Under the pieces are notes generated by a model. It saw nothing but the letters and a program-made list of their open reading frames with translations, searched no databases and had not been told where the DNA came from. Source: Balneola sp. (GTDB lineage: Bacteria; Bacteroidota; Rhodothermia; Balneolales; Balneolaceae). From it: a stretch of DNA of 64,000 bases. The stretch is taken from positions 434,001-498,000 of the forward strand of contig RHLJ01000003.1 in NCBI GenBank assembly GCA_003712055.1, in the 5' to 3' direction. The position numbers were made by a program, and so were the translations under genes. Numbering within the stretch: position 1 is the first letter of the stretch; the number at the start of each line of letters is the position of its first letter. Positions 1-64,000 of the stretch are shown piece by piece.

Positions 1-1053
1 TCTTCCACCATCAGTAGATTTCCAGAATCCTACATTCAGTACATATACTACATCTTCGTTTCCGGTATCGGCAATTACTTTGGAATAATACCAAGCTCTT
101 TGACGAAGATTTCTATCTGCACTTACTCGAGTCCAGGAATCTCCTCCATCTTCTGATCGGAATAGACCACCGCCCCTTGCGTTCTCTACAATGGCGAATA
201 CTCTGTTCGAGTTAACAGGAGAAACAGAAACTCCAATCTTTCCTACTAATCCTTTTGGCAGACCGGGGTTCTTAGTGATTTCTGTCCAGGTTTCACCACC
301 ATCGGTACTTTTGAATAGCCCACTTCCTTCTCCACCGCTACTCATTTCCCATGGGTTTCGATAGGCTTCCCACATAGCCGCAAAAAGTATCCGAGAATTA
401 TTCGGATCAACAGCGATATCAACAGCACCGGTTTGATTATTGCGGAAGAGCACTTTATTCCAGGTTTTACCACCATCGGTAGTTTTAAACACTCCTCGCT
501 CCGGATTTCCTTCTCCACCAAAAAGCTTACCCATTGCAGCAACCCAAACTACATCAGGATTTTCAGGGTGAATCTCGATATCTCCAATGAATCTGCTCTC
601 ACCTAATCCAAGATAAGTCCAGGTTTTACCTGCATCAGTAGAACGATACATACCATCTCCGGCACTCATATTTCCACGAATATCCGTTTCACCCATTCCC
701 ACATAAATCACATTAGGATCGGAATCGGCTACATCGATCGCACCAACTGAACCCGTTTTAAAGTATCCATCTGAAATATTTATCCAGGTATTACCACCAT
801 CTGTGGTTTTATATACTCCTCCACCTGTGAAGCCGGTGTAATAGGTATAAGGCTCGTCATCATGACCTGCAACAGCTACTGAACGCCCCCCGCGAAAGGG
901 GCCAATATTTCTGAATGCTAAATCTTTGAGATCCTGTTCACTATAGGTTGGAGAATCAGTTTCAGTACCATGCCCAAAAATTTGAGCTTCTGCTTGGTAA
1001 TTGATTAGTGCGCAGACTATTAAGGCTGCAAAAAAAGTGACCACTCTTTTCAT
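1..1053 (-). CDS. Secreted BNR/VPS10-type beta-propeller protein (N-terminal 351 aa, cut by window edge)
   Basis: The frame is open from an ATG at 1053 to the window edge, giving the first 351 residues. A Sec signal peptide (MKRVVTFFAALIVCA...AEAQ, about 24 aa) is followed by repeated Asp-box blades: TTDGGNTW, STDAGKTW, TTDGGKTW, STDGGETW and SEDGGDSW occur at roughly even spacing. The segment near residue 50 (NIGPFRGGRS) is typical of large sortilin/VPS10-like or 'glycosyl hydrolase, BNR repeat' proteins of Bacteroidota, which are about 1000 aa long. The fold is a seven-bladed or larger beta-propeller in the periplasm or outside the cell. A catalytic role is not established for these proteins. 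The C-terminus is outside the window, so a sorting domain cannot be judged. Confidence 0.85.
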   Translation of the reverse strand, partial: MKRVVTFFAALIVCALINYQAEAQIFGHGTETDSPTYSEQDLKDLAFRNIGPFRGGRSVAVAGHDDEPYTYYTGFTGGGVYKTTDGGNTWINISDGYFKTGSVGAIDVADSDPNVIYVGMGETDIRGNMSAGDGMYRSTDAGKTWTYLGLGESRFIGDIEIHPENPDVVWVAAMGKLFGGEGNPERGVFKTTDGGKTWNKVLFRNNQTGAVDIAVDPNNSRILFAAMWEAYRNPWEMSSGGEGSGLFKSTDGGETWTEITKNPGLPKGLVGKIGVSVSPVNSNRVFAIVENARGGGLFRSEDGGDSWTRVSADRNLRQRAWYYSKVIADTGNEDVVYVLNVGFWKSTDGGR

Positions 1054-1192
1054 AAATCCTGGATTAGTTAATTAGGCTTTTGAATTACCGAATGTAACTA
1101 AACAGAAGCAAGAGGAGGGTAAAAGATTGTTAGTAGATAGAAAGGTATCTCATGTTGTTACATTGCTTAGAAATGTATTTTGATAGGATGAG

Positions 1193-2038
1193 TCAAAGCC
1201 CAAATTTGCTAAAATCTATATCCTTATAGTGAGAGGTATAGTCATAAACCTTTTCGATTTGTAAATCTGTAAGTAACGACCTGCTAGTTTCACGATTCTT
1301 ATCGGAATTATAGGTACTGTACTTCTTTGATAAGATATTTTTATCTATTGTTCCTATCTCACCAAAACCAAGAAAACGCATTATATCCCTAAGTACTTTT
1401 TCCTTATCACTAAATAATTCTTCGTAAGTAACCCACTTAGTATTTATGATCTTCTGTTCACAAAGACGATACCAAGACACATAAAAATTTATGTACCAAG
1501 GAATTGCTAAATCAATAATTAGATCAATAAACTGTTCACTATCTAACTTTTTTGTTGCTTTATCCTGCCATAAAAAAGAGTATCCATTAAGACCTAAATC
1601 GAAGTAGGGTAATTTTTCTTTAGCCCTCAAGTCTTTTTTTAGGCTAATAATTATATCGAATATATCCCTTACAAGAATTATGGGTGTTATATCAAAAACG
1701 TTAAGATAATGCGCGTTATGGAAGGTCCCCTTCATATGCATTTGAGAGACGCAACCATCTTTATTATGCAAGCATAATGCGGGTAAATATAAATCATGTT
1801 CGTTAGTAGCATAGGCAGCACTTAATCTGGTACAAATATACCCGGTCAAAGAACTTAGAGTATTCAATAAAAAAGTAGATCCTGTTTTAGGAGCTGCTGC
1901 TAAAACAACAATCTTTTTATCGCCCCTCTCTTTTCTAAGGGTTTCTCGAATTTTATCATTTACCAAACCTTGATTAGATATGGCTGAGACTATTATTTCG
2001 CTCAATTGATTTTTATCAAAGCTAGTTTTGCTATGCAT
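1193..2038 (-). CDS. Sulfotransferase family protein
   Basis: 281 aa. The P-loop-like 5'-phosphosulfate-binding motif PKTGSTF is at residues 50-56, after a hydrophobic strand (KIVVLAAA). A 3'-phosphate-binding motif of the form RD-x6-S is at residues 124-132 (RDIFDIIIS). Both are hallmarks of PAPS-dependent sulfotransferases, which move sulfate to carbohydrate or protein hydroxyls. The acceptor cannot be read from sequence. There is no signal peptide, so a cytosolic role is likely. The gene stands alone, 97 bp downstream of the S41 protease, and is visibly more AT-rich than its neighbours, which hints at acquisition by transfer. No sulfate-activation genes are nearby. The family call is fairly secure; the substrate is unknown. 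Confidence 0.75.
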   Translation of the reverse strand: MHSKTSFDKNQLSEIIVSAISNQGLVNDKIRETLRKERGDKKIVVLAAAPKTGSTFLLNTLSSLTGYICTRLSAAYATNEHDLYLPALCLHNKDGCVSQMHMKGTFHNAHYLNVFDITPIILVRDIFDIIISLKKDLRAKEKLPYFDLGLNGYSFLWQDKATKKLDSEQFIDLIIDLAIPWYINFYVSWYRLCEQKIINTKWVTYEELFSDKEKVLRDIMRFLGFGEIGTIDKNILSKKYSTYNSDKNRETSRSLLTDLQIEKVYDYTSHYKDIDFSKFGL

Positions 2039-2135
2039 GCTAGTTCTTAGAATTATTTGCTCCTAACTTGAACTTTAGATACGTAAATAGTCTATTAAAA
2101 TCAGAAGCTGTTTTACAGGGGCTAAAAGTAATTGA

Positions 2136-3506
2136 CTAGAACTCTTCAGGAAAATCAAGCAAAACATTGCCGTTCTTCAGCTCAATCGGGTCACGAAGGG
2201 GTATAAATTCCCGGGTAAAAGGAAGTGGCTTGGTAACCACACTTCCATTCACTATATGCTCAATGGCTGTAGAAAATAGCGGGTCATTAAGGTCACCAAT
2301 TGGCACAGTCGCAAACAGGCTTTCGAATGTTGAGAAATCAGGATCCAGGCCACTCGCGAAATCGGTAAAACCATCTGCATTCAGGTATTTAAAGCTGACC
2401 GGAACAATAGCGTAGTTGCTTACATCATCTGCAAGCACAAAGGCCCCATAAAACTTACCTACCGTCGGAGTACCAATAGTATAAACATCCATATAAGGCT
2501 CTAGCCCTGTTACGATTAATTCGCTGGCTGAAGCAGAGGCTCCTGTTACCAGGAAATACACTTTATCCAAGTTCAGGTTTACATCGCCTTCAGAAAAACG
2601 AGTGGAAAGGTTTGGAGAATCCAGGCCTTGTTGATCGATCAAGGCATTTGTGTATTCCTCGTTGTATTCATATTGAATAAAAATATCTTCGTTCTGAGCA
2701 TTAATGGATGGAACTAGTGCATTAGCAAATTCGGTCGCTACCGATACCTGTCCCCCGGGGTTATATCGAAGATCAACCACCAGCTCCGTTACCCCCTGGT
2801 TATTGAAATCGGTGAGTGTATTGATCAGGCTGGTTACAAATATATCTTCATCACCATCTACAAACCTGGAATAAAACATATACCCGATTTTGTGTGCACT
2901 GGTGTCAATAATACTAGTATAAACTACAGGATCTAACTCGATTTGACCTACATCTGCTGTAATAGTCTCACCCGTTTCAGTAAGAATGTATCGCTGTTCT
3001 TCTTCACTAAAATTAGCTTCACCCATAGTAAAGGTTGACATCCCCTCAGTGTAAAAAAGATCAAGGTAGTTCAAGGTATCTAATCGGATGCCGTTAATAC
3101 CTAGGATAATATCACCACGCTCCATGCCTCCATCTGCAGCTGGGGTTCCCGGATATACAAATTCGACTACAATAAATACCTCATCGGTACTGCTAATACG
3201 GCCAAAGGCGGGAGAATACCCCGCTGAAACACTATTTCCACTTAAATCATCCAACAATGCCTGGGCATCATCGCTGATAAAAGAGAACCTATCATTTGGC
3301 TCCTGGATACTCTCGTAAAACACCTCCGGAGCTACTGTCCCATCTGCTTCATCCGGTACATATTGATCCCAGAAATAATAGAAGTCCATTTGAGTACGTA
3401 TCCAGCTGTTCACTTCACCATATTCTCCGGATATCCCGGCTGGATTATCTTTACAAGAAATGAAGGCAATGATTATAAGTACAGGGATCAGAATCAGTTT
3501 TTTCAT
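2136..3506 (-). CDS. S41 (C-terminal processing) family serine protease, lipoprotein
   Basis: 456 aa. The lipoprotein signal ends in AFISC (lipobox Cys at residue 18), so the protein is membrane-anchored on the periplasmic side. An N-terminal helical segment (WIRTQMDFYYFWDQYV, residues 35-50) precedes a PDZ-like region (about 95-190, GGMERGDIILGING). The S41 core follows: VDLRYNPGG (245-252), the nucleophile region SASASE (324-329) and a GTPTVGK segment placing the general-base Lys at 351. The family cleaves C-termini or unfolded periplasmic proteins. The start codon overlaps the stop of the upstream TonB-like gene by one base (TAATG), so the two are translationally coupled. This is the last gene of the barrel/HU/SPOR/ExbBD/TonB run. 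Confidence 0.88.
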   Translation of the reverse strand: MKKLILIPVLIIIAFISCKDNPAGISGEYGEVNSWIRTQMDFYYFWDQYVPDEADGTVAPEVFYESIQEPNDRFSFISDDAQALLDDLSGNSVSAGYSPAFGRISSTDEVFIVVEFVYPGTPAADGGMERGDIILGINGIRLDTLNYLDLFYTEGMSTFTMGEANFSEEEQRYILTETGETITADVGQIELDPVVYTSIIDTSAHKIGYMFYSRFVDGDEDIFVTSLINTLTDFNNQGVTELVVDLRYNPGGQVSVATEFANALVPSINAQNEDIFIQYEYNEEYTNALIDQQGLDSPNLSTRFSEGDVNLNLDKVYFLVTGASASASELIVTGLEPYMDVYTIGTPTVGKFYGAFVLADDVSNYAIVPVSFKYLNADGFTDFASGLDPDFSTFESLFATVPIGDLNDPLFSTAIEHIVNGSVVTKPLPFTREFIPLRDPIELKNGNVLLDFPEEF

Positions 3507-4324
3507 TAATCAAATACAAATCTAAAGGTTATAGTACCCCACTGAGCTTGTTGCGGAACTCCACTTGGAAGTCTCGAAAACCTCCATGTTCGCAACGTTC
3601 TCATTACTTCTGTTTCTAATTCCGGATTCATCTTTCTTAAAGGAATAATTCTTCCAACGGTACCATTTGGTCGTACTTCAAAACGGACGGTAATAACTGC
3701 TTCTGTATTAGCATTATTGCTTGGTAAAGGCTGAACCATAGGGGCACGTTCAATATCGCCCTCCCATTTAAGCTCATAAGGAGAAGTCTTTTCTTCATCG
3801 GTTCCAATACCCTGATCGGAGTTGGTTTCACCAATAGCTCCATCCACATCACCGCTTTCTTCGGCACCCTCATTTTGCTCCTCATCAACCTGGGCTTGAG
3901 GAGGAACTTCGATTTGTTCTTCGGCCTGTTCTTCTACAGTAGTAGTTGGATCAATTACCTCAGTATCAGGGGTTTCTACCGGGTCATTTTCTACTTCTTC
4001 TACTTCGTCGGGTAAATCAACAGGCTTTACATTTTCTTCAGCGGGAGTTTGAGGAGCTTCTTCTGGCTCCGGAGCTTCTTCAACAGGTTCTTCGGCTTCT
4101 ACTTCTGAAGGATTTTGGCGTGTAGCCACCTGCTCATTCTGAACTTCTGAAAATTGGGTGAGCTGACCTGTTTGAAAATCTCCAAATTCTACTTCAATAA
4201 AGGATGGGCGAAGATTTTTACCCATATCAATGGTATACCACAAAGAAAAAGCGAGCAGTACTACTGCCACTGAAAGGGTTACCCCTAATGCTCTTTGATC
4301 ATCCTTTGTGAAAGTAGGTTTCAT
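3506..4324 (-). CDS. TonB-like energy transducer
   Basis: 272 aa. It has one N-terminal membrane helix (residues 14-31, GVTLSVAVVLLAFSLWYT), a long periplasmic stretch rich in Pro, Glu and Asp (about 55-175), and a C-terminal TonB/AgmX-like domain (about 205-272) with VRFEVRPNGTVGRI and LRTWRFSRLP. TonB proteins couple the inner-membrane ExbB-ExbD motor to outer-membrane receptors. ExbD and ExbB lie immediately upstream on the same strand (3-bp gaps), so this is a complete motor cassette. The acidic character of the linker is notable, since many TonB linkers are Pro/Lys-rich. The start is the ATG at 4324. Confidence 0.82.
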   Translation of the reverse strand: MKPTFTKDDQRALGVTLSVAVVLLAFSLWYTIDMGKNLRPSFIEVEFGDFQTGQLTQFSEVQNEQVATRQNPSEVEAEEPVEEAPEPEEAPQTPAEENVKPVDLPDEVEEVENDPVETPDTEVIDPTTTVEEQAEEQIEVPPQAQVDEEQNEGAEESGDVDGAIGETNSDQGIGTDEEKTSPYELKWEGDIERAPMVQPLPSNNANTEAVITVRFEVRPNGTVGRIIPLRKMNPELETEVMRTLRTWRFSRLPSGVPQQAQWGTITFRFVFD

Positions 4325-4327
4325 AGT

Positions 4328-4744
4328 TTAGAATGAGCCTTGTTCAGTTGCTATTGCCAATCTAAGATCTAAAGCTTTCCCAATGTTCAACACCCTTACG
4401 GAATTGTCAATGATTGAATTTTTATCCGCTCTTAATACGATTGTGCTGGCCGATTTATTATTTTTTGCTTGCCTAATCGCTCCCGAAAGAGACCCCGCAG
4501 CCGTTAGTTCCCCTTCTACATAAAACTGGCCATCTCGTGTGATTGCTACAGAAATAAATTCATTATTGGTAACTGAACTACTTTCTGCCCTTGGGATGTC
4601 TACCTTTATTCCAAAATTGGTCACAAAGGAGGAGGTTAGCAGGAAGAAAATTAGAAGCAGCAATACAATGTCAGTCAAAGAGGACTGTGAAAAAAGAGTA
4701 AGGGGAGTAAGTCTTTTATCTCCTCGTCTGAAATCTCTTGCCAT
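4328..4744 (-). CDS. exbD: ExbD/TolR family biopolymer transport protein
   Basis: 138 aa, normal length for ExbD. A short cytoplasmic N-terminus precedes one membrane helix (about residues 25-43, SLTDIVLLLLIFFLLTSSF) whose Asp lies at the position of the proton-carrying Asp of the family. The periplasmic domain follows, with VDIPRAESS and IVLRADKNS. It works with ExbB as the proton-driven stator. It lies 3 bp from exbB upstream and 3 bp from the TonB-like gene downstream, which indicates one transcript. Confidence 0.92.
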   Translation of the reverse strand: MARDFRRGDKRLTPLTLFSQSSLTDIVLLLLIFFLLTSSFVTNFGIKVDIPRAESSSVTNNEFISVAITRDGQFYVEGELTAAGSLSGAIRQAKNNKSASTIVLRADKNSIIDNSVRVLNIGKALDLRLAIATEQGSF

Positions 4745-4747
4745 TTC

Positions 4748-5452
4748 TTATGCCTGTTTTTTAGGTGCCGGGGATTGAAGTAAATCAATAAAATCAGCGG
4801 AAGCATTTTCAAGCTCAAAAATGGATCGGTTGATTCGACCTAACAAGAAATTATAAAAACCAAAAGCAATCAAACCTACAATTAGACCTGCCGCTGTGGT
4901 AATCAAGGCTTCCCATATACCCCCAGCTAATGCGCTTGGGTTTACATTTCCTTGAAGTGATTGAATATCCATAAAGGCCTCTATCATACCCGTTACTGTT
5001 CCGGTGAAACCCAATAGGGGGGCAACCCCGGCAATGGTGGCTAACCAATTCATCCTTTTTTCGAGGAAGAAAATTTCTTTTTTACCTGCATTGTCGATAG
5101 CATCTTCGATGTCTCTGATTGGACGTCCCAATCGTTTAATTCCTGCCTTAATAATCCGAGCTAGGGGTTTATCGAAATCGTCACAGTAAGCAATAGCGTC
5201 ACTTTGAAGCCCTGATTTAAGCATACCTTCGATTGAACCTAAAAACCTTTCGGTATCGGTATGGGATCTTGAAAGTGCGCTCCATCGTTCTACAATTACA
5301 TAAATGGATATTAACAGAAGAAGAAATATGGGAATCATCAAGATTCCTCCTTCTACCATTAAGTCAAAAAACGTTACCTGATCGGTTTGAAGTGAAAGTG
5401 ACAGGGAGTCGATAGCCGTAGAATCCTGCCAAAATAAAAACGCTAAGTTCAT
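4748..5452 (-). CDS. exbB: ExbB/TolQ/MotA proton channel family protein
   Basis: 234 aa with three predicted membrane helices: about residues 33-51 (GGILMIPIFLLLLISIYVI), about 137-158 within the conserved TIAGVAPLLGFTGTVTGMI segment, and about 178-200 (ITTAAGLIVGLIAFGFYNF). The LGFTGTVTGMI signature is diagnostic of ExbB/TolQ channels. The protein forms the inner-membrane motor with ExbD. It lies 8 bp downstream of the HU-SPOR gene, suggesting co-transcription. A Tol-type assignment is less likely because tolB and pal are absent and a TonB-like gene follows. Confidence 0.92.
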   Translation of the reverse strand: MNLAFLFWQDSTAIDSLSLSLQTDQVTFFDLMVEGGILMIPIFLLLLISIYVIVERWSALSRSHTDTERFLGSIEGMLKSGLQSDAIAYCDDFDKPLARIIKAGIKRLGRPIRDIEDAIDNAGKKEIFFLEKRMNWLATIAGVAPLLGFTGTVTGMIEAFMDIQSLQGNVNPSALAGGIWEALITTAAGLIVGLIAFGFYNFLLGRINRSIFELENASADFIDLLQSPAPKKQA

Positions 5453-5460
5453 GTAGATGA

Positions 5461-7299
5461 TTAGTTTGTAATTCTTTTTATAAAATAACTTTCTTGATAT
5501 TCTGAGGGCATTTCTTCTGCCCCTATAGCCGCATCTCTTAAGCTTGCAAACTGCCCAATACTAACCCTCCATAAGGTACCATATTGTGTTGAAGGCACTG
5601 GAGTAACGAATGCTCTATACCCTGCATTGCTTAGCTCTTGCTGCTTAGCGTAGGCGTTTTGTTCTATACTTAGTGAGAATAAAACAATGGTATAACCATC
5701 ATTGGCAGCTTCTGATACTACTCCGGTTAATCCGTATAGTTCCTGTCCCTCTGGTACATTCTGTGGAGTACTTATTGGTTGTTGAACGGGAGGAGGAGCT
5801 GCCTGTTCCTGTACCGGGGATTGTTGTTCTGCCTGAGTAGTTGTTTCCTCTTGCTGCTGAGGTTGAGCCTCAGCAGGGGGTGTTTGCTGTTGGGGTGGTT
5901 GAGTAACTGGCTCAGAGGTATTACTTGCTACTTCATAGCCTGGAGTTATACCTGGAATGTTCACAATACCATAATAACCTAAACCGGCCGTTCCACCTAC
6001 AAAAATAACTAGGAATAGTATAATCCAAAGCCAAACGGGAGCTGGTTTTGCTTCTTTTTTAGGCGCTTTTGGTGGTTTAACTTTTGGCTTTGCTTCTTCT
6101 TTTTCCCCTGGTTCTTCTTTTTTAGAAATAACTCCTGAGGTAATATTTTTTATTACAGGAATAATTTCTTCAGAATGAGAAACATTGGCAGGAGGTAATT
6201 CTTCTTCCTCATCTTCTTCCAAATCTAAAAATGGGTCGTCGAAGTCATCAAATTCATCTTCGAGCTCTTCTTCTACATCAGTTATTTCTTCTTGTGCAGT
6301 TTCCTCCGTTTCTTCCTCCTCAATAACATCTTCAACGCTTTCTGTTGATTCTGATTCGCTTAATACTTCTTCCAATTCTTCTGTGCTGATTTCATCAATA
6401 ATCTCATCAAGCGTTTCTTCTTCTCTTTCTTCAAGGCTAGGCTCTGGCTCAGCCAGCTCTGAAGCCTCTTCATCCTCACTTTCTAATTCAGAGAATACAT
6501 CCATAATATCTTCTTCATACAGACCCGCTTCTAATTCCTCCGAAGAGGTAACCGTAGTATCATCGCCCATCAAACTCGCGAGTTCTGCATCTAGACCACC
6601 TACAGATGCTTCTTCTTGTGTATGAGACTCATCCGCTTCTACTTCCTGTTCTTCTTCACCAAAGATATCCTCAAATGAATCCTCCTCAACACTTTCTTCC
6701 TCTGCTGATTCCTGATCTGCATTTTCCTGTTCCAGGTACTCTTCTCCCATCAAACTTGAAATCAGCTTATTTGCTGATTCTGAGCCCTCTTTATGTGCTT
6801 CAATCCCCCAAGAATCAGGACCTGGAACTTGTTCTTCTTCTATAGCTTCGGCATCACTTTCGGTACCCAAGTCCTTTTCAGATTCCACCCCAAAAACAAT
6901 AGAATCTTCGGTGCCCTCAGGTTTTTCTTCTTCATCAAAATCTTCTACCAATCCCGCAAATGGATCTCTTGAATTAGCGGATGATTCCCCCTGTAATGAT
7001 TCAAATGGATCTTCCTCAAGTTCGGGAGCCGGACTTACCTGATCCTCATCTAGTTCGATGGGCTCCATCCCCACATATTTAAAGTTGATCTCTGTTTCTA
7101 ATTCCTTTGACGGAATAAAAAGAATTCTATCACCCAAGCCACTAAAAATTCCAAAGCCTTCTATTTCATATGCTTCACCATCAGCCACAGCCTGATTTAT
7201 CTCATCAATAAGTTCAGCAATCTGCTTTTCAATTTTTTCCTGATCCTGACCAGAAGTTTCAATCAGTAAATCGAGTAGTTGTTTGTGATCTATATGCAT
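5461..7299 (-). CDS. HU-like domain / SPOR domain membrane protein
   Basis: 612 aa with an unusual order of parts. Residues 1-85 resemble the bacterial HU-like (CCDC81-type) fold: a helical N-terminus, then EAYEIEGFGIFSGLGD. Residues about 85-375 are a very acidic, low-complexity linker dominated by Glu, Asp and Ser. A Lys-rich stop-transfer stretch leads into one membrane helix (about 424-445, VWLWIILFLVIFVGGTAGLGYYG). A Gln/Pro/Thr-rich periplasmic linker ends in a SPOR domain (about 530-608, YTIVLFSLSIEQNAYAKQQ...WRVSIGQF). SPOR domains bind glycan strands stripped of stem peptides at the septum. The HU part faces the cytoplasm, so the protein could link nucleoid and septum or have lost DNA binding. 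It sits between a second HU-like gene and exbB. Confidence 0.85.
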   Translation of the reverse strand: MHIDHKQLLDLLIETSGQDQEKIEKQIAELIDEINQAVADGEAYEIEGFGIFSGLGDRILFIPSKELETEINFKYVGMEPIELDEDQVSPAPELEEDPFESLQGESSANSRDPFAGLVEDFDEEEKPEGTEDSIVFGVESEKDLGTESDAEAIEEEQVPGPDSWGIEAHKEGSESANKLISSLMGEEYLEQENADQESAEEESVEEDSFEDIFGEEEQEVEADESHTQEEASVGGLDAELASLMGDDTTVTSSEELEAGLYEEDIMDVFSELESEDEEASELAEPEPSLEEREEETLDEIIDEISTEELEEVLSESESTESVEDVIEEEETEETAQEEITDVEEELEDEFDDFDDPFLDLEEDEEEELPPANVSHSEEIIPVIKNITSGVISKKEEPGEKEEAKPKVKPPKAPKKEAKPAPVWLWIILFLVIFVGGTAGLGYYGIVNIPGITPGYEVASNTSEPVTQPPQQQTPPAEAQPQQQEETTTQAEQQSPVQEQAAPPPVQQPISTPQNVPEGQELYGLTGVVSEAANDGYTIVLFSLSIEQNAYAKQQELSNAGYRAFVTPVPSTQYGTLWRVSIGQFASLRDAAIGAEEMPSEYQESYFIKRITN

Positions 7300-7308
7300 A
7301 CAGTTCCC

Positions 7309-7497
7309 CTATTCAGCATTAAACTCAATAGCATCCCTCGGGGGAAGCATTACCGTTTTGCCATCAGCTCTTTTCTCCTGGCTTTGAGTATGATGTGTGG
7401 CTTTGAATGTACCCAGTCCATTTACCTGGACTGAGTTTTTCATGATAATCTGATCACGTATTACAATACCAAAAGCTTTTAAAAAATCTTTTGTCAT
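7309..7497 (-). CDS. Minimal HU-like DNA-binding protein
   Basis: 62 aa from the ATG at 7497. A longer frame back to 7560 would overlap the barrel gene and its extra residues do not resemble HU. The recognisable part is the HU core: SVQVNGLGTFKATHH followed by DGKTVMLPPRDAIEFNAE, matching the beta-arm and closing strand of HU/IHF proteins (usually about 90 aa). The N-terminal helix pair is shortened and the C-terminal helix is missing. It starts 2 bp after the stop of the outer-membrane barrel gene and ends 9 bp before the HU-SPOR gene. It could be an assembly partner of that protein's HU domain rather than a general nucleoid protein. That pairing is inference. Confidence 0.7.
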   Translation of the reverse strand: MTKDFLKAFGIVIRDQIIMKNSVQVNGLGTFKATHHTQSQEKRADGKTVMLPPRDAIEFNAE

Positions 7498-7499
7498 AG

Positions 7500-9212
7500 C
7501 TAAAAAGTTACGGTTAATCCTCCATAGACCTGAAATGGGCGTTCCTCGTAGCCTTCCCAAAGTTCATACTTTTGCCCTAAAATATTCAACACTTTGAGAT
7601 AAACCCCAAATCGGTTTGTTATTTGATACTCTGCACTTCCGTTAACAAGCACAAATGCTTTTAAATCTTCATCTGAAGAAGGTGCTTCTCTTTTTCCTGT
7701 GTATTCCGACCATCCCGAGATCGTTAGGTCATCAGCCAGTTTGTATGAAAGTGAAGCATTCAAGCCAAACCGTTCTTCAAAAGGAATGTCACCACCTGCT
7801 GAAAGCTTTAGTCTGCGAGCGTATACTTTCGCATCGAACCAGAATTTCTCTGCAACTAATTGTTGAGTGATACCTCCATAAAACTCAAATATGTTTGCCT
7901 TTCCATAATCCACATTATAAAAGGTAAAGAAGTCCGTACCTCCCTGTGTTTCAACATCCCTGGAATAGAAAGCATAATCTTTAGTAATCTGATAGGTCAT
8001 ACCACCGAAAATCCGGTTGCCTTCAAGAGGTTGAAACGCTATTTCTCCTGAAACACCAGAGTTATAGCTATGCTGTAAATCTGTTTGAGTGTTTAATAAT
8101 CGATTAATTTGATGGTGCTCATATACTGAATTCATTTCAGGGCGCCCCCATAAACTCCCTGTAATAATAACAGCATCTCTTAGATTGTACCTTAATTTCA
8201 ATTCCGGATTTATATATAATTGACTTGAAAGCCCATCTGATACATAAGCGATTCCTCCCTTAGCTGAGATGTGAGCACTAAAATTGAGCATCTTCCGATA
8301 TTCTAAACCACCCCTGGCGTCAATCCATTGTCTTGAAGAAATACCGGAATACTGGTAATTCCCACCTCGTACTGAGCCCTCAACTTTGAATGTTTCATAG
8401 AGTTTTCTTCCTGCCCAATACTTTCCAAAATCAACATTGAAGTTTTGCTCGTTAACCTCGCCAGATCGGGTTGCCCCTGCCAACAAATCAATATTGACAG
8501 TATTTACTCCAACATTTAGCTCCCAACCTTCTAAGGCATTCTTAGTTTGGGTAACGTTTACCTCCGCTCCAAATCCCAAATACTCCTTTTTTGCGGTCTC
8601 CCCTATTCCAGCCTGAAATATAGGAGCCAGGTCAAACACCCGGTTAAAATCACTTAAAAAGCCTATATCTCCGGAAACCGAAAGGTCCTCACTAACCTGA
8701 TTACGTAACCCTATACTCCCGTCAAAAAATCGGAAACTACTTAAATGGTCATCAAGATGACCATCCGTCGACTGGTAGTTAATATTGGCCTTAGCAGCCG
8801 TTCGCTCATTAAAAGAATGGAATGCATATAGTTCAGCTTCGGGTGTCACAAAGCTGCCTACCCCCGCGCGTAGTAAACCAATGGTTCTGTCTGGTGTCTT
8901 TAATGTTGATTTTGAAGGCGGTGCAGGACGGTCTAGTTGCGTAATGGCAATACTTGCTACAGCCTCATCACGGGTTTCCATAAACGGCATTCGGTTTGGG
9001 TTAATCCGAAAAACTCGTGGTTTGGGATTGAATCCAAGAATGGGTTGGCGTCTTAGCCCCGGAAAACGAGCCCTGAATTCACTCCGTATCTCAATATCCT
9101 GGGGATTAATCTCAGGAAGGAGGGAGTTTTGGGGATTGGTGCCGGTTTGAGCCTGAATATCAGACCAAACAAAAAGGGTAGCAATAAAAATAAATCCTTT
9201 AACGAATCGCAT
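7500..9212 (-). CDS. Outer-membrane beta-barrel protein, TonB-receptor-like but without a visible plug
   Basis: 570 aa. A Sec signal peptide (MRFVKGFIFIATLFVWSDIQAQ) is followed by a 90-residue Pro/Arg-rich segment (LRRQPILGFNPKPRVFRINP). The rest is alternating beta-strand sequence to the end. The final strands (FGVYLKVLNILGQKYELWEGY ... VYGGLTVTF, ending in Phe) are typical of TonB-dependent receptor barrels. No plug domain or TonB box is recognisable before the barrel, and the length is well below the usual 700-1000 aa. It begins a run with HU, HU-SPOR, ExbB, ExbD and TonB genes. The substrate is unknown. Confidence 0.78.
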   Translation of the reverse strand: MRFVKGFIFIATLFVWSDIQAQTGTNPQNSLLPEINPQDIEIRSEFRARFPGLRRQPILGFNPKPRVFRINPNRMPFMETRDEAVASIAITQLDRPAPPSKSTLKTPDRTIGLLRAGVGSFVTPEAELYAFHSFNERTAAKANINYQSTDGHLDDHLSSFRFFDGSIGLRNQVSEDLSVSGDIGFLSDFNRVFDLAPIFQAGIGETAKKEYLGFGAEVNVTQTKNALEGWELNVGVNTVNIDLLAGATRSGEVNEQNFNVDFGKYWAGRKLYETFKVEGSVRGGNYQYSGISSRQWIDARGGLEYRKMLNFSAHISAKGGIAYVSDGLSSQLYINPELKLRYNLRDAVIITGSLWGRPEMNSVYEHHQINRLLNTQTDLQHSYNSGVSGEIAFQPLEGNRIFGGMTYQITKDYAFYSRDVETQGGTDFFTFYNVDYGKANIFEFYGGITQQLVAEKFWFDAKVYARRLKLSAGGDIPFEERFGLNASLSYKLADDLTISGWSEYTGKREAPSSDEDLKAFVLVNGSAEYQITNRFGVYLKVLNILGQKYELWEGYEERPFQVYGGLTVTF

Positions 9213-9320
9213 CTAAAAACGGGGTTTGGGGAATGTACTAATTTTTAAACCAAGGTTTAACCCGCAGGTAACCGAAAAAGTGTACTGTATTTACAGTTTT
9301 GGGTTCCTTAAGCGAACTTC

Positions 9321-10340
9321 TTATTTCTCAACCGCCTCTTTTCTCAGTACTACAAATTTGTCGATGGCAAGACAGATAGGGGCAATAAGCATTACTAACA
9401 GGAGTGTAGCAGCATGTGTTATTGTGGCAAAAGCTAACCCGGTGACTTCTGGAACTGCATATAACACAAAAAGGCTGTATGTAATAAAATAGTGATAGCT
9501 TCCTATGCCTCCGGGTGTTGGGATTGATATACCCACAGCAGAGACCATAGTAAGTACCACAGCATCTGCTAAGGATAATTCAAAGCTGATGTGTAAATCG
9601 AACATCCAAAATGGGAAGTAGATCATCAGGATATAGAATCCCCAAATGGCGAAGGTATAAAATAAAAAGAGGGGCCAGTTCTTAAGCTTTCTAATTGAAA
9701 GCACACCTGCAAAAAAATTCTTTGAGGCCTCCCTTACTTTATTAATAAAACGAGCAAAAGCTGTGTCTCCTTTGCTTAGCCTTACTACCATAAAGAAAAG
9801 CATTGCCCCAACTATTAGAGCCGCAACACCAACTAATGCAAGGCTCCCAACTATTGAGGATACCTCATCGGAATTGGTAAAGTCTATCCCAAAAAGTCGA
9901 TTCAGTATTTCTGCATCCGAAATGAGAAATATTCCAACAAAGGCCATGATTATAAGCATACTCAATACATCGACAATTCTTTCCAGTACTATAGTGCCAA
10001 TGATCTTGGAATTACTTTCTCCAACTTGTCTTGCTACATAAATCGGACGTGTAACTTCTCCTAACCTCGGAACAGGGATATTAGAGAGATAGCCAAACAT
10101 AACGCCGGTGAATAAAGTAAAGCGATGAGGAATCACACCACCGTCATTAAAAAGCATTCTCCAGCGTTCCGCTCGTAAATAGTGCGAAAGGATCAAACAT
10201 AAGGTAAAGGGGAAAGTCCATCCCCAACTCATTTCCTTTGAGGCTTCCATGATTTCGGAAAACTCGACATTTCTGAAGGCCAACCATAAAAAAAGTGCAG
10301 CAAAAACTACACTTAACCCTATTTTTAAAATCTTATTCAA
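9321..10340 (-). CDS. Lysylphosphatidylglycerol synthase/UPF0104-type flippase-like membrane protein
   Basis: 339 aa with about eight hydrophobic helices and the family signatures RAERWRMLF (about residue 55), VPRLGEVTRPIYVARQ (about 95-110) and GIGSYHYFITYSLF near the C-terminus. These mark the AglD/YbhN/UPF0104 family of integral membrane proteins related to the flippase half of MprF. The function in this organism is unknown; lipid or glycan flipping is inferred from the family. The start is TTG at 10340, 2 bp after the lolA-like stop. It is the only start that keeps the first membrane helix. Confidence 0.82.
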   Translation of the reverse strand: MNKILKIGLSVVFAALFLWLAFRNVEFSEIMEASKEMSWGWTFPFTLCLILSHYLRAERWRMLFNDGGVIPHRFTLFTGVMFGYLSNIPVPRLGEVTRPIYVARQVGESNSKIIGTIVLERIVDVLSMLIIMAFVGIFLISDAEILNRLFGIDFTNSDEVSSIVGSLALVGVAALIVGAMLFFMVVRLSKGDTAFARFINKVREASKNFFAGVLSIRKLKNWPLFLFYTFAIWGFYILMIYFPFWMFDLHISFELSLADAVVLTMVSAVGISIPTPGGIGSYHYFITYSLFVLYAVPEVTGLAFATITHAATLLLVMLIAPICLAIDKFVVLRKEAVEK

Positions 10341-10342
10341 TC

Positions 10343-10960
10343 TTAAAACCTCATATCTACCACTTCAGCATCATCAGGATAATCCAGTGTGAAAAGATTT
10401 TCATCTCTGGATATAAACTCACCATTTTCAAAAGTGGTAATGATCACATTTTCTGCAAAATCGTACGCAGTTATTTTCAAGGGCTCTAAGTTTGAATCCA
10501 CCTCTATCTCCACCCTTACAAATACCTCAAAATCATCTTCTGTAGTAAGTACTATCAAAGTATTTCCGTTATCAAGACTTTCCTGAGCAGGGGTATAGGT
10601 ATCATCCAATCCGCTAAGCATTCGGGATGGAGCAAAATCATCTTCATCGGGATCATATTCGCTGATGATTAACCTGTTTCTAAGTTCATCATATACTTTA
10701 GAAAGTTCTCCGTCTACAAGAATTAATTGATGATCACCCTCCAACTTATATCCAACCTGATCTATCCATATCACTCCCGTTGAAGTGCTTGTTTCTCCGG
10801 TATAGGAATCGATATAGGTATGCTCAAATGATGAAGTGAACACCTGGTTATCAGCAAATTTCCCTCGAAGTTCATCAAAGGCCGGGCTCTGAGCTTTCCC
10901 CGTTTCTGAAAAGATTAGCAATACTGAGAAAATCACTGCGAGTAGCTTAATCGAGCTCAT
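10343..10960 (-). CDS. lolA: LolA-like outer-membrane lipoprotein carrier
   Basis: About 205 aa from the ATG at 10960. A signal peptide (MSSIKLLAVIFSVLLIFSETGKAQ) precedes a mature domain with the pattern of LolA: F-ADNQVFTSSFEHTYIDSYTGETS, GVIWIDQVGYKLEG, then later strands ending LFTLDYPDDAEVVDMRF. LolA ferries lipoproteins across the periplasm. The start overlaps the ftsK stop by 14 bp. ftsK followed by lolA is a common neighbour pair in bacteria, which supports the call. The open frame extends to 11053, but that part lies inside ftsK and would block the signal peptide. Confidence 0.8.
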   Translation of the reverse strand: MSSIKLLAVIFSVLLIFSETGKAQSPAFDELRGKFADNQVFTSSFEHTYIDSYTGETSTSTGVIWIDQVGYKLEGDHQLILVDGELSKVYDELRNRLIISEYDPDEDDFAPSRMLSGLDDTYTPAQESLDNGNTLIVLTTEDDFEVFVRVEIEVDSNLEPLKITAYDFAENVIITTFENGEFISRDENLFTLDYPDDAEVVDMRF

Positions 10961-13490
10961 TAAGTCCATCCATAATTTCGCGAAGTTCTTCTTCTTCCTG
11001 GATAAGAACATCTCTGGCTGTACTTCCTTGATATGGTCCAACAATCCCTGCATTAAATAATTGGTCTATAATTCTTCCAGCCCGGTTATACCCTATTTTC
11101 AATTTTCTTTGAAGTAGTGAAACCGAACCTTGTTGATGAAGCATCACCACTTTGGCTGCTGCTTCAAACATATCGTCAATGTCTTCTAACGGATCCGGAA
11201 CTCCCGCATTGTCTTCCTGGATAATTGGCAGATGAAATGGTTCTTTATACCCAGCCTGTTGACCAATAAATGCATTTATTGCTTCCACTTCTTCTGTTGA
11301 TACAAAAGCGTTCTGAATACGTGTCATTCCTGCGCCATTTGTAAAGAGCATATCCCCCATTCCAACCAACTGATCAGCACCACCCACATCCAGGATAGTT
11401 CTGGAATCCACTTTTGAAGCAACCTGGTAAGCCAACCGAGCCGGGAAGTTCGCTTTAATGGTACCGGTAATTACATTTACAGATGGCCGCTGAGTGGCTA
11501 CTACGAGATGAATACCAACGGCTCGTGCTAATTGAGCAATCCGCGCGATCGGTTCTTCGATTTGTTTTCCAGCAGTCATCATTAAATCGGCAAGCTCGTC
11601 AATAATTACTACGATATATGGCAGATGACGGTGCCCTAATTCTTCCTCAAGTTCCTCTTCCTTGTACTTGGCATTATACGCCTTGATATCCCGAACCATA
11701 GCCATTTTGAGGAGATCGTAACGATCATCCATTTCTTTACAAACACTATTTAGTGTTTCCAGTGCTTTGGTGGTATCAGTGATAATAGGCTCATCAGCAT
11801 CTGGCAACATGGCCAAAAAATGATTCTGGATATTTCGATACAAAGAAAGTTCAATCTTCTTTGGATCTATCATCACAAATTTAAGATTGTCAGGGTGACA
11901 CTTGTAGAGAAGACAGGTAATGATGGTATTTATACCCACTGACTTACCAGAACCTGTAGCTCCTGCTACCAGGAGATGTGGCATTTTGGTTAAATCCATC
12001 ATGAATACTTCATTTTCAATGGTTTTACCAAATGCAACCGGCAAAGTCATGCTGGTTTCTACAAACTTTTTGGTATTAATTACCTGCTTTATGTATACCG
12101 TTTCCCGTGTGCTATTTGGAACTTCAATCCCTACCGCAGATTTCCCAGGAATTGGAGCTAGCATTCGAAGGCCCTTCGAAGCTGTGGCCATTTTCAAGTC
12201 GTTGGAGTAGCTCTCGATCTTACTAATCTTCACATCCGGCGCCGGCTCAAGTTCATATAAAGTCACCGTGGGGCCAACAATGGCATTAATCCCAACGATC
12301 TCGATTTTATGACGTCTCAGCTTGTCGAGAATGATGCGCTTATTTTCCTTTATCTCCTCCAGGTCAACTTCATTTCCTTCATTGGGAGGAGTATTAAGAA
12401 GCTCAATAGTAGGGAACTTATACTTGATTACCGGTACTTCTTTAGCTTTATCGGCATTCAGTTTATCTAAATCTTTTTCTCCTGCTTCCTCATCACCTTC
12501 TCCTTTAAAGATGGCGACTTCAACGTCTTCCTCGCTTCCTTCTTCTGGCTCGGAATCAGGCTTTTCAATAATTGCCCTTGGACGAGTATCGAGGGTTTGA
12601 ACTTCTGCTTTTTCTTTCTCGATTCTCTTTCGATCTTCTTCTTCCGACTTCTCTACGATATCTTCAATACTTGGCTTGGGCTTTACCGCTTCTTCTTTTG
12701 ATTTCGCTTCTGCAATCTGTCGCTTTTGTATTGCTTCTTCTCGTTTTTTAGCTGCTGCCTCTACTTCCTTTTCTTCTTTCTGTAATTGAATTTCAGCTTT
12801 TTTAGCTGCAACTCTTTCTTCTCTTTCAGCAATTCGCTGGGCTTTCTTTTCTTCTCTGGCGATCCGAGATTGCTCCATCTTATCCCGCAAATTATCCATC
12901 CAGATTTTAACACTATCAATGGTTTTCTGGAGATCACGATCCCAAAGCAACAGCAAAGTTACTATCACCGACACTGAAAGAATAAAAATAGAAGCTACCC
13001 CCGTAATGTTTTGGAGGATGCGGGAAATTGCTACTCCAGATACTCCACTCCAAATAGAATCGTCGGGGAAATTAGCATTGGTATTTAGCCAACCAATAAA
13101 TGTAGATAGCAATATCATCCCCCAGACGGACAGGATATTCAGCCAATTATTTTCTTTAAACTCTCTTCTTCTGAAGATGTGCCATCCATTATACCCAACA
13201 ATAAGCGCAAAAATAATGCTGGTATATCCAAACAGGGAGTACACCAAAAAATGAGATATATAAGCCCCAACAGGTCCTAACCAGTTTTGGACTAACCTGG
13301 AGTTAGCATCAGGATTAAATAAGTCGGTAAATGTGATACTTCTTGCATACTGATAGTCGCTGGATGTGTAAGACATGATACTTAATCCAAGCAACACAGC
13401 TATGGCTATCACAATAATTCCGGCAATCTCTTTTTTTCTACCCGAATTCAACCGTTGATTAGTAGCAGTATTCAGCTTTTTCTTAGCCAT
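10947..13490 (-). CDS. ftsK: DNA translocase FtsK
   Basis: 847 aa. Four N-terminal membrane helices (about residues 25-190) are followed by a coiled, Lys/Glu-rich linker (about 200-350), then the alpha/beta/motor module. Walker A is GATGSGKS near residue 510 and Walker B is VVIIDELADLMM near 630; ATQRPSVNVITGTIKANFP follows. The C-terminal gamma winged helix (GSVSLLQRKLKIGYNRAGRIIDQL) recognises polar sequences. FtsK pumps chromosome ends through the closing septum and activates XerCD at dif. The start overlaps the comB-like stop by 8 bp, indicating coupling. Confidence 0.97.
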   Translation of the reverse strand: MAKKKLNTATNQRLNSGRKKEIAGIIVIAIAVLLGLSIMSYTSSDYQYARSITFTDLFNPDANSRLVQNWLGPVGAYISHFLVYSLFGYTSIIFALIVGYNGWHIFRRREFKENNWLNILSVWGMILLSTFIGWLNTNANFPDDSIWSGVSGVAISRILQNITGVASIFILSVSVIVTLLLLWDRDLQKTIDSVKIWMDNLRDKMEQSRIAREEKKAQRIAEREERVAAKKAEIQLQKEEKEVEAAAKKREEAIQKRQIAEAKSKEEAVKPKPSIEDIVEKSEEEDRKRIEKEKAEVQTLDTRPRAIIEKPDSEPEEGSEEDVEVAIFKGEGDEEAGEKDLDKLNADKAKEVPVIKYKFPTIELLNTPPNEGNEVDLEEIKENKRIILDKLRRHKIEIVGINAIVGPTVTLYELEPAPDVKISKIESYSNDLKMATASKGLRMLAPIPGKSAVGIEVPNSTRETVYIKQVINTKKFVETSMTLPVAFGKTIENEVFMMDLTKMPHLLVAGATGSGKSVGINTIITCLLYKCHPDNLKFVMIDPKKIELSLYRNIQNHFLAMLPDADEPIITDTTKALETLNSVCKEMDDRYDLLKMAMVRDIKAYNAKYKEEELEEELGHRHLPYIVVIIDELADLMMTAGKQIEEPIARIAQLARAVGIHLVVATQRPSVNVITGTIKANFPARLAYQVASKVDSRTILDVGGADQLVGMGDMLFTNGAGMTRIQNAFVSTEEVEAINAFIGQQAGYKEPFHLPIIQEDNAGVPDPLEDIDDMFEAAAKVVMLHQQGSVSLLQRKLKIGYNRAGRIIDQLFNAGIVGPYQGSTARDVLIQEEEELREIMDGLNELD

Positions 13491-14220
13491 TTAAGTCTGT
13501 TATGATCCCGTCCTTCATCCCGGGGAGTACTTTAAATTTATCTACCTGGCAACAAAAAGGAACATCATCCTCAGGAACCAGATTTCTTAAACGAAAAGCA
13601 TGATCACTTTTCTGAATAGTTTCCTCTAGAGTATCTCCAAATCGTTCGAAAAGACCAAAAGCTACTTTTGCTCCATCTTTTGTGTTATCGGGAAGGTTTC
13701 CTTTGCAAAGAGCATGTATAAGTGACCCCGCGAACATAGTATCTTCAAGTGCCAGTCTTCCTCTCCAGCCCGAACAAATAAGAACAACTTCATCATCATG
13801 TTCCTTTAGTGCTTTTAGAATGCTTTTTTGATTCAAAAAGGAACCAATATAAATTCGGTTTGCAAGACTGGCTTTCTTTATAGCTTTTGTGCCGTTGGTT
13901 GTGTTAAAGATCAGGGTCTTATCAGCTACTGCTTCCTTAGTGTATTCCAGAGGGGAATTTCCAAGATGGTAGCCTTCAATTTTTGACCCATCTTTTTCGC
14001 CACAAAGCAGATAATCATTTGCATCCATTGTGCGAGCTATTTTAACGGCATCACTCATATCCTCAACAGGGATAATTTTTTTAGCCCCACTATTTATAGC
14101 TGTTACTATAGATGAAGAAGCTCGCAGGATGTCAATAATTACTGCACTTTTTCCTCTTAGGTCCTCTTCCTGAAAAGCATGAACAGAAAAGAAAACATCG
14201 ATATAGCGTAAGTCTGGCAT
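13483..14220 (-). CDS. comB: 2-phosphosulfolactate phosphatase family protein (ComB-like)
   Basis: 245 aa, normal length. The family pattern is clear: DVFFSVHAFQEEDLRGKSAVIIDILRAS at the N-terminus (residues 8-36), then FNTTNGTKAIKKA (about 112), and CSGWRGRLALEDTMFAGSLI (about 150). ComB removes phosphate from 2-phosphosulfolactate, first described in coenzyme M synthesis. Many bacteria without coenzyme M carry it for sulfolactate-type compounds or for an unknown role. No comA or comC homologue is in the window. It sits between gcvT and ftsK, 12 bp after gcvT and overlapping ftsK by 8 bp. Confidence 0.87.
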   Translation of the reverse strand: MPDLRYIDVFFSVHAFQEEDLRGKSAVIIDILRASSSIVTAINSGAKKIIPVEDMSDAVKIARTMDANDYLLCGEKDGSKIEGYHLGNSPLEYTKEAVADKTLIFNTTNGTKAIKKASLANRIYIGSFLNQKSILKALKEHDDEVVLICSGWRGRLALEDTMFAGSLIHALCKGNLPDNTKDGAKVAFGLFERFGDTLEETIQKSDHAFRLRNLVPEDDVPFCCQVDKFKVLPGMKDGIITDLNG

Positions 14221-14232
14221 ATTCTCTCTTAT

Positions 14233-15333
14233 TTATTTTTTTATGAATGGTGGCCTTGCCACCGTTGCTGGTGCTGTTTTTTTACGAATGGCAATTTGTA
14301 TCGCTGTCCCTTCAGCTGCGTACTCTTTGCTCACGTATCCCATCCCAATTCCTTTACCTAAAGTAATGGACATTGTTCCACTGGATACCTCCCCGATAAT
14401 GTTGCCTGACTCATCAACAATTTCATACCCGTTTCTGGGAATTGATCGTTCATCCTCCATTACAAATCCAACCAATTGGCGGGTAATTCCTTCTTCTTTC
14501 TTTTTAAGCAGTGTTTCTTTAGCAATGAAATCACCTTTGTCAAATTTCGTGATCCAGCCTAGCCGAGCCTCAAGTGGATGTGTATCTTTGGTGATATCAT
14601 TTCCATAAAGGGCATATCCCATTTCTAAGCGAAGTGTATCACGAGCTCCAAGTCCACATGCTTCAATCCCAAATTCTTCACCGGCTTCAAAAATTGCATT
14701 CCAAACCGCTTTTGGGTCAACCGTGTTTTTGTCAAAATAAAGTTCGAACCCCTTTTCGCCAGTATACCCGGTAGCAGAAAAAATAACATCTCCAAGACCT
14801 GCAAGATTTCCCATCTTATAACTGTAAAAGGCAATACCGCTCAAGTCCAGGTCAGTAAGTTTTTGAAGTGTTTCAATTGATTTTGGACCTTGCACAGCCA
14901 GCAAAGCAGTGTCAGGAGAATTATCGTGTACCTGGGCATCGAAGGTGTTATTTTGATTAATCCATGCCAGGTCTTTTTCAATATTAGAAGCATTAACTAC
15001 CAGGATATATCCATAATCATCAAATAGATGATATACGATCAGGTCATCAACAATACCCCCATCCTCATAGCACATGCATGAATATTGTGCCTTTCCTGGG
15101 ACCAGTTTAGAGACATCGTTAACCGTCACTTTTTGAACAAGGTCAAAAGCCTCGGGGCCCGAAATAAAAAACTCACCCATATGCGAAACATCGAACACAC
15201 CTACCGCTTCCCTTACCGCTACGTGTTCTACTTTAATACCTTTATACTGTACAGGCATTTCAAATCCTGCAAAATCGACAAGTTTAGCCCCTGCTTCTTG
15301 ATGAAGTGAATAGAACGGAGTTTTTTGTGACAT
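14233..15333 (-). CDS. gcvT: Glycine cleavage system T protein (aminomethyltransferase)
   Basis: 366 aa, typical length. Conserved segments include FAGFEMPVQYKGI (20-32), VFDVSHMGEF (46-55), TGYTGEKGFELYF (about 187) and GLGARDTLRLEMGYALYGND (about 226). It transfers the aminomethyl carbon of glycine from H-protein to tetrahydrofolate, releasing ammonia. The other gcv genes are not nearby. It is the first gene of the long minus-strand run. The 65-bp spacer before the divergent flavin reductase gene should hold promoters for both directions. Confidence 0.96.
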   Translation of the reverse strand: MSQKTPFYSLHQEAGAKLVDFAGFEMPVQYKGIKVEHVAVREAVGVFDVSHMGEFFISGPEAFDLVQKVTVNDVSKLVPGKAQYSCMCYEDGGIVDDLIVYHLFDDYGYILVVNASNIEKDLAWINQNNTFDAQVHDNSPDTALLAVQGPKSIETLQKLTDLDLSGIAFYSYKMGNLAGLGDVIFSATGYTGEKGFELYFDKNTVDPKAVWNAIFEAGEEFGIEACGLGARDTLRLEMGYALYGNDITKDTHPLEARLGWITKFDKGDFIAKETLLKKKEEGITRQLVGFVMEDERSIPRNGYEIVDESGNIIGEVSSGTMSITLGKGIGMGYVSKEYAAEGTAIQIAIRKKTAPATVARPPFIKK

Positions 15334-15458
15334 GAAGTTAGTCTCTGTAGCTAGTTTTATTGCGCATCAAGTTAGTGATTTTTAGATAAAGAAAAGGATT
15401 GGAAGCCAGAAGGTCGAACTTTAACTACAAGAAGAGAGTTACTGAGTCAAAAAAATCT

Positions 15459-16094
15459 ATGACTCATTTATCTATAAAAGACTTTGAGCAAATGCCTTCC
15501 CGATACAGAGCGCATTGTATCAATAGTGTAACAGGATATAAGTCTTCCAATTTATTGGGAACCTGCTCAAAAGATGGCAGCACAAATCTTGCAATTTTCA
15601 GCTCAATAACACACCTGGGAAGTAATCCTCCATTACTCGGTTTTGTGCTACGCCCCAGAACTGTTACTCGAAATACCTATGATAACTTGAAATCTACCGG
15701 CGTTTTTACTGTGAATCATGTCCATGCTGGCATGATAAAACAAGCTCATCAAACCTCCGCTAAATACCCTGAAGGAGTTTCTGAATTTAGAGCTACAGGT
15801 TTAACAGAGGAGTACCAAGATGGATTTGAAGCTCCTTTTGTAAAAGAAAGCCGGATCAAAATCGGCTGTTCCTATGAAAATGAATATTTCCTAAAAGAGA
15901 ATGACTGCATTTTCATTGTCGCCAGGATCGAGCATCTCATTATTGATCAAAATTTCCAAATGAATGATGGCTTTATAGATCTCACAAAAGCAGGTACTAT
16001 TACCGCAACTGGTCTCGATGGGTACGCTCTTCCCTCACTATTAGATCGGTTTAGTTATGCGGAACCTGAAAAGGATTTAAACTCTATTTTGTAA
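15459..16094 (+). CDS. Flavin reductase-like FMN-binding protein
   Basis: 211 aa from the ATG at 15459 (MTHLSIKDFEQMPSRYRAHC). The frame is open from 15399 but the first 20 residues are basic and unlike the family. Features of the flavin reductase-like split-barrel fold are the N-terminal GYKSSNLLGTCSKDGSTNLA, NPPLLGFVLRPR, and TVNHVHAGMIKQAHQTS. It probably binds FMN and reduces it or a small substrate with NAD(P)H. The C-terminus overlaps the convergent gene at 16084 by 11 bp. Confidence 0.82.
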   Translation: MTHLSIKDFEQMPSRYRAHCINSVTGYKSSNLLGTCSKDGSTNLAIFSSITHLGSNPPLLGFVLRPRTVTRNTYDNLKSTGVFTVNHVHAGMIKQAHQTSAKYPEGVSEFRATGLTEEYQDGFEAPFVKESRIKIGCSYENEYFLKENDCIFIVARIEHLIIDQNFQMNDGFIDLTKAGTITATGLDGYALPSLLDRFSYAEPEKDLNSIL

Positions 16095-16596
16095 TTCTTC
16101 TTTTTTGATATCGAAGAATATACTTATCCAAATCTTTGTCTAATGTTTTGGTATTAGTTAAGATGATTTCATTTTCCAAAACCATCATAAATTGACGTAG
16201 GTAGTCTTCACTTAATTCTTCCCTAATCCTTGCCCCCCCTTCTGTAAGCCTTTGAAGAGGCTCTGTATCCACTGCCAGATAAAAAGCCTGACCCATTTTA
16301 CCGCTTTGAATGATATTCTCTGGTAGCCTGGAAAAGACTGTAATTGACAAAACAATATTTCCTTCTAAATCCACATCACTTGCTCCAATTAAAAAGACAA
16401 GTCCTTCATTTTCTGATTTCTCAGCTCCTTTTGAAATCATTTTTTGATCAAAGGATTCTACAATTGGATTGAGTCTATTAAAATCTGACTCCTGTTGTAC
16501 CAGGAAAGTTGAACTGAATTTGAAATTAGATTGGGAATATCCCAGTAATGGGCTTAATAGAAAGAATAGAAGTAGAAGTTTTGACCTTTTAACCAT
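16084..16596 (-). CDS. Secreted protein of unknown function
   Basis: 170 aa from the ATG at 16596 (MVKRSKLLLLFFLLSPLLGYSQ, a clear signal peptide). Upstream in-frame TTG and ATG codons at 16608 and 16605 are possible but would lengthen the n-region. The mature part is mostly beta/alpha with no Cys and no recognised motif; an Arg/Lys-rich tail ends it. I do not recognise the family. The 3' end overlaps the convergent flavin reductase gene by 11 bp. A periplasmic location is likely. Confidence 0.6.
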   Translation of the reverse strand: MVKRSKLLLLFFLLSPLLGYSQSNFKFSSTFLVQQESDFNRLNPIVESFDQKMISKGAEKSENEGLVFLIGASDVDLEGNIVLSITVFSRLPENIIQSGKMGQAFYLAVDTEPLQRLTEGGARIREELSEDYLRQFMMVLENEIILTNTKTLDKDLDKYILRYQKRRITK

Positions 16597-16827
16597 AATA
16601 CACATCAAGATTAGATTATTAATTAAGATGGTATCAACTATTCTATAGGCACTAAAACTTTATCTGTATTTAAATCGGAAAAAGAAACGTGAATATTTTT
16701 TATCTATGAAATTCCCACTCTTTGAAACCTAATCTAGATGATTTAAAACAGATTCCAAATTAAGAAATCATCTTTCAATCATTATTGTTGAAAGTTGGTA
16801 TTTTGAAAAAAAACATTCTGAAAACTC

Positions 16828-17934
16828 ATGTCTATCAATAAAGAGCAGATAAAAACAGCGCTTGCTCACGTTCTTCACCCAATCGAAAAACAAGATCTTA
16901 TTTCCCTGGATATGATCCAGGACCTGATTGTTCAGGACAAGTATGTTTCTTTTACCCTGGAAATGCCTGAGCAAAATGAGTCACTAGCTACAGATTTGAA
17001 ACAACGATGTACAGGTGCTATTCACAAATTTATTGATAAGGATGCGGTAGTGGATATTCAGGTTGGTATTAATATTTCCAGGAGAAAACAACCACCAACT
17101 CAAGCACCCCAAGCTCAGCAACAGGTGTTATCCGGTGTGAAGCATATTATTGCTGTGGCTTCCGGAAAAGGAGGGGTGGGAAAATCAACGGTAGCAGTAA
17201 ATATTGCTTCGGCGTTAGCCAGAACAGGTGCTAAAGTTGGATTAATGGATACCGATATCTATGGTCCTAGTATTCCCACTATGTTTGACTTATTCGATCG
17301 TCCAAATGTAACTACTCAAAAAAAGTTGATTCCGCTTGAGAAGTATGGAATCAAAATGGTAAGTATGGGTTTTCTGGTTGATGTTAATCAAGCTATGGTT
17401 TGGCGAGGCCCTATGGCAACAAGTGCTATCAAGCAATTTATGACCGACGTAGAATGGGGAGAATTGGATTATATGGTACTTGACTTACCCCCAGGAACCG
17501 GAGATATACAACTTACCATTGTACAGACTGTTCCGTTAAGTGGTGCTGTTATCGTTTCTACTCCTCAAACGGTTGCACTTGACGACGTGAGAAAAGGGGT
17601 AGCTATGTTTCAAAAAGTGAAGGTTCCAGTTCTTGGAGTGATCGAAAACATGGCTTACTTCATACCTCCTGACATGCCAGAAAAGAAATATCACATTTTT
17701 GGAGAGGGTGGGGCATCCCGTTTAGCTGATGAGCTCGCCGTGCCCGTACTCGGTGAAATTCCACTTGAGCAGCCCGTACGAGAAGCCGGAGATAACGGAG
17801 CTCCAATTGTTATTTCTGATTCGGATTCTAATGCTTCTAAAGAGCTGATTGCTTCTACTGAACGAATGATAGAGCAATTAGAACTCCGTGCTTCGGAAGC
17901 AAAACCAAAGGTGGAAATTACGTTCAGATCTTGA
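16828..17934 (+). CDS. mrp: Mrp/ApbC family iron-sulfur carrier ATPase
   Basis: 368 aa. Residues about 1-85 form a MIP18/DUF59 domain. The deviant P-loop GKGGVGKST is near residue 118, followed by DTDIYGPSIPTMF and DLPPGTGDIQLT. The family binds and delivers Fe-S clusters or regulates their assembly. The CxxC motif that many Mrp proteins carry after ENM(A/S)YF is absent here: the segment reads ENMAYFIPPDMPEKKYHIFG with no Cys. Such variants occur in this group to my knowledge, but cluster binding by the usual mode is then doubtful. Confidence 0.93.
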   Translation: MSINKEQIKTALAHVLHPIEKQDLISLDMIQDLIVQDKYVSFTLEMPEQNESLATDLKQRCTGAIHKFIDKDAVVDIQVGINISRRKQPPTQAPQAQQQVLSGVKHIIAVASGKGGVGKSTVAVNIASALARTGAKVGLMDTDIYGPSIPTMFDLFDRPNVTTQKKLIPLEKYGIKMVSMGFLVDVNQAMVWRGPMATSAIKQFMTDVEWGELDYMVLDLPPGTGDIQLTIVQTVPLSGAVIVSTPQTVALDDVRKGVAMFQKVKVPVLGVIENMAYFIPPDMPEKKYHIFGEGGASRLADELAVPVLGEIPLEQPVREAGDNGAPIVISDSDSNASKELIASTERMIEQLELRASEAKPKVEITFRS

Positions 17935-17940
17935 TCAATT

Positions 17941-18004
17941 GTTCAATGTTCAATGTTCAATGTTCAATGTTCAATGTTCAATGTTCAATGTTCAATTAAG
18001 AATA
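17941..18004. repeat. Eight tandem copies of GTTCAAT plus a TTCAATTAAGAATA tail
   Basis: Directly after the mrp stop codon, the heptamer GTTCAAT is repeated eight times without interruption (17941-17996). The tail TTCAATTAAGAATA (17991-18004) is identical over 14 bases to a stretch at 55571-55584. GATCAAT before the array and ATTGATC after it form a short inverted pair. Copy number is likely variable between strains because the repeats are perfect. Confidence 0.95.
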
Positions 18005-18069
18005 TTGATCATTCATAAACTATTCACATTCCTGAGCTAGCTTGTTTCCAGTTAATAGAGGAGACAATC

Positions 18070-18528
18070 ATGTTTTTACAACATCAAGAGTTCGAGAGGA
18101 TCGATATCACCATCACCGATTGGATGGCAAAGAATGGCTTACTCATTATGAGAGTAGGTTTGGGGATTATTTTTCTCTGGTTTGGAGCTTTAAAATTTTT
18201 CCCTGGGTTAAGCCCCGCTGAAGAGTTAGTTAGGAATACCGTCTATTTTGTTAACCCGGACTTTTTCATACCTATTCTGGCAACCTGGGAAGTGTTGATT
18301 GGCTTTGGTTTAATAGCTGGAAAATTTATGCGGTTCACACTTCTTTTGCTCTTCCTTCAAATGCCTGGCACTGCTTTACCCATTGTTGTATTACCTGATG
18401 TAATCTGGACGAACTTTCCATTTGGGTTAACTCTTGAAGGTCAGTACATCATAAAGAATCTGGTACTTGTAAGTGCCGGATTGGTACTTGGAGCTACGGT
18501 AAGAGGAGGGAGATTGGTTAGTAGTTAA
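18070..18528 (+). CDS. DoxX/DUF417-like small membrane protein
   Basis: 152 aa with four hydrophobic helices (about residues 24-41, 65-85, 90-110 and 127-145). The first helix segment ([28 protein letters not shown]) matches the DoxX/YkgB pattern of Arg and Lys flanking a Gly-rich helix with FGxLKF. The exact role of this family is not settled; some members act in redox or membrane stress. A strong GAGGAGA ribosome-binding site precedes the ATG. The stop codon lies inside the left arm of a hairpin (18524-18565). Confidence 0.8.
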
Positions 18529-18565
18529 TGGTTATTGGATTAACTACTAACCAATAACCATTAAC
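18524..18565. repeat. Intergenic hairpin with 15-bp arms (GTTAATGGTTATTGG)
   Basis: The left arm at 18524-18538 and the right arm at 18551-18565 are perfect inverted copies, with a 12-base loop. The doxX-like stop codon TAA (18526-18528) lies within the left arm and the hairpin ends 4 bp before the convergent dehydrogenase stop. It may act as a bidirectional terminator. The same 15-mer recurs at 25550-25564. Confidence 0.9.
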
Positions 18566-18569
18566 GAAC

Positions 18570-19976
18570 TTACGGGAAAATTCCCATCTGCTCATACATA
18601 ATGCCGATTTTATTAATCGCATTAACAAAAGCCGCCGTTCGAAGATCGGTCATGTTGTGCTCATCACGAATATCCATTATCTGTTGGTACGCCGTGATCA
18701 TTGTTTCTTCAAGTCCGGAATCAACAAGATCTGCTTCTTCGGCTCCGTGAGTTAAGCTTTCCAGAGCCTCAGTTGAATATTTCTTTCCCGAAATTGACTC
18801 TAACTCTCGGGCGATCCGGGTTAAACTTTCCTCGTCAAAACGCTTATTCATTCTTCCATAGCGAACATGCTGAATATTTTTCAACCACTCGAAGTAGGAA
18901 ACAACCACACCACCAGCATTTAGGTATGAGTCAGGTATAACAAGAGCCCCTCTGTCAGTTAGAATTTCATGAGCGTCAGCAGTAGTTGGCCCGTTTGCAG
19001 CTTCTGCGATAATCTTTGCCTTTACATTATGAACATTCTCCCCTGTTATCTGGCTTTCCAGAGCTGCAGGGATTATGATATCGCACTCTTGTACAAAAAT
19101 GTCTTTATTCGAAGGAAGGGCGATGCTATTACCAAAACCCATAATACTCCCTGTTTCCTTCCTGAAATCAACCAGAGCCTGTAAATCGATACCGTTCGGA
19201 TCGTAGATTGCACCCTCAAGCTCAGAAACCCCTATCAATTTTGCGCCGGCCTGGGTCATATATAGGGATGCATGGTATCCTACATTTCCTAAACCTTGTA
19301 CTACAAAAGTCTTTCCTTCAACACCAGTATTTAATCCCAACGCATCCATGTCTTTTTTGACATTGCAAGCTTCCCGGATTCCAAAATATACTCCTCGCCC
19401 TGTGGCTTCAGTTCTGCCTCTAATCCCGCTATTCTGAAGAGGTTTTCCGGTTACACAAGCCTCTGCATTCATATCGTCTTTCATCTGACGGTAGGTATCC
19501 AGAATCCAACCCATTTCTCTGGCTCCGGTGCCATAATCAGGAGCGGGTACGTCGACTCCAGGGCCGATAAATCCTTTTTTAACCAGCTCGAACGTATAGC
19601 GACGAGTTATTCTTTCCAGCTCACCATCAGAATAACTTCTTCGGCTGATTTTAACACCGCCTTTTGCGCCTCCAAAAGGTACATCCACGATGGCACATTT
19701 ATAAGTCATTAATGCAGCCAATGCCATTGTTTCATCTTCATCTACTTTATGGCTGTAGCGGATACCACCTTTGGTTGGTGTTTTGTGATGGCTATGTTCT
19801 ACCCTCCATCCTTCAACTACCTCAACTGATCCATTATCTCTCCTGAGGGGAAATGACACATGGTATACCGTATTACACATTTTAATTTGGCTGAGAATCC
19901 CTTTATCAAATCGGGTATATGCTGCTGCTTTATCGAAATTCTTATTTACCTGCTCGAAGAATTTATACTTTGCCAT
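18570..19976 (-). CDS. Glu/Leu/Phe/Val dehydrogenase (probable glutamate dehydrogenase)
   Basis: 468 aa. The substrate domain shows THHKT-like GGIRYSHKVDEDE, the Lys motif PFGGAKGGVKI and GPGVDVPAPDYGTGAREMGWI. The Rossmann domain has VVQGLGNVGYHAS. These match the hexameric glutamate dehydrogenase class, which interconverts glutamate and 2-oxoglutarate with NAD(P). Length is slightly above the usual 410-450 aa. The gene is monocistronic, with a palindromic spacer upstream. Leucine or valine dehydrogenase is less likely, because those are shorter (about 360 aa). Confidence 0.9.
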   Translation of the reverse strand: MAKYKFFEQVNKNFDKAAAYTRFDKGILSQIKMCNTVYHVSFPLRRDNGSVEVVEGWRVEHSHHKTPTKGGIRYSHKVDEDETMALAALMTYKCAIVDVPFGGAKGGVKISRRSYSDGELERITRRYTFELVKKGFIGPGVDVPAPDYGTGAREMGWILDTYRQMKDDMNAEACVTGKPLQNSGIRGRTEATGRGVYFGIREACNVKKDMDALGLNTGVEGKTFVVQGLGNVGYHASLYMTQAGAKLIGVSELEGAIYDPNGIDLQALVDFRKETGSIMGFGNSIALPSNKDIFVQECDIIIPAALESQITGENVHNVKAKIIAEAANGPTTADAHEILTDRGALVIPDSYLNAGGVVVSYFEWLKNIQHVRYGRMNKRFDEESLTRIARELESISGKKYSTEALESLTHGAEEADLVDSGLEETMITAYQQIMDIRDEHNMTDLRTAAFVNAINKIGIMYEQMGIFP

Positions 19977-20040
19977 AAGGTCGGTTTACTTAAGTCTGAT
20001 TTTACCGCTACCAATGGTCGGGATATTCTTATTTAGATAC

Positions 20041-20062
20041 AATAAAAAAGCGCTTTTTTATT
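20041..20062. terminator. Perfect 22-bp AT-rich palindrome at the 3' end of the 20058 gene
   Basis: AATAAAAAAGCGC followed by its mirror TTTTTTATT is self-complementary across 22 bp and overlaps the stop codon of the minus-strand gene ending at 20058. It could act as a weak terminator ahead of the dehydrogenase promoter. The short GC core (GCGC) and lack of a loop make this uncertain. Confidence 0.35.
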
Positions 20063-20810
20063 CAGAGAGCGGAAGAGCCACATGGAGATGGTCGGCAGTA
20101 CCAACATGGCGGATTACCTGAAAGCCCATTGTACTTAAAGACCGCTCCAAAACCTTATTTCTGAATTCAGAATGGCCAATAGTTCTCAGGTCAATGGCAT
20201 GTACAAAACCATTTTCTTGCTGATAATGAAGAGAACTTTGGTGTGGTGTTAATCCCCATGAAATGTAGTCTTCCGGGGTTCTCTTGATATCGGTAATCAC
20301 CAAATCATTTTCTGCGAGTGTAGTTGTCGCTACGGCTACTCTTAAAATAGGATGAAGTGATCGATATACTTCCCGAACGTCATCACTTTTTGCATTCACA
20401 CTTGAGAGATACATCAGCCCATAAATGCAAAAACCTCCCACTAGTGCAGCCACTCCCCCAAAACCAAATTGTGCGAGCAACTTTTTGTTCTTCACTTTTC
20501 TAAAAAGGAAAAACACATATAATCCAAGAAAGAGCGATGAAGCAGCTATACCTCCCAATAATGCAGCCCATCCGTTCCAGGCTTCAGCAACATTTAAAAA
20601 AACCGCTGTTCTGATAAGCAGGAAAAAAGGAACGATACCCATAACAAGAATCAACAGAAGTGAGAATATCAGTTTGAATAATTTTCTCTTAAAGGAGAGG
20701 CGTTTAACCGTTTCTTTGCGAACAGTCTGCTCCTGAACAGGCTTAGGGGCTTTTAATTCTTCTCCAAGATTTAAAAGCCAATCGATATCCTTTTGGCTTA
20801 CTTTTTCCAT
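20058..20810 (-). CDS. Membrane protein with possible LAS (M15-like) peptidase domain
   Basis: 250 aa from the ATG at 20810; an upstream GTG at 20828 is also in frame. A cytoplasmic N-terminus (about 45 aa) is followed by three hydrophobic helices (about 48-70, 80-103 and 112-133). A soluble C-terminal domain follows (about 145-250). It contains SLHYQQENGFVHAIDLRT and, near the end, TADHLHVAL. The spacing of His, Asp and a final HxH recalls the zinc ligands of LAS/M15 D-Ala-D-Ala peptidases (SxHxxGxAxD ... HxH), but with an insertion before the AID segment. The family assignment is tentative; the membrane topology is clear. Confidence 0.5.
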   Translation of the reverse strand: MEKVSQKDIDWLLNLGEELKAPKPVQEQTVRKETVKRLSFKRKLFKLIFSLLLILVMGIVPFFLLIRTAVFLNVAEAWNGWAALLGGIAASSLFLGLYVFFLFRKVKNKKLLAQFGFGGVAALVGGFCIYGLMYLSSVNAKSDDVREVYRSLHPILRVAVATTTLAENDLVITDIKRTPEDYISWGLTPHQSSLHYQQENGFVHAIDLRTIGHSEFRNKVLERSLSTMGFQVIRHVGTADHLHVALPLSE

Positions 20811-20859
20811 GCCGGCTTTACACGGCACAAAAAAGTGGGAGTTTCGAAGCTAATTTGAA

Positions 20860-21258
20860 TTAATACTGACGGGAGTTTCTTCTTATTAAAAAGGGAAGAC
20901 TTTGGAGAACCAATATGGCAATAACAGAAAATGGAACCGCATGTGTTGGATAAGAATAGATTATTTCCCCAAGGGCTATTAAAACATACATGAATAATAT
21001 ACCCGAAGAGAACAGAGCGCCACCATACATTGAGCTGCTTCTAATCCATAGCAAAAACGAGGATACAAAACAGCCAAGGCTAACCACAAAACCTGCAATG
21101 ATTTTAAAAACCGGAAGCTGTTGGTTATAGAATTCAAACAATCCCTCCTCCCAAGAAGATGTATTTACCAACCAACTATTAAAACCAATGATGTATAATC
21201 CTGCCAACAGGAAAAAAAACTGTAGTAAAAAATGAACTTGCCGCTCTTTCTTATTCAT
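20860..21258 (-). CDS. Four-helix integral membrane protein of unknown function
   Basis: 132 aa with four hydrophobic segments (about residues 7-26, 48-71, 76-97 and 103-122) and positively charged ends (MNKKERQ, RRNSRQY). I recognise no family. It lies 49 bp upstream of the 20810 start on the same strand, so the two may be co-transcribed. The divergent dinB gene begins 136 bp away. Confidence 0.6.
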   Translation of the reverse strand: MNKKERQVHFLLQFFFLLAGLYIIGFNSWLVNTSSWEEGLFEFYNQQLPVFKIIAGFVVSLGCFVSSFLLWIRSSSMYGGALFSSGILFMYVLIALGEIIYSYPTHAVPFSVIAILVLQSLPFLIRRNSRQY

Positions 21259-21394
21259 TACCTATTCAATCATAATTGTATTGTTTTTGTGAATGCTTAT
21301 ACCATATCTAATGAGTTTGTTCCTGACTATTAACCGGGTAGAATAAAATCCTGAGAAATAAAAAATGGGATTCCCGAACTTATATGTGTAATTT

Positions 21395-22486
21395 ATGTCT
21401 ATGAAAAAGGAGGGACATATCAGAAAAATTATCCATGTTGACATGGATGCTTTTTTTGCTGCCGTTGAACAGCGGGATAATCCTGAGCTTCGAGGCAAGC
21501 CTGTAATAGTTGGCGGGAAACCCGGCGGAAGAGGAGTTGTTTCTACCTGTAGCTATGAAGCAAGAAAATATGGAGTCCGTTCTGCAATGCCGACCAACGA
21601 AGCCTATCGTTTATGTCCCCATGGAATTTTTGTTGGTGCCCGATTCGACGCTTATAAAGAAGCTTCAGAAATAGTCAGAAATATTTTTTTTGAATACACC
21701 GATTTAGTCGAACCTCTTTCAATGGATGAAGCCTTTTTGGATGTAACTAATAACCATAAAGGAAACCCTTCTGCCACTTTGGTTGCTAAAGAAATCCGGC
21801 AACGTATTTTTGAAGCAACACAATTAACCGCATCAGCTGGTGTAGCACCGAATAAGTTTATTGCCAAAGTGGCTTCCGATTTTAATAAGCCTAATGGACT
21901 CACCGTAATTACCCCCGATAAGGTTGAGGCTTTCCTGGAAGAGCTGGATATCAAAAAGTTCTTTGGTGTAGGCAAAGCCACTCAAAAAAAGATGCATGCA
22001 TTAGGGATTAAAACAGGCGCTGATTTAAAGAAATGGACAGAAATAGATCTAGTCAAAGCTTTTGGAAAGCCTGGTCGATTCTATTATAAAATTGTTCGTG
22101 GAATTGATAACAGGGAGGTTAAACCTCACCAAACCAGGAAATCTTATGGTAAGGAAAGAACCTTTTCCGAAGATGTGGGGGATTTAAACTGGGTAAATAA
22201 TTTTCTGGATGAGCTTGCAGGAAGCATCTCTGAGGGAATGCAAAAAATCCCAACCGCAGGTAAAACCATTACTCTTAAAGTTCGGTACAAAAACTTCGAT
22301 ACCATCACCAGGAGCCAATCTCTCACTCATCATACCAATAAAAAAGAAGAAATTTCTTCTATTGCCCGCCAGCTTCTTGAGCAAACTGAAGCCGGAACCA
22401 GAGAAATCCGGCTACTTGGTATTTCGCTTTCTAATCTAAATTTAATCAAGAAAGAATATTACGAGCAGCTTGAACTTCCGGTATGA
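21395..22486 (+). CDS. dinB: DNA polymerase IV (Y-family)
   Basis: 363 aa. Catalytic motifs are present: HVDMDAFFAAVEQ (residues about 14-26) and PLSMDEAFLDVT (about 109-120, carrying the Asp-Glu pair). The helix-hairpin-helix segment FFGVGKATQKKMHALGIKTG and the little-finger region GKERTFSEDV follow. The enzyme copies past damaged bases at low fidelity. No clear beta-clamp-binding pentapeptide could be assigned; the C-terminus ends YYEQLELPV, which may serve. An ATG at 21401 is an alternative start. The stop codon lies inside the left arm of an inverted repeat (22483-22494). Confidence 0.96.
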   Translation: MSMKKEGHIRKIIHVDMDAFFAAVEQRDNPELRGKPVIVGGKPGGRGVVSTCSYEARKYGVRSAMPTNEAYRLCPHGIFVGARFDAYKEASEIVRNIFFEYTDLVEPLSMDEAFLDVTNNHKGNPSATLVAKEIRQRIFEATQLTASAGVAPNKFIAKVASDFNKPNGLTVITPDKVEAFLEELDIKKFFGVGKATQKKMHALGIKTGADLKKWTEIDLVKAFGKPGRFYYKIVRGIDNREVKPHQTRKSYGKERTFSEDVGDLNWVNNFLDELAGSISEGMQKIPTAGKTITLKVRYKNFDTITRSQSLTHHTNKKEEISSIARQLLEQTEAGTREIRLLGISLSNLNLIKKEYYEQLELPV

Positions 22487-23004
22487 TAAGTGATAGGAGA
22501 AAGGTGAGTTTAGCTGCCTACTCTTCTTCTGTCAACAATCATCCGGTTTAGTAATTTTATTATTGAAGTAATAAGATTAGCTCTATCCAAAAACACCTCC
22601 TCTCCTAAAATGTGTCTACTTTTGAAATACCAGTCTTTAGCTTCTCTAGCAGATCCCAGTGATATCTCATAGAATCTGGCTTTTTCTTTGTTTGAAAATC
22701 TAGAGTATCCCTCAGCTATGTTCGCACTTATAGAATCCACACTTCTATAAAGTTGGTCTGCTAAGGAATAAATTCTTTTTTCTACGATTTTTGATGTATC
22801 AGTCCAACATATGTCGGAAAGAAATAAACTCAACCTGTAAGCTTCCATTCTCCAGGATGGGTCATCAATCATTACTTTATGAACCTTAGCCTGCCATTCT
22901 TCAAAATTCATGGTCTTTTCTCTTTAAGACCAATATTTCCGGTCTGCCTTACAATTTTATTTTGGCTTTTATCATCTATCTCTCTTCACTTAATCACTTA
23001 TCAT
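22483..23004. repeat. Inverted repeat pair flanking a four-helix-bundle gene
   Basis: ATGATAAGTGAT at 22483-22494 is repeated in inverted form at 22993-23004 (12 of 12 bases). The sequence just inside is purine-rich on the left arm and pyrimidine-rich on the right but aligns only loosely. The pair encloses the four-helix-bundle gene. The dinB stop (22484-22486) is part of the left arm. Confidence 0.7.
22510..22911 (-). CDS. Four-helix-bundle protein (23S rRNA IVS-protein family)
   Basis: 133 aa, almost entirely helical. The family core is visible: SLADQLYRSVDSISANIAEGYSRFSNKEKARFY (about residues 51-83), then a Ser/Arg-rich SLGSAREAKDWYFKS helix. Proteins of this family were first seen inside intervening sequences of 23S rRNA genes (Leptospira, Coxiella). 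They also occur at many unrelated chromosomal sites in Bacteroidota, where the function is unknown. An extra N-terminal segment of about 35 aa (NFEEWQAKVHKVMIDDPSW) distinguishes it from the second copy at 40507. It lies between 12-bp inverted repeats. Confidence 0.85.
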   Translation of the reverse strand: MNFEEWQAKVHKVMIDDPSWRMEAYRLSLFLSDICWTDTSKIVEKRIYSLADQLYRSVDSISANIAEGYSRFSNKEKARFYEISLGSAREAKDWYFKSRHILGEEVFLDRANLITSIIKLLNRMIVDRRRVGS

Positions 23005-23083
23005 TCAATTTAAAACTATTCTCCGAGCTCCATCGTCTTAGCCCTGAAACCAGTATTATGGAGAACGATTGAACCAGGAACAA

Positions 23084-23653
23084 ATGGAAGACGCTCAACT
23101 TGTACATGATTTTTTAGGTGGGAATCACCAGGCGTTTAATGTATTGATTAAACGCTGGCAAGATAAAATCCACCACTTCGCGTACCGCTACTTTGCAAGT
23201 AGTGATGATGCTGCTGAGATTACTCAGAGAACATTTGTTAAGGCCTATCAAAAACTAGACACCCTTGATGACGCCTCTAAATTTGGATCCTGGTTATACC
23301 GTATTGCCAACAATCTATGTTTGGATGAATTAAAACGTGTTGGCAGAAAAAGAGCTACTTCGCTGGAGGCTCTGAAAACGGCTCCACAAACTGAAACAGC
23401 CAGCCCGGCAGACAGCGGACTTGTTCGGAATGAAGCCCTTGTTTTATTGCATAAGGCTTTACTTCAACTGCCAAATGAACAAAGGATGGTAGTGATAATG
23501 AAAGAATATGAAGGATTGACCTTCAGGGAAATCTCAGAAATCCTGAATGAATCTGAGAACACTGTTAAATCAAGAATGTACTATGGGCTAAAAGGCCTTA
23601 AAAAAACCTTTGACTCCTGGAATATCAATAAAGAGGTATTTAATTATGACTAA
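23084..23653 (+). CDS. ECF-type RNA polymerase sigma factor
   Basis: 189 aa from the ATG at 23084, which has AGGA a few bases upstream; a TTG at 23069 is also in frame. Region 2 is HDFLGGNHQAFNVLIKRWQDKIHHFAYRYF...AEITQRTFVKAYQKL, with SWLYRIANNLCLDELKR at its end. Region 4 is LPNEQRMVVIMKEYEGLTFREISEIL...NTVKSRMYYGLKGLK. The overall form is sigma-E/RpoE-like. Its last codons overlap the start of the next gene by 8 bp, a typical sigma/anti-sigma arrangement. Confidence 0.94.
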   Translation: MEDAQLVHDFLGGNHQAFNVLIKRWQDKIHHFAYRYFASSDDAAEITQRTFVKAYQKLDTLDDASKFGSWLYRIANNLCLDELKRVGRKRATSLEALKTAPQTETASPADSGLVRNEALVLLHKALLQLPNEQRMVVIMKEYEGLTFREISEILNESENTVKSRMYYGLKGLKKTFDSWNINKEVFNYD

Positions 23654-24320
23654 AGAAGAAGCAAGAATTCTCTTCATGGATCACCTTTATGGTGAACTAG
23701 ATGAAGCTACTTCCAAAGAGCTTCTCCAATTCATCGAAACTGATGAAGAATTAAAGAGAGAATTTGAAGAACTCACTGACGCAAAGTCGGTACTCCATCA
23801 TCTACCGGTACAAAGCCCTGTAGAGCAATTAGTGATTATGGAGCCTAAAACAGCAACAACAGATTCCTTTTGGTCAAAACTGTCCAATGCGTTAATACCA
23901 CGGAATACAATGGCTAGAACAGGCCTTGCCATGGCCTCGCTTCTACTATTGTTTGTTGTAACCGGAGCCGTAACCGACCTGAACGTTTCAGCCGGTAATG
24001 GTGAGTTTAGCATAACCTTTGGAGAGCAGCCTCCTGTGCAAACAGGATATACTGCGGCCCAGGTTGATATGATAATAAATCAGGTGCAGCAAGAGAATGC
24101 GGCTATGATTGGTGAATTCATACTGGCTTCTCAGGAACAGCAAGAAATCCAGTTTCAAGAAACACTCTCAACCTTTGCTAATTACTTATATAATCAGAGA
24201 GAGTCTGATCTTGAGTTCCTTACCTATGGCATTTCAAACCTTCAACAAGCTACAGATAACCGCTTTCGGCAAACCGATCAGGTGTTAGGCGAAATCATAC
24301 AAACCGTAAGCACAAACTAA
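23646..24320 (+). CDS. Probable membrane anti-sigma factor
   Basis: 224 aa from the ATG at 23646, overlapping the sigma stop by 8 bp. The cytoplasmic N-terminus (MTKEEARILFMDHLYGELDEAT, residues 1-60) has the helical pattern of an anti-sigma domain but no zinc-binding Cys or His set. One membrane helix follows (about 98-117, LAMASLLLLFVVTGAV), then a periplasmic part rich in Gln with a coiled-coil look (QVQQENAAMIGEFILASQEQQ). It should bind and hold the ECF factor until an envelope signal releases it. The role is inferred from position and topology. Confidence 0.75.
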   Translation: MTKEEARILFMDHLYGELDEATSKELLQFIETDEELKREFEELTDAKSVLHHLPVQSPVEQLVIMEPKTATTDSFWSKLSNALIPRNTMARTGLAMASLLLLFVVTGAVTDLNVSAGNGEFSITFGEQPPVQTGYTAAQVDMIINQVQQENAAMIGEFILASQEQQEIQFQETLSTFANYLYNQRESDLEFLTYGISNLQQATDNRFRQTDQVLGEIIQTVSTN

Positions 24321-24339
24321 AATCATACCTACTAGAACC

Positions 24340-25527
24340 ATGAAAAAAATACACACATATCTACTGATCGGATTGTTGGGTGTTAGCCTTTCAACTTCCG
24401 CATTTGCTCAAACTATTGATGCCAACCGCATGAACCGCGATATAAGCATCATGGAAAACATTCTCGGTGAATTATTCAAAACCCAACAATTACGTACGGG
24501 TACCAATGAGCCAACGATTGTTGTTAATGGTGTTGTCTCCACATCTTTTTCAAGCCGATCTGTTAAAGGCACTTATTTACCGGGTTATGGTATCATCTTT
24601 AAGATTAATAGCCCATCCAGAAATATATATATGACCTCATCTGGAACTAGATATTCCTCCTATTCTTTCTATTATGATGGAGATGGAGACCCTAAGCTAA
24701 GTGGAGAGATTACTCAGGAAACCGTGGTAGATCGTATCACTTCTTTTCTTAGAGACTATGGTACAACCATAGGTCAGCTTGGAAATGATGAAAAAATCAT
24801 GGTGATATACGGCTCCAATCAAAGTACCTCCAGAGACTTGTTCTATACTTTGTCTACTGTGCGAGGGCAAAACACTCAAAGTAATGACAACGAGGACAAG
24901 CCAGAGCCTTTACCTATCATCTCCGTTTCAACAACAGTTAAGGATCTAAATGACTATCGATCCGGCAGACTTAACGCATCTGCTTTTGACAATAAGGTAG
25001 ATGTAGCTACCTCTGAAGAGAAGGAATACCTTGATCTTAAAGTAATGGGTAACATCTTTAAGACAGCGCTTAGTAATCAACCTACTAACAGCTTTAAACT
25101 TCATGGCGCTAGTAATGTTGATTACCTGTACCTGGATAACTTTGGCGCTATCTTTTCTTTAAATGTTCGATACTCTGATGAGAACAATCGTTGGGCTATT
25201 TCTCTTGCCAGAGAATTCGCATTGGCTCAAAGTGGCTTTGATAAAGAGAAAGAGCAGGAAGAGTATGAAGAATACCTCGAAAAAGTGGCTACCGCTTTTG
25301 AAGAACTGAAAGACAACCTAAGAGAGTATGTAATTGACTATGGCCGAACTTTAAGCTCAGTTACCAATGACCAATACCTTTTGCTTTCTATTACTGTTAG
25401 CGGAAGCCCTGATGAAATCCCTGAACGAATGGATATTCAAGTTAAAAAATCTCTGTTCCAGGATTTAGATCGAGGACAAATAAGTCGTGAACAAGCCATC
25501 AGCCAGGTAGTAGTTACTGAGTATTAA
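24340..25527 (+). CDS. Secreted protein with internal duplication, third gene of the sigma operon
   Basis: 395 aa with a signal peptide (MKKIHTYLLIGLLGVSLSTSAFAQ). It lies 19 bp after the anti-sigma gene. Two halves resemble each other: MENILGELFKTQQ / MGNIFKTALSNQ, then YLPGYGIIFKIN / YLDNFGAIFSLN, then LRDYGTTIGQLGNDEKIMVIYGS / VIDYGRTLSSVTNDQYLLLSITVS. This suggests tandem duplication of a domain of roughly 180 aa. No catalytic motif is evident and I do not know the family. Being co-encoded with a sigma/anti-sigma pair, it could be a sensor partner or a target of the response; this is inference. Confidence 0.75.
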   Translation: MKKIHTYLLIGLLGVSLSTSAFAQTIDANRMNRDISIMENILGELFKTQQLRTGTNEPTIVVNGVVSTSFSSRSVKGTYLPGYGIIFKINSPSRNIYMTSSGTRYSSYSFYYDGDGDPKLSGEITQETVVDRITSFLRDYGTTIGQLGNDEKIMVIYGSNQSTSRDLFYTLSTVRGQNTQSNDNEDKPEPLPIISVSTTVKDLNDYRSGRLNASAFDNKVDVATSEEKEYLDLKVMGNIFKTALSNQPTNSFKLHGASNVDYLYLDNFGAIFSLNVRYSDENNRWAISLAREFALAQSGFDKEKEQEEYEEYLEKVATAFEELKDNLREYVIDYGRTLSSVTNDQYLLLSITVSGSPDEIPERMDIQVKKSLFQDLDRGQISREQAISQVVVTEY

Positions 25528-25543
25528 TTTATTTAGTTATTTG

Positions 25544-25600
25544 TTATTCGTTAATGGTTATTGGAAAGGTGAATCACCAATAACAATCATTAACGAATAA
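25544..25600. repeat. Intergenic hairpin sharing the GTTAATGGTTATTGG 15-mer
   Basis: The left arm TTATTCGTTAATGGTTATTG plus G (25544-25564) pairs with 25577-25600 (CCAATAACAATCATTAACGA...), with a three-base insertion in the right arm and a 12-base loop. Bases 25550-25564 are identical to the arm at 18524-18538. It lies 16 bp after the stop at 25527. Confidence 0.88.
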
Positions 25601-25621
25601 CCAATCACGCATAAGATTACT

Positions 25622-25657
25622 GACCCCGCTAATATTTTTAGCGGGGGTTTTTATTTC
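25622..25657 (+). terminator. Rho-independent terminator
   Basis: ACCCCGCTAA-TATTTT-TAGCGGGGG followed by TTTTTATTT forms a GC-rich stem with a U-tract. It ends the sigma/anti-sigma/secreted-protein operon, just 14-19 bp before the methyltransferase start. Confidence 0.85.
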
Positions 25658-25670
25658 ATAAGTTCGGCGC

Positions 25671-26201
25671 ATGAAATTAAATCTTGGTTGCGGAAATGAT
25701 ATTCGTGAAGGCTGGATAAACCTGGATATAGCTGAACTGCCCGGGATAGATGTGGTGCATGATGTAAATAACCTGCCCTTACCCTTCGAAGAAAATCAAT
25801 TCGACTTTATTCTTGCTCAAGATCTGCTGGAACATCTTGAATACATTCCCTTACTAAAAGACATTCACCGAATTCTTAAACCAGCTGGCATTATAGAAAT
25901 ACGGGTGCCTCATTACACTTCCAGGTATAACTTTATCGACCCAACCCATAAAAAAAGATTTTCTCATAAAACCTTTGAGTTCTTTGTTAAGGGCTCTTCA
26001 TTCAACAGGGACTATTATTTCGATTTTCATTTTGAAGAAGTGATGTATACCCATATCCATTTTGAAAAAGGGGTTTTGATTTATAATCATCTTCTGGAAG
26101 CTTTTGTTAACCTTTCAAGAAAGACTAAAACCATTTACGAGGCTTCTTTTTTATCCGGAATATTTCCAGCTGGAATGATGACCATCAGGTTGAAAAAATA
26201 A
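25671..26201 (+). CDS. Class I SAM-dependent methyltransferase
   Basis: 176 aa, short for the class. Motif I is LNLGCGNDIREGWINLDI at the N-terminus (residues 3-20). The acidic strand is FILAQDLLEHLEYIP, followed by DIHRILKPAGIIEIRVPHYT. This pattern (NLGCG...W.N.D) is common in methyltransferases acting on sugars or small molecules encoded in cell-surface loci. The acceptor is unknown. The 3' end overlaps the convergent aat gene by 17 bp. Confidence 0.82.
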   Translation: MKLNLGCGNDIREGWINLDIAELPGIDVVHDVNNLPLPFEENQFDFILAQDLLEHLEYIPLLKDIHRILKPAGIIEIRVPHYTSRYNFIDPTHKKRFSHKTFEFFVKGSSFNRDYYFDFHFEEVMYTHIHFEKGVLIYNHLLEAFVNLSRKTKTIYEASFLSGIFPAGMMTIRLKK

Positions 26202-26775
26202 ACTCTGCTTCTTCCATTAATGCCTTTTCAAGCATGTTATGGTATTCAGCTGCTTTAATCTCAATACAACCAAATCGGGCGAGGTGTTCAGTAAAAAACT
26301 GGGTATCCCAGAGAGTAAACTTATTTTTCTCTAAAATTTGATGACAAAAGTACAGCGCTACCTTATCTGCTTCGGGTACATTTTTAAACATACTTTCACC
26401 AAAAAAGGCTGACTTAAGATGAACCCCATAAAGTCCCCCAACCAATTCCTCATCCAGATATACTTCCACACTATGCGCATATCCAGACTGATTTAACACA
26501 TCATATGAGTTGATAATCAGATCATTAATCCAGGTAGTTTCCCTGTTCGCGCATGCTTGTACTACTTTACGAAAGGCTTTATCGATGTGTACTTCGAACT
26601 GTCCTTTTTGAATGAGCTTTAAAACGTTTTTCGAGATATGAAATTCTTCAATAGGGATCACTCCCCGTTCTGAAGCTGAATACCAGTTTATTCCTTCCGA
26701 AGAACGACTTTCTGCCATAGGGAAAATTCCCTGAGCATAGGCATTCAGCAAGGTTTCGGAAGGAATGATTTTCAA
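26185..26775 (-). CDS. aat: Leucyl/phenylalanyl-tRNA--protein transferase
   Basis: 196 aa, shorter than the 230-aa E. coli enzyme. Signatures are AYAQGIFPMAE, GINWYSASERGVIP, TTWINDLIINSY, YAHSVEVYLDEELVGGLYGV, FFGESMF and WDTQFFTEHLARFG. It adds Leu or Phe to N-terminal Lys/Arg of proteins, creating N-degrons. The start is TTG at 26775; upstream in frame a stop comes before any ATG. The upstream spacer holds a long palindrome. Confidence 0.93.
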   Translation of the reverse strand: MKIIPSETLLNAYAQGIFPMAESRSSEGINWYSASERGVIPIEEFHISKNVLKLIQKGQFEVHIDKAFRKVVQACANRETTWINDLIINSYDVLNQSGYAHSVEVYLDEELVGGLYGVHLKSAFFGESMFKNVPEADKVALYFCHQILEKNKFTLWDTQFFTEHLARFGCIEIKAAEYHNMLEKALMEEAEFIFST

Positions 26776-26800
26776 GATTTGAATCTATTTAAGAGCTTGT

Positions 26801-26862
26801 CATTTCGAGGGTACCGAGAAATCTAACGTGTTTGTTTAGATTTCTCACGTTCGTTCGAAATG
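26801..26862. repeat. Intergenic palindrome with CATTTCGA...GAAATCTAA arms
   Basis: The left arm at 26801-26826 (CATTTCGAGGGTACCGAGAA then ATCTAA) pairs imperfectly with 26836-26862, whose complement reads CATTTCGAACGAACGTGAGA then AATCTAA. The loop is nine bases. Similar CATTTCGAACGAA...GAAATCT units are widespread between genes in Bacteroidota. It separates the zinc protease 3' end from aat. Confidence 0.85.
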
Positions 26863-26872
26863 GCAAACTGAA

Positions 26873-29284
26873 TTAAAAACCGCAATAGTGTAAACCACCA
26901 GAGCCAATAGGTGATCCTGGAGGCGGAGACAAAGAGTTAGGCATTTCGAATTCCTCCGGGTCATCCAGGTAGCTATCAATCATAACTGCAGATTGTTGAG
27001 CCATAGCGGAACCATTCTCGCTCAACATTTCTTCCAACTCCTGAAGCTTATTGAATACAATCGCTTTAGTAAGAGGATTTGCCTGATTGGAAGCATGAAG
27101 CCTAATCAGGTTTACTGTTACCAGATGGTTTACAACTTGCTGGATTGAACCTAAGTAATCGTCTCCAGCTCTTTTACCCCAAGATGCTTCGATTAACTCA
27201 TCAATGGTTTCCTGAAGGGATAGGTTGTTATCTCTTGCACCATATTCTACAAGTCGATTAGCTCTCCATGGATTCAATATCAAGCTAATAGGTACATTCG
27301 CTGCCGTTTCTGCTATTGCCAAGGCGTCTAATGAGGGACCGGTATTTCCCTTAAATAATTCCCGAGTTGATGGTATTCCAGGTGGACGGGTCGGGATCAT
27401 ATCCAGCACATTCTCTGGAAGCGCCAGTACCTCAGGATCAATTGCAGACAACATTTCCTGTAAAGCTCGTCGCTGCATTCTGGCTTCTACAATCTGTGGG
27501 TTAGGCTGGTTATCACCACGAAGCTTATAGGAGTAGTCAAGACCTCCAATTAGTTTAACAGTTCCTTCAAGCTGATATCGATGAAATAAGTAAATCGGCA
27601 CCAAAACATCTTCGAGATAGGTCATTGGTGTACCCATAGGAATATTGGCTTCTCCAAAATTGCTAAGCGCTATTTCTCTCACTTCGAGGATATGAGACAA
27701 TTGTGAAACGGGGTCGTTTCCATATTCCCAAAGGTGAGCAAATGGATGAGCCCCTCCCTGAGGGCGCGCATCACTATCGGATATATATTTCAGGCCCCTG
27801 TCATGCGCATCTTCTAAAATTTCATTTAGAGCTTCTTCTTCGTTGGTACCCTCAGGGAAATCCTGGTAGCCAAACTCGATCGTAACTTTATCCCAATCTC
27901 CAATACCTACGTCATAGGCATCACTTAAATCCAGCTCTCCATTTACGATATCCACTTTAGGATGAGGATAATCCATTACGGAAGCGCGATTATTAACACT
28001 AGAGGTAAAATTATGATAGATCCCAAGAGTATGACCGATCTCATGCGCGGAAAGCTGACGAATCCTCGCTAAAGCCATGTCCAACATCCTGGGATCGTTC
28101 TCAGTCCCTTCTTCAAAAGGAGCAAGCAAACCAGTAGCAATCATGTAATCCTGACGAACTCTTAGCGAACCAAGGAGAACATTCCCTTTTATAATTTCAC
28201 CTGTCCTTGGATCTACCACTGATCCACCATAAGACCATCCCCGAGTAGAGCGATGCACCCAGTTAATGACATTATACCGGATATCTAATGGATGGGCATC
28301 ATCAGGAAGAATCCTAACCTGGAAAGCATCTTTATAACCAGCGGCCTCAAAGGCTTCATTCCACCAACGAGCCCCATCAAGCAACGCACTGCGGACTGGC
28401 TCAGGAGTACCATTATCCAAATAGTAAATGATGGGCTCAACGGCTTCGCTTACATCAGCAGAAGGGTCCTTCTTTTCAAGTCGATGACGATTTATAAATC
28501 GAATTTCCATCGGTTCGTTTATAGGAGAAGCATAATCCATAAATGAAGTAGGATAGTAACCTCCTCGAGGATCATACTTTCTTGGGGTATAATTATCATC
28601 GGGTAATTCAACAAACGAATGATGTTGGCGAACAGTAATTGAGGTAGGAGATGGGACTACAGATCGAACTTGCCCACCGGGATTGCTTCCGCTAAAGGTT
28701 AAGCGAGTTTCAAATTCACTATTTTTGGGGAAATTGAATGTTCCTTCTTTATAAAGGGATGAACGAGACTTGTCGAGACTGTAATTTCCTTCTCCCCGTC
28801 CTCTAAGTCTGCCTATTACATTATGGGCATCACGAATGAGGAAAGGAGTTAAATCAATGAGATATTCACCATCTTCTTCAGCTGCTACCGGAAAAGCGTG
28901 GAGAATAGAAGACGCAAATGCTTCACGGACCGACTTTTTTTCAAGTTCGTTATCTGATCGTGCAATGTAATCGAGGTTTGGCTGAATGAGATATACTTTA
29001 GGCCCTCGCTTTTCAAAGTAAACAATACGCTCTCCTCCTTGTTGACTTCGATCTAACCCGATATCATTCGAGCCAACTCCAGCAGAAAGATAATTGGCAT
29101 ATAAAAATTCAGTATCCAGCTTATCAATTTTTAGCCAAAGCTGGTCTTTCGCTTCATCAAAGTAGTAGTCGAAATAACCCTCGGTTACAGTTAGGCCTTC
29201 CGTTTTTTCGTTAATAGAAGGGGTTTGAGCAAAAGTAGTGGCAGAGATTAAAATCCCCAGAAGAAGTAGTACCGATAGTTTCAT
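26873..29284 (-). CDS. Secreted zinc-dependent metalloprotease (DUF5117/DUF4953-type)
   Basis: 803 aa. A signal peptide (MKLSVLLLLGILISATTFAQ) is followed by a beta-rich N-terminal domain with YFDYYFDEAKDQLWLKI and FLYANYLSAGVGSNDIGLDR, hallmarks of the DUF5117/DUF5118-containing family. The zinc motif HEIGHTLGIYH is at residues 414-424 (HExxHxxGxxH, with Glu415 as base), followed by SVMDYPHP as the Met-turn. The family is a metzincin-like periplasmic protease of unknown substrate, common in Bacteroidota and Gemmatimonadota. It ends in a short Pro/Gly-rich tail (SLSPPPGSPIGSGGLHYCGF). Transcribed alone. Confidence 0.9.
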   Translation of the reverse strand: MKLSVLLLLGILISATTFAQTPSINEKTEGLTVTEGYFDYYFDEAKDQLWLKIDKLDTEFLYANYLSAGVGSNDIGLDRSQQGGERIVYFEKRGPKVYLIQPNLDYIARSDNELEKKSVREAFASSILHAFPVAAEEDGEYLIDLTPFLIRDAHNVIGRLRGRGEGNYSLDKSRSSLYKEGTFNFPKNSEFETRLTFSGSNPGGQVRSVVPSPTSITVRQHHSFVELPDDNYTPRKYDPRGGYYPTSFMDYASPINEPMEIRFINRHRLEKKDPSADVSEAVEPIIYYLDNGTPEPVRSALLDGARWWNEAFEAAGYKDAFQVRILPDDAHPLDIRYNVINWVHRSTRGWSYGGSVVDPRTGEIIKGNVLLGSLRVRQDYMIATGLLAPFEEGTENDPRMLDMALARIRQLSAHEIGHTLGIYHNFTSSVNNRASVMDYPHPKVDIVNGELDLSDAYDVGIGDWDKVTIEFGYQDFPEGTNEEEALNEILEDAHDRGLKYISDSDARPQGGAHPFAHLWEYGNDPVSQLSHILEVREIALSNFGEANIPMGTPMTYLEDVLVPIYLFHRYQLEGTVKLIGGLDYSYKLRGDNQPNPQIVEARMQRRALQEMLSAIDPEVLALPENVLDMIPTRPPGIPSTRELFKGNTGPSLDALAIAETAANVPISLILNPWRANRLVEYGARDNNLSLQETIDELIEASWGKRAGDDYLGSIQQVVNHLVTVNLIRLHASNQANPLTKAIVFNKLQELEEMLSENGSAMAQQSAVMIDSYLDDPEEFEMPNSLSPPPGSPIGSGGLHYCGF

Positions 29285-29369
29285 TGATTTAACATTGCGT
29301 TGAAATAAGCCCTTAAAGAAAACGGTTTTTAAGAGGATTTGAAATGAACAGTCACGCTTTTTACAAACC

Positions 29370-30284
29370 TTACTTGCTTTCTAACCCCTTAAACACTTGG
29401 TCTATATGCTCTTTTGCAGAGTATTTCTCGGCATTTGACCAATTGATGAAATCCCATCGCCTAAACCAGGTAAGCTGACGCTTTGCATAGCGCCGGGTAT
29501 TGGTTTTGATTTTTTCGATCATCTCTTCTCTGGTAAAATCCCCTTCCAGATAACTGATAACCTCTCTATAGCCCACGGTTTGCAGAGACTGTAGTTTTTT
29601 AGAATGTCCTTTATCCAATATCGATTGAACTTCTTCAACCAAACCTTGTTCAATCATTTCATCTACTCTTTGGTTGATTCGTTCATAAAGCTTTTCTCTT
29701 TCCCACTCAAGCCCAAAAACGATGGTTTTTGAATCTGGCTGTATACTAGCCTCCTGATGAAAAGAGCTAAAAGGCTTTCCTGTTTGCATCCATACATCCA
29801 ATGCGCGAATGATTCGTTGTCGGTTCATTCCATCCATTCTTGGGATGTAATCCGGATCAACTTCGTTAAGCTGATTAAATAAACCCTCTATGCCTTCTTC
29901 TCCAATTCGTTGGTTTAATGCTTCTATGTTTTTTGCATTAGAATCAGGTGCGTTATCAAATGGCTGGATTAATCCTGTAAGATGAAGGGTACTTCCCCCT
30001 GCATAAATTACATGCTCTGATGTGTCCAGAACTTCTTGTTCCCATTCCCCAGCTCTTTCAAGAAATTTTACTGCACTGTCCTCTTCTTCCAGTTCCAGGT
30101 TTGAAATATTGAAATGTGAAACTCTCTCCATTTCTTCACTTGTTGGTTTTGCTGTACCGATGTCTAGATATTTATAACACTGTCTGGAATCTACCGAGAT
30201 GATGGAAGTGCCTAGTTCCTCTGCTAAGAGAATCGATAAACTGGTTTTACCAGAGGCAGTAGGACCTAGTAGAATGATTCGCAA
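29370..30284 (-). CDS. miaA: tRNA dimethylallyltransferase
   Basis: 304 aa. The P-loop GPTASGKTS (residues 6-14), SVDSRQCYKYLDIGTAKPT (31-49), YAGGSTLHLTGL and RRYAKRQLTWFRRW near the end are diagnostic. It puts an isopentenyl group on A37 of tRNAs reading UNN codons. The start is TTG at 30284; the Met-equivalent begins RIILLGPTASG, so no room exists for a later start. It lies 16 bp after the LMW-PTP-like gene. Confidence 0.96.
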   Translation of the reverse strand: MRIILLGPTASGKTSLSILLAEELGTSIISVDSRQCYKYLDIGTAKPTSEEMERVSHFNISNLELEEEDSAVKFLERAGEWEQEVLDTSEHVIYAGGSTLHLTGLIQPFDNAPDSNAKNIEALNQRIGEEGIEGLFNQLNEVDPDYIPRMDGMNRQRIIRALDVWMQTGKPFSSFHQEASIQPDSKTIVFGLEWEREKLYERINQRVDEMIEQGLVEEVQSILDKGHSKKLQSLQTVGYREVISYLEGDFTREEMIEKIKTNTRRYAKRQLTWFRRWDFINWSNAEKYSAKEHIDQVFKGLESK

Positions 30285-30300
30285 TTTTTAAACAATTAGA

Positions 30301-30669
30301 TCAATCATTTGGGTTTCCAATAAATCTACGAAGCTTTTTTGCCAGTTCTTCAATCAGTGAAGGTTCCATGAATTCGTAAATATCAGGTATATCTAAGCTT
30401 ACAAGCTTTTGATTCTTTAAGTATTCTCCAAACTTTTTTCTCAGTCGATTCAAATGTGCTTTTTCCATTACATAAATCGAATCTGCCCATGTTAGTAGAT
30501 CGACTGAAACAGGGTTTTCGGCATCATTATTTAACCCTGCTGATAATACGTTCAAATCTTCCCTTGTAGAGTATATTTGTTCTGCTGTAGGACTACGTAA
30601 CTTGTTTTGGCTACAAATGAAAAGAATGTTTTTCTTCAATTTTTCGATCAAAATAAGACAAAAACTCAT
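30301..30669 (-). CDS. Low-molecular-weight protein tyrosine phosphatase-like protein
   Basis: 122 aa, shorter than classic LMW-PTPs (about 155). The phosphate loop CSQNKLRSPTAE gives Cys19-x5-Arg25, followed by Ser and Pro as in the family (CxxNxxRSP). The general acid is probably the Asp93 or Asp96 region (LDIPDIYEF) in place of the usual DPY. It may be a phosphatase or an arsenate-reductase-related protein. The start is uncertain, as the first 10 residues are not conserved in the family. It lies upstream of miaA on the same strand. Confidence 0.75.
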   Translation of the reverse strand: MSFCLILIEKLKKNILFICSQNKLRSPTAEQIYSTREDLNVLSAGLNNDAENPVSVDLLTWADSIYVMEKAHLNRLRKKFGEYLKNQKLVSLDIPDIYEFMEPSLIEELAKKLRRFIGNPND

Positions 30670-30671
30670 TA

Positions 30672-30800
30672 GTCATGCTGAATTTGTTTCAGCATCTGTG
30701 AGGAGTGGTTTTGTTTTAGAAGTCTGGTTATTCGATCTATCTACCACTACAGATCCCTGAACCTGTGCTGAACTCGATTCAGTGTCAAGTCCGGGATGAC
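30672..30800. repeat. Composite twin-hairpin element, copy 1 (GTCAT...ATGAC)
   Basis: A 129-bp unit beginning GTCATGCTGAATTTGTTTCA and ending CCGGGATGAC. Each end folds into its own hairpin. The 50-bp right end (30751-30800) matches the inverted 50-bp left end of the copy at 52444 in 46 of 50 positions. The unit fills the spacer between the PorV-like gene and the LMW-PTP-like gene. Confidence 0.88.
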
Positions 30801-30817
30801 CTCTTGAAAAAGAAGTA

Positions 30818-31915
30818 TTAAGATCTCTTCAAATCAAACTTTAAAGAAATGCGATGGGTATATCCAAGGTTACTTGAAACTCCGGCGAAGCTTGCGAAGC
30901 CATAGTCGATGTAGAATGAAGAAACTCTGAAACCAAGACCAAGGGTAGGAGAAACTGAAAACCCGGATTCCGGATCGTCTATAAAATCCGTTAATCCTGC
31001 TCTGGCAGAGATTCTTTTCTTGTAGGTAACCTCTCCACCAATATGGGGCTCAATGCTCATCCTGGAGATATTCAAATAATAAGCCTGACGATTTTCGAAA
31101 AGCAGGTTTAAATCGGCTGCTCCTACAATATCAAAATCATTTATGGAAAAGGATTTCGAGGCTCCAATACGCACTGAAGGAAGTACATACTCATTTTGAC
31201 CAGAGGGAATAGAATCCCCAAATGTTTCCTGAAAAGACTGCCCGTTGGAGCCATTAAATTCCTCTTCGTTCACTGTCCACATCTTTTGCATGGTAGTCAC
31301 ATCCTGAATCGAAGCCCCTAAGTCTACCAAATCTGTTTTCAATTGAGCACCAACATCTAAACTATAGCCCCATGCATTTGCAAATGGACCTAAACGCTGG
31401 TGAATAATCTTTGCAGAAACCCCATAGGAAAGTCGTTCATCTCGTTTTTTGGCATAAGAAATAAAGACAGCCATATCAGCAGCGCTAAAGCGAGTGATGT
31501 AAGACTCGGCATCTTCCCTGGGCCCGCCATTAGTTCCCCTGGTATTATCCCATGCATTTAGTGTATTTGCGATATTATCTACTCCCTGTCGAAAAAAGCT
31601 AACACCAATCACTCCGCTTCCCGAAGATAATGGCATGGCAAATGAGCCATAGTCATACCCAACGATCCCACCAAAGCGCTCGGAGTGCATATAAATGATT
31701 TCAGGTCTTTCCAGGTTAGAAAGCCCGGCTACATTCCAATACCCCGCTGTAACATCATTAGCCAAAGCAGAATGAGCTCCACCCATACCTAATCCCCTGG
31801 CTCCGGCTCCTGTGCTCAGGAAATCATTTCCATACTTAGCTAAGGTAGATTGACCAAACCCCTGGGAAGAAAGGAATAAAAGAATAAGTAGCGCCGAGAC
31901 AATACTTCTCATCAA
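30818..31915 (-). CDS. PorV/PorQ-family (UPF0164) outer-membrane beta-barrel protein
   Basis: 365 aa with a signal peptide (MMRSIVSALLILLFLSSQGFGQ). The N-terminal mature segment FLSTGAGARGLGMGGAHSAL...AGYWNVAGLSNL is the family's signature. The rest alternates as transmembrane beta strands and ends HRISLKFDLKRS. In Bacteroidota, PorV shuttles T9SS cargo from the translocon to the attachment complex. Here a T9SS-type subtilase lies 3 kb away, but which PorV-like paralogue serves it cannot be told. A divergent dnaN shares the 188-bp upstream region. Confidence 0.85.
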   Translation of the reverse strand: MMRSIVSALLILLFLSSQGFGQSTLAKYGNDFLSTGAGARGLGMGGAHSALANDVTAGYWNVAGLSNLERPEIIYMHSERFGGIVGYDYGSFAMPLSSGSGVIGVSFFRQGVDNIANTLNAWDNTRGTNGGPREDAESYITRFSAADMAVFISYAKKRDERLSYGVSAKIIHQRLGPFANAWGYSLDVGAQLKTDLVDLGASIQDVTTMQKMWTVNEEEFNGSNGQSFQETFGDSIPSGQNEYVLPSVRIGASKSFSINDFDIVGAADLNLLFENRQAYYLNISRMSIEPHIGGEVTYKKRISARAGLTDFIDDPESGFSVSPTLGLGFRVSSFYIDYGFASFAGVSSNLGYTHRISLKFDLKRS

Positions 31916-32103
31916 ATAATACTAGGCTTCAATTTAAAAATAATACAGTAGCGCTCTAACGATAAGAAAACAGGGTTATTTGAATAGTATTTTGCTGTTC
32001 TATCTGGTTGCAGAGAGAACAAGGATTTCTTAGTATAAGCACACTATTTCGAAAGGGCAATATTGGGGAAAAAATTGTCCTGAACACATTAAAAACACAT
32101 TTC

Positions 32104-33219
32104 ATGAAATTTTCTGTATCAAGTAGCGAACTTAACAAAGGCTTATCGGCAGTTATCGGTGCCGTTCCGTCAAAAGCGACCTTACCTATTTTAGAAACTA
32201 TTCTTTTTGAAAGTGAGGATGGTAAACTAAAGCTTACGGCAACCGATCTTGAGATTTCTATCATCGAATACATCGAGGCTGATATTGAAGAGGATGGCGC
32301 TGTCGCTATTCCTGCCCGGCGCTTACTTGAGACGCTCCGTCAATTACCAAATATCACAGTATTCTTTGAAGTTGATGAGCGCAAAAACATCAATTTCAAA
32401 ACGGATAAAGGTAATTATAAGCTTGTTGGTGATGAGTCTGAAGAATTCCCCGAGGTTCCAAGCTTAGAGGGCGGAATAAACATTGCTTCCAGCTCCGAGT
32501 TAATTCATAAAGCAATTAACAAGACTCTTTTCGCTGTTTCCAGTGACGATCTTCGTCCTGCTATGATGGGGGTTTATTTTGAGATCGGAACGGAGGGAAG
32601 CAGATTTGTGGCTACTGATGGGCATCGATTAGTTAAGTACTCGAATAAAGAAATTAAAGCCGATTCTGATGCTAATTTCATCATTCCTGATAAAGCTCTT
32701 AGCCTCATTCAGAAAACTATTTCCGGAGAAAGCTGTGATGTAACAGTGACGCAGGACCATGCTCGTTTCAAAAGTGGTAATACCATTCTAATCACTCGCC
32801 TCATTAATGAGCAGTATCCTAACTACGATTCCGTTATTCCTCGTGATAATGATAAGTTTTTGACCATCAGCAAAGAGCAGATGCTTTCAACCGTAAGAAG
32901 GGTATCTATTTTCTCCAGTTCTACTACCCGGCAAATTCGCCTCCAGCTAGATACTGATAAGTTGACTATTCGTGCCGAAGATTTAGATATGAGCAGCGAA
33001 GCAAAAGAAACCATTGATTGCGAATACAACAATGAAAGCATGGAAATTGGCTTCAACGCTAAATACCTCGGAGATGTGCTTAGCAACATTGATGATGAGG
33101 AGGTAAGTTTTGAATTTTCCTCTCCAAATAGAGCTGGAATTGTTAAGCCATCCAGTGACGATGAAAACGAAGATATTCTGATGCTGGTAATGCCCGTGAT
33201 GCTGAACAGCTATGCCTGA
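32104..33219 (+). CDS. dnaN: DNA polymerase III beta subunit (sliding clamp)
   Basis: 371 aa from the ATG at 32104 (MKFSVSSSELNKGLSAVIGA). The frame is open from 32008, but residues before this ATG are unlike any clamp. All three clamp domains are present, with IPARRLLETLRQLP, VSSDDLRPAMMGVYFE, VATDGHRLVKY and LMLVMPVML at the C-terminus. The ring tethers replicative polymerase to DNA. dnaA is not beside it, so this is not a classic dnaA-dnaN origin locus. The stop overlaps the next start by one base (TGATG). Confidence 0.97.
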   Translation: MKFSVSSSELNKGLSAVIGAVPSKATLPILETILFESEDGKLKLTATDLEISIIEYIEADIEEDGAVAIPARRLLETLRQLPNITVFFEVDERKNINFKTDKGNYKLVGDESEEFPEVPSLEGGINIASSSELIHKAINKTLFAVSSDDLRPAMMGVYFEIGTEGSRFVATDGHRLVKYSNKEIKADSDANFIIPDKALSLIQKTISGESCDVTVTQDHARFKSGNTILITRLINEQYPNYDSVIPRDNDKFLTISKEQMLSTVRRVSIFSSSTTRQIRLQLDTDKLTIRAEDLDMSSEAKETIDCEYNNESMEIGFNAKYLGDVLSNIDDEEVSFEFSSPNRAGIVKPSSDDENEDILMLVMPVMLNSYA

Positions 33220-34007
33220 TGAGCCAGGTAATTACCCTCACTACTGATTTTGGACTACAAGACCATTATGTAAGCGCCATGAAGGCGGTCATTTTAGGAA
33301 TTGCTCCGGATGTTCGCCTAATCGATGTTTCTCATAACATTCCTCCGCAAGATATTATGGCTGGAGCGTGGGTTACTCGCAATGCTGCTTTTCTTTTCCC
33401 TCCAGGAACTGTACACCTTGTTGTTGTGGATCCCGGAGTTGGAACCGAGCGACATCCTATCGTTTTAAAGATAGAAGATCAGTACTTCGTCGGCCCTGAT
33501 AACGGCATCTTCTCCCTTCTTTACGATGAATTCAAATTCAAAGCTTATAAGCTCAATAAGCAAAAGTACTGGCGTAAAGAGCGCTCAAGAACTTTCCATG
33601 GAAGAGATATATTCGCTCCTATCGCAGCACATATAAGCAATGGAGTTTCTTTAAAAGACCTAGGAGATCCTATTAAAGACCTTGTAACCTACCACTGGGC
33701 TGTTCCACTAGGTGACAAAGATGGATTGCAAGGCTGGGTAATCCATATTGACCGCTTTGGTAACTTAATTACCAATATTTCTGAGCAATTACTTGAAGAT
33801 ATGGTAGGAAGAAGAAAAGTGAAGATTTATGTAGGGAATACAATCATCGATCACCTGGTAAATACTTTTGGTGATGTGGAGCCTGGCGAACCTGTGGCCT
33901 TTATAGGAAGTTCCGGGATGTTAGAGGTGGGTATCAATAAAGGAAATGCTTCGGAGATGTTAAGTGTTCATAAGGGTGCACAGATTTCTTTAGTGCTACA
34001 AAAGTAG
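33219..34007 (+). CDS. SAM hydroxide adenosyltransferase (DUF62 family)
   Basis: 262 aa. Family motifs are TTDFGLQDHYVSAMKAVI (7-24), IDVSHNIPPQDI (37-48), VVVDPGVGTERHPI (69-82), DNGIFSLL and, in the C-terminal domain, IDRFGNLITNI and FIGSSGMLEVGINKGNA. DUF62 enzymes split S-adenosylmethionine into adenosine and methionine using hydroxide. They are related to fluorinase and chlorinase. Translationally coupled to dnaN. Confidence 0.92.
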   Translation: MSQVITLTTDFGLQDHYVSAMKAVILGIAPDVRLIDVSHNIPPQDIMAGAWVTRNAAFLFPPGTVHLVVVDPGVGTERHPIVLKIEDQYFVGPDNGIFSLLYDEFKFKAYKLNKQKYWRKERSRTFHGRDIFAPIAAHISNGVSLKDLGDPIKDLVTYHWAVPLGDKDGLQGWVIHIDRFGNLITNISEQLLEDMVGRRKVKIYVGNTIIDHLVNTFGDVEPGEPVAFIGSSGMLEVGINKGNASEMLSVHKGAQISLVLQK

Positions 34008-34061
34008 TGAAACACCATAGAATTCGTGGCGTAAGTAGCTGTCAATTTTAAAAAGAAGGAT

Positions 34062-34871
34062 ATGAATTTAGAACTAAGATCACCGGTTGATGAGAGAGCG
34101 ACCATTCATGTACCTGAGGACATTTCCGAATTAGCGATGCCATTTAATGGAACCATTTGTTCTCAAGAGGGAGATGAATATCAGGTAAAGAACAATATCA
34201 TAGATATTATGGGCAAGGGACCAGGCTTTACTACCATTGCTCAAACCACCAATCATTTTAAAGTAACTGCTTCGCTCTACGAAGATATTTGGCGAAAGCG
34301 ATCTCTATCCCTTCTTTCAGGTGAGGACTTCCCCATTGAAAAAGAACACGAATTATTAATAGACTGGACTTCGCCAAGGGCAAATGGATTATATCTTGAT
34401 CTTGGATGTTCCACAGCTCTATACGCCCGAGCACTAAAAGCAGCTCAAAAAGAAGCCCACATTGTAGCGCTAGATTTCTCTTCTCAAATGCTAGAAGAGG
34501 CACGTTTAAAAGCTGAAGCAGATGAAACCGATATGTTTTTGGTTCGGGCTAATGGAAAAGAACTCCCTTTTTTCAGCAAGGCCTTTGATGGAATTGTTAT
34601 GGGCGGCACATTAAATGAGTTGGATGAACCCCTTAAAGTACTTTATGAAGCCCGACGAGTTATTAAGGCTGATGGCGTTTTCTTCATGATGCATTTGATC
34701 AAAAGCGATGCCTGGTATGGGAGACTGCTTCAGGAATCTATTGGTTTGGGAGGCATTAAATTCTGGACCGTCAAAGAAAGCAACGAATTGTTTAAACAAG
34801 CCGGCTTTAAAGTTTCTGACCAAATTAACCGTGGAATTGTTTGTTTTTCAAAACTCACTCCAAATAATTAG
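34062..34871 (+). CDS. Class I SAM-dependent methyltransferase
   Basis: 269 aa. The N-terminal 60 residues look like a Trm112-type or substrate domain (CSQEGDEYQVKNNIIDIM) though only one Cys remains. The methyltransferase core begins near residue 105 with LYLDLGCSTALYARALK, then VALDFSSQMLEEARLKA, LVRANGKELPFFSKAFDGIVMGGTLNEL, and RRVIKADGVFFMM. It resembles MenG/UbiE-like enzymes acting on small molecules. The ribosome-binding site AAGAAGGA precedes the ATG. The substrate is unknown. Confidence 0.85.
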   Translation: MNLELRSPVDERATIHVPEDISELAMPFNGTICSQEGDEYQVKNNIIDIMGKGPGFTTIAQTTNHFKVTASLYEDIWRKRSLSLLSGEDFPIEKEHELLIDWTSPRANGLYLDLGCSTALYARALKAAQKEAHIVALDFSSQMLEEARLKAEADETDMFLVRANGKELPFFSKAFDGIVMGGTLNELDEPLKVLYEARRVIKADGVFFMMHLIKSDAWYGRLLQESIGLGGIKFWTVKESNELFKQAGFKVSDQINRGIVCFSKLTPNN

Positions 34872-34923
34872 GGTTATTTCTTCTCTATAATTCGCATTAT
34901 CTTTTTGGACTTTTCTCCACCAG

Positions 34924-37900
34924 ATGCGAATTCTAGTATTAGTTATAGGGACATTGCTAATTAGCTGCTCGAACTCAAGTAACGTGCCTGTTTCGAGTGA
35001 AGATGAAGCAATAGGTGAACTTAGCCCTCTAATGCTCCTACCCTCGGCTCCACAATCAGCAAATCTGGCCGCTGCTCAAGCTATACACAATGATGAAATC
35101 TGGAGTGATGGAATTGCTGGGCTGGATTTATCGGGTGATGGACAAGTACTTGGATATTGGGATGAAAACCAACCCAGATTGACTCATCAGGAATATAGCG
35201 GAAGAGTTACCTTTGAAGATTCAGAATCCGGAACAAATAATGCTCATGCCACCCAAATGGTTGGCACAATGGTAGCCTCGGGGATCGAAAGTGATGCACG
35301 AGGAATGGCTGGTTCTGCTACTGTTGAGGCCTGGAACTGGAATAGTGATATTTCAGAGATGGCAACCGAAGCAGCAAGTGGATTGCTAACCTCGGCTCAT
35401 CCCTATAGTGAAACTGCGGGCTGGACAACAAACTCTAGTCTTTGTGGGTCTGATCCTGAATGGATGTGGTTTACTATTGAATCAGCTGACTCTGTAAAAG
35501 CATACCAATTTGGGTACTATGATTCACAAGCCGAACAATGGGATAGTGTCGCATATCTTTATCCCAATTACCTGATCATAAAAGCTGCTGGTAATGAACG
35601 GGGAGATGGCCCTGATTCACAGCCATTGAAGCACTGGAAATATGATTCCGATTTTAATTGCGTGCAGGATTCGACTTCAGTAAGAGAGTTAGATGGGGGC
35701 TCAACTGGCTTTGAATCTGTTAATGCTGCTTCACTTGCAAAAAATGTCCTTGTTGTAGGGGCTGTTGAAAGCTCCTCGAATAGTTTTGATGATTTAAGTT
35801 CTGTGAGTCCAATATCAGGGTCTGGATTTGGACCAACTGATGACGGCAGAATAAAGCCTGATATTGTTGCCCCAACTGGCGTTTACACATCCACCTCTTC
35901 AGCTGACGATGCTTATTCAACGGGTTCAGGAACTTCGGCTGCTACAGCCGTTGTAGCAGGGTCTGTCGCTTTGATCAGGCAGCATTATCAAGATCTCAAT
36001 TCAGATACCTTAACTTCAGCATCCTTAAGAGCATTACTTGCGCATACGGCAGATGATGTTGAGAATACTGGCCCGGACTTTAAAACCGGCTGGGGTCTTA
36101 TGAATACTGAGCGTGCTGTTCGCTTCCTGTCTTCAAATAGTGAAAACCCATCGGGCACAATATTAAAAGATACCTTATTAACTGATGGAAATACGATTCA
36201 ATTATCCATCACTCATTCGTCTGATCGACCATTAATCGTAACCGTAGCCTGGACCGATCCCCAGGGAATATCTCCTAGTTCATTAGATGACCCAACTGAT
36301 ATTTTATTGGTGAATGATATCGACCTTTCTGTTACCGACCCGGACCTGAGTAGCCACCAACCCTGGACCCTGGATCAATCAAATCCAGATAATTTGGCTA
36401 CAACCGGAGATAATGATGTTGATAATATAGAGCAGGTTTATATCGAAAATCCTTCTTCAGGAACTTACACGGTATCTATAAGCCATGAAGGAAGTCTTAA
36501 TTCTGGAAGTCAACAAATATCCATTTTGGTTAGTGATGCTGAACCTGAAATTTCCATTGAAACGATCGCCTCTGGTAACTGGTCAAATAGTTCTACCTGG
36601 GAAAATGGAGTAGTTCCTTCAACAAGTTTACAAAGAGCTGTACTGAATCACGCCATTACACTAGACCAAACAGCTGGCACCCGAGGTATAACTTTTGACG
36701 GCTCATCGGCTGAGCTAATCCTTAATGAAAATGATCTGAGTTTATATGGAGGAGTGTATTATGAGTCAGGAGGCGCCGGCTTTTCTGGTGATACTTCTTC
36801 AACACTTTCTATTCTGAACTGGGACGCGGACTCAGATTCATTAGCTTTTAAAGCAAGTAGTGAACAGTTAGGTGAATTGACTATTAACTCAGATGGTGAC
36901 TCTGTAAATATGGGTTCTGACCTAAATATTTACTCGCGCCTTTACCTTGCTAATGGCTCACTTTCAACGGATAACTATTCCGTTACCTTATTGAGCGATT
37001 CTTTAAAAACAGCTTTACTGGAGAAAGAAAACGGAAGTATCAAGGGTTCTCTGAATTATACCCGAACCTTTCATAGCACCAATTCCGGGTGGCGATTAAT
37101 CTCTTCTCCTTTTGGAAGTTCTATGTTTAGTGTTCTTCAAGATAGTTTTCACACACAGGGTGGCGCATGGGCAGAAATAAGCGTTTCACAAAACCAATCA
37201 AACCTGTTTTTATTCGATAGCCAGGATCAGTCATTTTCCGGATATATAGGAAATGACAGCACCTTTACTTCCGGTGAAGGGTACCCTTTCTATATGTATA
37301 GTTCGGAATTCGGAGGAGGAGATATTCTACCACAGGGATTGAAATTCAACGGAACTGAGCCAGACTCTGTAATACTAGACCTCACACGCGGTTCTCATGA
37401 CTCTCTAAGTTATAATCTTGTCGGTAACCCTTTTGCAGGGAGTTTAGACTGGCATAACATTGTTTCCAATTCGACAAATATCAGTACCAGTTATGCTACA
37501 TGGGACCCCGAGACTCAGGCTTATATGTATTATAGCTCTTCATCTCAGGTTGGTGATGCCGGCAGATACATAGCTCCTATGCAGGGATTTTTTGTGCAAG
37601 CTACTGATACCAGTCCGGTACTACGATTTAGGCAATCACAAAAGTCATCTAGTCAACCAACTTATTTTGGGAAACAGATTTCAGCTCCAATTCCCCAATA
37701 CATCCGTTTTGAACTAAAGGATGACACGAAAACGGTTTTGGACAACCAAGCTCACCTAATCTTCAATGAAGTGGCTGGTTCAGGAATTGATAATTGGGAT
37801 ATGCTCCGCTTAAAATCTTTAAATGGAGCTTCGAGCGAACTTTCTTTTGAAAGTGAAAATGGGATCAATGTTTTCGAAGGCAGATCTTCATTAGCTGAGG

Positions 37901-38406
37901 TTGATGAAATACCCATTAATCTATCTGTTTCTGAAAAAGGGCTCTATACGATTAACTGGGCACTTAGTAAATCGATCCCCGAAAACTGGCAGTTTACACT
38001 ACATGATGATTCTCATGATGTGGAGCTGGATATGAGAGCATTTTCTGAATATTCCTTTACTCTGTCAACATTGACCAGCGGAAGATTCAGAATTTCTATA
38101 AACCGCACCGATGAGCCTAATACTGAGAATACCGATTCTCCATATACCTATTCTGTTGCTCAAAACTTTCCAAATCCCTTTAACCCAACTACTACCATTC
38201 AATTTAGTTTAGCTGAGTCGGTACCTGTACGTATTGAGGTATTCAATGCACTTGGTCAACGAGTAGCCCTAATAGTAGATGAGCAACTTACGGCTGGGTA
38301 CCATCAGATTCCGTTTAACGCTTCATCTCTTTCAAGTGGGGTGTATTATTATCGTATAGAAGCTGGAAGTTTTGTCGAAACCAGATCGATGGTATTGATT
38401 AAATAA
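34924..38406 (+). CDS. S8 subtilisin-family protease with C-terminal T9SS-type sorting domain
   Basis: 1160 aa. The lipoprotein-like signal MRILVLVIGTLLISC has Cys15 as a possible acylation site. The triad is Asp80 (LGYWDEN), His108 (NNAHATQM) and Ser338 (GTSAATAVVAG); the oxyanion Asn224 lies in AAGNERG. The usual Pro after GTSxA is Ala here. A jelly-roll P-like region spans about 400-540. Near 545 a segment ASGNWSNSSTWENGVVPS starts a G8-like beta helix domain. The end, NFPNPFNPTTTIQFSL ... ALGQRVALIV ... GVYYYRIEAG, is a T9SS type A-like sorting signal, so the enzyme is exported to the cell surface or medium. Confidence 0.9.
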   Translation: MRILVLVIGTLLISCSNSSNVPVSSEDEAIGELSPLMLLPSAPQSANLAAAQAIHNDEIWSDGIAGLDLSGDGQVLGYWDENQPRLTHQEYSGRVTFEDSESGTNNAHATQMVGTMVASGIESDARGMAGSATVEAWNWNSDISEMATEAASGLLTSAHPYSETAGWTTNSSLCGSDPEWMWFTIESADSVKAYQFGYYDSQAEQWDSVAYLYPNYLIIKAAGNERGDGPDSQPLKHWKYDSDFNCVQDSTSVRELDGGSTGFESVNAASLAKNVLVVGAVESSSNSFDDLSSVSPISGSGFGPTDDGRIKPDIVAPTGVYTSTSSADDAYSTGSGTSAATAVVAGSVALIRQHYQDLNSDTLTSASLRALLAHTADDVENTGPDFKTGWGLMNTERAVRFLSSNSENPSGTILKDTLLTDGNTIQLSITHSSDRPLIVTVAWTDPQGISPSSLDDPTDILLVNDIDLSVTDPDLSSHQPWTLDQSNPDNLATTGDNDVDNIEQVYIENPSSGTYTVSISHEGSLNSGSQQISILVSDAEPEISIETIASGNWSNSSTWENGVVPSTSLQRAVLNHAITLDQTAGTRGITFDGSSAELILNENDLSLYGGVYYESGGAGFSGDTSSTLSILNWDADSDSLAFKASSEQLGELTINSDGDSVNMGSDLNIYSRLYLANGSLSTDNYSVTLLSDSLKTALLEKENGSIKGSLNYTRTFHSTNSGWRLISSPFGSSMFSVLQDSFHTQGGAWAEISVSQNQSNLFLFDSQDQSFSGYIGNDSTFTSGEGYPFYMYSSEFGGGDILPQGLKFNGTEPDSVILDLTRGSHDSLSYNLVGNPFAGSLDWHNIVSNSTNISTSYATWDPETQAYMYYSSSSQVGDAGRYIAPMQGFFVQATDTSPVLRFRQSQKSSSQPTYFGKQISAPIPQYIRFELKDDTKTVLDNQAHLIFNEVAGSGIDNWDMLRLKSLNGASSELSFESENGINVFEGRSSLAEVDEIPINLSVSEKGLYTINWALSKSIPENWQFTLHDDSHDVELDMRAFSEYSFTLSTLTSGRFRISINRTDEPNTENTDSPYTYSVAQNFPNPFNPTTTIQFSLAESVPVRIEVFNALGQRVALIVDEQLTAGYHQIPFNASSLSSGVYYYRIEAGSFVETRSMVLIK

Positions 38407-38410
38407 GAGG

Positions 38411-38809
38411 TCAATCTGGTAATCTAAACACTATTGGTAGGGAGTATTGAACACAAACCAGTTCTCCGTTATTCATTCCTGGACTAAATTTTGCCAGTTT
38501 TACTACCCTCAAAGCTTCTTCATCTGCTCCACCTCCTATTCCTCTAATCACTCGCGGTTCTGTTACTTCTCCTTCTTTATTTACAACAAATTGAACGGTC
38601 ACTCTACCTTCAATTCCTGCTCTTCTTGCCAAGGGTGGATAGTTAATTTGACTTGTTAATGATGCAATGCCTCCTATCAGAACTGGCATCTGTTCAGCAA
38701 CCGTGAGAAAACCAGGACAACCTTCGGAAAGATCTTGTTCATTCTCAAGCCCTAAATCACAAGAAGTGAAAATTAAAAATAAGATCAATATGTGCCTGGT
38801 TCTTTTCAA
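38411..38809 (-). CDS. TonB C-terminal-domain lipoprotein
   Basis: 132 aa. The lipoprotein signal LILFLIFTSC places the acylated Cys at residue 17. The rest is one TonB-type domain: INYPPLARRAGIEGRVTVQFVVNKEGEVTEPRVI, then ADEEALRVVKLAKFSPG. There is no membrane-spanning N-terminus, so this is not a conventional energy transducer; such domains in lipoproteins may bind receptors or peptidoglycan-linked partners. The start is TTG at 38809, immediately after the argS stop, with AGAGGA as ribosome-binding site. No in-frame ATG precedes the lipobox. Confidence 0.8.
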   Translation of the reverse strand: MKRTRHILILFLIFTSCDLGLENEQDLSEGCPGFLTVAEQMPVLIGGIASLTSQINYPPLARRAGIEGRVTVQFVVNKEGEVTEPRVIRGIGGGADEEALRVVKLAKFSPGMNNGELVCVQYSLPIVFRLPD

Positions 38810-40438
38810 TCACATCCTCTCCGGAGCTGTAATCCCTAAAATAGTTAGTCCATTTTTGAGGACTTGAGCAGTAACACTAGCTAACGCTATTCTTGCTTGC
38901 GCTAATTCTTTTTCTACCCCAATAATTCTACAGTCATGGTAGAAGGTGGTGAATGCTGAAGCAACATCGTTCAGAAAATTAATAACACGATGAGGCTCTT
39001 TTGCATCGGCTGCACTCTTTATTGCTTCGGGGAACTTGAATACGGTTTTAAGAAGTGAAATTTCTGCTTCGTGAGTTAGTAGCTTCAGGTTAGCATCCCC
39101 TGAAAAAGAATACTCTTCTTTGGCTTTCCTAAGAATACTACAAATACGAGCATGGGCATATTGGAGGTAGAATACCGGGTTTTTTTCTCCCGCTTCTTTA
39201 GCCTGGGCAATATCAAATTCTAAATGAGTGTTTGGAGAACGCATCAGGAAAAAGAAGCGGGTAACATCAGAACCTACTTCTTCCATCAATTCATCAAGGG
39301 TTACAAAATTGGCCTTTCTTGTACTCATTTTAAAAGGCTGTCCATCTTTCACAATCGTTACAAACTGGTATACAACTACATCAATCTTCGAAGAGTCATA
39401 ACCGAGTGCTGTTAACCCGGAAAGTACATCAGGGTAAGTAGCAATATGATCTGCGCCGAAAATATCTATACATACATCATAGCCACGATCTAGTTTGTTG
39501 GCATGATATGCTATATCTGGTAACCTGTAGGTCGGTTCTCCTGTGCTTTTTATTAAAACGGTGTCTTTCTCCTTCCCAAACTCGGTAGTTTTAAACCAGG
39601 TCGCACCTTCGGCATCATAAGCGAGTCCTTTCTCCCTTAATTTTGAAACTACCGATTCAATATCTCCACTTTCGTATAAACTATGCTCATTGAAATAAGA
39701 GTCCATATGGATATTCATTCTCTTGAGCGTGCCACTTATATCCGCAAAAATTTCTTCCTCAGCTCTTTCTTTAAAAGGAATCCAATCATCAGCGGTAGAT
39801 AAAACATCACCCTTCTCTTTAATAAGTTCTTTTGCAATATCGACGATGTACTCCCCTTCATAACCTCCTTCAGGAAATTCTGCTTCCCTTCCTAATTCTT
39901 GAAGATATCTAGCCTTAACACTTTGCCCTAATACGCGCATTTGTCGACCAGCATCATTGAAATAATATTCGCGATCTACTTCTGCTCCGGTCCATTCCAT
40001 TAACCGGGCAATAGTATCACCAAGAACCGCATTTCTTCCATGACCAACGGTAAGAGGTCCGGTTGGATTAGCGCTCACAAATTCGATCTGTACTTTTTTC
40101 CCTTCATTTGAATTGGTTTTCCCGAAGTCAGCTCCCTGCTCGATAATTGATTTTAATTGATCGTACAGGTAATTATTGGCATATCTAAAATTGATAAAAC
40201 CGGGGCCAGCAATTTCAATAGAGGATATTTTTCCTACATCATAAGTTATTCCCTCTACCAACTGCTGTGCTATTGCTCTCGGATTATTTCGGAGCGGTTT
40301 GGCTAGCATCATCGCAATATTCGTTGATGCATCTCCATGGCTGGCAACCTTAGGAGCTTCGAGATGGATTTCAGGAATTTCTTCTAATTCAAACTGAGCA
40401 AGTGAATCTTTAACTAGCTGCTCGAGATATTCTTTCAT
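38810..40438 (-). CDS. argS: Arginyl-tRNA synthetase
   Basis: 542 aa. The class I signature HIGH appears as VGHGRN within ANPTGPLTVGHGRNAV (about residues 118-132). KMSKS appears as KMSTR in FKMSTRKANFVTL. The N-terminal Arg-S domain and the C-terminal anticodon-binding DALR domain are both present (residues 425-542). It charges tRNA-Arg. The downstream TonB-domain lipoprotein follows with no gap. Upstream is an inverted-repeat element separating argS from radC. Confidence 0.96.
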   Translation of the reverse strand: MKEYLEQLVKDSLAQFELEEIPEIHLEAPKVASHGDASTNIAMMLAKPLRNNPRAIAQQLVEGITYDVGKISSIEIAGPGFINFRYANNYLYDQLKSIIEQGADFGKTNSNEGKKVQIEFVSANPTGPLTVGHGRNAVLGDTIARLMEWTGAEVDREYYFNDAGRQMRVLGQSVKARYLQELGREAEFPEGGYEGEYIVDIAKELIKEKGDVLSTADDWIPFKERAEEEIFADISGTLKRMNIHMDSYFNEHSLYESGDIESVVSKLREKGLAYDAEGATWFKTTEFGKEKDTVLIKSTGEPTYRLPDIAYHANKLDRGYDVCIDIFGADHIATYPDVLSGLTALGYDSSKIDVVVYQFVTIVKDGQPFKMSTRKANFVTLDELMEEVGSDVTRFFFLMRSPNTHLEFDIAQAKEAGEKNPVFYLQYAHARICSILRKAKEEYSFSGDANLKLLTHEAEISLLKTVFKFPEAIKSAADAKEPHRVINFLNDVASAFTTFYHDCRIIGVEKELAQARIALASVTAQVLKNGLTILGITAPERM

Positions 40439-40480
40439 TCTTTATTCGCTTTCGGATTGGGCGTAAAGATACGCTTGTAT

Positions 40481-40892
40481 CAATTAAGAATTGTACAATT
40501 ATTCAATTATGAATTCTTATATGATGTAATTTTGATTTTACCCAGTATTGCCAAAATCTCTTCTATGTCTTTCAACATCGATTCTGCAATTCTAAGTTCT
40601 AGGCATTGCGTATCTCGCAGCAACCTTAACCAATATTTTGTTTCTCTGGCTTCTTTATATGCAATGCTGAGTTTATGAATAAAATCTTTCTTTGATTGTG
40701 CCCCAACTGCCTCTTCAGAGTTAGCACCAATTGAGGTACCACTCCTGAGCACTTGCTTAGCTATCTCAAAATTTCTCCTCGTTTTACAAAGATGGTTATA
40801 TAAGCCTACTGTTCGAACCGCAAAATCATAGGTCTTGATAAGAATAATATTCTCCTTCATTGCTAATTGAATAATTGTGCAATTCTTAATTG
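40481..40892. mobile_element. Inverted-repeat-bounded four-helix-bundle element between radC and argS
   Basis: The left arm 40481-40508 (CAATTAAGAATTGTACAATT then ATTCAATT) is repeated in inverted form at 40865-40892 with one mismatch in 28 bases. The arms enclose a single small gene almost exactly: its stop TAA (40507-40509) lies at the inner edge of the left arm, and its start codon (40858-40860) abuts the right arm. The radC stop codon lies in the right arm. No target duplication is evident. The arrangement recalls 23S rRNA intervening sequences, whose ends pair to form a stem around a related gene, but this copy is intergenic. Confidence 0.75.
40507..40860 (-). CDS. Four-helix-bundle protein (23S rRNA IVS-protein family)
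   Basis: 117 aa from the ATG at 40860. The longer frame up to 40953 would run through radC and is rejected. The core RRNFEIAKQVLRSGTSIGANSEEAVGAQSKKDFIHKLSIAYKEARETKYWLRLLRD is the classic family sequence (pattern LRSGTSIGANxxEA, then ARETxYWLRLL). These small helical proteins associate as pentamers in known structures and share a fold with the Avd accessory protein of diversity-generating retroelements. Function is unknown. It is enclosed by 28-bp inverted repeats and shares only weak similarity with the copy at 22510. Confidence 0.9.
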   Translation of the reverse strand: MKENIILIKTYDFAVRTVGLYNHLCKTRRNFEIAKQVLRSGTSIGANSEEAVGAQSKKDFIHKLSIAYKEARETKYWLRLLRDTQCLELRIAESMLKDIEEILAILGKIKITSYKNS

Positions 40893-41608
40893 AAATGCCC
40901 CAGGGTACGTAATGAGACGTATTTATAACCAGCAATAATAATATGATCATCAACAGGAATTCCCAGTAACTTCCCTGACTCTATGATCCTCTTTGTAAGA
41001 TTAATATCAGCTTGTGAAGCCCTGTCATGACCGGAAGGATGGTTATGAACAAGAATAATGGAACTTGCTTGATTTATGATTGCCTGCCTCATGATTTCGG
41101 AAGGTTCTACAATGGTTGCATTGCTTCCCCCAGAGCTGATTTTCTGAAAACCGGTAATCACTTTTCGGTTATTTAGGAAAGCCACCATAAATACTTCCTT
41201 GGCCAAGTGGCGAATTTTAGGTCCAAAGAATGCGGCTACATCTTCTGGAGTTTGCACCTGAATTTCTTCTCCCAAATCAGCTACCTGGATTCTTCGAGCC
41301 AGCTCAAATGCGGCTTCAAGTGTTATCGCCTTTACCCGGGCAATACCTGGAATCACTCGCAATTCTTTCCACTCTCTTTTTACCAGATTGTGCAACCCTC
41401 CGAAGTGATCGAGCAAGGCGCGAGCTGTTTCGATGACATTTAGTTTCTTTGTTCCCGTTCTTAATAGAATGGCTAACAATTCTGCATCAGAAAGGGATAT
41501 GGTTCCGCTTTGCATCAGCTTTTCTCGAGGCTGTTCATCCGGCCTCATTTCTTTAACTGTTCGATTTAAAAAATCTTCTGGGGTGAAAGTTTCTATTGTA
41601 AAATTCAT
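40886..41608 (-). CDS. radC: RadC family JAB1/MPN-type protein
   Basis: 240 aa, normal length. The N-terminal helix-hairpin-helix region (about residues 25-100) has LSDAELLAILLRTGTK and RVIPGIARVKA. The JAB domain carries the metal-binding motif HNHPSGHDRASQADI (about 193-207), preceded by Glu in the strand EVFMVAFLNN. The protein is named for a repair phenotype later shown to be misassigned; its real role is unclear. The last residues TLGHFN and the stop TAA are encoded inside the right arm of the neighbouring inverted repeat. Confidence 0.95.
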   Translation of the reverse strand: MNFTIETFTPEDFLNRTVKEMRPDEQPREKLMQSGTISLSDAELLAILLRTGTKKLNVIETARALLDHFGGLHNLVKREWKELRVIPGIARVKAITLEAAFELARRIQVADLGEEIQVQTPEDVAAFFGPKIRHLAKEVFMVAFLNNRKVITGFQKISSGGSNATIVEPSEIMRQAIINQASSIILVHNHPSGHDRASQADINLTKRIIESGKLLGIPVDDHIIIAGYKYVSLRTLGHFN

Positions 41609-41609
41609 A

Positions 41610-41637
41610 GTCTCAAGTGTTTTTTTACTTGTGAGAC
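41610..41637 (-). terminator. Possible hairpin terminator after the HTH gene
   Basis: GTCTCAAGT pairs with ACTTGTGAGAC across an eight-base T-rich loop, with a two-base bulge. It lies between the HTH stop and the radC start. No clear U-tract follows on the minus strand, so termination is uncertain. Confidence 0.35.
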
Positions 41638-41678
41638 CTAATTAAATCGAAACCCTTACAAAAAAAATTTATTTGCCC

Positions 41679-41885
41679 TTAATCCTTATTGAATTCAAGA
41701 ATATCTCCGGGCTGGCAATCTAACACATCGCAAATTGCTTCCAGCGTTGAAAAACGAATCGCTTTAGCCTTCCCGGTTTTAAGGATAGAGAGATTGCTCA
41801 TGGTCAGTCCAACTTTCTCGGATAACTCGGTTAGACTCATTTTTCGCTTGGCTAACATTACATCAAGATTTACTACAATAGCCAT
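41679..41885 (-). CDS. Small XRE/Cro-type helix-turn-helix regulator (YozG-like)
   Basis: 68 aa, essentially one HTH domain: LDVMLAKRKMSLTELSEKVGLTMSNLSILKTGKAKAIRFSTLEAICDVLDCQPGDILEF. This is the YozG-type single-domain regulator. It follows the DUF2975 membrane protein gene by 3 bp, a well-known conserved pair, so it probably autoregulates that pair. A hairpin (41610-41637) lies downstream of its stop. Confidence 0.9.
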   Translation of the reverse strand: MAIVVNLDVMLAKRKMSLTELSEKVGLTMSNLSILKTGKAKAIRFSTLEAICDVLDCQPGDILEFNKD

Positions 41886-41888
41886 TAA

Positions 41889-42527
41889 TTACACCGTCAG
41901 TTTTTGTTCTTCATACATCCTATTGCCCTCTTTGAAAACATATCCAAGTACTAAGCTCATAAAACCTCCAATCATAAAGTTTCCCTCCTTTATCATTATT
42001 GATTTTACTCTAATACCATCACTTAAAACTAATCCTTCCAGCAAAGGCATGGGTAGGTATATACTTAGCATATGAAGGAGTGAACCTAGCAACATTAACA
42101 AACCTACTGTAAATAAATAACGAGCATTTTTCTTACTGAAAGGAGAGCCCTGTGCAACATTTTTTAGCACTTTGGAAATAAAATATAATATGATCAGGAT
42201 AACTAGCCAGTCAAAAATCATAACCATATTGTAATAGAACAAAGCCCAAAGATTGTTTTTACTTTGAGTTGCTACAAAAATTCTGCTTTGAATATTCTCA
42301 CTTATAGAAATACTAATATCATTTTCTTCTAAATCAGGAGAACCTGAAAGAGCATCAACAGTAAGTACTACTGGAACACCTGACATTGTAAACGAAGAGC
42401 TTTCTTTTATCCCTATAAAGGGAAGTATCAAAACTTGTAGGGATATATTTATAGCGAAAATCCAAAAGCTTATTCTGAACATGTAGTATAGAAAATAGGC
42501 CAACGACCAATCTTTTTTAAGTTTCAT
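41889..42527 (-). CDS. DUF2975 membrane protein
   Basis: 212 aa with four membrane helices (about residues 10-32, 95-117, 135-157 and 172-195). The long loop after helix 1 carries VLTVDALSGSPDLEENDISIS. The sequence near helix 3, VAQGSPFSKKNARYLFTVGLLML, matches DUF2975 (pattern GxPFxxxNxxxL). The protein partner is the HTH gene 3 bp downstream. The role of DUF2975/YozG pairs is unknown, although they are very common. Confidence 0.85.
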   Translation of the reverse strand: MKLKKDWSLAYFLYYMFRISFWIFAINISLQVLILPFIGIKESSSFTMSGVPVVLTVDALSGSPDLEENDISISISENIQSRIFVATQSKNNLWALFYYNMVMIFDWLVILIILYFISKVLKNVAQGSPFSKKNARYLFTVGLLMLLGSLLHMLSIYLPMPLLEGLVLSDGIRVKSIMIKEGNFMIGGFMSLVLGYVFKEGNRMYEEQKLTV

Positions 42528-42625
42528 AGTATTGAGGATTAAATTCTCCTCAACAATAAGGCTTAGAATTTCTTAAATCAATAAATATTTATTGAAAAAC
42601 AGTAAATATTATCTGTTTTACGAAA

Positions 42626-43807
42626 TTATTCTCCACCTTCCATCAATGGCTCATTGAAAGCCCTTATACTTGAGTTAGGCAACCCATTTGGATAATTGGC
42701 CTTAACCAGATCAATCGTTTCAATTACGATTTGAAGGTGAAGCTCCTTCGAGTTTTGATAAAAAGTTTGTGCAGCTTCTGAGAGCTTTGGCTTACCATGA
42801 AGGGGTTTATCACTTACGCAAAGTAGCGTAGCATGAGGTACCCGGTATCTAAATCCATTAGTCGCTACTGTTGCTGATTCCATATCTATAGCAAGGCTTC
42901 GACTTTGATGGATTTGCCGAACCGTATGCTTCACTGAAAACTCCCAATTCCTATTTCCTGTAGTAAATACCGTCCCGATACGATGGTTTAGATTATGAGC
43001 ATCAAGCGCTTCTTTGAGATATAGATTTAGTAAATAGTTTGGGATGACCGGATTGCCAACAGGAAACAGGTCATCGAGAATACGATCATCTCTGAAATAA
43101 CTACTGGCCAGTACAAAATCACCAATCTCCTGATGATTTCGCAAACCTCCACAGTGGCCTACCATAATCATTGCATCAGGACGAAGTACACATACATGAT
43201 CGGTAATCGTTTTTGCATTTGACGGGCCTACTCCAATATTTATTAACGTGAGCCCTTTATTATCCGCAAGCTTGTGATGGTATGCGGGCATCTGAACCCC
43301 ATCTCTTGCTGGCTTAATACAATCAGGGTACTTCTCTAAAAAAACTTCAACGTGCATCGCGTAGTTGGTAAACAAAATATACCGCTGGAAATCACACGGG
43401 TCTGTTCCGGTATAGTGGGAAAGCCGATCCAGGGAGATATCTGTTCGTTCAGGAGAAAAGAGAAACATCTTCTTTTTTGTGAAATCCCATTCTTCCTCAT
43501 CGGCATGATCCATTAGCTTTGGATCGTTGAGGGCAATTATTGGTCGAGAGGCTTTTATCTCGATATCCGCTTTTTTATCTATCAGGCGTTTTATTTCCCT
43601 TTTTAAATACCAGCGAAATGCTTTCGGTTGTGCGAGCTCTCCTTTTATATTCGGATTGTACTCAGAATACTCTCTATGTACAATCATCTTCGGGTACATC
43701 CCGCCTTCATAAATTTCTTCCATTAGATCGCAGGCTTTTTCCGTAGCTTTATCAAGTTCCTCGGGGGAAGAAAAACTGGAATGAATTAATCTCATTGAAT
43801 CGGACAT
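42626..43807 (-). CDS. amn: AMP nucleosidase
   Basis: 393 aa. The N-terminal regulatory part (about residues 1-160, with HREYSEYNPNIKGELAQPKAFRWYL) is followed by the nucleoside phosphorylase-like domain. That domain has NIGVGPSNAKTITDHV, MVGHCGGLRNHQEIGDFVLASSYFRDD and the active-site segment AIDMESATVATNGFRYRVP. The enzyme hydrolyses AMP to adenine and ribose 5-phosphate and adjusts the adenylate pool. The start codon at 43807 overlaps that of the divergent NUDIX gene (shared CATG). Met5 at 43795 is an alternative start. Confidence 0.93.
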   Translation of the reverse strand: MSDSMRLIHSSFSSPEELDKATEKACDLMEEIYEGGMYPKMIVHREYSEYNPNIKGELAQPKAFRWYLKREIKRLIDKKADIEIKASRPIIALNDPKLMDHADEEEWDFTKKKMFLFSPERTDISLDRLSHYTGTDPCDFQRYILFTNYAMHVEVFLEKYPDCIKPARDGVQMPAYHHKLADNKGLTLINIGVGPSNAKTITDHVCVLRPDAMIMVGHCGGLRNHQEIGDFVLASSYFRDDRILDDLFPVGNPVIPNYLLNLYLKEALDAHNLNHRIGTVFTTGNRNWEFSVKHTVRQIHQSRSLAIDMESATVATNGFRYRVPHATLLCVSDKPLHGKPKLSEAAQTFYQNSKELHLQIVIETIDLVKANYPNGLPNSSIRAFNEPLMEGGE

Positions 43808-44378
43808 GGCTGACTCCTCATTTAATTATACCATTGAAGCCTGGAATACTACCAGCGAGCGTGTCGAATATACGACGAATATATTCAAGGTATTAAAGCG
43901 GGATATGGTCATCCCTTCAGAAAATCATAAAGCTACTTTCTCTGTTCTTGAAGCTCCTGACTGGATTAATGTAATTGCCCTTACTCCTGAGAACGATATC
44001 GTTTTGGTTGAGCAATACCGGTATGGCATCGAAAAGCCAACACTTGAACTGCCGGGTGGTGTTTGTGATGGTAATGAAGATCCCAAAACAACGTGCATGC
44101 GAGAACTTGCCGAAGAAACGGGCTATTCCTCTGATGAATGGATTTATCTTGGTAATGTTAGTTCCAATCCTGCTATGCAAACAAATTACACACATACCTA
44201 TCTGGCTCGAAACTGTAACAAGACCTCTACTCAAAAACTGGATGGAAACGAACGTATTAATGTTCATGTGCTTCCTTTGGAACAATTTCTAGGCATGATT
44301 GGAAATGGAGAAATCAAACATTCCCTGATGGTAGCTGCAATTGGGAAGTTTCTCTTGAGCGAGTTTTATGTTACTTAA
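43806..44378 (+). CDS. NUDIX hydrolase (ADP-ribose pyrophosphatase-like)
   Basis: 190 aa. The Nudix box is GGVCDGNEDPKTTCMRELAEETGY (about residues 79-102), matching Gx5Ex7REUxEExGU with an Asp in place of the first Glu position. It is preceded by IVLVEQYRYGIEKPTLELPGG, typical of ADP-sugar pyrophosphatases. Likely substrates are ADP-ribose or similar nucleoside diphosphates. With amn it forms a divergent pair with overlapping starts, and both enzymes act on adenine nucleotides. Confidence 0.9.
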   Translation: MADSSFNYTIEAWNTTSERVEYTTNIFKVLKRDMVIPSENHKATFSVLEAPDWINVIALTPENDIVLVEQYRYGIEKPTLELPGGVCDGNEDPKTTCMRELAEETGYSSDEWIYLGNVSSNPAMQTNYTHTYLARNCNKTSTQKLDGNERINVHVLPLEQFLGMIGNGEIKHSLMVAAIGKFLLSEFYVT

Positions 44379-44391
44379 TAAAACTATAATG

Positions 44392-44499
44392 GTCATCCCG
44401 AACTTGTTTCGGGATCTTAAGGAAAAGCGCTGATTAACTATTCTCTTATCAATCCTTCTTAGAAGCTTTACAAAGATGCTGAAACAAGTTCAGCATGAC
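44392..44499. repeat. Composite twin-hairpin element, copy 2 (GTCAT...ATGAC)
   Basis: A 108-bp unit. The left end GTCATCCCGAACTTGTTTCG (then GGATCTTAAGGAA) is identical over 33 bp to the left end of the copy at 61190. The right end is AGATGCTGAAACAAGTTCAG then CATGAC. Each end is a small hairpin. The unit fills the spacer between two convergent genes and may help terminate transcription. Confidence 0.92.
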
Positions 44500-44541
44500 T
44501 ACCTAGCTTAACATTTCTGTATTCTTAGTTAAGACTGGTCG

Positions 44542-44994
44542 CTATGGCAAGGCCAGCTTATCTACACCAATAATAAGTGCAAACGTGGTCAAAGATGTAA
44601 GCAGGTATACCAGTAAGATATACTTCAGATACTTCACCTTACCCAAAAACTTCAGCTCTATAATTGCCAGTATTGCGATCAAAGTATTGAATGCAAAAAA
44701 GAAATCATTGACGTTTTTGAATTGACCATCTTCAAATATGCTATTCAAAAACACATAAGCTAAGAAAGAGAGAAAAAGGACGTACAATAAGACCCCAAAA
44801 CTTTTAAGTATTTGGATAAGATCTTCTCTTCTAAATGTAATCTCCGGGATCAATCGGTCAGGAACTTCGCCTCGCTGCTTTCTCAAGGCAAGTTCATTCT
44901 CAACCTCAGTAATCCGCTCCGGATATTTATATGGATTGATGTGAGTTAACATATCGTAGAGTTCCATATAATTGTATTTTGAGAAATCTCGCAT
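44542..44994 (-). CDS. Small membrane protein of unknown function
   Basis: 150 aa. The cytoplasmic N-terminal half (MRDFSKYNYMELYDMLTHI, then NELALRKQRGEVPDRL) is amphipathic. Three hydrophobic helices lie at about residues 61-80, 88-108 and 116-140. I do not recognise the family. The divergent OsmC gene begins 36 bp upstream, leaving little room for separate promoters. Confidence 0.6.
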   Translation of the reverse strand: MRDFSKYNYMELYDMLTHINPYKYPERITEVENELALRKQRGEVPDRLIPEITFRREDLIQILKSFGVLLYVLFLSFLAYVFLNSIFEDGQFKNVNDFFFAFNTLIAILAIIELKFLGKVKYLKYILLVYLLTSLTTFALIIGVDKLALP

Positions 44995-45030
44995 ATCCTT
45001 ATTAGCTAGTTATAACCCACATAAATAAAT

Positions 45031-45501
45031 ATGAAATCTCATAACTATCAAGCAACAATTACCTGGACAGGAAATACAGGGTCCGGAACTGCTTCTTACC
45101 GGGATTATGAGCGTTCTCACAACATTCAGGCTGGAGGTAAGCCGGTTATCGAAAGCTCCTCTGACCCTTCGTTTCGTGGAGATAGTTCAAAATATAATCC
45201 CGAAGAGCTATTTCTTGCCTCGTTATCATCATGCCATATGCTTTGGTTCTTACACCTCTGCTCGGTAGAGGGAATTATAGTAACGGGATATAAAGATAAA
45301 GCTTCCGGAATTATGACTGAGGAGAAAGGTGGAAGTGGAAAATTTACCCGCGTAACACTTCACCCTTCAGTCACTGTTTTAGAGGAACGAATGAGAGCCA
45401 AACTAGATTCCATCCATCACGAGGCAAACAAGAAATGCTTCATTGCAAACTCCTGCAACTTTCCAATACTGCACCAGGCACAATCAAGAGTTGCAGACTA
45501 A
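45031..45501 (+). CDS. OsmC family peroxide-detoxifying protein
   Basis: 156 aa. The two catalytic Cys are in LSSCHMLWFLHLCS (first Cys near residue 69) and IANSCNFPILH near the C-terminus, the positions used by OsmC/Ohr-type peroxidases. KPVIESSSDPSFRGDSSKYNPEELFLASLSSC is typical of the YbgI/OsmC branch. It probably reduces organic or fatty-acid hydroperoxides. The next gene is a peroxiredoxin, which supports an oxidative-stress pair. Confidence 0.9.
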   Translation: MKSHNYQATITWTGNTGSGTASYRDYERSHNIQAGGKPVIESSSDPSFRGDSSKYNPEELFLASLSSCHMLWFLHLCSVEGIIVTGYKDKASGIMTEEKGGSGKFTRVTLHPSVTVLEERMRAKLDSIHHEANKKCFIANSCNFPILHQAQSRVAD

Positions 45502-45518
45502 CCTAATTAAACACGACT

Positions 45519-45992
45519 ATGATCAAGACAGGAGAAAAAATCGACATCACCTTTTCTTTTAAAGTGGTTCAGAACGGCGAGGAAAAAGAAGTCCTCTTTA
45601 GCGACTTGTTGGATAAAAAGACCATCGTTTCGGTATATATGAAGAACAACACCCCAAGCTGTGATAACCAGGTAGTAGATTTAGCTAACCATATAGACTG
45701 GTTCAATGAAAATGGATTTAACGTAATCGCTATCAGTAAAGATGGATGCCGTGGGCATATGAACTATGCCAAAAAACATGGAATAAATTTTACGTTGGCC
45801 TCAGATCCCGATTATAAATTCTCGGAAGCCACTAATTCTATTATTGAAAAGAAGATGTATGGCAAGACTTATGAGGGACCTTCACGATCAGCCTTTGTTA
45901 TTGATACAGATGGTACTATTTTGGCAACCGTTGAAAAAATTGATACAAAAGCCCATGCCGAAGAGCTGAAAGCTTTAGTAAGCGGCTTATAA
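45519..45992 (+). CDS. Peroxiredoxin (BCP/PrxQ-like)
   Basis: 157 aa with the AhpC/TSA thioredoxin fold. The peroxidatic Cys is in NNTPSCDNQVVDLA (residues 43-56), where Ser-Cys replaces the usual TPxCTxE context. A second Cys occurs in SKDGCRGHMNYAKKHGINF, five residues after the position often taken by the resolving Cys of atypical PrxQ (C-x4-C is not seen here). Ends with FVIDTDGTILATVEKI. It lies 17 bp downstream of OsmC. Confidence 0.83.
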   Translation: MIKTGEKIDITFSFKVVQNGEEKEVLFSDLLDKKTIVSVYMKNNTPSCDNQVVDLANHIDWFNENGFNVIAISKDGCRGHMNYAKKHGINFTLASDPDYKFSEATNSIIEKKMYGKTYEGPSRSAFVIDTDGTILATVEKIDTKAHAEELKALVSGL

Positions 45993-46006
45993 TACCCTGT
46001 TTGCCT

Positions 46007-48547
46007 ATGAAAAGTCTCGTAATTGTAGAGTCTCCCACAAAGACTAAAACGATCAGCAAATACCTCCCAAAAGGTTATGAGGTTGACTCTTCTATGGGAC
46101 ATATACGCGACTTACCTGCATCTGCCAAACTTATCCCCGCAAAGTATAAGAAGGAATCGTGGGCAACATTGGGGATCAATCCAGACGATCGATATTATGC
46201 TATTTATGTTACCCCACCGGATAAGAAAAAAATCGTCAAACGACTTAAGGACAAACTTAAAGGAGTAGATGAGCTAATTCTTGCTACGGACGAGGATCGT
46301 GAGGGGGAAGCTATTTCCTGGCATTTACTGGAGGTCTTAAAACCGAAAGTTCCTGTAAAGCGAATGGTCTTCAGAGAAATCACTAAAGAGGCTGTTCAAA
46401 ATGCATTAGAAAATACCCGGGACATCGATATGAATCTGGTATTTGCACAAGAAACGCGCCGGATTCTGGATCGTCTTGCTGGATATACCGTTTCTCCGCT
46501 GTTATGGAAAAAAATCTCTCCGGGTCTTTCGGCAGGCAGAGTTCAATCGGTAGCTGTAGAATTTTTAGTGGAACGGGAAAGGGAACGCATGAAATTCAGA
46601 AGCGGAACCTATTATGATCTTCAGGCAATGCTTCAGAAGTCAGGGGAGAACGATGAGTTTAAAGCAGACCTGACACACCTTAACGGTACCCGAATTGCAA
46701 GTGGCAAAGACTTTGATGAAAACACCGGAAAACTAAAGAAGCCGGATTCTGTGGTTCTTCTGGATGAAGATAAAGCGAGCACTCTTGTTGATGATTTAAA
46801 ATCAGCTAATTGGACTGTTACCAATGTTGAAGTAAATACTCAAAAACGAAATCCATCTGCTCCGTTTATTACTTCTACGCTTCAGCAGGAGGCGAATAGA
46901 AAGCTAGGGATGTCTGCCAGAGACACCATGAGTGTCGCCCAAAAGCTGTATGAAAAAGGCTTCATCACCTACATGAGGACAGACTCAACGCGTTTATCTT
47001 CTCAGGCTATTGAAGCTGCTCGTGAGGGAATCCTGGAGCAGTACGGTGAAGAATATTTATTTGAACGAGTTCGAAATTATACCGCTAAAGGTAAAACGGC
47101 TCAAGAGGCTCATGAAGCTATTCGTCCTTCTGGTTCGAGATTCATACTTCCTGAAAAGTCCGGACTCAAAGATCGAGAGCTTAAGCTGTACGATATGATC
47201 TGGAAGCGAACCATCGCTACTCAGATGGCTGAAGCTGAGCTTGAGTTTACCGGTGTTACCATTACTGCAACAAACAATGATACTTCGGCCGATTTCCGCG
47301 CAAGCGGCAAAAAAATCCTCTTCCCAGGATTTTTCAGAGCCTATGTTGAAGGGAGTGATGATCCTGAGGCGGCTCTAGAAAACCAGGAAAATTTCCTGCC
47401 TGAGTTAAAGGAAAATGACTCTACTGAACTACAAGATTTAAAGTTCAATTCTCACGAAACCAAACCACCAGCCCGCTTCACCGAGGCAACACTAGTAAAA
47501 GAGCTTGAAAAAAGTGGAGTCGGTCGTCCTAGTACCTATGCCGCTGTAATTTCTACCATCCAGGATCGAGGTTATGCCCGACTTGATGGAAAAGCATTAG
47601 TACCAACGTTCACTGCTTTTGCAGTTACTTCACTATTGGAAGAGCACTTCCCTGATTTAGTAAATAGTGCCTTTACTTCTGCTCTTGAGGATAAACTAGA
47701 CGGTGTTGCAAACGGTACAGAAGACCCGGTAAAATACCTTGATGATTACTATAAAGGAGAAAACGGGTTAAAGGCCAAGGTGGAGAAACAAGAAGACAAA
47801 ATTGATCCTCAAAAGGCAAAGCTACTCGACTTACCTCTCGATGGACTCCAAGGTATACAGGTTGCGGTAGGTCGATTTGGCCCTTATGCAAAGATGCAAA
47901 AAGATGGCGAAGAAGTATCTACTTCTCTACCCCTTGATCTTGACCCAAGCGACATCACCGTTGAAAAATTGGAGCAACTTATAAAGCTTTCGGAGGAGGA
48001 GGACAAACCTCTAGGAGTTCATCCAGAAGAAGGCCTTCCTGTATTTTTACTTTCTGGCAGATATGGTCCTTATGTTCAGCTTGGCGAAGTAACTGAGGAA
48101 AATAAAAAGCCCAAGAGAGTTTCTTTATTAAAGGGAATGACTCCTGAGGACATGGATTTCGAAACTGCAATAAAATTACTTCAGCTTCCAAGAACACTTG
48201 GAGAACACCCTGAAGACGGTAAGGTGGTTAAAGCAGGAGTGGGTCGTTTTGGACCTTTTGTAGTTCATGATGGAAAGTTCAAATCCATTCCCAAGACTGG
48301 TAATGTTCTTGAGATACAGTTGGGCGAAGCTATAGAACTCCTAAACCAAAAAACTGCTCCTCGAAAAAGCTCTGAGCTTAAAGATCTTGGTAAGCATCCT
48401 GATACTGAACTTCCCATTAAAGTAATGGATGGACGATACGGCCCCTATATCAAACACGGTAAAAAGAACATTGGACTGCCCAAAGATACAGATCCGGAAA
48501 AGTTCACTCTTGGAGACGCTATTGATTTGATTGCAGCCAAAGGCTAA
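46007..48547 (+). CDS. topA: DNA topoisomerase I
   Basis: 846 aa from the ATG at 46007; a TTG at 46001 is also in frame but unneeded. The Toprim domain starts LVIVESPTKTKTISKYL and has ATDEDREGEAISWHL. The catalytic Tyr322 is in FITYMRTDSTRLS. The C-terminus lacks Cys4 zinc fingers and instead has four short repeats: VGRFGPYAKM, SGRYGPYVQL, VGRFGPFVVH and DGRYGPYIKH. This C-terminal form is common in Bacteroidota and relaxes negative supercoils. It begins 14 bp after the peroxiredoxin stop. Confidence 0.96.
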   Translation: MKSLVIVESPTKTKTISKYLPKGYEVDSSMGHIRDLPASAKLIPAKYKKESWATLGINPDDRYYAIYVTPPDKKKIVKRLKDKLKGVDELILATDEDREGEAISWHLLEVLKPKVPVKRMVFREITKEAVQNALENTRDIDMNLVFAQETRRILDRLAGYTVSPLLWKKISPGLSAGRVQSVAVEFLVERERERMKFRSGTYYDLQAMLQKSGENDEFKADLTHLNGTRIASGKDFDENTGKLKKPDSVVLLDEDKASTLVDDLKSANWTVTNVEVNTQKRNPSAPFITSTLQQEANRKLGMSARDTMSVAQKLYEKGFITYMRTDSTRLSSQAIEAAREGILEQYGEEYLFERVRNYTAKGKTAQEAHEAIRPSGSRFILPEKSGLKDRELKLYDMIWKRTIATQMAEAELEFTGVTITATNNDTSADFRASGKKILFPGFFRAYVEGSDDPEAALENQENFLPELKENDSTELQDLKFNSHETKPPARFTEATLVKELEKSGVGRPSTYAAVISTIQDRGYARLDGKALVPTFTAFAVTSLLEEHFPDLVNSAFTSALEDKLDGVANGTEDPVKYLDDYYKGENGLKAKVEKQEDKIDPQKAKLLDLPLDGLQGIQVAVGRFGPYAKMQKDGEEVSTSLPLDLDPSDITVEKLEQLIKLSEEEDKPLGVHPEEGLPVFLLSGRYGPYVQLGEVTEENKKPKRVSLLKGMTPEDMDFETAIKLLQLPRTLGEHPEDGKVVKAGVGRFGPFVVHDGKFKSIPKTGNVLEIQLGEAIELLNQKTAPRKSSELKDLGKHPDTELPIKVMDGRYGPYIKHGKKNIGLPKDTDPEKFTLGDAIDLIAAKG

Positions 48548-48603
48548 GGTTGCTTGGTCGGGTTTTGAAAAGTATTTTAAGGCTGACTGAATAAGTAGCC
48601 CTT

Positions 48604-49170
48604 ATGCAAAAGCGTACCAACTTTCATTTCCGATACCCTCCCAATATAGATATGCTGGACCTGGCTACTATGGTGAATATGTACCGTAGCAGAGGGGAAC
48701 CAAGAAAAGCTCCGGCTGGAGAATATATTTCTTGCTCAATTTCCCAGGAATTGATGAAAGAAGGGAAGTGGTGGTTTGGACAGTTCTACTCTCAGAAAAT
48801 CTGGGATGAATTGTTAACCAAAGGAAGTGAGGGTTTTCCATTGACAGATATTGAGCTCGTTATTCTAGGAAATGTATTCATTAGTGAAGATGAACCCCCT
48901 CATCGCGAATACATTGAAAAAAGCTCCCGGATCACAGAGAAACTCGCCTATCTAATTGTTAATGATTTGCGCACTTTTGGATTTCTTCATGAAGATGATG
49001 AAGGCTTCTTAAGCATCACCCCCAGAGGAGAAAAGGCACTACATGGAATTGCTCGTCGTATTTATGAAAAACGTTTCATGCCTGAAATGCTAAGTGATGA
49101 ACCTATTCCAGAAGAACCCAGAATAGAGCAGGCTCAGAAAAAAGACCGGGAGCAAACGAGTTTATTCTAG
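48604..49170 (+). CDS. Uncharacterised protein downstream of topA
   Basis: 188 aa, soluble, no signal peptide. The N-terminal half has aromatic and charged patches (FHFRYPPNIDMLDLATMVNMYRS, KEGKWWFGQFYSQKIWDELL). The middle and C-terminal part (about residues 90-160) is helical with a winged-helix look: KLAYLIVNDLRTFGFLHEDDEGFLSITPRGEKALHGI. The charged tail ends in EQTSLF, a possible beta-clamp-like or partner-binding peptide. I do not know the family. Its position 57 bp after topA hints at a linked DNA role, but this is only context. It overlaps the convergent malic enzyme by 4 bp. Confidence 0.7.
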   Translation: MQKRTNFHFRYPPNIDMLDLATMVNMYRSRGEPRKAPAGEYISCSISQELMKEGKWWFGQFYSQKIWDELLTKGSEGFPLTDIELVILGNVFISEDEPPHREYIEKSSRITEKLAYLIVNDLRTFGFLHEDDEGFLSITPRGEKALHGIARRIYEKRFMPEMLSDEPIPEEPRIEQAQKKDREQTSLF

Positions 49171-50321
49171 TCAGCAAAGCTCCTTACTGCTTCTGCTACT
49201 TTTTCTGGCACATGCCCTTCAAACGGACTTGGAATAATCTTTTCCTCGGAAAGATTTTCGACGGAAGATGCTATTGCTTCAGCTACTTTCAAGAACATTT
49301 CCGTTGAAAGTTTACTAATTCTTGCATCCAGGGCGCCTCTGAATAGTCCTGGAAAAGCCAGTACATTATTAATCTGATTAGGAAAGTCTGACCGGCCAGT
49401 AGCAACAATATGAGCTCCCGCTTGCTTAGCCTCATCCGGCATAATTTCAGGAATAGGGTTTGCCATAGCAAAGATGATTGGATCCGGAGCCATCGTTTTA
49501 ATCATTTCCTGGGTTAACACTCCCGGAGCAGATACCCCAATAAACACATCTGCGTCGACCACGGCTTCTTTCAGGTTGCCCGTTCTGTTATTGCAGTTCG
49601 TTAGTTTGTTCATCTCCATCTTTACTGGATTCAGGTCTGTGCGGCCATCATGAATAATGCCTTTACTATCACACATCATAACCTCACTTACTCCAGCTTT
49701 GAATAGCAACTTTACGATTGCAACCCCAGCAGCTCCCGCTCCATTAATTACAACCGTGAGGTCCTTCATATTTCGATTCGTGAGCTTACACGCGTTGATC
49801 ATCCCCGCAACGGTTACAATGGCTGTTCCGTGTTGATCATCATGGAACACAGGTATAGATAACTCTTCCTTTAGCCGATCTTCAATTTCGAAACAACGAG
49901 GTGCAGAAATATCCTCGAGATTTATACCTCCAAATGTGGGTGAGATTCTTTTAACCGCAGTGATAATTTCCTCCGTATCCTGAGTATCCAATACAATAGG
50001 AACAGCATCTACATTTGCAAATTTTTTGAAGAGAACAGCTTTTCCTTCCATTACTGGTAGTGCTGCTTCAGGACCGATATTTCCGAGGCCAAGCACGGCT
50101 GAGCCATCACTTACAACGGCTACCAGGTTTCCTTTTGCCGTATAATCGTACGCTTTTTCTACGTCCTCTGCTATTTCCCTACAGGGCTGAGCTACCCCAG
50201 GGGTATATGCAATGCTTAAATCATCTTTTGTTTCTAAGGGAAGTTTTGGTTCTATTGATATTTTACCCTTTGCTTTCTTGTGTGCTTCTATAGAAAGAGC
50301 AGCATAGTCTTTGCTAGACAT
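49167..50321 (-). CDS. Malic enzyme (short-form, NAD(P)-dependent)
   Basis: 384 aa, the single-domain length without a phosphotransacetylase tail. Motifs are [60 protein letters not shown] and [11 protein letters not shown]; the Rossmann motif is [12 protein letters not shown]. It converts malate to pyruvate and CO2, giving NAD(P)H. Cofactor preference cannot be told. It is transcribed from its own promoter, after the terminator at 50341. Confidence 0.93.
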
Positions 50322-50340
50322 AGTTGGTTAGGCTGTATTA

Positions 50341-50371
50341 AAAAAGAAAGCCGGAGAACCCCCCGGCTTCT
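50341..50371 (-). terminator. Rho-independent terminator after the M1 peptidase
   Basis: On the minus strand, AAGCCGG pairs with CCGGCTT around a short G/T-rich loop, followed by TTTCTTTTTT. It lies 12 bp after the stop of the M1 peptidase gene and 20 bp before the malic enzyme start. Confidence 0.8.
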
Positions 50372-50382
50372 AGTAATTAGTT

Positions 50383-52254
50383 TTAGTCCTCAGATTCTCG
50401 TTCATAAGAATTGTTGCTTAGATCTACATCCGCTAATCGTTCGGACGGATCTATTACAATTCGTTTGATATTGAAATTTGAAGTAGGGATATCAAATGTA
50501 TACGATGGATTTACCCACGGCCAATCTTCTATTGTGGTTCTTTCCATTTCATTTTCCAACGGTTTTTCTCCTCTCATCAATCTAAGAGGGATATAGAACA
50601 TTTCTTTTGATCCGTCATTATACTCAACCATAATATCCATTGGCATAGGCATTAACCCTTTTCTGGTTAATTCCACCTTAGTATTGGTTTCATCACCAGT
50701 AACAGATGTAATCTCGTAATCCACGGTCTTGGTAGTTTGAACGAAGTACTCATAATACCAGTCCAGAATCATTCCTGATTCTTTTTCCATTACCCTGATA
50801 AAGTCTAAGTCTGTTGGGTTTTTGAGCTTCCATTGGTCGTGATAAGTCAACATCCCTTTCCTAAAAGCCTCATCACCAATGATATAGCTGAGCTGATTTA
50901 AGAACACAGAGCCTTTGGAGTATGATGCTATCCCATACGCCTGGTTAATGTTAAAGTGATCAGCATGGGTGGTAAGTGGCTCTTCATTCCCCGAAGTAGC
51001 AAGAAATCTATAGCTTCGGTAGGAATTTGCATGTGGGTTTCCTTCTCGCTCAAATAAGTGCGCCATCGTTTCAGAAGAAGCGAAAACTGTGAAGCCTTCA
51101 TCCATCCAGGCATATAACGCTTCATTTGTTGCTAACACATTTTGATACCAGCTGTGGTACATCTCATGAACTGTTACTCCAACTAAACTTCCAAGATTTC
51201 TACCACCTGTAATGAGCGTACCCATTGGATATTCCATTCCTCCATCGCCTCCCTGTACTGTAGAAAATTGAGGATAAGGATATTCACCAAAATGCTTGTT
51301 GGCGTATTCAAATGCTTTAACGGTCAACTCAGGAAGCTCCTCCCAGTTTTTCTTGTACTGAGCATTTTCTTCATCAGAAGCTTCAATATCAATTACTGGC
51401 TGCTGATAGAAAAAGTGCAGCTTTGGTCCGTTAGGAACCTGTGCCTGAGTGTGAATAAAGTCAGGGTCTGCACCCCAGAAGAAATCCAGCACATCTTCGG
51501 CTACAAAGTGATAGGTAATTCGATCGGAATTGTGTCTAACAGTAACACCTTCATCTTCATATCCATGGCCAATTTCATTAGGGTTTTGAAGAATGCCCGA
51601 TCCCCCAATTACATAATCGTTATCAATAGTAATTTTGACATCGAAATCACCAAAAGTACCATGAAATTCCCTTCCGATATAAGGATTTGGGTGCCAGCCT
51701 CTATAGTCATAGGCCGCCATTTTTGGGTACCACTGGCTCATCGAGAACTCTACCCCTTCAGCATTCATCCAACCTGAACGACGTACCTGGCGAGGAACCT
51801 GGCTTTCAAATTCCATTTCAAAAGTAACAGAAGCTCCTGAGGCAATAGGAGTGTGCAGTTCTACGACTAAAATGGTTCCATCAACTTCAAATTCAACCGC
51901 TCTACCATTTTGGGTTAGTGAAAGGATATTGTGATATCCAATCTCATCTTCAGGAAGATTAACAATCCTGTCTCCGACACGACCATCCGGATCGGCAATA
52001 GTCCGGGATCTTACATCCATCATACTTCCTGGTTGGAAAGCATTGAAGTACAGGTGATAATATACCCGGGTTAATTCATCGGGAGAGTTGTTGGTATAAA
52101 CCAGTGTTTGGGACCCCTTGAGTTGATGTTTCTCAGTGTCTACATCTATTTGCATGGTATAATCGACCTCCTGTTGCCAATAATCTCTTAATTGAGCGTA
52201 AGACATTGCATGAACAAGGAAAGTAGTTAGGATGAACAGGGTTATTTTTTTCAT
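50383..52254 (-). CDS. Secreted M1-family metallopeptidase
   Basis: 623 aa with a signal peptide (MKKITLFILTTFLVHAMSYA). The zinc motif is HEMYH (363-367) with the third ligand Glu386 in WMDEGF, the HExxH-x18-E of gluzincins. The exopeptidase signature appears as GGMEYPMGTLI (GxMEN type with Tyr replacing Asn). An N-terminal beta saddle domain spans about 20-260. The lysate-type partner domains of M1 are reduced. It should trim N-termini of peptides in the periplasm or outside. Separated from recR by a 390-bp region of repeat debris. Confidence 0.9.
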   Translation of the reverse strand: MKKITLFILTTFLVHAMSYAQLRDYWQQEVDYTMQIDVDTEKHQLKGSQTLVYTNNSPDELTRVYYHLYFNAFQPGSMMDVRSRTIADPDGRVGDRIVNLPEDEIGYHNILSLTQNGRAVEFEVDGTILVVELHTPIASGASVTFEMEFESQVPRQVRRSGWMNAEGVEFSMSQWYPKMAAYDYRGWHPNPYIGREFHGTFGDFDVKITIDNDYVIGGSGILQNPNEIGHGYEDEGVTVRHNSDRITYHFVAEDVLDFFWGADPDFIHTQAQVPNGPKLHFFYQQPVIDIEASDEENAQYKKNWEELPELTVKAFEYANKHFGEYPYPQFSTVQGGDGGMEYPMGTLITGGRNLGSLVGVTVHEMYHSWYQNVLATNEALYAWMDEGFTVFASSETMAHLFEREGNPHANSYRSYRFLATSGNEEPLTTHADHFNINQAYGIASYSKGSVFLNQLSYIIGDEAFRKGMLTYHDQWKLKNPTDLDFIRVMEKESGMILDWYYEYFVQTTKTVDYEITSVTGDETNTKVELTRKGLMPMPMDIMVEYNDGSKEMFYIPLRLMRGEKPLENEMERTTIEDWPWVNPSYTFDIPTSNFNIKRIVIDPSERLADVDLSNNSYERESED

Positions 52255-52294
52255 TTTTTACTTATTACCGCAAAGCGCGCAGAGCTCCGCAGAG

Positions 52295-52435
52295 TTATAG
52301 TTTATTTACTACTCTCCTAAATCCTTCCTTTAAGAGAGTAACATTGAAATTTATTAGCAGTGCTAATTTACATTCTGATAGTTTCAAATATGTTAAAACT
52401 TGTGCCATATGAAGACCGGTTAGCTCCTCAATACC
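52295..52435 (-). pseudogene. C-terminal remnant of a GxxExxY protein gene
   Basis: Minus-strand translation of this stretch gives IEELTGLHMAQVLTYLKL followed by SECKLALLINFNVTLLKEGF and RRVVNKL before a stop at 52295. This matches the conserved C-terminal end of GxxExxY proteins (PD-(D/E)xK-like fold; family pattern LxxxHxAQLLTYLKLxxxxxGLLINFNVxxLKxGxxRxV). Only about 45 of about 125 residues remain. Upstream the match stops just before the composite repeat at 52444, and no start or N-terminal half (with GxxExxY) is found. Confidence 0.85.
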
Positions 52436-52443
52436 CCAGTAAA

Positions 52444-52574
52444 GTCATCCCGGACTTGATACTGAATCCAGTTCAGCACAGGTCCCGGGATCTGTAAAGC
52501 TTTATTCGTTGATAGGGCAAAGCTTTTTATCAACGGATTAGCACCAAAAGATCCTGAAACGAGTTCAGGATGAC
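52444..52574. repeat. Composite twin-hairpin element, copy 3 (GTCAT...ATGAC)
   Basis: A 131-bp unit. The 50-bp left end (52444-52493) is the inverted near-copy of 30751-30800 (46 of 50). The right end AGATCCTGAAACGAGTTCAG then GATGAC (52549-52574) differs by one base from 61335-61360. The middle shares GTAAAGCTT with the complement of copy 2. It lies inside the decayed GxxExxY element. Confidence 0.92.
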
Positions 52575-52644
52575 CATAAAAGGGAAGAAAAAGGTGTTTC
52601 TTATATTTCATTTCCGATCATATTATCCTTTGCGCTTTCTGCGG

Positions 52645-53247
52645 TTAAAAACTGCTTCGACTGGTAAATGCGCGACTTAATGTGGCCTCATCGATAAATT
52701 CGAGTTCCGTTCCCATCGGTATTCCGTAAGCTATTCGTGTTACCTGCACTTCATAGGGCATGAGTAGTTTGTTAATGTAGTATGAAGTCGCCTCTCCTTC
52801 TGCGTCAGGGTTTAATGCCAATATTACCTCGGTAATTTGTTCTTCTCCACCTACTCGCTTTAATAGCTCTTGTATTCGTAGCTGGTCTGGACCAATATTG
52901 TCCATGGGAGAAATAACTCCTCCAAGCACATGATAGCGACCTCGAAACTCGTTTGTTTTTTCAATGATGTATACATCATTGAATTCCTCAACTACACAAA
53001 TCTGACCGTTTTCCCTTTTTGGGTTGTCACAAATCTTGCATGGGTCAGAATCACTTACATTGCCACAGGTTGAACAGCGCGTAACCTTATTCTTTAAATC
53101 AACAATTGCGTTGGCAAGTTTGAAAGCGTATTCGTCATTTTGCTTCAGCAGGTGAATGGCAATTCGCTGTGCTGATTTTCGTCCTGTACCCGGAAGCTTG
53201 GAAAGCTGCTCAATAGCCCGTTCTAAATATTCTGATGTAAGCTGCAT
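52645..53247 (-). CDS. recR: Recombination mediator RecR
   Basis: 200 aa, normal length. The N-terminal helix-hairpin-helix is LSKLPGTGRKSAQRIAIHLL. A Cys4 zinc finger (CSTCGNVSDSDPCKIC, about 57-72) precedes the Toprim domain (ICVVEEFNDVYIIEKTNEF, YHVLGGVISPMDNIGP). The last residues carry the Walker-like LILALNPDAEGEATSYYI then GIPMGTELEFIDEATLSRAF. It works with RecO or RecF to load RecA. The final Phe and stop are encoded at the edge of the decayed element, so the C-terminus may have been trimmed or altered (RSSF ending). Confidence 0.96.
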   Translation of the reverse strand: MQLTSEYLERAIEQLSKLPGTGRKSAQRIAIHLLKQNDEYAFKLANAIVDLKNKVTRCSTCGNVSDSDPCKICDNPKRENGQICVVEEFNDVYIIEKTNEFRGRYHVLGGVISPMDNIGPDQLRIQELLKRVGGEEQITEVILALNPDAEGEATSYYINKLLMPYEVQVTRIAYGIPMGTELEFIDEATLSRAFTSRSSF

Positions 53248-53252
53248 GAAAA

Positions 53253-53331
53253 GAATTAAGGATTAAAAATTCAAAATTAAAGATTGGTTGAAGCCATTTT
53301 GAATCTTTAATTTTTCATTTTGAATTTCCTA
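53253..53331. repeat. AT-rich imperfect palindrome between ybaB and recR
   Basis: ATTAAAGATT (53277-53286 region) pairs with AATCTTTAAT (53302-53311), and the outer A/T-rich parts (ATTCAAAATT ... ATTTTGAATT) also pair loosely. It starts right after the ybaB stop and ends before the recR start. It may be a bare relative of the other stop-linked palindromes. Confidence 0.65.
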
Positions 53332-53676
53332 GAGACCAAATTTAGAGAGATCCATGCCCGGTAAACCGCCACCAGGGATCATACCTTTATAAGCCTCCTG
53401 CATTTGAGATTTTGCAGCTTCATCCGCTTTTTCAAGAGCTTTGTTTACTCCTGCTACAACCAAATCTTCCAGGATTTCTTTATCACTTGGATCAATCACA
53501 TCCTGATCGAGTTGAATGGAGAGCACTTGCCGTAAACCATTTGCCTTTACTTTAACCATTCCACCACCAGCTTCTGCTTCCACAACTACTTCACCGAGCT
53601 TTGCCTGTGTTTCCTGTACTTTAGCCTGCATTTCTTGAATTTTGCCGAACATATCGGCCATGTTAAAATCTGCCAT
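53329..53676 (-). CDS. ybaB: YbaB/EbfC family nucleoid-associated protein
   Basis: 115 aa, usual length. The N-terminal helix is MADFNMADMFGKIQEMQAKVQETQAKLGEVVVEAEAGGGMVKVKANGLRQVL, followed by LDQDVIDPSDKEILEDLVVAGVNKAL. It binds DNA as a dimer. The ybaB-recR pair after dnaX is a widely conserved order, seen here on the minus strand as dnaX, ybaB, recR. Confidence 0.95.
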   Translation of the reverse strand: MADFNMADMFGKIQEMQAKVQETQAKLGEVVVEAEAGGGMVKVKANGLRQVLSIQLDQDVIDPSDKEILEDLVVAGVNKALEKADEAAKSQMQEAYKGMIPGGGLPGMDLSKFGL

Positions 53677-53687
53677 ATTTGAATTGT

Positions 53688-55499
53688 TTAAAATTCTAGC
53701 TCAGCCCCAAGTCGAGTTACCAATTCCCTGACTATAGGGTCTTTTTGCTGTATTTCTTTAAATCGATCATAATTGCTTAATGAAGAAGTTTTTTGAACTT
53801 CTCCTTTCTTAACTACCGTTTTAAAACGAAGCATAGTTCCTACATGTTCTTTTAATTTCACACAAAGGTCATGAGCTTGCTCGTTCATCATTTTTGCCGC
53901 AAAAGCATTTTCGCATTCTATTGTGAGCTCATTACCCGATAATGATGAAAGAGTTACTCTCTGAACCTGTAGCTCCAGTGTTTTCGGAACATTGTTTTCG
54001 AGAGAGCTTAGAAAGTCACTCCAAATTTCATGTACTTTTTCAAGTGTAAGCTTAACTACTGTTTCTTGAGCCGGTACTGGTGACTGTTCCTTTTTTTCAA
54101 TCGCTCCATTTCCATTTTTAAAATGAAGTACCTTAGCTTTTTGAGTCACTTCGGTTACTAAGGCTGGCTGCCCTAAATCATATTCATCAAGAACAGGTAC
54201 TGGTTCCTGCTCATCTGGCTTAGGTGAATATGAAACAGGCTTCTCCTGAACAATGGGATTTTCCGGAGCTTCCTCTTCTTTATGGATTCCGTTTAGTGCT
54301 TCCTGAACAGGCTTTTGCGACTCAATTATTTGTTGATGAGCTTCCTGTTTTATTGAGCTTGAACTACTACTTGCTCCGCTCTTAAATTTTTTTTTTACCT
54401 CTTCAAGGTCTGATAAAAGCTGCTTGAGACTTTCGGAGCGCTCCATATGAATGAGCTTCAGCAATGTTATCTCAAATTGTACTCTGGGCTGGCTTGCATC
54501 CTTTAGCTTTATTTGAGCTTCACTTACAATATGCATCATTCGCATTAAGTCGTCTCTTGAAAATCCCGGAGCTGTAGCCTGATATTTTTTTCTGGTTTCG
54601 TCAGATGCTTCAACCAAATAGAGTTGAGGACTATGGTGAGCGATGTACAGGTTTCGAAGATGCTCGGTTAGCCCAATCAAAAATTCCTGGATGTCATATC
54701 CTTCTTGAAGCAAGGTATTGATTAAATCGAGGCCCGCATTTGCGTCATGCTCTTTTACACAGTCCATGAATTGGAATAGTCGATCTGTGCCAACCACATT
54801 TAGTGCCAGTAATAGTTCGTTATGAGTGATGGTATCACCACAAAAAGCAATTGCCTGATCCATCAATCCCAATGCGTCTCTCAGTGCTCCATCCGCTTTC
54901 TTAGCTATTACATGGAGTGATTCCTCATCAATAGCAATTTGCTCATCCAATGATATTTTTCGGAGACGAGCTACTATCTCCTCTACTGAAATTCTTTTGA
55001 AATCAAACCGCTGAACCCTGGAAAGAATAGTGGGGAGTACCTTGTGGGGCTCTGTTGTTGCAAATATAAAAATGGCGTGCTCAGGAGGCTCTTCCAATGT
55101 TTTAAGCAGCGCATTAAACGCAGCCTTTGAAAGCATATGAACCTCATCCACAATAAACACTTTATAACGACCATTTTGCGGCGGGATGCGAACACTTTCT
55201 CTAAGATGATGAACATCTTCCACTTTATTGTTGGAAGCGGCATCCATCTCTATGATATTGAGTGTCTGGTTTAAAGCTTCTCCATCAACACTGGTATCAA
55301 TCTCATTAATTACCCTTGCCAATACTCTGGCCATAGTAGTTTTACCAACTCCTCGTGGACCGCAAAACATGTAGGCATGAGAAAGGCGCTTTTGTTTTAT
55401 AGCATTAAGTAGAGTACTACTTACATGATCCTGAGATACAATATCCTCAAAACTATTTGGTCGATATTTTCTGGTAAGAGCGCGGTAGTGTTCAGACAT
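53688..55499 (-). CDS. dnaX: DNA polymerase III subunit gamma/tau
   Basis: 603 aa from the ATG at 55499 (MSEHYRALTRKYRPNSF). The open frame extends to 55535 without a family match. The AAA+ module has Walker A GPRGVGKTT (about residue 44), VFIVDEVHMLSKAAFNALLKTLEEPP and the sensor-1 SRVQRFDFKRI. The Cys4 zinc module normally found between Walker A and the DEAASNN strand is missing: the segment VINEIDTSVDGEALNQTLNII has no Cys. Domains III-V follow, with a charged linker. It loads the clamp encoded by dnaN. Confidence 0.94.
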   Translation of the reverse strand: MSEHYRALTRKYRPNSFEDIVSQDHVSSTLLNAIKQKRLSHAYMFCGPRGVGKTTMARVLARVINEIDTSVDGEALNQTLNIIEMDAASNNKVEDVHHLRESVRIPPQNGRYKVFIVDEVHMLSKAAFNALLKTLEEPPEHAIFIFATTEPHKVLPTILSRVQRFDFKRISVEEIVARLRKISLDEQIAIDEESLHVIAKKADGALRDALGLMDQAIAFCGDTITHNELLLALNVVGTDRLFQFMDCVKEHDANAGLDLINTLLQEGYDIQEFLIGLTEHLRNLYIAHHSPQLYLVEASDETRKKYQATAPGFSRDDLMRMMHIVSEAQIKLKDASQPRVQFEITLLKLIHMERSESLKQLLSDLEEVKKKFKSGASSSSSSIKQEAHQQIIESQKPVQEALNGIHKEEEAPENPIVQEKPVSYSPKPDEQEPVPVLDEYDLGQPALVTEVTQKAKVLHFKNGNGAIEKKEQSPVPAQETVVKLTLEKVHEIWSDFLSSLENNVPKTLELQVQRVTLSSLSGNELTIECENAFAAKMMNEQAHDLCVKLKEHVGTMLRFKTVVKKGEVQKTSSLSNYDRFKEIQQKDPIVRELVTRLGAELEF

Positions 55500-55542
55500 T
55501 CGATAGCTCATTTTGCTAACGTGTGGAATGTACAAAATTTGT

Positions 55543-55621
55543 CAATTAAGAATTATTCAATTGGTAATTGTTCAATTAAGAATAGGACTATTAGCTCGTG
55601 ATTACGCCTAATTCTTAATTG
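55543..55621. repeat. Gene-less relative of the 40481 inverted-repeat element
   Basis: CAATTAAGAATT at 55543-55554 is repeated in inverted form at 55610-55621. The left side continues ATTCAATT as in the arm at 40481, lacking eight bases (GTACAATT) present there. TTCAATTAAGAATA (55571-55584) also occurs at 17991. It lies 1 bp after the stop of the LytTR regulator gene (minus strand) and upstream of dnaX. Confidence 0.8.
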
Positions 55622-55622
55622 C

Positions 55623-56348
55623 CTACAGAACTTTCGTATGCTCTTCCAGCTTTTTCAGCGCTTCTCGTTTATAAGTTCTGCCAATGGGGATAGTCTCTCC
55701 TGAAACCTCAATTTCATTTTGGTTCCAGCTCTCGATTTTTTTTAGGTTTACAATAAACGATCTGTGAACCCGAACAAACTCATCGCCTGGTAAGCGCTCC
55801 TCCATGTAAGTAATGGTTTGGTAAGTATTAACTTCCTTTTGCTGGGTTTTAATGAGAATAAAATCTCTTTTACTCTCTATAAAAAGCATCTCATCCAGAC
55901 AAATTTTAACGTTCTTCTTATCGGAAGGCACAAAAACGAATCGCTTTTCCTTATGAAATTCGACCGGAGGAAAAGGAACAGCTGAATGGGGAGGTGCAGA
56001 ATCAAACACTTTGTTTACTGCTTTCAAAAAGCGCTCAAATGAGATTGGTTTTAAGAGATAATCAACTACATCTAATTCAAAACCTTCCAGTGCATATTCC
56101 CGATAAGCGGTAGTAAAAATTACTTTAGGAGGGTTTTTGAGTGATCGCAGAAACTCGAGCCCGGTTAAACGAGGCATCTGTATATCAAGAAAAAGAACGT
56201 CTACTGAATTGTCTCTGAGTGCCTGAAAGGCTTTAACCGCATTTTGAAAAGTTGCTGCAACATCAATCCCGTCAATCTTAGATATATGAGACTCGATAAC
56301 CTCGATAGCTAGTGGCTCATCATCAATGATAAAACAAGTCAAGTTCAC
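55623..56348 (-). CDS. LytTR-family response regulator
   Basis: 241 aa. The receiver domain has the acidic pair FIIDDEPLAIEV, phospho-acceptor Asp55 (VLFLDIQMPRLTG), Thr in IFTTAYREYALEGF and Lys in DYLLKPISF. The LytTR DNA-binding domain spans about 140-240 with NVKICLDEMLFIESKRDFILI, FVRVHRSFIVNLKKI and IPIGRTYKREALKKL. It is a transcription regulator. The start is GTG at 56348, 2 bp after the sensor kinase stop. Confidence 0.95.
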   Translation of the reverse strand: MNLTCFIIDDEPLAIEVIESHISKIDGIDVAATFQNAVKAFQALRDNSVDVLFLDIQMPRLTGLEFLRSLKNPPKVIFTTAYREYALEGFELDVVDYLLKPISFERFLKAVNKVFDSAPPHSAVPFPPVEFHKEKRFVFVPSDKKNVKICLDEMLFIESKRDFILIKTQQKEVNTYQTITYMEERLPGDEFVRVHRSFIVNLKKIESWNQNEIEVSGETIPIGRTYKREALKKLEEHTKVL

Positions 56349-56350
56349 GC

Positions 56351-57424
56351 TTATTGGGTATTTAGTAGTTCGTCCAATTCTATTTCAAGATGAACAGAAT
56401 AAGTATCACTATCGTCTTCGATTTCAAGGTTAAAGTGACCATTGTATAACAACTCAAGGCGTCGCTTCACATTGGTCAACCCAATTCCTTTTTGGTATTC
56501 AAATTCCTCTTTCTGATCATCGTGACCATTGCTGTTTCTCACGGAAAGGGATAGGCCTTGGTTTCGGATCGCTACTTTTATTTCTACCCATACCTCTTCG
56601 AGGGAGTCACTAGTGCCGTGTTTAAAGGCATTCTCAACAAATGGCAGAAGGAGCATCGGTGGAATTTCGCTTTGAGAAACATCCCCTTCGGTATCATAAG
56701 TAACAGTCAATCGATCGTCATACCTGATCTTCTCTAGAGCAATATAATTCTCAATCAGCTTAATTTCCTTGCTAAGCGAAACCGTTCTTGAATTACATTC
56801 ATACAGCATGAAGCTCAATAATTCAGAGAGCTTTAACACCACTTCCGGAGAAGACTCAGATTTCTTTAAAGTGAGTGCATACAGGTTATTGAGCGTATTA
56901 AACAAAAAATGAGGGTGGATTTGTCCTTTCAGAAAGTTGAGCTCTGCCTGAAGTTTTTGCTGCTGAAGCTCTTGCGATTTACTCTCCTCACTATAAAAGT
57001 ACTTAGTAATTTTTATGAATGCAGCCAGTGCTACAACCGGATAAATAGACAGGGTGGTTTTTAAGCTTTTCGCCACATTCCAGGCCCCACCCGACAACCA
57101 CTCATAATTATAAATGGGATAGAACACATAATAATCTAAAAAGCGCTGGATGAACGCTGCTACCAGTATCGCGAGGGTAGATAATATCGTGGCAGTAACA
57201 TATTTCTTTTGCAGAAAATACCTTGGAATAATGAAATAAAGTGTGAAATACGTTGCCATCATCTTCAAGGGCAGATAGGCCATTGCCCAGAAGAATTCTA
57301 CGTCGTAGCTCTCTTCAAAATTTCCATAAATAACCGTGTATGTTGCGATTATGGAAATCCAAAAGAGTATGTGCCACATTACCCTTGTGCCAGTAGACTG
57401 ATATTTTTTTAAAAAACCTTCCAT
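56351..57424 (-). CDS. LytS-type sensor histidine kinase
   Basis: 357 aa from the ATG at 57424 (MEGFLKKYQSTGTRVMW); an upstream start at 57445 adds seven residues. Four N-terminal membrane helices (about residues 17-140) are followed by a His_kinase domain with LKGQIHPHFLFNTLNNLYAL, whose His in PHFLFN is the phosphorylation site. The ATPase core has PPMLLLPFVENAFKHG and GIGLTNVKRRLELLY. It pairs with the adjacent LytTR regulator. The signal is unknown. Confidence 0.94.
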   Translation of the reverse strand: MEGFLKKYQSTGTRVMWHILFWISIIATYTVIYGNFEESYDVEFFWAMAYLPLKMMATYFTLYFIIPRYFLQKKYVTATILSTLAILVAAFIQRFLDYYVFYPIYNYEWLSGGAWNVAKSLKTTLSIYPVVALAAFIKITKYFYSEESKSQELQQQKLQAELNFLKGQIHPHFLFNTLNNLYALTLKKSESSPEVVLKLSELLSFMLYECNSRTVSLSKEIKLIENYIALEKIRYDDRLTVTYDTEGDVSQSEIPPMLLLPFVENAFKHGTSDSLEEVWVEIKVAIRNQGLSLSVRNSNGHDDQKEEFEYQKGIGLTNVKRRLELLYNGHFNLEIEDDSDTYSVHLEIELDELLNTQ

Positions 57425-57650
57425 GGAACAGGATAAAGTACGCAACCTTGTAAAAGGATGTGAACGAAAACTTTAGCATTTCTGCACACTCCCCGCCAAG
57501 TACTGCAAGGGTCGTATTTGGCACTGCGAATGTAATTGAATTTTCTGCGAATGAGCTTTGTGGGTTTTTTTCCGTCGTATACCGTTGAGCCCCAATACAT
57601 AAGAATAGAGTCTTTATCTATGCCCGAAATCAGGAACTAAATAAGATTCT

Positions 57651-59858
57651 ATGAAGCGCTTAATCTCCATTCTTGTTCTTCTTCTGGCATTCCAAAATAC
57701 CTCAGCCCAGGAGCAGCCCATTATCGAAGAGTTTATTCTTGAGGCTCAAAAATCCCCTATAACCATTCGAATTGATGGTAATCTCGATGAAGAGGCATGG
57801 AATAATGCTGTTATTACCTCAGATTTTTTAAATAAATGGCCTAAAGACGAAGGATATGCTATCGGGCAAACGAAAGCATGGATCTTATACGATAATGAAT
57901 ACTTGTACATCGGGGCTATTAACTATCAGAAGAAAGAAGACCTGGTTATCAAATCCCTTAAAAGAGATAATTCGTCATATCATTGGGAGAGCGATGCATT
58001 TACAGTAGTTCTTGATCCTTACAATCAGAAAACAACTGGTTTTATCTTTGGTGTTAATGCCGCTGGAGCTGAAGTAGACGGCATTGTTAGTATTCAAAAC
58101 TCCAGAACTCAACCTGATTTCAACTGGAATAATACCTGGACGAGCTCTGTTAAAGTACATGACGATTACTGGGTTGCGGAGCTAGCGATACCATTCAAAT
58201 CCATTAATTTTGATCCTGAAAGTGATGAGTGGGGCATTAACTTTGTGCGGAATGATATGCTGCGGAATGAGTATTCAACGTGGACCCATGTTCCACAGGG
58301 CTTTCCGGGAATAGATCTTGGTTATCTGGGAACCCTAAAATTACAGCAACCTTTGGAAAAACGTCGCCAACGTATCGCTGTTCAGCCATATATGCTCTCT
58401 TCGGTTAATCGTGATTTTGAAGAATCTTCTTCTTATAACGGTGATGCTGATCTGGGACTGGATGCAAAAATCCCTCTTGGTTCCTCCTTAAAAATGGATC
58501 TTACTGTGAACCCGGATTTTTCTACAGTTGATGTAGATCAACAAGTAACCAACCTTTCCAGATTTAGCATCTTTTTCCCGGAAAGACGTGTTTTCTTCCT
58601 GGAGAATAGTGACCTGTTCTCCAGCTTTGGAACTTGGGGAGTTCGCCCGTTTTTCTCAAGACAAATAGGAATTAGCGACGGCAATCTGGTTCCTATCCTT
58701 TTTGGTACTCGCGTAACCGGAAATGTAACAGACGATTTGCGTGTAGGGGCTTTAAATGTTCAAACTAAAGGAATTGACGACATCTCTGCCAACAACTATA
58801 CAGTAGGTGCTTTCCAGCAAAACGTGTTTGGCAGAAGTAGTATTAAAGGCCTGTTCACAAACCGGTCTGGCTTTGATGGCACTAATTCATTTAATGAAGA
58901 TTTTAACCGAACTATGGGGCTGGAATTTCATTACGCTTCTGAAAGTGGGAGACTTTCAGGCAATGCAAGATATCACTGGTCTCAAACTGAAGATCGTTTA
59001 AACGACGCCTCCTTTGTAGGTGCTACCTTAATGTACAATGATGGCGACAAGTACTTTGGAATTACTGCGGACAGGGTAGGCGATAACTACATCAATGATC
59101 TTGGTTTTTCCATGAGATCATTTCAATATGATGCTGAACGAGACAGCCTTATTCGTGTAGGATTTAATTATCTGAACCCTTGGGCGGGCTTCGTAATAAG
59201 ACCTGAGTCCGATTTTGTTAACTCTCATGAGTTCAGCACCTGGACGGTTATGAGCTGGGAAACTAATGGAGAGCTTATCGACCGGGTAATTACCTTAAAT
59301 TATGAACTGAGCACCTTTAATCATGGCTTCGTGAGAATTAGCGCCAGAAATAACCGCGTTAGACTTTTATTCCCTACTGATTTGATTGGGGGTGATGATT
59401 TCCTTCCTGCGGAAACCTACATCTACAATACTATTTCTCTCAATTACTTAACGGATTCAAGGGGTGTTCTAAGCGCCGGAGTTAATTCTTCTTATGGTGG
59501 GTTTTATAATGGAACCCGATTGCAATTTGGAGGAGAGCTAAACTACAGGACCCAACCCTGGGGGAATTTTGGAGTACGATATGTCGGAAACAGGGTAGAG
59601 CTTCCCGATAATTACGGGGAAGCAACCCTCCATTTGATTGGACCTCAATCCGAGATCAGTTTTTCAAACAATTTGAATTGGACCACTTTTCTCCAGTACA
59701 ATACTCAAGCTGAAAACTTTAATATCAATAGTCGTTTGCAATGGAGATACGCTCCTATGAGCGATATTTTTCTTGTTTTCAACGACAATTACGGAACCGA
59801 AAACTTCGGAATTAAAAACCGAGGTGTGGTTTTCAAAATGAATTATTGGTTTAACTGA
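57651..59858 (+). CDS. DUF5916 outer-membrane barrel protein with N-terminal CBM9-like domain
   Basis: 735 aa with a signal peptide (MKRLISILVLLLAFQNTSAQ). Residues about 30-215 form a CBM9-like sugar-binding beta sandwich (ITIRIDGNLDEEAWNNA, DNEYLYIGAINYQ, VVLDPYNQKTTGFIFGVNAAG). From about 230 a DUF5916 region follows (LKMDLTVNPDFSTVDVDQQVTNLSRFSIFFPERRVFFLEN), which is a beta-barrel related to TonB receptors, ending MNYWFN. Its function is unknown; a glycan-linked role is only suggested by the N-terminal domain. The shared 205-bp upstream region also serves the kinase operon. Confidence 0.9.
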   Translation: MKRLISILVLLLAFQNTSAQEQPIIEEFILEAQKSPITIRIDGNLDEEAWNNAVITSDFLNKWPKDEGYAIGQTKAWILYDNEYLYIGAINYQKKEDLVIKSLKRDNSSYHWESDAFTVVLDPYNQKTTGFIFGVNAAGAEVDGIVSIQNSRTQPDFNWNNTWTSSVKVHDDYWVAELAIPFKSINFDPESDEWGINFVRNDMLRNEYSTWTHVPQGFPGIDLGYLGTLKLQQPLEKRRQRIAVQPYMLSSVNRDFEESSSYNGDADLGLDAKIPLGSSLKMDLTVNPDFSTVDVDQQVTNLSRFSIFFPERRVFFLENSDLFSSFGTWGVRPFFSRQIGISDGNLVPILFGTRVTGNVTDDLRVGALNVQTKGIDDISANNYTVGAFQQNVFGRSSIKGLFTNRSGFDGTNSFNEDFNRTMGLEFHYASESGRLSGNARYHWSQTEDRLNDASFVGATLMYNDGDKYFGITADRVGDNYINDLGFSMRSFQYDAERDSLIRVGFNYLNPWAGFVIRPESDFVNSHEFSTWTVMSWETNGELIDRVITLNYELSTFNHGFVRISARNNRVRLLFPTDLIGGDDFLPAETYIYNTISLNYLTDSRGVLSAGVNSSYGGFYNGTRLQFGGELNYRTQPWGNFGVRYVGNRVELPDNYGEATLHLIGPQSEISFSNNLNWTTFLQYNTQAENFNINSRLQWRYAPMSDIFLVFNDNYGTENFGIKNRGVVFKMNYWFN

Positions 59859-59863
59859 TAGCC

Positions 59864-59959
59864 ATGAAGGAACATTGTCTGATATACCTTTTGAACGCCG
59901 TGGTTACTGCCCTGATTATGGGTCTAATGGCTTTATTTGAATATATCCTACTGGTTTAA
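59864..59959 (+). CDS. Possible 31-aa single-helix membrane peptide
   Basis: An ATG at 59864, 5 bp after the DUF5916 stop, opens a 31-codon frame: a short charged start (MKEHC) then one hydrophobic helix (about 20 aa, ending EYILLV). Such small peptides are often missed. The position and start support it weakly; there is no similarity evidence. Confidence 0.35.
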   Translation: MKEHCLIYLLNAVVTALIMGLMALFEYILLV

Positions 59960-59995
59960 AAATCTTTTGAGTTAAACAAACCAGAAGGAGCTGTG

Positions 59996-61093
59996 TTAAT
60001 CCTTAAGGGCCAAACCATACTCGAGGGGAAGATGTCTGGCAAATCGGTCTGATTCCCATTTACCAAAAAACTGAATGTATTCGGGGTTATATATCTCACC
60101 GTATCTGTCAACAAGAATCACATCGGAGATCCCACGAAGATCAACCGTGCTAAGTGTTCCCCTGTTTTTGGCTCTCCCCTTTCGATCGAATTCTACATCA
60201 TAGCCTACTTTAAATGTTCGGCTGTCTATTTTGAAGGGAGTGTAGTTCCTGGTTAAAAATTGCCAGTTGTTAGGATAATAAAGCTCCATTAAGCCCTGGT
60301 CTTCTATGGGTTGTATTAAGGAATCCCCTGAAACAATTGAAAATCCGGCATTATCCATTTCTCCATCTACCAGACTTTTAAAGAAATGTCTTGAAGAGCC
60401 AAGGTATGTTTTCCTGCGATTTTCATTCCAAACGGCCATTGTTAAACTATCAGGACTGACTATCTCTTCAAATCTTGGCAGGATAACGTAATATCCGCCG
60501 TTTGTTCGTGGATTGAAGAACACATCGACAATTTCAACAGTTATTTGATACCCTAAGGCCTTGTTCTCTATGATAAGGGGTTCACTTGAAGAGGCGGTAT
60601 ATATGTTTTCTTTTGAATTCCATTCAAAATCCAGGGAATAGGGATTCTTAATTTCACAGAAATAGGCGAATTCATCTCGCCCTAAAAAGAACTCCTTAAA
60701 ATCTCTATACGCTTTTCTCCATCTGCGGTCATCTTTTGACGTGACCTGAATTTCCTGCATTTGCTGTATATCAGCTTCCATCTCAATCTCTTCATACACA
60801 TTTTGTTTGTCCTTAACCAGGATGGGAAGTACAATTTTCTTATAACCTATAAAACTAATGATCAGATTAAATCTTCCCTGCAGCGGGGCTTCAAACAGAA
60901 ACGATCCGTCAGCATCTGAAGCATCACCAATAGTAGTACCTGAAAAGTAAATATTAGCCCCGGCTATCGGTTCTTTCGTGTCTTTATCAATAATCTTGCC
61001 GGAGAAATTAGACTGAAATGCATAGGAGTTTGCCAGTGGAATTATGAGAATCCCAAAAAAGAAAAGTAGCTTTTTGGTAAAAGGTACAGGCAT
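59996..61093 (-). CDS. Carboxypeptidase-regulatory-like domain protein (secreted)
   Basis: 365 aa with a signal peptide (about 26 aa, LLFFFGILIIPLANSYAFQ). Residues 28-115 form a CarboxypepD_reg-like beta-sandwich: GKIIDKDTKEPIAGANIYFSGTTIGDASDADGSFLFEAP and LIISFIGYKKIVLPI. The rest is a less recognisable beta-rich domain with KAYRDFKEFFLGRDEF. Such proteins occur in the periplasm of Bacteroidota, often with TonB-dependent receptors; no receptor gene is adjacent. Function unknown. Confidence 0.85.
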   Translation of the reverse strand: MPVPFTKKLLFFFGILIIPLANSYAFQSNFSGKIIDKDTKEPIAGANIYFSGTTIGDASDADGSFLFEAPLQGRFNLIISFIGYKKIVLPILVKDKQNVYEEIEMEADIQQMQEIQVTSKDDRRWRKAYRDFKEFFLGRDEFAYFCEIKNPYSLDFEWNSKENIYTASSSEPLIIENKALGYQITVEIVDVFFNPRTNGGYYVILPRFEEIVSPDSLTMAVWNENRRKTYLGSSRHFFKSLVDGEMDNAGFSIVSGDSLIQPIEDQGLMELYYPNNWQFLTRNYTPFKIDSRTFKVGYDVEFDRKGRAKNRGTLSTVDLRGISDVILVDRYGEIYNPEYIQFFGKWESDRFARHLPLEYGLALKD

Positions 61094-61189
61094 AATAAAG
61101 TCCCCTTAGGCCTTAAATAAACGATTACTAAAAAAAACTTCAACTGCTATTTATTGTAAGCTTGAGATGAGAAATCTATCAGCTTTTGA

Positions 61190-61360
61190 GTCATCCCGAA
61201 CTTGTTTCGGGATCTTAAGGAATGGCTAGAACTTTGTCTTTAATATTGCTTTAGATTCATACTCGAAAGCATCGGAATCTTTTGACAAGACGTTGATTAA
61301 GCTTCCATTCAATTATTGCTTTTTGGCTTTACCAAGATCCTGAAACAAGTTCAGGATGAC
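61190..61360. repeat. Composite twin-hairpin element, copy 4 (GTCAT...ATGAC)
   Basis: A 171-bp unit in the 397-bp spacer between two minus-strand genes. The left end GTCATCCCGAACTTGTTTCG (then GGATCTTAAGGAA) is identical over 33 bp to 44392-44424. The right end AGATCCTGAAACAAGTTCAG then GATGAC (61335-61360) matches copy 3 with one mismatch. The longer middle includes TGGTAAAGCC on its complement, echoing copies 2 and 3. Confidence 0.92.
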
Positions 61361-61418
61361 CCAGTGGGAGCATCTTATTGTCAAGCTCAAATTATTTAGT
61401 AAAAGAAGGCTGTATAGA

Positions 61419-61489
61419 ATTGAACTTTGAACGCTGAATAAGGAACAGTTGAACTTCGAAGTTCTGCTGCTCAATGTTCTGCTTGTTCA
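61419..61489. repeat. Imperfect palindrome with GAACTTCGAAGTTC core after the MBL gene stop
   Basis: The 14-bp core GAACTTCGAAGTTC (61451-61464) is a perfect palindrome. The flanks carry TTGAACTTTGAAC on one side and GTTCTGCTTGTTCAAC on the other, a degenerate mirror. It follows the stop at 61491 directly (minus strand), as do other palindromes in this window. The remaining spacer shows nothing else recognisable. Confidence 0.7.
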
Positions 61490-61490
61490 A

Positions 61491-62534
61491 CTACTCTCTA
61501 ACGATTCGCTCGCCTTCTTTAAGCATTATAAACGGGATATCTCCCACTAACTCATTGAGTTGCTTGATCGGATCATCGTATCCATCATCGGCAAGAGGAA
61601 AGGTACCGAAATGCATAGCTATGCTTAGTTCCGAATTCACATCCTGATGGATTTGAATGGCTTCTTGGGGATCTACATGAACCGGGCTCATAATCCACCG
61701 GGGAATGTAAGCACCAATTGGAATGATGGATGTTTTTATTGGAGCATATCGTTCTCCAATTTCTTTGAAAAACGTATTGTATCCTGTATCTCCAGCAAAG
61801 TAGATATTTCCTTTTGGGGATTGAATCACAAAACCCGCCCATAGTGTCTTGTCGCGATCAAACATTCCTCTGCTTGAAAAGTGTTGAGCTTCAACCGCGT
61901 CCACTTTTACCGAATCAGAAAGTTGTGTCCCTTCCCACCAGTCTAAAGGAACTGTATTAGTGATTCCATTTTTATTAAGGTATAAATCAATCCCTAGAGG
62001 AGTGATAAATACCGGATCAAAAACCTGCTGAATTCTTTTTAATGTAGAAATATCGAGGTGGTCGTAATGATTGTGGCTTAGTAATACCGCGTGAATTTCC
62101 GGCAAGTCTTCAAACTTTATACCTGGTGGGCGCATTCGCTTAGGGCCTGCAAAACTAAATGGCGATACACGTTTACCATACACCGGATCAGTAATAATAT
62201 TTAGTCCATCAGTCTGTACTAAAAACGTAGAATGATTGATGAAAGTAATGACCTGTATTGAATCAGAAACATTTGCTATTGGCTTACTTCCATATCCAGC
62301 CTCATCCTCGCCTATTTCTGTCCATTCTCCAGGAGTTCGAGTAGTGGCCCATTTTATAATATCCCCGAATTTTTGCGCTTCATAGCCCTCTCCATTAAGA
62401 AATTTGGAACCATTAAAGTGATCCGTTTTTGGACCTGAATAGCCCGGAGCTGATGTCCACCAGCCAATGCCAAAGAAAAGGAGCAGAAAAGCTCCTAGTA
62501 CATAAAGAATTATCATAGAAAATTTTTTGAGCAC
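61491..62534 (-). CDS. MBL-fold metal-dependent hydrolase (UlaG/NAPE-PLD-like)
   Basis: 347 aa. One N-terminal membrane helix (about residues 8-27) anchors the protein. The metal motif is LLSHNHYDHLD (about 151-161, HxHxDH type), with further His in VDAVEAQHFSSRGMF, IYFAGDTGYN and AMHFGTFPLA. The family hydrolyses phosphodiester or lactone bonds; NAPE-PLD-like members act on lipids. Substrate unknown. The start is GTG at 62534; an ATG six codons later is possible and would still keep the helix. Confidence 0.85.
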   Translation of the reverse strand: MLKKFSMIILYVLGAFLLLFFGIGWWTSAPGYSGPKTDHFNGSKFLNGEGYEAQKFGDIIKWATTRTPGEWTEIGEDEAGYGSKPIANVSDSIQVITFINHSTFLVQTDGLNIITDPVYGKRVSPFSFAGPKRMRPPGIKFEDLPEIHAVLLSHNHYDHLDISTLKRIQQVFDPVFITPLGIDLYLNKNGITNTVPLDWWEGTQLSDSVKVDAVEAQHFSSRGMFDRDKTLWAGFVIQSPKGNIYFAGDTGYNTFFKEIGERYAPIKTSIIPIGAYIPRWIMSPVHVDPQEAIQIHQDVNSELSIAMHFGTFPLADDGYDDPIKQLNELVGDIPFIMLKEGERIVRE

Positions 62535-62551
62535 TATTTCACTTTTATATC

Positions 62552-63244
62552 CTAATCCAGTTCAAACCTTGCTAAAATTCTCGAATTAAGACTGATCTTT
62601 TTAAAAGATAACTCCGGGTATCTTTCTCTAGAACCCCGAATGTTTTCTCTATGAGAATTGAGTCCAAAGGAATCATAATCACTCATTACAAAGCCAAAAT
62701 TCGAGTTATTATCAATTATATAAATGGCCTTTCCTATACTTTGACCTATAGACTCCGTTAAATACTCAGCTTTCTCTTTAGCATCTTGAATCGCTTTTAT
62801 CTCTAAGTTCTTCTTGTACTCTTCTATTTCTGAATGGTCAAACTTTTCTATCGAGATGTAAATTTCTAGTTCACTTAGTTCAAATATCACCTCAATTGCT
62901 TGTTTGTAACTATGGGCGGTTATCTGATAGTTTTTAGTTGGAACGAACTTATCTGATTTGAACCAATATTTTACAAGCTCACTTTGTACATCAGAGACAT
63001 ACAGATCTTCTTCAAGATCCAACCCCGAATTTTGAAGAACCTTAAGTAATTCATTTTCCTTTTTTAAAATATCTTCCTGTTTAAAAGATCTTCCGTCTAT
63101 TGTAGCCGTTAGATAAATAAGATTTGGTACCACTTCGAGTTTGGCTTCACCAATTACTTCTATAAAGTGGCTATTTTTGGCTTCCTGGGCATTAACGATC
63201 ATGGAAAAACAGATGACTAGATAGAATGTAATATAGTATCTCAT
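62552..63244 (-). CDS. SIMPL domain-containing secreted protein
   Basis: 230 aa with a signal peptide (MRYYITFYLVICFSMIVNAQ). The SIMPL pattern is visible: FIEVIGEAKLEVVPNLIYLTATIDG (about residues 28-52), NYQITAHSYKQAIEVIFELSE, and QDAKEKAEYLTESIGQSIGKAIYI. The family (BP26/OMP28-like) forms periplasmic ring or channel-like assemblies; the role in bacteria is unclear. It lies 17 bp upstream of the MBL gene and the two may share a transcript. Confidence 0.87.
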   Translation of the reverse strand: MRYYITFYLVICFSMIVNAQEAKNSHFIEVIGEAKLEVVPNLIYLTATIDGRSFKQEDILKKENELLKVLQNSGLDLEEDLYVSDVQSELVKYWFKSDKFVPTKNYQITAHSYKQAIEVIFELSELEIYISIEKFDHSEIEEYKKNLEIKAIQDAKEKAEYLTESIGQSIGKAIYIIDNNSNFGFVMSDYDSFGLNSHRENIRGSRERYPELSFKKISLNSRILARFELD

Positions 63245-63275
63245 GTTCTATTTATGATTTGATTAACTAGTTGGC

Positions 63276-64000
63276 CTAACGCTCCATCAATGCTTCTATT
63301 TCAGCGATCTCCTTGGGCACATTGGTTAGGTTCTCATATCCATCTTCCGTAACCAGGATATCATCTTCAATACGAACACCTCCAAAGCTGAGTAGCTCTT
63401 TTACTTTTTCTACATTCAGGTATTTGGCCTTTTCTTCATCTTCGATAGCGGGTTCCAGTACAGCTGGTACAAAATAGATTCCGGGCTCAATAGTGATAAC
63501 CATTCCGGGCATGAGTTCACGTCGTGCACGAAGGAACTGAATCCCCGGGCGGTCTATGCGATCCACACCTTTTGGGTAACCACCCACATCATGAGTATCT
63601 AAGCCTAGAAAATGACCTAAACCATGTGGGAAGAACAGAGCAAAGATATCCTCTTCCATAATCTCATCAATACTGCCACGAATAATATCCAGTTTTATCA
63701 AGCCCTCCATCATAGTTCGCGAAGCCAGCATGTGCAAATCTTCCATTTTGGCGCCGGGCTTTACAGCTTCAATCACTTTGTTTTGCGCGTCTAATACTGC
63801 CTGGTAAATTCCTGCCTGAATTTCGGTGAATTTTCCATTTGCGGGGAAGGTACGGGTGTAATCTGCTGCATATCCATTACACTCAAATCCGGCATCCATC
63901 AGGAAAAGATCGCCATCTTTAATCTGACTGGTGTTCTCCACATAGTGGAGGATGGATGCATTTACTCCTGAAGCAAAGATTCCATTGTAGGCATCCTGGA
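63276..64000 (-). CDS. M24-family Xaa-Pro aminopeptidase, C-terminal part (cut by window edge)
   Basis: The frame is open to the window edge, giving the last 241 residues. A GTG at 63941 is an internal codon, not the start, because YNGIFASGVNASILHY, typical of the family, precedes it in frame. Metal-ligand segments are LMDAGFECNGYAADYTRTFP (two Asp), HGLGHFLGLDTHD (His), MVITIEPGIYF (Glu) and GVRIEDDILV (Glu), all five present. It removes N-terminal residues next to proline using two Mn or Co ions. The N-terminal domain lies outside the window. Confidence 0.93.
   Translation of the reverse strand, partial: QDAYNGIFASGVNASILHYVENTSQIKDGDLFLMDAGFECNGYAADYTRTFPANGKFTEIQAGIYQAVLDAQNKVIEAVKPGAKMEDLHMLASRTMMEGLIKLDIIRGSIDEIMEEDIFALFFPHGLGHFLGLDTHDVGGYPKGVDRIDRPGIQFLRARRELMPGMVITIEPGIYFVPAVLEPAIEDEEKAKYLNVEKVKELLSFGGVRIEDDILVTEDGYENLTNVPKEIAEIEALMER

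What the first reader, a model, noticed from the sequence alone, without database searches (positions are those of the whole stretch)
40481..40892. Four-helix-bundle gene packed between 28-bp inverted repeats: an IVS-like element outside rRNA
The two arms match in 27 of 28 bases and enclose one small gene with no spare sequence: the gene's stop codon is in the left arm and its start abuts the right arm. The radC stop codon lies in the right arm. In 23S rRNA genes of Leptospira and Coxiella, related proteins are encoded in intervening sequences whose complementary ends form a stem that RNase III cuts. Here the same design sits between two protein genes. The transcript could fold into a long stem-loop whose loop is the mRNA, so the element may move or be processed at the RNA level.
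Basis: partly seen in the sequence, partly recalled or inferred. Interest (0 to 1): 0.75.

Follow-up and report, generated by a model that had tools for sequence, protein, structure and literature searches.

The report
Four-helix gene between inverted seven-base repeats
A small gene wedged between two core bacterial genes belongs to a large, apparently undescribed family of tiny insertions, each carrying one helix-bundle protein gene between mirror-image runs of a seven-base repeat, which could explain where many unexplained seven-base repeats in bacterial genomes come from.

Summary
A PF05635/TIGR02436 gene (40507-40860, minus) lies between inverted 30-bp arms (29/30 matched), the window's best such pair by a wide margin. 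Of 112 related genes across the phylum, 71% have paired ends (control ORFs 9%). The arms are degenerate tandem heptads: different in nearly every element, complementary within each. The same holds in other phyla. The published Coxiella 23S-rRNA IVS has the same protein, a 28-bp stem and heptameric repeats in one arm, so kinship with IVSs is supported. The radC-argS junction is empty in relatives, filled by two distant IVP clades in others and once by a GxxExxY gene; one genome keeps a relic arm of an earlier occupant. Congeners show further empty sites. The RNA-level part is not supported: arm mismatches show no G-U preference, so pairing seems kept as DNA identity, in register. The protein is under strong purifying selection (dN/dS 0.02-0.11). 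Best reading: a small insertion element whose protein probably recognises its own heptad arms; how it moves is unknown. Gene-less heptad hairpins and lone arrays also occur, almost only in IVP-bearing genomes in my samples.

The parts
40480..40509 (.). Left arm of the inverted repeat (extends to 40514 at 91%); units AATTAAG AATTGTAC AATTATTC AATTATG
40864..40893 (.). Right arm (extends from 40859); holds radC stop codon 40886-40888
40507..40860 (-). Four-helix-bundle gene (PF05635 / TIGR02436, S23p/IVP family), 117 aa; nearest solved structure 2RLD (E 1e-26)
38810..40438 (-). argS, downstream neighbour
40886..41608 (-). radC, upstream neighbour; in relatives without the element radC and argS are about 20-180 bp apart
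22546..22845 (-). Second IVP-family gene in the window (L007), without clear arms
25530..25608 (.). Gene-less inverted heptad hairpin (GTTATTN type) right after a gene end
53250..53325 (.). Gene-less inverted heptad hairpin (AATTAAAG type) between two gene ends
17930..18008 (.). Unpaired direct heptad array (TTCAATG)n, same type as arms of L008 in this genome

Best explanation
It is a small insertion element: one gene for an S23p/IVP-type four-helix-bundle protein between two inverted arrays of degenerate 7-bp repeats, inserted between radC and argS within this bacterial family. Shown: elements of this design are widespread; they sit in tight gene junctions, usually starting within 15 nt of the upstream stop codon; they come and go between congeners; the same junction has received different elements; the protein is under strong purifying selection; the two arms are register copies that change together and are kept alike as DNA. 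Inferred: the protein, a pentameric ring in solved relatives, recognises its own heptads and holds the two ends together, which protects, pairs or mobilises the unit; arm identity is renewed by copying one arm from the other (hairpin template switching or gene conversion) and by selection for binding. Because the protein has no known catalytic motif, movement probably uses host enzymes. It is related to the IVSs of 23S rRNA genes, which would be the same kind of element landed in rRNA.
For: Paired ends in 71% of 112 IVP genes vs 9% of 96 control ORFs, 55% vs 0% at the stricter cut; 70% of 76 further loci; 79% of 29 loci from six genomes outside the phylum sample. Period 7: lag-7/14 autocorrelation 0.56-0.68 vs 0.25. 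Arms 86% identical in register, 61-63% at a shift of 7 or 14, about 25% otherwise. At radC-argS within-genome arm pairing score 45 vs 25 between genomes, permutation p 5e-5. Empty sites. Two IVP clades at the radC site; relic arm of the earlier occupant in G018. dN/dS 0.02-0.11 where dS could be estimated. Arm type correlates with protein similarity at different sites, rho 0.22, p 5e-4. The Coxiella IVS has heptads too.
Against: About 30% of IVP genes show no convincing arms, including two of six in this genome. No target-site duplication or transposition intermediate was seen. Most close relatives sit at the same site, so movement is rare. Binding of heptads by the protein is untested. Many heptad arrays have no IVP gene beside them.
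Confidence: 0.62

Rival explanations
1. RNA-level IVS: the arms pair in the transcript, RNase III cuts the stem and the element is released from the radC-argS mRNA, as IVSs are from 23S rRNA; it may spread through RNA.
For: Strong predicted stem, -112 kcal/mol, z -5.2; same design as IVSs that RNase III cuts (PMC4990558); gene mostly co-oriented with neighbours, 49:12.
Against: Arm mismatches: G-U 108, A-C 165, transversions 406, so G-U is 16% of mismatches, the chance share; ortholog comparisons give G-U 32, A-C 67 among single changes. Co-orientation equals that of ordinary genes (173:47). 12 of 61 elements between collinear genes lie antisense.
Confidence: 0.2
2. Ordinary host gene in a repeat-prone spot: heptads arise by slippage and template switching and mean nothing for the protein.
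For: Strong purifying selection and long-term synteny; heptad arrays also occur alone.
Against: Arms are tied to this gene family: control ORFs do not have them; heptads are 10 times denser within 250 bp of IVP genes; congeners have empty sites and the same junction took distant occupants.
Confidence: 0.1
3. The arms are operator-like sites: the protein binds heptad arrays at its own gene and at solitary arrays as a regulator, and the arms are not ends of a mobile unit.
For: Solitary arrays exist; one heptad triple was found only in IVP-bearing genomes (22/116 vs 0/32, p 0.004); arm type tracks protein type.
Against: Simple binding arrays would not need register-exact inverted copies (86% vs 61% at shift 7); empty sites lack both arms and gene.
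Confidence: 0.15

Closest known systems
Intervening sequences (IVS) with S23p ORF in 23S rRNA genes (Coxiella, Leptospira)
   Same: Same protein family; about 28-bp near-perfect terminal pairing round a single ORF in about 430 nt; heptameric repeats in the arm of the Coxiella IVS (PMC4990558).
   Different: Lies between protein genes, not in rRNA; no wobble signature of an RNA stem; the gene is clearly under purifying selection, whereas the Coxiella ORF is reported to decay.
Heptameric simple sequence repeats of bacteria (GGGAATC in Xanthomonas, TAACTGA in Beggiatoaceae, heptanucleotides of cyanobacteria)
   Same: 7-bp tandem units, intergenic, often inverted pairs in Xanthomonas (PMC4692102); sporadic spread with no known mechanism (PMC4679880).
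   Different: In the passages read, no associated protein gene is named; here the arrays are tied to IVP genes.
Paired 7-nt repeats of the Nostoc trnL intron P6b stem
   Same: Stem built of complementary heptads, two motif classes (PMC4476775).
   Different: Inside a group I intron, no protein gene.
Avd of diversity-generating retroelements
   Same: Homologous four-helix-bundle protein; the NCBIfam Avd model hits weakly (21.8 bits, cut-off 80).
   Different: No reverse transcriptase, template or variable repeat at the locus.
IS / MITE elements with terminal inverted repeats
   Same: Inverted ends round one gene, gene-less versions, empty sites.
   Different: No transposase, no target duplication seen; ends differ from element to element and are made of heptads.

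Membership tests
23S rRNA IVS element | ORF of the S23p/IVP (PF05635) family | tested here: met
   E 2e-24
23S rRNA IVS element | Complementary termini able to form a 20-30 bp stem | tested here: met
23S rRNA IVS element | Inserted in a 23S rRNA gene | tested here: not met
   lies between radC and argS; own 23S shows no insertion; none of the surveyed loci is in 23S
23S rRNA IVS element | Excision from the precursor RNA by RNase III | not testable with these tools
   needs RNA data
23S rRNA IVS element | Heptameric repeats in the arm (reported for Coxiella) | tested here: met
   family-wide period 7; window arms are 7-8 nt AATT units
DNA transposon (IS/MITE) | Terminal inverted repeats | tested here: met
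DNA transposon (IS/MITE) | Transposase gene | tested here: not met
   single ORF, PF05635 only
DNA transposon (IS/MITE) | Target-site duplication | tested here: inconclusive
   none visible at the sites read, but flanks there are only about 66-86% identical
Diversity-generating retroelement (Avd) | Reverse transcriptase and template/variable repeats nearby | tested here: not met
   neighbours are radC and argS; Avd model under its cut-off

The most novel reading that the evidence does not exclude
The unexplained surplus of heptameric tandem repeats in bacterial genomes is largely the ends and footprints of one class of insertion element, in which each four-helix-bundle protein lineage recognises and maintains its own 7-bp repeat; rRNA IVSs are its members in rRNA, and GxxExxY genes with 9-10-bp inverted repeats are a parallel class.
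Probability: 0.35. Interest if true: 0.9.

Novelty: new variant of a known kind. Interest (0 to 1): 0.78.

Why it matters
Heptameric repeats have been reported as over-represented in bacteria since 2007 with no cause given, and S23p/IVP proteins have no established function. This ties the two together with a simple signature that can be tested in any genome and with one binding assay, and it puts the rRNA IVSs into a much larger family of intergenic elements.

Tried and rejected
Viral contigs: no relatives of the window protein. Sense-RNA stem selection by wobble count: no support; the A-C excess matches a general A-richness of the sense strand (A-A 114 vs U-U 73), so I do not claim antisense RNA selection either. 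Orientation bias as evidence for RNA insertion: dropped after the baseline proved equal. Element born from the genome's own rRNA IVS: own 23S shows none. Site clustering by flank similarity merged some unrelated loci (a 25-member cluster), so the pooled counts are only indicative. Zero-IVP versus IVP-rich genome samples are few (2 vs 3; one IVP-rich genome had no arrays) and confounded by G+C. The AGTATYN test may be confounded by phylogeny and genome size; the tool's reversed-motif control is itself a heptad (13/116 vs 1/32).

Full report
What is there. The window holds a 117-aa four-helix-bundle gene of the S23p/IVP family (PF05635 E 2e-24; TIGR02436 E 2e-28) at 40507-40860 on the minus strand, between inverted arms 40480-40509 and 40864-40893 with 29 of 30 bases paired. 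It is by far the best inverted pair of that spacing in the window and is beyond shuffled windows. The gene's stop codon and radC's stop codon lie in the arms. As RNA the minus strand folds with z -5.2, closed by that stem.

A family-wide signature. The genome has six PF05635 genes. A second one (L005) has a 26-bp pair of arms of different sequence, tight round the gene. I then collected 112 distinct genes of the family over the phylum and scored pairing of left and right flanks against flanks swapped between elements: 71% exceed the 95% level of the swap null and 55% the 99% level; among 96 control ORFs in the same loci the figures are 9% and 0%. The arms are degenerate tandem repeats of 7 bp (lag-7 and lag-14 autocorrelation 0.57 and 0.56 against 0.25 in genes and distant flanks). 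Nearly every element has its own unit (AAGTCTG, GTTGAAA, CAGAATT, AGCTNNN, GAACATT and so on). An independent set of 76 loci from named genomes gives 70% and lag-7 0.61; 29 loci from six genomes outside the phylum sample give 79% and lag-7 0.65, with all seven genes of a Gracilibacteria genome and all five of two Desulfobacterota genomes paired. Arms are true register copies: 86% identity in register, 61-63% when slid by 7 or 14, about 25% otherwise.

Same junction through time. In other families of the order, and in three genomes of the same family, radC and argS are directly adjacent (mostly 20-100 bp, up to 180 bp); in eleven genomes of the family a co-oriented IVP gene lies between them. 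Left arms pair with right arms of their own genome (mean score 45) far better than with those of others (mean 25; permutation p 5e-5). The protein tree splits these genes into two deep clades (G000, G001, G004, G008, G011, G012, G014, G019 against G002, G013, G018), so congeners G000 and G002 carry different occupants. The right flank of the G018 occupant still contains the right arm of the other clade, followed by the same flank (38 of 40 bases as in G011): a footprint of replacement. G007 has a GxxExxY gene at the same junction with its own weakly paired ends, and G012 has GxxExxY and IVP genes side by side.

Gain and loss elsewhere. Joined flanks of elements of G002 found empty sites in G000 and G001 at several loci, and elements of G018 are absent from some members of its own genus at two or three sites. 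Copy number within that genus runs from 1 to 16. At one site the empty neighbour G098 has overlapping stop and start codons (AAGTCATTATGAAAC), and the filled site has the new upstream stop inside the left arm. Over 42 sites the left arm begins within 15 nt of the upstream stop codon in 67%, and the right arm ends a median 14 nt before the next start. No target duplication was visible.

Selection. Where dS could be estimated, dN/dS of ortholog pairs is 0.02-0.11, so the protein does something. Arms at orthologous sites stay alignable and complementary at dS above 1, with changes on both sides (indicative).

RNA or DNA. If the sense transcript's stem were what selection sees, mismatches should be rich in G-U. 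They are not: 108 G-U, 165 A-C, 406 transversions. The A-C excess is matched by A-A over U-U, so it reflects A-rich sense strands. Orientation among collinear neighbours is 80% co-directional, the same as ordinary genes. The pairing therefore looks like DNA identity. This does not exclude RNase III cutting; it says that RNA pairing is not what keeps the arms alike.

Mechanism. Solved relatives are pentameric rings of four-helix bundles (Xcc0516, as cited in PMC4990558; the nearest here is 2RLD with five chains), and the family includes Avd of diversity-generating retroelements. Arm type correlates with protein similarity at different sites (rho 0.22, p 5e-4). I infer that the ring binds the heptads and pairs the ends. 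How the unit moves is unknown.

Known neighbours. The Coxiella 23S IVS has the same ORF, a 28-bp terminal stem cut by RNase III, and two to three heptameric repeats GACAGAT in its 5' arm whose number varies between strains (PMC4990558). That links rRNA IVSs and intergenic elements by a feature that I have not seen joined up. [quoted passage not shown] In my samples period-7 arrays are ten times denser near IVP genes than elsewhere, absent from 800 kb of two genomes without the gene, and one heptad triple occurs in 22 of 116 IVP-bearing genomes and 0 of 32 others (p 0.004); most of those arrays stand alone. I found no paper that describes paired heptad arms round IVP genes, within an open-access library only.

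Verdict. It is a new variant of a known kind, with a wider hypothesis about bacterial heptads that is now easy to test.

Noticed in passing
L021, L022 and PF13366 loci L133-L162: GxxExxY genes (PD-(D/E)XK family) also have inverted ends in 15 of 26 cases, built of 9-10-bp repeats such as CACAGAGTTA: a second, unrelated gene family with the same layout.
   Followed up: partly
window 52267-52432: Decayed GxxExxY element: a gene fragment (35.5 bits) beside 10-bp repeats CGCAAAGCG/CGCAGAGCTC/CGCAGAGTTA.
   Followed up: partly
window 25530-25608 and 53250-53325; L349:8255-8449; L177:638-774: Inverted heptad hairpins without any gene between the arms, at gene ends: MITE-like derivatives or precursors.
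   Followed up: partly
window 17930-18008: Direct array of about ten TTCAATG units with no inverted partner, right at the end of a gene; same unit as the arms of L008 elsewhere in this genome.
   Followed up: partly
L170, L105, L117, L098: Several IVP genes clustered within a few kilobases, those read having different arm units, suggesting repeated insertion near each other.
   Followed up: no
genome G102 versus its congeners: One genome of a genus has a single IVP gene where congeners have 11-16: a natural loss or non-invasion case.
   Followed up: no
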